In this document: in pieces, positions 1 through 19,252 of the stretch
Numbering within the stretch: the stretch's first letter is position 1
Layout: each line of letters starts with the position of its first letter
Assembly: GCA_947177715.1 (NCBI GenBank)
Contig: CAMWVM010000005.1
Location: forward strand, 1-19,252
DNA from: an uncultured Ruminococcus sp.
GTDB lineage: Bacteria > Bacillota > Clostridia > Oscillospirales > Ruminococcaceae
Direction: 5' to 3'
DNA: 19,252 nt
The notes under the pieces: generated by a model
What the model was told of the DNA's origin: nothing
What the model saw: only the letters and a program-made list of their open reading frames with translations
Databases searched by the model: none
Program-made: the position numbers and the translations under genes

Positions 1-32
1 CTCGTGGGCTCGGAGCTGTGTCTAAGAGACAG
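1..32 (+). other. Nextera sequencing adapter / Tn5 mosaic-end residue at contig edge
   Basis: The first 32 bases match the Illumina Nextera read-2 transposase adapter from its third base onward, through the end of the 19-bp mosaic end. There are two substitutions, both C where A is expected, at positions 16 and 22. The first 15 bases, CTCGTGGGCTCGGAG, match exactly, as do the last ten. This is an uncut library artefact rather than genome sequence. Genomic sequence starts at about 33, and whatever precedes it in the chromosome is unknown. Confidence 0.95.
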
Positions 33-45
33 GTGCATTTGCCGC

Positions 46-74
46 TTGTATTTTTAGAGTATCTGTGATATAAT
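46..74 (+). promoter_or_regulatory. Probable sigma-A promoter of the metH pair
   Basis: TTGTAT (46-51) is followed by a 17-base spacer and TATAAT (69-74), with TG at 66-67 giving an extended -10. The -35 matches only the first three consensus bases, but the -10 is perfect. It lies just upstream of the reactivation-domain gene and would drive both methionine synthase genes. No S-box fits in the 5' leader, which is under 30 nt. Confidence 0.6.
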
Positions 75-98
75 AAAAATATATTTTTGTTCGGAGTG

Positions 99-779
99 AT
101 GATTAGTTTGGAACTTTTGCATCTTAATCGTGCGGAAGCTATGAGATATATGGGTTATAAAAATAAAAAACCTGATGAAAATGTTTTGAGTATAATTGAT
201 GAATGCGAATCAGCTTTATTAAAGGTTTGCAAACCAAGATATATTTATAAAGTATTTGATATTCAAAATCTTGAAAATGGTATATCAGTAATAGGAACTT
301 CCTTGTTGTTTAAGGGAAATGATATAAGGTCACATTTGAGTGAGTGTAATAAATGTATCCTTTTGTGTGCGACAGTTTCAATAGAAGCAGATAAAATAAT
401 TAGATCCTATGAAACGATTGATATGACAAAAGCTGTAATTGCTGACTGCCTTGCGTCTGCTGCTGTGGAACAAGTATGTAATCAGGCAGAAATTGAAATT
501 AAAAATAATTTGCCAGACTACAATTTTACATGGAGATTTTCTCCGGGATATGGTGATTTCCCATTGAATATACAGCCTGAGTTTTTAAATGTTCTTGATG
601 CTCAAAAAAGAATTGGAGTTAATTGTACAGAAAGTTTAATTTTGATACCAAGAAAATCAGTTACTGCGGTTATGGGAATATCTAAGAATAAGATTTCAAA
701 GGGTAAACGTGGCTGTGTTAGCTGTAATATGAGAGATAGATGTGAATATAGAAAAAGAGGTGACCACTGTGGGTTTTAA
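99..779 (+). CDS. Stand-alone methionine synthase reactivation-domain protein
   Basis: About 226 residues resembling the C-terminal AdoMet-binding activation domain of cobalamin-dependent methionine synthase. In that family the domain binds SAM and reductively remethylates oxidised cob(II)alamin. The visible signature is the RFSPGYGDFPL stretch, the RxxxGY SAM-binding motif of the domain. The next gene is a MetH lacking this domain and its start overlaps this gene's end, so the two very probably form one split enzyme, as described for Thermotoga maritima. The C-terminus carries an unusual Cys tail (C-x2-C-x5-C-x8-C) that looks metal-binding. The start is uncertain: GGAG at 93-96 is only 2 nt from ATG 99 and 11 nt from TTG 108. 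The frame is open upstream to a TTG at 87. Confidence 0.87.
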   Translation: MISLELLHLNRAEAMRYMGYKNKKPDENVLSIIDECESALLKVCKPRYIYKVFDIQNLENGISVIGTSLLFKGNDIRSHLSECNKCILLCATVSIEADKIIRSYETIDMTKAVIADCLASAAVEQVCNQAEIEIKNNLPDYNFTWRFSPGYGDFPLNIQPEFLNVLDAQKRIGVNCTESLILIPRKSVTAVMGISKNKISKGKRGCVSCNMRDRCEYRKRGDHCGF

Positions 780-3150
780 ACAACTTATGGAAAAAGAATT
801 TATTTGCCTTGATGGTGCAATGGGAACAATGCTTCAGGCAAAAGGATTAAAAATGGGTGAAACACCTGAAGTGCTCAATATAGAAAAACCACAGTGGCTG
901 ATTGATATACATCGTATGTACATTGACGCAGGCTCTGACATAATATATGCTAATACTTTTGGAGCTAATAGATATAAATTGGCGGACTGCGGATATTCTG
1001 TAAATGAAGTGATAGAAGCTGCAATAAATAATGCAAGAAAAGCGTGTAATGACAGTGAAACTCTTGTAGCTTTGGATATCGGTCCTATTGGGCAGCTTCT
1101 TGAACCTACTGGAACACTGACTTTTGAAGAGTCATATGATATTTTTAGAGAACAGGTTATTGCGGGTAAAGACTGTGATTTGATTGTATTTGAAACAATG
1201 ACTGATTTGTATGAATTAAAAGCCGCAGTTTTAGCAGCAAAAGAGAATTCAGATAAACCAATTATTTGTACAATGACTTTTGAAGAAAATATGAGAACAT
1301 TTACAGGATGTTCTATTAGTTCAATGGCTTTAACTCTTGAGGGGCTGGGAGTTAATGCTATTGGAGTTAATTGTTCACTTGGACCGGCAGAACTCTATCC
1401 TGTGGTAGAGGAACTATGTAAATGGACTAATCTGCCAGTAGTTGTAAAACCTAATGCTGGTTTGCCTGATCCAATTACAAATGAATATAATATTTCTCCT
1501 GTCAAATTTGCTTCCCTTATGTCGGATCTTGTTCCGTTAGGTGTAAAGATTTTTGGCGGATGCTGCGGTACAAACCCCGATTTCATAAAAGAACTTAAAA
1601 ATGTTCTTTTAGATAAAAAGCATGTTAAAAAAGTGAATACAATTCCAGCTGCTTGCTGTAGTCCGTCAAATACTGTGATTATCAACCGTCCAAGAATAAT
1701 CGGCGAGAGAATTAATCCAACCGGGAAAAAACGTTTCAAGGCTGCCTTGCTTGAAGGAGATATTGATTATATCTTGGGACAAGCTATAGAGCAAATTCAT
1801 GCCGGAGCAGATATACTTGATGTAAACGTAGGTCTTCCCGGCATTGATGAAAAGGATATGATGGTTCGTGCTGTGAAAGCTTTGCAGGGAGTAGCAGATG
1901 TACCGCTTCAGCTTGACTCTACTATTCCTGAAGTTCTTGAGGCTGCATTGAGAGTGTATAACGGTAAGCCTATTGTCAATTCTGTAAACGGTGAAGAGAA
2001 ATCCCTCCAAACAGTTTTGCCTTTGGTTAAAAAGTACGGAGCGGCGGTTGTAGGCTTATGCCTTGATGAGAACGGAATACCTAAAACAGCTGAAGGCAGA
2101 TTTAATATTGCAAAAAAAATACTTGAACGTGCATTAGCTTTGGGTATACGCCGTGAAGATGTATATATTGATTGTCTTACACTTACTGTTTCAGCAGAGC
2201 AGGAAGCGGCAATGCAAACTCTTAATGCCGTTGAAAGAGTAAAAAAAGAATTAGGCTTAAAAACTGTCCTTGGTGTTTCAAATATAAGTTTCGGACTTCC
2301 AGAGCGTGAACTGATTACTCATAATTTTCTTATGATGGCTCTTACAAAGGGTCTTGATTTGCCAATAATTAATCCTAATATCGACGCTATGACAGCAACT
2401 GTGAGATCTTATAATCTACTTGCTGGTTATGATAAAAATTCTGTAGAATATATAGCAAATTACGGTAATGTGAAAAAAGATGTGCCACAGAATAACAGTA
2501 TAGAAAACAATGCAGTGGATTTGCCATATGCACTTGAAAATGGTTTGAAAAGTGAAGGTGCACGTTTAACGACAGATCTGCTTAAAGATCATGACCCAAT
2601 GGATATAATAAATAATATCCTTATTCCTGCTTTAGATAAAGCGGGTTCTGAGTTTGAAACAGGAAAAATATTTTTACCTCAGTTGATTTTATCCGCAGGA
2701 GTTGCACAGGCTTGTTTTGAGGTAATAAAAAATCATTTTGCCCAAACAGGTGAAAAGTCTGTATCAAAAGGAAAAATAATTGTAGCAACAGTTAAAGGCG
2801 ATATCCACGATATAGGAAAAAATATAGTTAAAGTTCTTCTTGAAAACTATGGCTATGACGTAATTGATTTAGGAAAGGATGTTGATTATCAAGCTGTTGT
2901 TGATTGTGCTATTGAAAATGATGTACATCTTATTGGACTGTCAGCGTTGATGACAACAACTTTAGTCAGCATGGAAAAAACAATTAAGCTGCTGCATGAT
3001 AACAATATTGATTGCAAAATTATGGTGGGGGGAGCTGTTCTTACGCCTGAATATGCCGAACAAATCGGTGCTGATTTTTATGCAAAAGATGCAAAAGAAT
3101 CCTGTGATATAGCCAAAAAAGTTTTTGAAGAATATTATCCGAATATATAA
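769..3150 (+). CDS. metH: Cobalamin-dependent methionine synthase lacking the activation domain
   Basis: 793 residues. It transfers a methyl group from methyltetrahydrofolate through cobalamin to homocysteine in the cytosol. Domains in order are: homocysteine/zinc domain (about 1-290) with the zinc-ligand cysteines Cys202 (GVNCSLGP) and Cys265-Cys266 (GGCCGTNP); pterin/folate domain (about 305-580, opening with RIIGERINPTG); and a cobalamin cap plus B12-binding domain (about 610-793) with DIHDIG, where His680 is the lower axial cobalt ligand. E. coli MetH is about 1,230 residues. The missing C-terminal part is the SAM-binding activation domain, encoded by the preceding gene. GTG 769 was chosen because GAGG at 757-760 lies 8 nt upstream; a GTG at 742 lacks such a site. 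The start overlaps the upstream gene by 11 bases, suggesting translational coupling. Confidence 0.95.
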   Translation: MGFKQLMEKEFICLDGAMGTMLQAKGLKMGETPEVLNIEKPQWLIDIHRMYIDAGSDIIYANTFGANRYKLADCGYSVNEVIEAAINNARKACNDSETLVALDIGPIGQLLEPTGTLTFEESYDIFREQVIAGKDCDLIVFETMTDLYELKAAVLAAKENSDKPIICTMTFEENMRTFTGCSISSMALTLEGLGVNAIGVNCSLGPAELYPVVEELCKWTNLPVVVKPNAGLPDPITNEYNISPVKFASLMSDLVPLGVKIFGGCCGTNPDFIKELKNVLLDKKHVKKVNTIPAACCSPSNTVIINRPRIIGERINPTGKKRFKAALLEGDIDYILGQAIEQIHAGADILDVNVGLPGIDEKDMMVRAVKALQGVADVPLQLDSTIPEVLEAALRVYNGKPIVNSVNGEEKSLQTVLPLVKKYGAAVVGLCLDENGIPKTAEGRFNIAKKILERALALGIRREDVYIDCLTLTVSAEQEAAMQTLNAVERVKKELGLKTVLGVSNISFGLPERELITHNFLMMALTKGLDLPIINPNIDAMTATVRSYNLLAGYDKNSVEYIANYGNVKKDVPQNNSIENNAVDLPYALENGLKSEGARLTTDLLKDHDPMDIINNILIPALDKAGSEFETGKIFLPQLILSAGVAQACFEVIKNHFAQTGEKSVSKGKIIVATVKGDIHDIGKNIVKVLLENYGYDVIDLGKDVDYQAVVDCAIENDVHLIGLSALMTTTLVSMEKTIKLLHDNNIDCKIMVGGAVLTPEYAEQIGADFYAKDAKESCDIAKKVFEEYYPNI

Positions 3151-3233
3151 AAATTGAATAAACTGAAAAAATTCCGTCCATAATTAGTCTGAAACAATAT
3201 CGTTATTAGACAGTTATTATGGAGGGATTTTTT

Positions 3234-3470
3234 ATGTCAAAATTTCAAAAAGCAATTTCATCTGCATTGTGCGTGATATTTTTATTTTCAGTATTTTTTA
3301 GTCACGCTGAAAAAAACACAGAAAAATATTCTATGTTTTTCCCTGGTTTTTCATTAGGTTATTCGGTTTCAGAAAATGATAAAGAGGAAAGAGTTTCAAT
3401 AGTCAAAAACGATGATGATGTAGAATATTCATTTAAACTTTTTGAAATACTTTCAAACTTATTTAAATAA
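3234..3470 (+). CDS. Small exported protein of unknown function
   Basis: 78 residues. The N-terminus looks like a signal peptide: basic start (MSKFQK), a hydrophobic core of about 17 residues, and a possible cleavage after FFSHA near residue 25. The remaining roughly 53 residues are polar with an acidic patch (NDDDVE) and end in a short amphipathic stretch (FKLFEILSNLFK). No family is recognised. ATG 3234 was chosen because GGAGGG (3221-3226) lies 7 nt upstream; the in-frame ATG at 3219 overlaps that site. It lies between metH and the addB promoter and may be read from metH or from a weak nearby promoter (TTGAAT 3154-3159, CATAAT 3179-3184, spacer 19). The clear ribosome site and signal peptide argue that it is a real gene. 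Confidence 0.7.
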   Translation: MSKFQKAISSALCVIFLFSVFFSHAEKNTEKYSMFFPGFSLGYSVSENDKEERVSIVKNDDDVEYSFKLFEILSNLFK

Positions 3471-3507
3471 GTGTACATTTACTTGTACTAATAAATCTAA
3501 GATGCAT

Positions 3508-3536
3508 TTGACTTTAGTTGATTTACATGATAAAAT
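3508..3536 (+). promoter_or_regulatory. Strong sigma-A promoter of addB
   Basis: TTGACT (3508-3513), a 17-base spacer and TAAAAT (3531-3536), with TG at 3528-3529 forming an extended -10. The addB start lies about 30 nt beyond the expected transcription start. The promoter implies that addB is expressed independently of metH. Confidence 0.82.
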
Positions 3537-3574
3537 ATAGTTATTGAATGTATTTCTGATTGGAGGTAAGTGCT

Positions 3575-6500
3575 GTGCTTAAATTGATTTCCGGCGGAAC
3601 TCATAGTGAAAGAGAAAAGTTGTTTGTGAATTTAATTAAGCAAGCATCAATGGCGAATAAGGATATACTTGTCATAATTCCTGATCAGTTTTCATTTGAA
3701 TATGATAGAAAACTATATTCTGTCCTTGGAGCTAAGGATTTTAATAGAATTCAAACAGTAGGATTCAATCGATTAGCTGAATTAATGTCCAAAAAGTATG
3801 GTAGAAATTCAAAGAAAATTGCTGATGATAACGATAAAATTATAACGATGTATAAAGCCGTTAAAAAGCTTAAATCCACAGGCGATATAAAATTTTATGG
3901 TAAATCATTAAAAAAATCATATTTTATTAATGATGCGATTGATTTAGTATCTGAACTTGTGCAATCTGGCATAACTCCAGAGGAGTTAAGACTTGCATCT
4001 GAAAACACAAATGGTTCTTTGCAGATGAAGCTATATGATATGTCAAGATTGTATGACTTTTATTTGGATGAACTTGAAATTGCAGGTTTAAAAGATTCAT
4101 TGACAGCCTTGGGCGAATGCTGTGAATTAGCAGAGAACAATGGGTTTTTCAAAGAGAAATTTGTGTTCATCAATTCATTTTCAGATTTTTCAGTAGATGA
4201 GTTAAAGCTAATTGAGTGCATTATGAATCAATCAGCACAGCTTACAGTTTCTTTAGTTATTTCACATGAGAATAAATCCAGAATGAATCAAACTCCTTTT
4301 GCTGAAACTATACGAACTGCACAGCATCTTAAAAATATAGCCATGTCCAAAAATGTCTATATTGATGAAATTGATGTCGGACCAGCTGAGAATAATTGCT
4401 CTTATGAAATAAATCATCTGGATGAAAATATTTATTGTACTAATCCTGTTGTATATTATCAAAACGAAAACATTAAAATAATTTCAGGAACAGATATTTA
4501 TGAGGAAACTGAATATGTGTGTTCTGAGATTTCAAGACTTGTAAGAGAAGAGAAGTTTAAATATAAAGATATTGCTGTTCTTTTAGGCAATGTTCAGGAA
4601 GTTGCTTCGGTTTTAGAGGGAACTTTTGAACGTTATGAGATTCCTTATTTTATTGATTGTAGTCAAGGTGCTGGACAATCATCTTTAGTATTATATCTAA
4701 AAAGCATATTTGATTGTGTTGTTACAAAAAAATGGAACACGGAAAAAATACTGAAATATATAAAATCACCTCTTTCTGATTTTCTTGATTACGATATCTG
4801 TGATATAGAGAATTACTGTATTACATGGAATGTAGAAGGCAATATGTGGGACAATGAATTTACAGCTCCTGCCGATGACATAAGCAATTTGAATAGGATC
4901 AATGAAACAAGAAAGCAAATTATGCAACCGCTTTCTGAGTTTAAAAATTCTTGCACGAATGCTTCGGCTAAGGATATTTGTCTTGCCTTATATAAATTGT
5001 TAGATGAAATTAAATTATCACAGCAAATGTTTTCTAAAATAAAAATAGCCAGTTCAGATAGTGAAAAGGATTTTGAGCTTGCAAGAGAGTTTAAACAGCT
5101 TTGGAAAACTGTGCTATCTGCTGTGTCTGCTATTTATAATAGATTTGACGATGAAAAAATATCTTTGAGAGAATTCAGCGATATTTTCAATTTAATGATA
5201 TCTGGAATGACTGTTTCCAAACCGCCTCAAACTGTAGACTGTATAAGAATTGCTTCTACAAACCATTCAAGGCTGTCAGATGTTAAGATTGCATTTGTAA
5301 TGGAGGCTAATTCCGGCGTTTTCCCAGCAGATATCAGTAATAACGGACTGCTGACCAATAATGATAAGAAAAAGCTTGAAGAATTGAAGCTTAATGTATC
5401 AAGCAGTGCCATGCGTCAAATTGAAGGGGAAAAACTTAATGTATATCTTGCTCTCACTATGCCGGAGGACAAGCTTTATGTTACATATTCAGAATCGGAT
5501 TTCCAAGGTTCATCAAAGCGCCCCTCAATTATTATTTCTATGCTTAAAAGGATGTTTGGAAACATTGAAACTAAAGCCCAGGATATTCCTATTGACTTTT
5601 TTTGTACATCATATAGAACAGCTTTTTATAAGTACCTTGAGAAATCAAGTGACAGAAATTCATTAATTGCTTCAATTCGTGAATCGCTTAAATATTCTGA
5701 TTTTTATGAGTCAAAGTTGAATTATGTAAGTTCTGCGTCCAAAAAGCAAGAACATAAACTGTCGGATGAAATGGCAAAAAAACTTTTTTTCAGTCAAGAT
5801 ATGAACTTGTCTGCAACAAGAGTGAAGGACTATTATTCATGCCCGTTTTCTTATTATTGTAAATATGGATTGAAATTAAAAGCACCATCACCGGTAGAAA
5901 TTAATCCGATTAATACAGGAAATCTAATTCATAGCTGTTTTGAAAAAATTATGAGTATAAAGGATCAAAACGATAAAAAAACATATAATAATGATTTTCC
6001 TAAGCTGACGGATAAAGTAATTAAAGCACGAATTCATGAGGAATTTATTAATTATACTAATGAATTTTTAGGCGGTAATTTTGGAAAAACTCCGTCTTTC
6101 ATTGCAGCTATGAATCGACTTGAAAACTCTGCATTTTTTGCGGTCAAAAATATTCAAACAGAATTTGCAGACTCTCTTTTTATTCCCCAAGCCTTTGAGT
6201 ATAACTTAACTAAAGATAATGGAGAAAGTATATTACAGTTAAAACTTGATGATGATATAAAAATAAATATTCGAGGCAGTATTGACCGTGCAGATGTGTA
6301 TAAAGCAGAAAACGGTGATCAGTATATAAGAATTGTAGATTATAAAACTGGTGATACAACTTTGCGACTTGAAGAACTTTATAATGGTTTGAATTTGCAG
6401 ATGTTAATTTATTTGTTAGCTGTTACACAAAGAATTAACGATTTGAATCAGAAAGGGAATTTGAAACCGTCAGCAATACTTTATTCTCATATCAATTTTG

Positions 6501-6967
6501 TAAAAGCCGGTTTCACTCCTGATGAAATTGAAAGCTTGAAAAACGGTGAAGACTTGGATTATGAGCTTGTAAGAAAACGTGCGTCAACATATAAACCAGA
6601 CGGTATGATGATTGAGAACGAATTTACATTAAAAGCTATGAATAAGCGATTTTCCGGTGCTTTTACTCCATTTAAATTTACGTCAAAAGGCGAAATAAGC
6701 GGTAATGGAAAAAAGCCGGTAAGTGAAGAATATTTCCTTGGTTTAGAGCAGTTTGCTTTAATGAAGCTATATGAAATGGCAGATAAATTAAAGTGTGGGG
6801 AGATATTTGCAGACCCTATCGAAACTTCAAAATTTCTGACCTGTACATATTGTGATTATTGGAGCATATGCGGCAATTCATCACCTAAAAATCCAAGAAA
6901 AGCTGAAAAATCGGATATAGATAAGCTTAATGAAGAAATTGATAATATTATAGCATTAAAAAAATAG
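3575..6967 (+). CDS. addB: AddB-type helicase-nuclease subunit with degenerate P-loop
   Basis: 1130 residues, the usual length for AddB/RexB. In AddAB this subunit supplies the second nuclease and Chi recognition during double-strand-break processing. The N-terminus has the AddB pattern (PDQFSFEYDRKLY), but the Walker A site is missing: the equivalent stretch reads SGGTHSEREK rather than GxxGxGK(S/T). The C-terminal RecB-like nuclease looks intact, with GNLIHSCFEKI, GSIDRADVYK, VDYKTGD and LQMLIYL. The cysteines of the AddB iron-sulfur staple are present as Cys756 (YYSCPF) and, near the C-terminus, Cys1090, Cys1093 and Cys1099 (C-x2-C-x5-C). GTG 3575 was chosen because GGAGG (3562-3566) is 8 nt upstream. 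No addA follows; the gene ends at a two-way terminator facing metK, so the partner must be encoded elsewhere. Confidence 0.9.
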   Translation: MLKLISGGTHSEREKLFVNLIKQASMANKDILVIIPDQFSFEYDRKLYSVLGAKDFNRIQTVGFNRLAELMSKKYGRNSKKIADDNDKIITMYKAVKKLKSTGDIKFYGKSLKKSYFINDAIDLVSELVQSGITPEELRLASENTNGSLQMKLYDMSRLYDFYLDELEIAGLKDSLTALGECCELAENNGFFKEKFVFINSFSDFSVDELKLIECIMNQSAQLTVSLVISHENKSRMNQTPFAETIRTAQHLKNIAMSKNVYIDEIDVGPAENNCSYEINHLDENIYCTNPVVYYQNENIKIISGTDIYEETEYVCSEISRLVREEKFKYKDIAVLLGNVQEVASVLEGTFERYEIPYFIDCSQGAGQSSLVLYLKSIFDCVVTKKWNTEKILKYIKSPLSDFLDYDICDIENYCITWNVEGNMWDNEFTAPADDISNLNRINETRKQIMQPLSEFKNSCTNASAKDICLALYKLLDEIKLSQQMFSKIKIASSDSEKDFELAREFKQLWKTVLSAVSAIYNRFDDEKISLREFSDIFNLMISGMTVSKPPQTVDCIRIASTNHSRLSDVKIAFVMEANSGVFPADISNNGLLTNNDKKKLEELKLNVSSSAMRQIEGEKLNVYLALTMPEDKLYVTYSESDFQGSSKRPSIIISMLKRMFGNIETKAQDIPIDFFCTSYRTAFYKYLEKSSDRNSLIASIRESLKYSDFYESKLNYVSSASKKQEHKLSDEMAKKLFFSQDMNLSATRVKDYYSCPFSYYCKYGLKLKAPSPVEINPINTGNLIHSCFEKIMSIKDQNDKKTYNNDFPKLTDKVIKARIHEEFINYTNEFLGGNFGKTPSFIAAMNRLENSAFFAVKNIQTEFADSLFIPQAFEYNLTKDNGESILQLKLDDDIKINIRGSIDRADVYKAENGDQYIRIVDYKTGDTTLRLEELYNGLNLQMLIYLLAVTQRINDLNQKGNLKPSAILYSHINFVKAGFTPDEIESLKNGEDLDYELVRKRASTYKPDGMMIENEFTLKAMNKRFSGAFTPFKFTSKGEISGNGKKPVSEEYFLGLEQFALMKLYEMADKLKCGEIFADPIETSKFLTCTYCDYWSICGNSSPKNPRKAEKSDIDKLNEEIDNIIALKK

Positions 6968-6974
6968 CATAAAT

Positions 6975-7011
6975 AAAAAGTGATAATGTCATTTAACATT
7001 ATCACTTTTTT
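6975..7011. terminator. Bidirectional terminator between addB and metK
   Basis: A perfect 15-bp inverted repeat (6975-6989 with 6996-7010) has a 6-base loop. The arms begin with an A-run and end with a T-run, so a U-tract forms on either strand. It sits 7 bases after the addB stop and 5 bases from the metK stop, terminating both convergent genes. Confidence 0.93.
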
Positions 7012-7015
7012 CTAA

Positions 7016-8197
7016 TTAATTTAATTGTTTCAAAGCATCAATAAGTTGTTCTGTGCGATCAGTTTTCTCCCAAGCAACATCTAAATCTTCACGTCCCATG
7101 TGTCCATAAGCTGCAAGTGCTTTATATTGAGGCTTTCTTAGTTCTAAATCTTTGATTATAGCAGCTGGTCTTAAATCAAATACTTTTTCTACCGCTTTTG
7201 CAATCTGTTCATCAGTGTAACTTCCAGTGCTAAATGTATCGATTGTAATTGATACTGGATTCGCAACACCGATAGCATAAGCAAGTTCAACTTCACACTT
7301 TTTAGCAAGTCCTGCTGCAACAATGTTTTTAGCAACATATCTTGCAGCGTATGTTGCTGAGCGGTCAACCTTTGTAGGGTCTTTACCGGAAAATGCACCG
7401 CCACCGTGACGTGCATATCCACCGTAAGTATCAACAATGATTTTTCTGCCAGTAAGTCCGCTGTCGCCTTGTGGTCCACCTACGACAAATCTTCCTGTTG
7501 GATTTATAAAATATCTCGTATCGTCGTCTAACAGATTAGATGGAACAACTGCTTTTACAACATAATTTATTAAGTCTTCTCTTATTTGCTCAAGTGAAAC
7601 TGCGTCATCATGCTGTGATGATACAACAACTGTATCAATTCTTATTGGCTTTCCATCTTCGTATTCAACAGTGATCTGTGTTTTTCCATCAGGACGAAGA
7701 TAGGGGAGTGTACCGTTCTTTCTGACTTCTGTAAGTTTAATTGCAAGCTTGTGAGCTAACGAAATAGGCATTGGCATAAGTTCTGGAGTTTCATCACAGG
7801 CATAACCAAACATTATACCCTGATCGCCAGCGCCAGTATCATATTCATTCTCTTCACGACCTTCAAGAGCATTGTCAACTCCCATTGCAATATCAGGAGA
7901 TTGCTTGTCTATTGTAGTGAAAACGGCACAAGTGTGTCCGTCGAAACCATATTTGGCACGGTCATATCCAATTTCAACAACGGTATCTCTAACTATTTGC
8001 GGAATGTCTACAGAAGCATTTGTTGTGATTTCACCCATGCACATTACCATACCTGTTGTAGTAACCGTTTCACATGCCACCCTTGACATTGGATCCTGTG
8101 CAAGCATAGCATCAAGTACAGCGTCGGAAATCTGATCGCATATTTTGTCTGGGTGTCCTTCTGTTACTGATTCTGAAGTAAAAACATATCTTGACAT
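7016..8197 (-). CDS. metK: S-adenosylmethionine synthetase
   Basis: 393 residues, standard family length. It makes SAM from methionine and ATP in the cytosol. Visible signatures are GHPDK near the N-terminus with catalytic His15, the [12 protein letters not shown] methionine/ATP signature near residue 121, and the Gly-rich GGGAFSGKD with KVDRS near residue 260. The ATG at 8197 is preceded on the minus strand by AGAGG at 7-base spacing. A SAM-I riboswitch with terminator precedes it, so the product represses its own synthesis. It converges on addB and ends at the shared hairpin. Identification is unambiguous. Confidence 0.98.
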
Positions 8198-8256
8198 TTA
8201 AACTACCTCTTTTCTTTTAATCATTAATAAATATGCTTAATAAGAAATAGCCAAAT

Positions 8257-8283
8257 AAAAAAGCGCTTCGTTCCGAAACGCTT
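8257..8283 (-). terminator. Riboswitch-controlled intrinsic terminator before metK
   Basis: On the minus strand, AAGCGTTTCG (8283-8274) pairs with CGAAGCGCTT (8270-8261), giving ten pairs including one G-U around a 3-base loop, followed by a U-run at 8262-8257. It lies between the SAM-I aptamer and the metK ribosome site. Its 5' arm is also part of the likely antiterminator: bases 8278-8271 can form 8 pairs with 8313-8306 in the aptamer. Confidence 0.9.
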
Positions 8284-8298
8284 GAATTCTCACAAATT

Positions 8299-8401
8299 CC
8301 TCATCTCTCGGAAAATACCGCAGGAATTAGCACCTTAACTGTAGTAATACGTTAGGTTGCCGGGCTTCAAAGGACCTGTTCCTCCACCACTCTTGATAAG
8401 G
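8299..8401 (-). ncRNA. SAM-I (S-box) riboswitch aptamer
   Basis: On the minus strand the conserved S-box blocks occur in order: CTTATCAAGAGTGGTGGAGG, then ACAGGTCC, then GAAGCCCGGCAACC, then AAGGTGCTAATTCC, then GAGAGATGAGG. P1 is closed by CCTTATC (8401-8395) with GATGAGG (8305-8299), seven pairs with one G-U. Family knowledge: SAM binding stabilises P1 and lets the downstream terminator form, shutting off the gene. The target is metK. Confidence 0.97.
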
Positions 8402-8422
8402 CTATTTAATTTTAGCATTATT

Positions 8423-8451
8423 ATTATACAACAGTATAATAGTTATGTCAA
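8423..8451 (-). promoter_or_regulatory. Consensus promoter of the riboswitch-metK transcript
   Basis: On the minus strand TTGACA (8451-8446), a 17-base spacer and TATAAT (8428-8423): both hexamers are perfect consensus with ideal spacing. Transcription would begin near 8416, about 15 nt before aptamer P1. A strong constitutive promoter fits control through premature termination. Confidence 0.92.
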
Positions 8452-8489
8452 CATCTGTAGAAATTTAGATGTAAATTTATTATGAACTG

Positions 8490-9209
8490 TTACCCGAAAA
8501 AATACTCCAAACTATCATTCTTTAAAATATGAGCTTCGTTTTTTATTAAATGATTAGTAAACCCATTGCCAAATTTTTTATCTAATATTTCATATGAGTC
8601 GCCAATGTGGGGAACAGGCTTGTCAAGCCTGTGGTAATCAGTTCCCAAAGCATGAACATAACCTTTTTTGATTAATTTAAAACATGCTCTTTTAGATGAA
8701 GCTTTCATAAGTGATTTAACATTTATTTGCCCGAGAACGTCTAAGTCCATAAGGTTTGATAAATCAGAAAACGAAGTAAAATGCAAATATCGTTCTATAT
8801 GTGCAATTAAAAGCTTTACATCCATGAAGTCAACGATTTTTGAAACATTGTTTATTATATCAGAAGTAAGCTTTTGATAAGGCATTTCGAGTAGTATGAA
8901 ATCCGTTCCTTGAATTGCAAGCTTTGATAAATCTTCATTTCCCACAAGCACAGGATTATATAAAACCTCTGCACCTAAAATGATTTGCGGATGTTCAGAT
9001 TTCAAATGAGGTTTAAGTTTTTCATAAGCAGCATTGCGTTTTTCCAAGAATCTTGTAATGCTCTGTTCCTCACAATAAAAGTGAGGTGTGGCAACGACTA
9101 TATTTGTACCGTTTTCAACAAAAGTGTCAAGCATTTGCAATGATTCGTCAATAGATCTCGAACCGTCATCAATGCCGGGTAAAATATGCGAATGCATATC
9201 AATTTTCAT
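8490..9209 (-). CDS. CpsB/YwqE-type PHP-domain tyrosine-protein phosphatase
   Basis: 239 residues. The PHP metal-site signatures are all visible: DMHSHILPGIDDG (His6, His8, Asp14), ATPHFY (His43), GAEV (Glu81), AHIERY (His137) and GTDYHR (Asp191, His193). In Gram-positive bacteria this family dephosphorylates the bacterial tyrosine kinase (CpsD/YwqD) controlling capsule or exopolysaccharide polymerisation, using manganese or similar metals in the cytosol. No kinase, Wzz-like adaptor or capsule gene lies beside it, so the substrate is open. The ATG at 9209 is preceded by GGAG at 9-base spacing, and the gene has its own extended -10 promoter. No convincing terminator follows before the metK promoter. 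Confidence 0.87.
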   Translation of the reverse strand: MKIDMHSHILPGIDDGSRSIDESLQMLDTFVENGTNIVVATPHFYCEEQSITRFLEKRNAAYEKLKPHLKSEHPQIILGAEVLYNPVLVGNEDLSKLAIQGTDFILLEMPYQKLTSDIINNVSKIVDFMDVKLLIAHIERYLHFTSFSDLSNLMDLDVLGQINVKSLMKASSKRACFKLIKKGYVHALGTDYHRLDKPVPHIGDSYEILDKKFGNGFTNHLIKNEAHILKNDSLEYFFG

Positions 9210-9246
9210 ACAACTATGCTCCTTATTGTAATACTAAGTTAAATTT

Positions 9247-9275
9247 ATGATATCATATAGTATTATAAAAGTCAA
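9247..9275 (-). promoter_or_regulatory. Promoter of the PHP phosphatase gene
   Basis: On the minus strand TTGACT (9275-9270), a 17-base spacer and TATCAT (9252-9247), with TG one base before the -10 (extended -10). It lies about 40 nt upstream of the phosphatase start and separates this gene from the feo operon. Confidence 0.75.
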
Positions 9276-9295
9276 GAATCTGCAAATGTTTCGTT

Positions 9296-9448
9296 TTATT
9301 GATTTTGTTTTTTGCTGCATGAATTAAAATGGCAGTTGCAGCAGTTGCCGCAACATTGATTTTTTATGCTATTTTTCATGTATTTGATTATAATCATAAA
9401 AGCGGAAATTATAATTAATATGCAAATGAAAATTACAAAGTATTTCAC
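9296..9448 (-). CDS. FeoB-associated Cys-rich membrane protein
   Basis: 50 residues. One hydrophobic segment (about residues 4-21) is followed by a basic stretch (KYMKNSIKN) and a compact Cys cluster (Cys32, 33, 36, 37, 39 and 44, pattern CCxxCCxCx4C), ending KKQNQ. Small single-TM Cys-rich proteins downstream of feoB are a recognised companion family in Firmicutes and occupy the place of FeoC; their function is not firmly established. The Cys cluster could bind iron or an iron-sulfur centre. The start is GTG 9448. A GGTGAT-like ribosome site overlaps the feoB stop region, and the gene begins 16 bases after feoB, so it is the third gene of the operon. Confidence 0.82.
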   Translation of the reverse strand: MKYFVIFICILIIISAFMIIIKYMKNSIKNQCCGNCCNCHFNSCSKKQNQ

Positions 9449-9464
9449 GACTATTAATCACCCT

Positions 9465-11468
9465 TTAGAGAAATATTGAACCGATTTGATATACAAGCAA
9501 CGCTGCTATATATGCAATAGAACATTGCATTATTGCACTTGCCATCGCCCATTTTATGCTTCCTGTTTCTTTTTTTATAGTTACAAATGCAGATATACAT
9601 GGCATATAAAGAAGACAGAATACCATAAACGAAAAAGCTGAAAGCGGAGTGAATGCCTGAAGTATTGCTCCAGACAATGCAGCTTCGTTTGCAGCGGAAT
9701 AAAGTACAAGCATAGTGCTTACTACCGCTTCCTTGGCAACAAGCCCAGAAAGAAGAGATACACCTGTTTTCCAGTCACCAAAACCTAATGGTTTTAAAAT
9801 TGGTGAAATAAGACTGCCTAAATAAGCAAACAAACTTGTACTGCTGTCATTGGTATAGTTCAGAGTAGGGGTAAACGACTGTAGAAGCCATATTATTATT
9901 GACATTGCAAAAATTATTGTTCCGGCTTTGATCAGAAATCCTTTGCACTTATCCCATGTGTTTTTCAGTACTGAAGAAAACATAGGAAGTCTGTATGCTG
10001 GAAGCTCCATGATAAATGGTGCTTGATTGCTTTTAAAATATGTCTTTTTAAGTATTAAACCAACAAGAATTGCAAGTATAAAACCTATTATGTACATTGA
10101 AAAAACAATTAACCCTTGATGTGCTGAAAAGAATACACCAGCAAACAATGCATAGATTGGAAGTTTAGCTCCGCATGACATAAACGGAATAAGAAGTATT
10201 GTCATTCTGCGTTCGTTGATATTTTCCTGTGTTCTTGTTGCCATTACTGCAGGGGTTGTACAGCCAAATCCCATTATCATTGGTATAAAACTTTTTCCTG
10301 ACAAACCAAGTTTTCTTAGGAATCTGTCTGTAATAAAAGCCGCTCTTGCCATATAACCGCTGTCTTCAAGAATTGATAAACAAAGAAAAAGAATTGATAT
10401 CTGCGGAAGAAAAGTCAAGATCCCTCCTACACCGTTTATGATGCCGTTGATAATAAGAGAAATCGTCCATTGAGGTGAATCAACCTGTTCTAAAAATTGT
10501 CCAACAGCAGGAGAAAGTATATCACCGAAAAACTTTTCGATCAAATCCGAAAAGAAAGTACCAACAGTACCGAAAGTTAGTGAAAAGATAAACATCATTA
10601 TAAGCAAGAAGATGGGCAGAGCTAAAAACTTGTTGGTAACAATTAAGTCAATTTTATCGGAAATAGTAAGTTTCTCATCACTTTTGCCTTTAACAACACA
10701 TTTTTTAGTTACGTCTTCAATGAAACGATATCTTGCGTCGGCAAGCATGGTTTCTCTATCACCATATTGTGCAGTGCTTTCATATTTTTTTGCAATATTT
10801 TCAATTATACTAAATTGTTTTTCAGAGAGAGATAACTCTTCTATAATCCTTTCATCACCTTCAAGTAATTTTGATGAATAAAAAGAATATGGAATAGTTT
10901 TGTTTTCATTATATATTTCTGAAAAAATTGAGTTGAGTGCATTTTGGGTATTAGTATCAAAGTTAATTTCAGGAGGCGTTATATTATTGTTGACTACATA
11001 TTCAATTTGCCTCAGAACTTCGTCTATATTATCACCTTTTCTTGCGGATATGGGTATAATCGGCATACCCATAAGTTTCGACAAATAACAGGTGTCGATT
11101 GTTGTACCCTGCGCCTTTACATCATCCATCATATTTATGACAAGTACCATTGGAATGCCAAGCTCAACAAGCTGAACGCTTAAATATAAATTTCGCTCAA
11201 TATTTGTACCGTCAATTATATTAATTATTGCCTGTGGTTTTTCTTTTATTATGTAGTCACGGCTAACTATCTCTTCCATTGAATAAGGAGATAAAGAATA
11301 TATTCCGGGTAAATCTATAATATTGAATTTACCGTCTTTTGTTTTGCCGGTTTTCTTTTCAACGGTTACACCTGCCCAGTTTCCAACATATTGATTTGAA
11401 CCTGTGAGTGCATTAAAAAGAGTTGTTTTTCCACAGTTTGGATTGCCTGCCAGAGCTACAGAAATCAT
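9465..11468 (-). CDS. feoB: Ferrous iron transporter FeoB
   Basis: 667 residues, usual for Firmicutes. This is the inner-membrane Fe(II) uptake protein, with an N-terminal GTPase domain and a membrane core. G-motifs: G1 GNPNCGKT (8-15), G3 DLPG (52-55), G4 NMMD (112-115) and G5 SARKG (141-145). The gate domains carry FLPQISILFLCLSILEDSGY and the conserved GFGCTTPAVMATR Cys region. The C-terminal half has several hydrophobic helices and ends in LVYQIGSIFL. The ATG overlaps the feoA stop in an ATGA arrangement, so the two are translationally coupled. The Cys-rich partner follows. Probably regulated by iron through the feoA promoter. Confidence 0.97.
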   Translation of the reverse strand: MISVALAGNPNCGKTTLFNALTGSNQYVGNWAGVTVEKKTGKTKDGKFNIIDLPGIYSLSPYSMEEIVSRDYIIKEKPQAIINIIDGTNIERNLYLSVQLVELGIPMVLVINMMDDVKAQGTTIDTCYLSKLMGMPIIPISARKGDNIDEVLRQIEYVVNNNITPPEINFDTNTQNALNSIFSEIYNENKTIPYSFYSSKLLEGDERIIEELSLSEKQFSIIENIAKKYESTAQYGDRETMLADARYRFIEDVTKKCVVKGKSDEKLTISDKIDLIVTNKFLALPIFLLIMMFIFSLTFGTVGTFFSDLIEKFFGDILSPAVGQFLEQVDSPQWTISLIINGIINGVGGILTFLPQISILFLCLSILEDSGYMARAAFITDRFLRKLGLSGKSFIPMIMGFGCTTPAVMATRTQENINERRMTILLIPFMSCGAKLPIYALFAGVFFSAHQGLIVFSMYIIGFILAILVGLILKKTYFKSNQAPFIMELPAYRLPMFSSVLKNTWDKCKGFLIKAGTIIFAMSIIIWLLQSFTPTLNYTNDSSTSLFAYLGSLISPILKPLGFGDWKTGVSLLSGLVAKEAVVSTMLVLYSAANEAALSGAILQAFTPLSAFSFMVFCLLYMPCISAFVTIKKETGSIKWAMASAIMQCSIAYIAALLVYQIGSIFL

Positions 11469-11707
11469 ACATCAATCTCCCTTTTTACAAAGATATTTTT
11501 AGCTTCGGAACGTCTTATGGAAAGCATGTATCCTCTTAATTTCAATTCCAGAGGATCACCTAACGGAGCGATCTTATATAATGTGACCTTAACTCCGGGA
11601 GTAATCCCCATGTCTATCAAACGACGTTTCATCGCACCTTCACAATTAATGCTGAGTATAAGTGCAGACTCTCCAACAGATAAGTCGTTAATTGTTTTAT
11701 ATTTCAT
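11465..11707 (-). CDS. feoA: FeoA SH3-like iron transport accessory protein
   Basis: 80 residues, typical FeoA length, a small cytosolic SH3-like protein that supports FeoB activity. The family pattern is visible: an N-terminal L-x-VGE turn (DLSVGESALI), the central RRLIDMGITPGVKV motif and the GDPLELKLRGYMLSIRRSEAKNI tail. The start is ATG 11707 with GGAGG 4 bases upstream, slightly close. It is the first gene of feoA-feoB-Cys-rich protein and overlaps feoB by 4 bases. Confidence 0.95.
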   Translation of the reverse strand: MKYKTINDLSVGESALILSINCEGAMKRRLIDMGITPGVKVTLYKIAPLGDPLELKLRGYMLSIRRSEAKNIFVKREIDV

Positions 11708-11758
11708 ATGTCCTCCATTAAACAGAAATTATAATTAATAGTATATTTATGTAAAGAG

Positions 11759-11777
11759 TTGCATAAGGCTAACTATA
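11759..11777 (-). promoter_or_regulatory. Possible DtxR/IdeR-like operator at the feoA start site
   Basis: On the minus strand, directly downstream of the -10, GTTAGCCT matches the core of the DtxR/IdeR iron box consensus (TTAGGTTAGSCTAACCTAA). Over the 19-base site about 12 positions agree; the flanks match poorly. An imperfect inverted repeat (AGTT-A-GC then GC-AACT) covers the same bases. The position, over the expected transcription start of an iron-uptake operon, suits an iron-dependent repressor. The match is partial, so this is a candidate only. Confidence 0.3.
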
Positions 11778-11805
11778 TTATAGCATAGTCTTTCTAAAAT
11801 TTCAA
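11777..11805 (-). promoter_or_regulatory. Promoter of the feo operon
   Basis: On the minus strand TTGAAA (11805-11800), a 17-base spacer and TATAAT (11782-11777), with TG one base before the -10. It gives a leader of about 60 nt before feoA. No other gene lies between it and feoA. Confidence 0.87.
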
Positions 11806-12003
11806 CTGCTTGAAAGAAATCATAAATAGTTTAATTTAATATATGTTTGAACATAACGATATAGAAACATTAAAAATTAATTTTAAAATTACATACTCAT
11901 GTAAAAAAATTTATTTTAGACTATCTTTTTATATTTCTGATTCGTTATAATATATAGAAAGGATAAACGTTTTGAAATTCGAGTATCGAGAAAGGAGGAT
12001 TTT
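11806..12003. other. AT-rich intergenic stretch between feo promoter and sigma operon
   Basis: No ORF or RNA gene is seen. The stretch is very AT-rich and would contain the left edge of the presumed mobile insert, but no terminal repeat is recognisable. A TATAAT at 11946-11951 could be a -10 for the sigma operon, though no good -35 lies 16-18 bases upstream. GGAGG at 11994-11998 is the ribosome site of the sigma factor gene. Confidence 0.5.
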
Positions 12004-12564
12004 GTGCATTCCGATTTTTTGTTAATTAGAAGAATGAAACAGGGCGAAGAAGAAGCATTTGATTTGTTCGTCCATAAATACTATAAGGAAATTTTGGCTT
12101 ATTGCGGTTATCGTTGCTCTGATAAAGAATATGCTGAGGACATAACCCAGGAAACCTTTGTGCGTTTTTTTGCAAAATTGTCTGATTACAATCACAGAGG
12201 AAAAACAAAGAATTATTTATATACAATAGCTGGCAATTTATGTAAAGACTATTTTAAAAAAATAAAAGATATACCTGTGGAAGAATCGGAATTAAGCACA
12301 CGAATAGAATTTGTAGAACATCCGATGGAAAATGTATTAAATAAGCTTACGGTTGAATGGGCGTTAAAACAATTACCCAATGAATTAAGTGAGGTGGTTA
12401 CTCTATACTATTTTCAAGAACTGAAACTTACGGAGATTGCTGATATATTACACATAAGTGTTCCATTAGTAAAATATCGGCTAAAACAAGCAAAGATGCG
12501 GTTAGGAAAACTGTTTCAAGAGGAGGGAAGCTATGAATCTGGAAGAACAACTTATGACTTATAA
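12004..12564 (+). CDS. ECF-type sigma-70 family RNA polymerase sigma factor
   Basis: 186 residues with the two-domain ECF layout. Region 2 (about 10-75) includes the YAEDITQETFVRFF stretch that binds core polymerase and the -10. Region 4 (about 115-170) ends in a helix-turn-helix (LKLTEIADILHISVPLVKYRLKQA) for the -35. Region 3 is absent, as expected. The start is GTG with GGAGG at 5 bases. It overlaps the next gene, a membrane protein, by 32 bases. ECF factors are usually held by a co-transcribed membrane anti-sigma, so the next product is the natural candidate. The downstream ABC transporter and VanY-like enzyme suggest a cell-envelope or antibiotic-stress regulon. The specific signal is unknown. 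Confidence 0.93.
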   Translation: MHSDFLLIRRMKQGEEEAFDLFVHKYYKEILAYCGYRCSDKEYAEDITQETFVRFFAKLSDYNHRGKTKNYLYTIAGNLCKDYFKKIKDIPVEESELSTRIEFVEHPMENVLNKLTVEWALKQLPNELSEVVTLYYFQELKLTEIADILHISVPLVKYRLKQAKMRLGKLFQEEGSYESGRTTYDL

Positions 12565-13297
12565 GAAAAGGGCACAGATGGAATCAACGGAGGAAAAAAT
12601 ACAGGAAACTATCAGAAAATCAAAGGAAGTCTTTTTTGCTTCGGAGCATGAAAGAATGTTATCCTACCGTGAGTTTTTATGGTCGCAGTTTAAGTTGATA
12701 CGAAAAAGATGGTGGATTCTTCAATTTCTACTTTTGTTCATATTAGGAGCAATGCTTATATCTGCATATGAGGAAAGTTATGTCCAAAGAGGCATGGGGG
12801 TCATGGCATCTATATTTGTCATCCTTATTATTCCTGAACTTTGGAAAAACAGGTCATGCAATTGTATGGAAATAGAAGAATCGTCTTATTATTCTCTAAG
12901 GCAGATATATTCAGCGCATATGGTATTGTTCGGCATTGTAGATGTTTTCCTTCTTACTGTGTTTTGCGGAACAATGACAATAGGGCTGCATATTGAATTC
13001 ACAAGATTGCTTGTTCAATTTCTCATGCCAATGCTTGTGACGGCATGTATTTGTTTTGGCACGTTATGCAACAAATATATTATGAATGAAACCGTAGCAA
13101 TCATTTTATGTGTTTTGTGGTGTGCCATATGGTTGGTTATTGCTTTAAATGAAAAAATATACACAATGGTTACATTGCCAATATGGCTGATATGTATCGG
13201 TCTTTCATTTGGTTTCTTGTGCATCGCAGTTTACCGTACATTAAGTAATTGTGATAACTATTGGGAGGTAGGATTTGATGAAATTAGAATTGAATAA
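12533..13297 (+). CDS. Six-TM membrane protein with cytosolic N-terminus, possible anti-sigma or transporter partner
   Basis: 254 residues. The first 55 or so are hydrophilic and charged (a likely cytosolic helix, MNLEEQLMTYKKRAQM onward). Six hydrophobic segments follow at about 60-78, 86-103, 130-151, 158-178, 187-205 and 213-234, then a short acidic tail. No named family is recognised; similar unnamed proteins are remembered beside sigma factors and ABC transporters in Lachnospiraceae-type genomes, which could not be checked. It overlaps the sigma gene by 32 bases and the ATPase gene by 20. It could be an anti-sigma factor, with the N-terminus binding sigma, or a second permease-like subunit. 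AGGAGGG (12521-12527) lies 5 bases before the ATG. Confidence 0.85.
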   Translation: MNLEEQLMTYKKRAQMESTEEKIQETIRKSKEVFFASEHERMLSYREFLWSQFKLIRKRWWILQFLLLFILGAMLISAYEESYVQRGMGVMASIFVILIIPELWKNRSCNCMEIEESSYYSLRQIYSAHMVLFGIVDVFLLTVFCGTMTIGLHIEFTRLLVQFLMPMLVTACICFGTLCNKYIMNETVAIILCVLWCAIWLVIALNEKIYTMVTLPIWLICIGLSFGFLCIAVYRTLSNCDNYWEVGFDEIRIE

Positions 13298-14165
13298 TTT
13301 AACGAAAAAATTTGGGGATTTTACTGCCGTAGACCATATAAATCTGACGATGAATAACGGTGTTTATGGATTGTTAGGGGTAAATGGTGCAGGAAAGACC
13401 ACTTTAATGAGAATGCTGTGTACTTTGCTTAAACCGACAAGCGGAAGTATTGCCTGCAATGGAAAAGATATATTAAAAATGGACGGAGAATACAGGAAAC
13501 TATTGGGATATTTGCCACAGGATTTTGGTTTTTATCCTGAGTTCACAGTGCAAGATTATCTACTTTATATTGCAACAATTAAAGGGCTTCGCCCAGCTAT
13601 AGCGAAAAGAAAAGTGAAAGAATTGATTCCACAGGTAGGGCTCACAAAAGTTGCCAATAAAAAAATGAAAAAGTTATCTGGCGGTATGAAACGGCGGGCT
13701 GGAATCGCACAGGCTATGTTGAATGACCCTAAGATTTTAATACTTGATGAGCCAACAGCAGGGCTTGACCCAAATGAAAGGATTCGTTTCCGTAATCTGA
13801 TAAGTGAACTTTCAGAAGAACGTTTGGTGTTATTGTCTACACACATTGTTTCTGACATTGAGTATATAGCAAATGAAATTTTGCTGATGAAAGACGGAAA
13901 AATCATGCATAAAGGGACGGCAGATGAAATCATAGATTCTATGACAGAAACAGTCTGGGAATGTCTTGTAGATAAAAATATGGTATCCGATTTCATGAAA
14001 AAATATAAAATTTCCAATATGAAATCAGAGCCGCAGGGGGTAATCTTACGAATCATTTCGCACGAGAAACCGTCATCTGATGCGGCATGTGTGGAAGCAA
14101 ATCTGGAAGATGTGTTTTTATATTATTTTGGAGAGAAGGCAGGTGATGAAAATGCTGCAATTTGA
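13278..14165 (+). CDS. ABC transporter ATP-binding protein (BcrA/CcmA-like)
   Basis: 295 residues. All ABC ATPase motifs are present: Walker A GVNGAGKTT (34-42), Q-loop Gln81, signature LSGGM (133-137), Walker B ILILDEPTAGLDP with Asp157 and Glu158, and H-loop His189. The roughly 85-residue C-terminal extension is typical of ABC-2 type drug or peptide exporters. It should energise the permease encoded next. ATG 13278 was chosen with GGGAGG at 9 bases; an in-frame TTG lies at 13275. Overlaps with both neighbours show one tightly coupled operon. Bacitracin- or lantibiotic-type export is plausible, but the substrate cannot be read from the sequence. Confidence 0.95.
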   Translation: MKLELNNLTKKFGDFTAVDHINLTMNNGVYGLLGVNGAGKTTLMRMLCTLLKPTSGSIACNGKDILKMDGEYRKLLGYLPQDFGFYPEFTVQDYLLYIATIKGLRPAIAKRKVKELIPQVGLTKVANKKMKKLSGGMKRRAGIAQAMLNDPKILILDEPTAGLDPNERIRFRNLISELSEERLVLLSTHIVSDIEYIANEILLMKDGKIMHKGTADEIIDSMTETVWECLVDKNMVSDFMKKYKISNMKSEPQGVILRIISHEKPSSDAACVEANLEDVFLYYFGEKAGDENAAI

Positions 14166-15363
14166 AATAAAGAAAGTTTTTTTAAAATTCAAGAATAGGA
14201 TGGCAATGATTCTTTTGCTAATCATACTAATTGCAACAAGCATTTTGACAATGAACAGAGTAGAGTATGTGGATGCGGATGGAAACACTTCGAGCGGTAT
14301 CGTAGCGGCAAGGAACCTCAGCACCGAACAGAACAAGTGGGCGGGCTATCTTACGGAAGATGTGTTTGCAGAAGTAGTTAAGGAAAATGAGCAGATAAAT
14401 AATTCTAAAGAAGCGTTGTCAGATGATATTCAGGAACAGAATAAGGCGTATGCGAAAAAGCAGGGCATATCTGGAATTGCCGACCTGATTAACAATGCAT
14501 TCAGCGAGTGGAGGGATTACAATTCTTATGCAATCGACAACGTTTCCACAGAAGAAGCAAAGCAGGTTTATGAAAAAAGGATTTCCGCATTAAAAGGATA
14601 TTTGGATTCAGGAGAGGAAACGTTCACGGATGCACAGAAGGAATTTTTGATTCAGCGTTATGAAAATCTTAAAACGCCTTTTTATTATGAATATATAGGT
14701 GGTTGGAGTGCATTGCTGCAAAATATATCAACATTTATTTTGATGTTGGCATTGATAATAGGTTTTTTTGTATCTGGCATATTTTCGGATGAATTTCAGA
14801 TAAAAGCGGATTCAATTTTTTTCTCATCGAAATTGGGAAGGAATAAAGCGGTTGTTTCAAAAGTGAGTGCGGTTTTTTTGATTACGACTGTCCTTTATGT
14901 TGTTTTCGTGCTTTTATATACCGTTATTGTGCTCCTGATGTTGGGGGCAGATGGTGCGAACTGTCCAATCCAGCTTGAGTTGTGGAGGAGTACTTATAAT
15001 GTTACCCTTTTTCAGGCATATCTTCTGATTGTCGCCGGCGGTTATGTAGGCACATTGTTTGCTGCCATAATTTCTATGATTGTATCGGCGGCATCACGTT
15101 CAACTGCAACAGCAGTTATTGTTCCGTTTATGATATTATGTGCATTTCCTTTTTTAAGCAGGATTATCACATTACCAGGGATATGCTCGTTCTTTCCAGA
15201 CCAATTGCTGGAGGTATATTCAAGCGTTAAAGAGTTTGACCTTGTAGAGTTGGGCGGCAAGGTAATGAGTGTTGTAACAGTTATTATTCCTGTGTATATG
15301 GCAATGTGTTTATTTTTATTGCCTATACTGTATTATATTTATAAAAAGTCAGAGGTTAAATAA
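14146..15363 (+). CDS. ABC-2 type transporter permease
   Basis: About 405 residues. One N-terminal TM segment (about 18-36) is followed by a large hydrophilic, probably extracytoplasmic region (about 37-190), then about five or six TM segments (near 193-213, 239-266, 288-315, 320-345 and 372-398). This architecture is common in ABC-2 permeases paired with drug or peptide exporter ATPases. The ATG at 14146 is preceded by AAGG at 6 bases; ATG 14152 is an alternative, and a longer in-frame extension to 14080 lies inside the ATPase gene and is unlikely. It overlaps the ATPase gene by 20 bases and its TAA directly abuts the next ATG. Confidence 0.88.
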   Translation: MKMLQFEIKKVFLKFKNRMAMILLLIILIATSILTMNRVEYVDADGNTSSGIVAARNLSTEQNKWAGYLTEDVFAEVVKENEQINNSKEALSDDIQEQNKAYAKKQGISGIADLINNAFSEWRDYNSYAIDNVSTEEAKQVYEKRISALKGYLDSGEETFTDAQKEFLIQRYENLKTPFYYEYIGGWSALLQNISTFILMLALIIGFFVSGIFSDEFQIKADSIFFSSKLGRNKAVVSKVSAVFLITTVLYVVFVLLYTVIVLLMLGADGANCPIQLELWRSTYNVTLFQAYLLIVAGGYVGTLFAAIISMIVSAASRSTATAVIVPFMILCAFPFLSRIITLPGICSFFPDQLLEVYSSVKEFDLVELGGKVMSVVTVIIPVYMAMCLFLLPILYYIYKKSEVK

Positions 15364-16059
15364 ATGAAATATCATAGGAAACGAAAATCCTGTAAATTAG
15401 GAATCATATTTTTTCTTATGGCGGCTGTTCTAATGTGTGTATTGGCAATAAACCATATAGTTCCTGTCCCTAATTTTTTTGGAGATATAAATCGTAATAT
15501 TGCGAATACAGACAATGGATGGAACTTAATCCTTGTAAACCATGACAACTATATACCCGATGATTATGAGGTGGAATTAACAGAACTGTCAAATGGCGAG
15601 AAAGTGGATTCTAGAATTTATCCTGAATTACAGGAAATGTTTAATGCGGCAAGAGCAGAGGGTTTAGGCTTGCATGTTGCGGCAGGATACAGGACACAGG
15701 AAAAGCAGCAGGAATTGTTAGATGAGAAAATAGTAGCATATGAAAATGAGGGTAACTCAAAATCTGAAGCTAGAAAACTTGCTGAGCAATGGGTTGCTAT
15801 TCCAGGAACCAGTGAGCATCAATTGGGCATTGCTGTTGATATAAACGCTGATGCTGCAAGTTCCGGAGATGAGGTATATAACTGGCTTGCCGAAAATGGA
15901 TACAAATATGGATTTATAAAACGCTATCCTTCAGATAAAACCGACATAACAGGTATCATTAACGAACCGTGGCATTATAGATATGTTGGAAAAGAAGCAG
16001 CAAAGGAAATATATTTGCGGGGAATTTGTTTAGAAGAATATATAGAATCAATAACATGA
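15364..16059 (+). CDS. VanY-like M15 family D-Ala-D-Ala carboxypeptidase
   Basis: 231 residues. A basic start and one TM anchor (about 11-29) place the enzyme outside the membrane. The M15B zinc site is complete: SEHQLGIAVDIN gives His152 and Asp159, and EPWHYRYVG gives Glu201 (general base) and His204. GYRTQEKQQELLD is also family-typical. Such enzymes trim the terminal D-Ala from peptidoglycan stem peptides; VanY lowers glycopeptide target levels. The ATG follows the permease stop with no gap, with AGAGG 8 bases upstream, so it is the last gene of the sigma operon. No vanH/A/X or vanS/R genes are present, so glycopeptide resistance cannot be claimed. General envelope remodelling is the safer reading. 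Confidence 0.93.
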   Translation: MKYHRKRKSCKLGIIFFLMAAVLMCVLAINHIVPVPNFFGDINRNIANTDNGWNLILVNHDNYIPDDYEVELTELSNGEKVDSRIYPELQEMFNAARAEGLGLHVAAGYRTQEKQQELLDEKIVAYENEGNSKSEARKLAEQWVAIPGTSEHQLGIAVDINADAASSGDEVYNWLAENGYKYGFIKRYPSDKTDITGIINEPWHYRYVGKEAAKEIYLRGICLEEYIESIT

Positions 16060-16088
16060 TAATGTGAGCTAATAATGGATGGAAATTT

Positions 16089-16244
16089 ATGAGCGGATAT
16101 AAGGAAATAGGTATCTGGGGGCGGCACTTGGACTATCTGAAGCAGCATCGCAGGGTTACATACACCAATCTTCTCACATGCGGCAAGCTTAATGCTTACC
16201 TTGCCCTCTTCCTGTTTACTGTTAGAAGTGGGTTAAAATTCTAA
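16089..16244 (+). pseudogene. tnpV: Truncated TnpV transposon protein
   Basis: The 51-residue reading frame contains EIGIWGRHLDYLKQHRRVTY and then TNLLTCGKLNAYLA, matching the central part of the roughly 120-residue TnpV protein of Tn4451-like elements. Its role in transposition is not settled. After KLNAYLA (about 16205) the frame departs from the family and stops, and the N-terminal third is missing. There is no good ribosome site before the ATG. A deletion after KLNAYLA is the likely cause, since the continuation is not found in the other frames nearby. Confidence 0.78.
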
Positions 16245-16350
16245 TTTGCAGAGTACAAAGGATTATAGGCATTACTTTTTCGGAAGGAGAAATTCACATT
16301 AATGAAATTAGTGTTGCCTGCCAAAATGAAACCATACAAGCACATAATTA
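16245..16350. other. Intergenic stretch, no recognised gene
   Basis: The stretch holds a short open frame ending ACQNETIQAHNY and a 24-codon ATG frame at 16302-16376 with AAGGAG upstream. Neither is recognisable, and the latter runs into the next promoter. It is probably debris from decay of the element. Confidence 0.4.
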
Positions 16351-16379
16351 TTGACAAAAGGGATTATTTCATGTAAAAT
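16351..16379 (+). promoter_or_regulatory. Strong promoter of the attenuator-methyltransferase transcript
   Basis: TTGACA (16351-16356), a 17-base spacer and TAAAAT (16374-16379). The expected start is near 16386, giving a leader of about 250 nt before the methyltransferase. A strong promoter followed by a terminator is the layout of attenuation-controlled genes. Confidence 0.88.
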
Positions 16380-16427
16380 AAATGTATAAAACTAAACAAA
16401 AAAGGTGATGGAAGTCCGGCGTATCAG

Positions 16428-16493
16428 ATGTCACATAATCGGTGGCATGGGTATGACTGGAAAAGAGTAGATAAAATCAATTCAATAGGTTAA
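16428..16493 (+). CDS. Candidate leader peptide (21 codons) in the attenuator
   Basis: The frame encodes MSHNRWHGYDWKRVDKINSIG and its codons cover all of attenuator segment 1 (16463-16480). Its ribosome site is poor: the AGGTGAT-like sequence ends 18 bases upstream. A competing leader frame starts at ATG 16408, or GTG 16405, and ends with TAG at 16468-16470, also inside segment 1; it reads MEVRRIRCHIIGGMGMTGKE and has a very close AAGG. Either could place a stalled ribosome over segment 1. Which one is translated cannot be decided from the sequence. Confidence 0.4.
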   Translation: MSHNRWHGYDWKRVDKINSIG

Positions 16494-16593
16494 AACTGAC
16501 TGTTTTTACAGTTTCGTTTTTATGCCTAATGTTTGATTTTATTTTACTCTTACTATATCTTCCTCATTTGAAAGATTAGCCGTAGAGTAAAAT
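16463..16593 (+). promoter_or_regulatory. Transcription attenuator with alternative pairings
   Basis: Segment 1 (16463-16480) pairs with segment 2 (16533-16551): ten perfect pairs (16471-16480 with 16533-16542) and seven more (16463-16469 with 16545-16551) around a small internal loop. Segment 2 can instead pair with segment 3: ATTTTACTC (16541-16549) with GAGTAAAAT (16585-16593), extended by TAC/GTA past one bulged base. Segment 3 includes the 5' arm of the strong terminator, so the two states exclude each other. A smaller hairpin (16493-16514) followed by a T-run sits inside the first loop. A ribosome over segment 1 would free segment 2, form the antiterminator and allow readthrough. Confidence 0.72.
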
Positions 16594-16610
16594 CTACGGC
16601 TTTTTCTTTT
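16578..16610 (+). terminator. Strong intrinsic terminator before the methyltransferase gene
   Basis: AGCCGTAGA (16578-16586) pairs perfectly with TCTACGGCT (16593-16601) around a 6-base loop and is followed by a T-rich run to 16610. It stands only 24 bases before the methyltransferase start and downstream of that gene's promoter, so it must be conditional. Part of its 5' arm and its loop are captured by the alternative antiterminator pairing. Confidence 0.92.
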
Positions 16611-16634
16611 GCCCACTGAAAGGAGAAGAAAGCC

Positions 16635-17465
16635 ATGTTAAACAATATTATCAGATATTTGGAAAAGCCCCCTCTTTACACAAAAACCAAAGGCGAATTT
16701 TGGAATGATAAATATATTTCCAAACAAATGCTCAAAGCACACCTTGACCCTGAATTTAACGGAGCAAGCAGGAAACTAAAATTTATAGATAAGTCGGTGG
16801 CATGGATAAAAGAAATCGTACCATCAACGGATTATCCGTTGCTTTTGGACATTGGGTGCGGACCAGGAATATATGCTGAAAGGTTCTGTAAACAGGGTTA
16901 TCAAGTAACGGGTATTGATTTTTCAAAAAGGTCTATAAACTATGCTAAAAACTCTGCATTGAAGAAAAGATTAGACATTACGTATCTTTATCAAAATTAT
17001 TTGGATATGAAGTTATATAAATCTTTCGATTTTGCCACGATGATATATTGCGATTATGGTGCGTTGTCAACGCTTGATAGAAAAAACCTTATGCGTAAGA
17101 TATATCAGCATTTGAAGCCCAGTGCAAAGTTTTTATTAGATGTGTTTTCGTTGGAAACATATAATTCTTTTCAAGAAATGCAGACATGGGAAATTTGTAA
17201 TGATGGTGGTTTTTGGCGAGAAGATGGATATATCGCTTTATATGGGCATTACAAATATTTGAATTCCGTGACTTTAGAACAGACAACTATTATTTCAAAC
17301 GCAAATATAGAAACTTACTATTTATGGAATACCTGTTTTACCAAAGAAACATTAATTGAAGAAGCAAAAGAAGCAGGGTTTAAAGTATGTGGGGTCTTTG
17401 GGGATATTGCGGGAGAACCCTATCATAGAGATAGCCCTACCATTGCTATCCTTTTGGAAAAATAA
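16635..17465 (+). CDS. Class I SAM-dependent methyltransferase under attenuator control
   Basis: 276 residues. Motif I is clear: LLLDIGCGPGIYAERF, with Asp72 and the GCGPG loop (74-78); VTGIDFS follows as the ribose-binding acidic strand, and the DFATMIYCDYGALS region as motif IV. The C-terminal part has an aromatic-rich beta region (EICNDGGFWREDGYIALYGH) and ends in PTIAILLEK. The substrate is not evident: no rRNA methyltransferase signature such as Erm or a radical-SAM motif is seen. Similar methyltransferases are remembered, without proof, beside aminoglycoside-resistance genes in Gram-positive transposons. AAAGGAG (16619-16625) lies 9 bases before the ATG. The attenuated leader suggests induction by translation inhibitors, so a protective or drug-modifying role is a reasonable guess only. 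Confidence 0.85.
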   Translation: MLNNIIRYLEKPPLYTKTKGEFWNDKYISKQMLKAHLDPEFNGASRKLKFIDKSVAWIKEIVPSTDYPLLLDIGCGPGIYAERFCKQGYQVTGIDFSKRSINYAKNSALKKRLDITYLYQNYLDMKLYKSFDFATMIYCDYGALSTLDRKNLMRKIYQHLKPSAKFLLDVFSLETYNSFQEMQTWEICNDGGFWREDGYIALYGHYKYLNSVTLEQTTIISNANIETYYLWNTCFTKETLIEEAKEAGFKVCGVFGDIAGEPYHRDSPTIAILLEK

Positions 17466-17476
17466 TTTTTCCAAAA
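17452..17476. terminator. Hairpin at the methyltransferase stop, probable weak terminator
   Basis: TTTTGGAAAAA (17452-17462) pairs perfectly with TTTTTCCAAAA (17466-17476) around the loop TAA, overlapping the stop codon. The stem has only two G-C pairs and the following sequence is T-rich but interrupted. It is symmetrical, so it could act on both strands, although weakly. Confidence 0.5.
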
Positions 17477-17489
17477 TTGATTTAATTTA

Positions 17490-17907
17490 ATGGCAACCTG
17501 CCGAGTAAAAAACGTAAATCGGCAGATTGACACTACCCTTGCGGAACGCCAATACGAGCTGTCCGCAAAGCAGAAACAGATTGAAAAGAACGAAAAGTGG
17601 ATTGGGAGCTTGACCGCGTGTTCCGCAAAATCTATGAATATAATATCAACAGAAAGCTGAATGGCGAACGCTTTTACAAGCTGTCAGACGGATATGAAGC
17701 CGAGCAGGAACAGTTAAAGTAGGAAATCGAAACCCTGACACGGAAGCGACCAAAGTTTCAAAGCTGATAGCCATCACCAAGAAATACACCCGCATTGACG
17801 AATTAACGCCTAAAAACCTAAACGATTTTGTGGACAAAATCGTAATCCATGAGCGTGAGAAAAAGGACGGGAAACGGACACAGGAAATGGTTGATATTTG
17901 TCACTAA
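17490..17907 (+). pseudogene. Broken C-terminal part of a large serine recombinase (TnpX/TndX-like)
   Basis: Three frames must be joined. The first carries RQYELSAKQKQIEKNEK (about 17490-17590). The second carries LDRVFRKIYEYNINRKLNGE, then RFYKLSDGYEAEQEQLK, then an in-frame TAG at 17719-17721. The third carries SKLIAITKKYTRIDELTPKN, then LNDFVDKIVIHEREKKDGKR and TQEMVDICH, ending with TAA at 17907. This is the coiled-coil and C-terminal region of site-specific serine recombinases that move Tn4451-like and conjugative elements. The N-terminal catalytic domain and zinc region are absent, and there are at least two frameshifts plus one stop, so the gene is dead. G+C looks higher than in the flanking chromosome, consistent with transfer. 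Confidence 0.85.
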
Positions 17908-17957
17908 AATATTTGTTATTATTGTGTTAAATTATTATATTGTTTTACAAAAAACTG

Positions 17958-17986
17958 TTGCTTTTTGTGAAGTTTTATGCTATAAT
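17958..17986 (+). promoter_or_regulatory. Promoter of iorA
   Basis: TTGCTT (17958-17963), a 17-base spacer and TATAAT (17981-17986), with TG at 17978-17979 forming an extended -10. The -35 matches only TTG. Transcription from about 17993 gives a leader of roughly 110 nt containing a long hairpin. Confidence 0.8.
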
Positions 17987-18006
17987 GACTTGTATTGAGA
18001 AGTATT

Positions 18007-18073
18007 TTGTCTATTTTAACAATAAGTGATGAGATTATTTGTGTGAAATATATAATAATATTGTTATAGACAA
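18007..18073 (+). repeat. Long inverted repeat in the iorA leader
   Basis: TTGTCTAT (18007-18014) pairs with ATAGACAA (18066-18073), and AACAATA (18018-18024) pairs with TATTGTT (18059-18065): 15 pairs with one 3-base bulge and a 34-base loop. The 3' arm ends over CAAGG, a possible ribosome site for ATG 18081. No U-run follows, so it is not an intrinsic terminator; a translation or stability element, or a protein operator, is possible. Confidence 0.6.
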
Positions 18074-18101
18074 GGTTCTGATGAAAGGAAAGATAAATAG
18101 T

Positions 18102-19252
18102 ATGAAAAAATTAATGCTTGGTAATGAAGCCTTTGCAAGAGGACTTTATGAAGCAGGTTGTGAAATTGCTTCATCTTATCCGGGAACACCGTCAACGGAA
18201 ATAACAGAATGTGTTGCCGAGTATGATGATGTTTATGCTGAATGGGCACCGAATGAAAAAGTTGCAATGGAAGTTGCGCTTGGTGCATCAATAGCTGGTG
18301 CGAGAAGTTTTTGCGCAATGAAACATGTAGGTTTAAATGTGGCAGCCGATCCTTTATATACAGCTGGCTATACAGGCGTTAATGCAGGAATGGTAATTGC
18401 TGTTGCCGACGATCCAGGTATGCATTCATCTCAAAATGAACAGGATTCAAGACATCATGCTATTGCTTCAAAAGTCATGATGATTGAGCCGTCTGATTCT
18501 GCTGAGTGCAAGGAATTTACTAAAGCTGCATTTGATTTGTCCGAACAATTTGATACACCGGTAATAATCAGAATGTCTACAAGAGTATCTCATTCTCAGT
18601 CGGCAGTAGAAATATGTGACAGAATACCGAAAGAACACATTACATATAAGAAAAATCCTCAGAAATTTGTTATGATGCCTGGAAATGCAATTAGACGTCA
18701 CCCTGAGGTTGAAGAAAGACTTGTTAAGATTACTGAGTTTTCTGAAACTTCTAATCTCAATAAAGTTGAATTTAACGATTCAGATATTGGAGTTATCACA
18801 TCAGGTATTTCTTATCAGTATGCAAAAGAAGCTTTGGGGGATAAGGTGTCTTATCTTAAACTTGGTATAGTAAATCCACTCCCCGAAAAGATAATAAAAG
18901 ATTTTGCTGATAAGTGTAAGAAAATTTATGTTATTGAAGAACTTGATGATGTAATTGAAACTCATTGTAAGAAAATTGGTGTGAATGTTCATGGTAAAGA
19001 TACATTTAGTTTAATGGGTGAAATATCACAGGCTATTGTTGCGGAAAAAATTCTTGGTGAAACAAAAGAATTTACTTCTTTTAATGAAACAGTTCCTGTT
19101 CGTCCTCCTGTTATGTGTGCAGGTTGTCCGCATAGAGGTCTATTCTATTGCTTGTCAAAACTTGGCGTAATGGTTTCAGGAGATATTGGCTGTTATACAC
19201 TTGGTGCAACACCACCGCTTTGTGCAATGGATTCTACTATATGTATGGGTGC
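18102..19252 (+). CDS. iorA: Indolepyruvate:ferredoxin oxidoreductase alpha subunit, 5' part
   Basis: 383 codons are visible and the gene runs off the window; the family is about 590-610 residues. IorA with IorB oxidatively decarboxylates aryl-pyruvates such as indolepyruvate to aryl-acetyl-CoA and reduces ferredoxin, part of anaerobic aromatic amino-acid metabolism. Family features are the start MKKLMLGNEAFARGLYEAG, SSYPGTPSTEITE, the ADPLYTAGYTGVNAG and DDPGMHSSQNEQDSR pyrimidine-domain motifs, and, near residue 339, CAGCPHRG opening the thiamine-diphosphate domain (GDIGCYTLG). The C-terminal ferredoxin-type 4Fe-4S part lies beyond the edge. ATG 18102 fits the family start, but the in-frame ATG 18081 (AAGG at 5 bases) is a serious alternative. 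Confidence 0.95.
   Translation, partial: MKKLMLGNEAFARGLYEAGCEIASSYPGTPSTEITECVAEYDDVYAEWAPNEKVAMEVALGASIAGARSFCAMKHVGLNVAADPLYTAGYTGVNAGMVIAVADDPGMHSSQNEQDSRHHAIASKVMMIEPSDSAECKEFTKAAFDLSEQFDTPVIIRMSTRVSHSQSAVEICDRIPKEHITYKKNPQKFVMMPGNAIRRHPEVEERLVKITEFSETSNLNKVEFNDSDIGVITSGISYQYAKEALGDKVSYLKLGIVNPLPEKIIKDFADKCKKIYVIEELDDVIETHCKKIGVNVHGKDTFSLMGEISQAIVAEKILGETKEFTSFNETVPVRPPVMCAGCPHRGLFYCLSKLGVMVSGDIGCYTLGATPPLCAMDSTICMG

Follow-up and report, generated by a model that had tools for sequence, protein, structure and literature searches.

An RNA leader in front of a methyltransferase gene of an uncultured Ruminococcus sp. appears, from comparison with its relatives, to be a real, conserved and conditional terminator that is apparently undescribed. 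It lies in the window, by which we mean the whole stretch of 19,252 nucleotides that was analysed, where a promoter opens the stretch 16351-16610, an intrinsic terminator closes it and a leader of ~220 nt lies between the two; the gene for a class I methyltransferase comes next. The leader recurs in relatives and its pairings change in step there, which argues that it is not the product of chance. Its parts, their conservation, the compensatory changes and a recurrent Shine-Dalgarno element with a start codon can all be seen by comparing sequences, whilst the way in which the switch would be operated has to be argued from them.

Layout and predicted folding of the leader

All features of the leader lie on the forward strand. 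The consensus promoter of the original prediction is present as TTGACA and TAAAAT separated by 17 nt (16351-16379), from which a transcript would start near 16386. A promoter-like pair matching at least 9 of the 12 letters of TTGACA/TATAAT is found in 25 of 26 leaders (these are raw scores, without a chance control), and the best such pair ends 17-26 nt upstream of the start of the leader model in 20 of the 26. The 255 nt from 16380 to 16634 fold at -84.7 kcal/mol, against -49.3 +/- 4.3 kcal/mol for shuffled versions (z -8.28), and none of 200 shuffles is equally stable.

The long-range stem, the antiterminator and the terminator that had been predicted are all present at the positions foreseen for them. 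The stem, here P3, pairs segment 1 (16463-16480) with segment 2 (16533-16551) and has about 18 pairs in the predicted fold of the window locus. The antiterminator, which contains one bulge, would join 16541-16553, inside segment 2, to segment 3 (16582-16593), a stretch in the arm and loop of the terminator that imitates segment 1. The intrinsic terminator with its U-tract occupies 16578-16610, its hairpin (16578-16601, -15.0 kcal/mol) being followed by TTTTTCTTTT to 16610, and the ribosome-binding site of the methyltransferase gene (16619-16628) pairs with that U-tract in the fold. Two helices had been overlooked: P1, which pairs 16403-16414, including part of the Shine-Dalgarno element and the start of the upstream frame uORF1, with 16559-16569, and P2, a 5' hairpin at 16415-16461 that reads UCCGGC, a loop AUAAUC and a closing GGA. 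Since the fold adds these two, P1, P2 and P3 form a three-way junction.

The leader is a single copy in the window's genome. No family of Rfam 15 reaches its gathering score in it; eight matches appear at E up to 10, the best scoring 19.8 bits against a threshold of 60 and 18.9 bits against 61. Among the papers listed in searches of the open-access PMC literature none describes the leader.

Folding with and without segment 1 masked bears out the predicted switch in part, as shortened transcripts do refold and transcripts with the whole terminator do not. In transcripts cut after the terminator loop, where at least four expected antiterminator pairs were taken as the criterion, masking segment 1 lets the antiterminator appear in 21 of the 24 leaders, against four without the mask; it forms even unmasked in L141, L143, L145 and L167, and fails to form even with masking in L146, L147 and L157. 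When the whole terminator is folded at equilibrium with segment 1 masked, the terminator persists in all 12 leaders tested, and a partial antiterminator is seen only in L144 and L145 among them. A switch at equilibrium is therefore rejected for these 12, and because the terminator wins there despite the masking, any switch must be kinetic and decided during the copying of the RNA. A ribosome parked on the start codon alone was rejected as a trigger too, as this adds at most 2.9 expected antiterminator pairs (24 leaders).

Compensatory change and distribution of the leader

The comparisons of 24 leaders leave out L004, L005 and L007, which are near-identical to others, L151, whose terminator is altered, and L046, which was found later; for L142 and L166 the figures for segment 1 are approximate, the end of P2 having been placed a few bases early. 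In a swap test the pairing of each leader with its own partner strand was set against its pairing with the partners of other leaders, in the 24 leaders and then in 10 representatives less than 75% identical. Own partners pair more strongly for P1 (-8.53 against -6.84 kcal/mol swapped; 3/20000, representatives 21/20000), for P3 (-17.24 against -12.78 kcal/mol; 0/20000, representatives 0) and for the antiterminator (-11.58 against -8.37 kcal/mol; 0/20000, representatives 24/20000), so that the competing pairings originally proposed hold, by computation, across the 24 leaders. P1 is weak in L003, L142, L143 and L167. Because many leaders share one sequence type, the partner from the same leader frequently does not rank first.

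Compensatory change also supports P2, where 88.3% of cells are paired (23 sequences, 17 pairs), 10 pairs have changed on both sides, and covariation stands at 0.467, against 0.301 in shuffled alignments (0/500) and at most 0.166 with slid partners. In an RNAalifold prediction from 12 leaders, 18 of 60 pairs have changed on both sides, and across the whole structure of nine close leaders there are 11 double-change pairs against 4.8 expected (0/500 shuffles), with P3 holding one such pair among 18. Segments 1, 2 and 3 have changed together, giving the types GAGTAAAATC, GGGATGAT (L143, L144, L145 and L167) and GTGGAAAAC (L140 and L141), and within each of GAGTAAAATC, GGGATGAT and GTGGAAAAC segment 3 mimics segment 1. 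The conserved letters are UYCGGC, an AAU in the loop of P2 and the GGA, with exceptions.

The leader is found at 29 loci counting that of the window, and its hosts are mostly Clostridia, a placement that we infer for part of the genomes; it also occurs in distant clades, namely Enterococcus and another class. With Blast and protein searches the leader was located ahead of methyltransferase homologues in plasmid records of Monoglobus and Enterococcus gallinarum, the only two plasmid records that stand out, and at five loci of Lachnospiraceae or of genera that presumably belong to them. A covariance model built from nine leaders, R1, matched 9 of 391 genomes of the window's class, of which six were kept after reading and three (G350, G302 and G263) were dropped as they lack the 5' domain. 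The same model matched 12 of 392 genomes of another order, all with the 5' domain on reading, 1 of 67 and 1 of 7 genomes in two further orders, both loci being already known, and 2 of 398 genomes in a sample of the phylum, one of them the window's own. A second model of the 5' domain only, R2, built from 23 leaders, matched 6 of 38 genomes of one family (one new locus), 1 of 4 of an order (already known) and 3 of 398 of the phylum sample (one new locus). Reverse-strand matches to R1 are not separate loci, as they arise because P3 is near-palindromic, and reverse-strand matches in E. coli upstream of yjhX (19.8 and 17.2 bits, E 0.16 and 0.58) were taken as chance.

Among viral contigs, 80 loci were kept of 112 relatives of the enzyme and one has the leader (L046, 67.2 bits); the 26 viral contigs with a pattern match hold it only in L046, and of two other patterns one gave none and the other L046 again. 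This locus, IMGVR_UViG_3300011689_000023, is filed as viral and carries the leader with a 42% identical methyltransferase and, by eye, a MerR-like regulator downstream; the contig may be mostly host DNA. Phages gave no match to leader plus gene and, with the leader alone, short weak matches, the best at E 0.7 among the matches listed.

Homologues without the leader, or without compensatory change where it occurs, had been named as evidence that would tell against the switch. Sixteen full-length homologue loci at 39-58% identity do lack the leader, two of the 16 having identical upstream sequence, as do two loci where the match covers just a portion of the methyltransferase gene; where the leader exists, however, its pairings compensate. 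It is present at 5 of 10 homologue loci in one set and at 5 of 18 matches in another, and methyltransferases as distant as those of L019 (49% identity) and L046 (42%) are preceded by it.

The downstream genes and their mobile setting

At 25 of the 29 loci the next gene belongs to the same methyltransferase family, the remaining four having a Mef-like efflux gene (two loci), a nitroreductase (one) and a mixed cluster (one). The efflux genes, in L140 and L141, encode MFS transporters that are akin to Mef macrolide pumps and fall below every curated cut-off, and the L140 protein shares 27% identity with Mef(H). The order in L157 is nitroreductase, then methyltransferase, and in L144 and L167 the methyltransferase is followed by a nitroreductase-like gene (by eye in L167). 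The mixed cluster is that of L142, from another class, where after ~400 nt there follow a glyoxalase-like gene, an acetyltransferase and an unrelated methyltransferase, and the link between leader and gene is weak. The methyltransferase begins several hundred nt further downstream in L156 and L166, and its frame looks broken in L150 and L151. In L151 the terminator region (4143-4183, reverse strand) has become a long hairpin (CTCTCAAACTTATCTTC ... GAAGATAAGTTTGAGAG) that unites segment 2 and the terminator region.

The gene of the window (16635-17465) encodes a class I SAM-dependent methyltransferase of 276 aa (Methyltransf_25, 1.2e-16). An AlphaFold2 model made with 43 sequences (pLDDT 88.5, pTM 0.86) resembles small-molecule and peptide methyltransferases: the best 50 of 1784 fold neighbours are methyltransferases of these kinds or uncharacterised ones, the closest including CypM, the bacillithiol methyltransferase NmbA, CcbJ and glycine N-methyltransferase, with TM scores (query length) of ~0.6-0.7 at 12-21% identity. 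CcbJ we take to be an N-methyltransferase of a lincosamide pathway. By sequence the best match in the PDB is 9rfr (E 7.3e-22), for which nothing relevant was found in the open-access PMC literature. None of the 20 NCBIfam curated families listed, which include no Erm model, reaches its cut-off, and the 23S rRNA G745 (RlmA-type) model scores 22.3 bits against a cut-off of 303.

The mobile setting that had been claimed is supported, with transposon remnants on both sides of leader and gene: a TnpV fragment at 16068-16241 (PF14198, 5e-09) and a DUF4368 fragment at 17698-17904 (PF14287, 3.4e-17), the latter a domain that presumably forms the C-terminal region of large serine recombinases. A recombinase gene precedes the methyltransferase gene in the plasmid record of Monoglobus. 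Just before the remnants in the window, 12004-16059 holds an ECF sigma factor, an ABC transporter ATPase with its neighbours and a VanY-like carboxypeptidase (286 bits with the vanY_BG model, cut-off 400), which are possibly one imported module. Elsewhere in the window a SAM riboswitch (RF00162, 80.9 bits) lies at 8298-8402 on the reverse strand, upstream of a gene (7016-8197) whose product looks by eye like a methionine adenosyltransferase.

Upstream frames, the proposed mechanism and its rivals

A Shine-Dalgarno element, AAAGGTGAT, lies at 16401-16409, where its pairing with the 16S tail ranks in the strongest 1.1% of background, and it is overlapped in the window by uORF1, a frame of 20 codons (MEVRRIRCHIIGGMGMTGKE*) that runs from ATG at 16408 to TAG at 16468-16470. 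A second frame, uORF2 (16453-16470, MTGKE*, or MGMTGKE* if read from 16447), passes over segment 1 to the same stop. The two leader frames of the original prediction are therefore both present in the window, with their shared TAG inside segment 1. Across relatives, the pairing of 16 nt at the 5' end with the 16S tail ranks in the top 5% of background in 23 of 24 leaders, and this strength is kept despite differing letters. Measured against shuffles that preserve columns and ignore kinship among the leaders, a start codon lies 3-10 nt upstream of UYCGGC in 23 of 24 leaders against 17.4 expected (6/5000; representatives 10 of 10 against 7.3, 84/5000), and a frame from the 3' strand of P2 has its stop in segment 1 in 22 of 24 against 14.8 expected (0/5000), with a frame over segment 1 in 8 of the 10 representatives against 4.4 (45/5000). 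A simulated ribosome that, after every stop, begins again at the closest start finishes within segment 1 in 18 of 24 leaders, in several of them by way of overlaps such as ATGA, TGATG and TAAGTG.

The peptide itself is another matter, and a conserved leader peptide was rejected, as frame, length and peptide all vary. uORF1 shares the register of UYCGGC in 14 of 24 leaders, the other 10 having it in another register or lacking a usual start; relative to the first base of the GGA that closes P2, its stop lies anywhere between 49 nt upstream and 26 nt downstream, and in more than half of the 24 it ends before segment 1. UYCGGC is retained in the window's clade although the frame has shifted there. 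In pairwise comparisons of 10 leaders the codon changes in uORF1 are mostly nonsynonymous (2 synonymous and 16 nonsynonymous in the three leaders of the MFS-type group, 5 and 23 in the four of the frame-A group, 2 and 20 in the three of frame B in the window's clade). The macrolide arrest motif R/K-x-R/K occurs in any upstream frame in only 15 of 28 leaders, which makes no rule. In L140 and L141, before the Mef-like genes, the frame over segment 1 ends in KRGKRK and KRGKHK just before the stop; these ends resemble the arrest motif and are to be taken as a lead, not a test. The claim that leader frames fall on segment 1 thus stands for the window, and the Shine-Dalgarno element and start codon recur in 23 of 24 leaders each, but a conserved peptide and a fixed stop do not. 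As peptide, frame and stop position are not kept, the classical leader-peptide version is only partly supported.

The tet(M) and erm(K) leaders belong to the attenuator class that the original prediction named. In its competing pairings the leader is predicted to work like those of tlrB, hflXr and cplR, and the intrinsic terminator between promoter and gene that marks this type is present in sequence and fold. A conserved leader peptide or arrest motif of their type was not found among the leaders compared, and for that reason the leader is not filed as a member. In Bacillus subtilis, tlrB (yxjB) encodes a 23S rRNA G748 methyltransferase controlled by proven ribosome stalling, with a leader peptide of 9 aa that has an RYR arrest motif, the stalled ribosome blocking the base of the terminator directly (PMC6851288). 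As there, a methyltransferase gene stands here behind a short frame led by a Shine-Dalgarno element and an intrinsic terminator; unlike there, conservation does not extend to the peptide, a junction is closed with P1 and P2, and the folds nearest to that of the modelled enzyme, among the best 50 of 1784, are those of small-molecule and peptide enzymes. The rli80-hflXr leader of Listeria monocytogenes has a 14-aa frame with an RLR motif (PMC6310831). It has in common with the present leader a terminator, an antiterminator and an anti-antiterminator that a short frame overlies, whereas no motif is kept here and the frames vary. The cplR leader of Clostridioides difficile has a single uORF with a conserved tripeptide MR[I/M] (PMC10201436). 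A 5' hairpin that holds the uORF, very short in cplR, and a terminator just upstream of the gene are common to both; here, by contrast, it is the site of the start codon and not the peptide that is preserved, and the frame that crosses segment 1 differs between leaders.

A further parallel is the topAI-yjhQ-yjhP operon of E. coli, where induction by antibiotics that target the ribosome depends on the uORF toiL, which answers several classes of ribosome inhibitor and acts via the topAI ribosome-binding site and Rho (PMC12121999). Unlike toiL, the present leader would use an intrinsic terminator and not control by Rho or a ribosome-binding site. Two loci, L043 and L169, have a methyltransferase between yjhX (topAI) and yjhP, where the published E. 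coli operon has yjhQ. In the one copy compared, from the yjhX-yjhP interval of a Salmonella plasmid, the methyltransferase is a distant homologue (31% over 173 residues), and in E. coli an annotated class I methyltransferase lies between yjhX and yjhP in 7 of 5426 genomes (by coverage), being a fragment in the one genome read. The tie of the present enzyme to the toiL operon is an association and not proof.

In the proposed mechanism, ribosomes would normally initiate at the 5' Shine-Dalgarno element, complete the mini-frames and depart, upon which P1, P2 and P3 would close the three-way junction, segment 1 would hold segment 2 and the terminator would form. A slowed or stalled ribosome would instead linger on segment 1, in the window within the frames that run from 16408 or 16453 to the stop at 16468-16470, and block its pairing with segment 2; the free segment 2 would then capture the 5' arm of the terminator as it emerges, allowing read-through into the methyltransferase gene. 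A ribosome brought to segment 1, directly or via overlapping mini-frames, is the likeliest trigger, one towards which we incline without great confidence. Under it we infer that ribosomes would be the signal, that antibiotics would slow them and that the enzyme would modify a toxic small molecule.

The main rival is a riboswitch, in which the junction would bind a small molecule, be it a substrate or product of the enzyme or an antibiotic, and would choose between P3 with the terminator and the antiterminator without ribosomes. It has in its favour that RNA structure and letters (UYCGGC, AAU, GGA) are kept and coding capacity is not, and that the same RNA precedes unrelated genes that could all detoxify. 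The conserved covarying domain fits it and the ribosome model alike. A riboswitch would, however, not need the strength of the Shine-Dalgarno pairing to be preserved while its letters change, P3 with its roughly 18 pairs is stable enough to form without a ligand, and Rfam offers no family at threshold. Furthermore, the junction can coexist with the terminator, so that a bound ligand would be expected rather to switch the gene off, which would be odd for detoxification, and we regard this rival as unlikely whilst taking it seriously. The conserved hairpin with its conserved loop would also suit an RNA-binding protein that causes antitermination from P2 or segment 1, but, judged by eye, the 18 regions listed have no single regulator gene that keeps turning up next to the leader, and the presence of the leader in clades as distant as Enterococcus and another class makes such protein control improbable. 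It would seem more improbable still that the leader is an unregulated terminator with a structured 5' end that hitchhikes with a mobile gene: the gene does sit between transposon remnants and equilibrium folding does terminate in 12 of 12 leaders tested, yet an unconditional stop 24 nt upstream would silence the gene, and the complementarity of segments 3 and 2, kept across divergent leaders, would be needless without regulation.

Returning to the ribosome as the trigger, a broader and distinctly speculative version would make the leader a mobile three-way-junction attenuator that senses ribosome occupancy independently of frame, through a relay of mini-frames to segment 1, and so answers many blocks of translation; it would drive a methyltransferase that inactivates inhibitors, and it also precedes efflux and nitroreductase genes. 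If the switch reading is right, the methyltransferase gene would be a candidate for a role in the response to translation-blocking antibiotics; were the riboswitch rival true, the leader would represent an apparently undescribed riboswitch class. If the ribosome model holds, a number of gut Clostridia would possess an inducible mobile gene cued by ribosome trouble, and the leader could be used to find its cue and hence what the enzyme methylates. As the same RNA stands before Mef-like pumps and a nitroreductase, candidate drug-response genes could be listed by their switch and not by protein homology.
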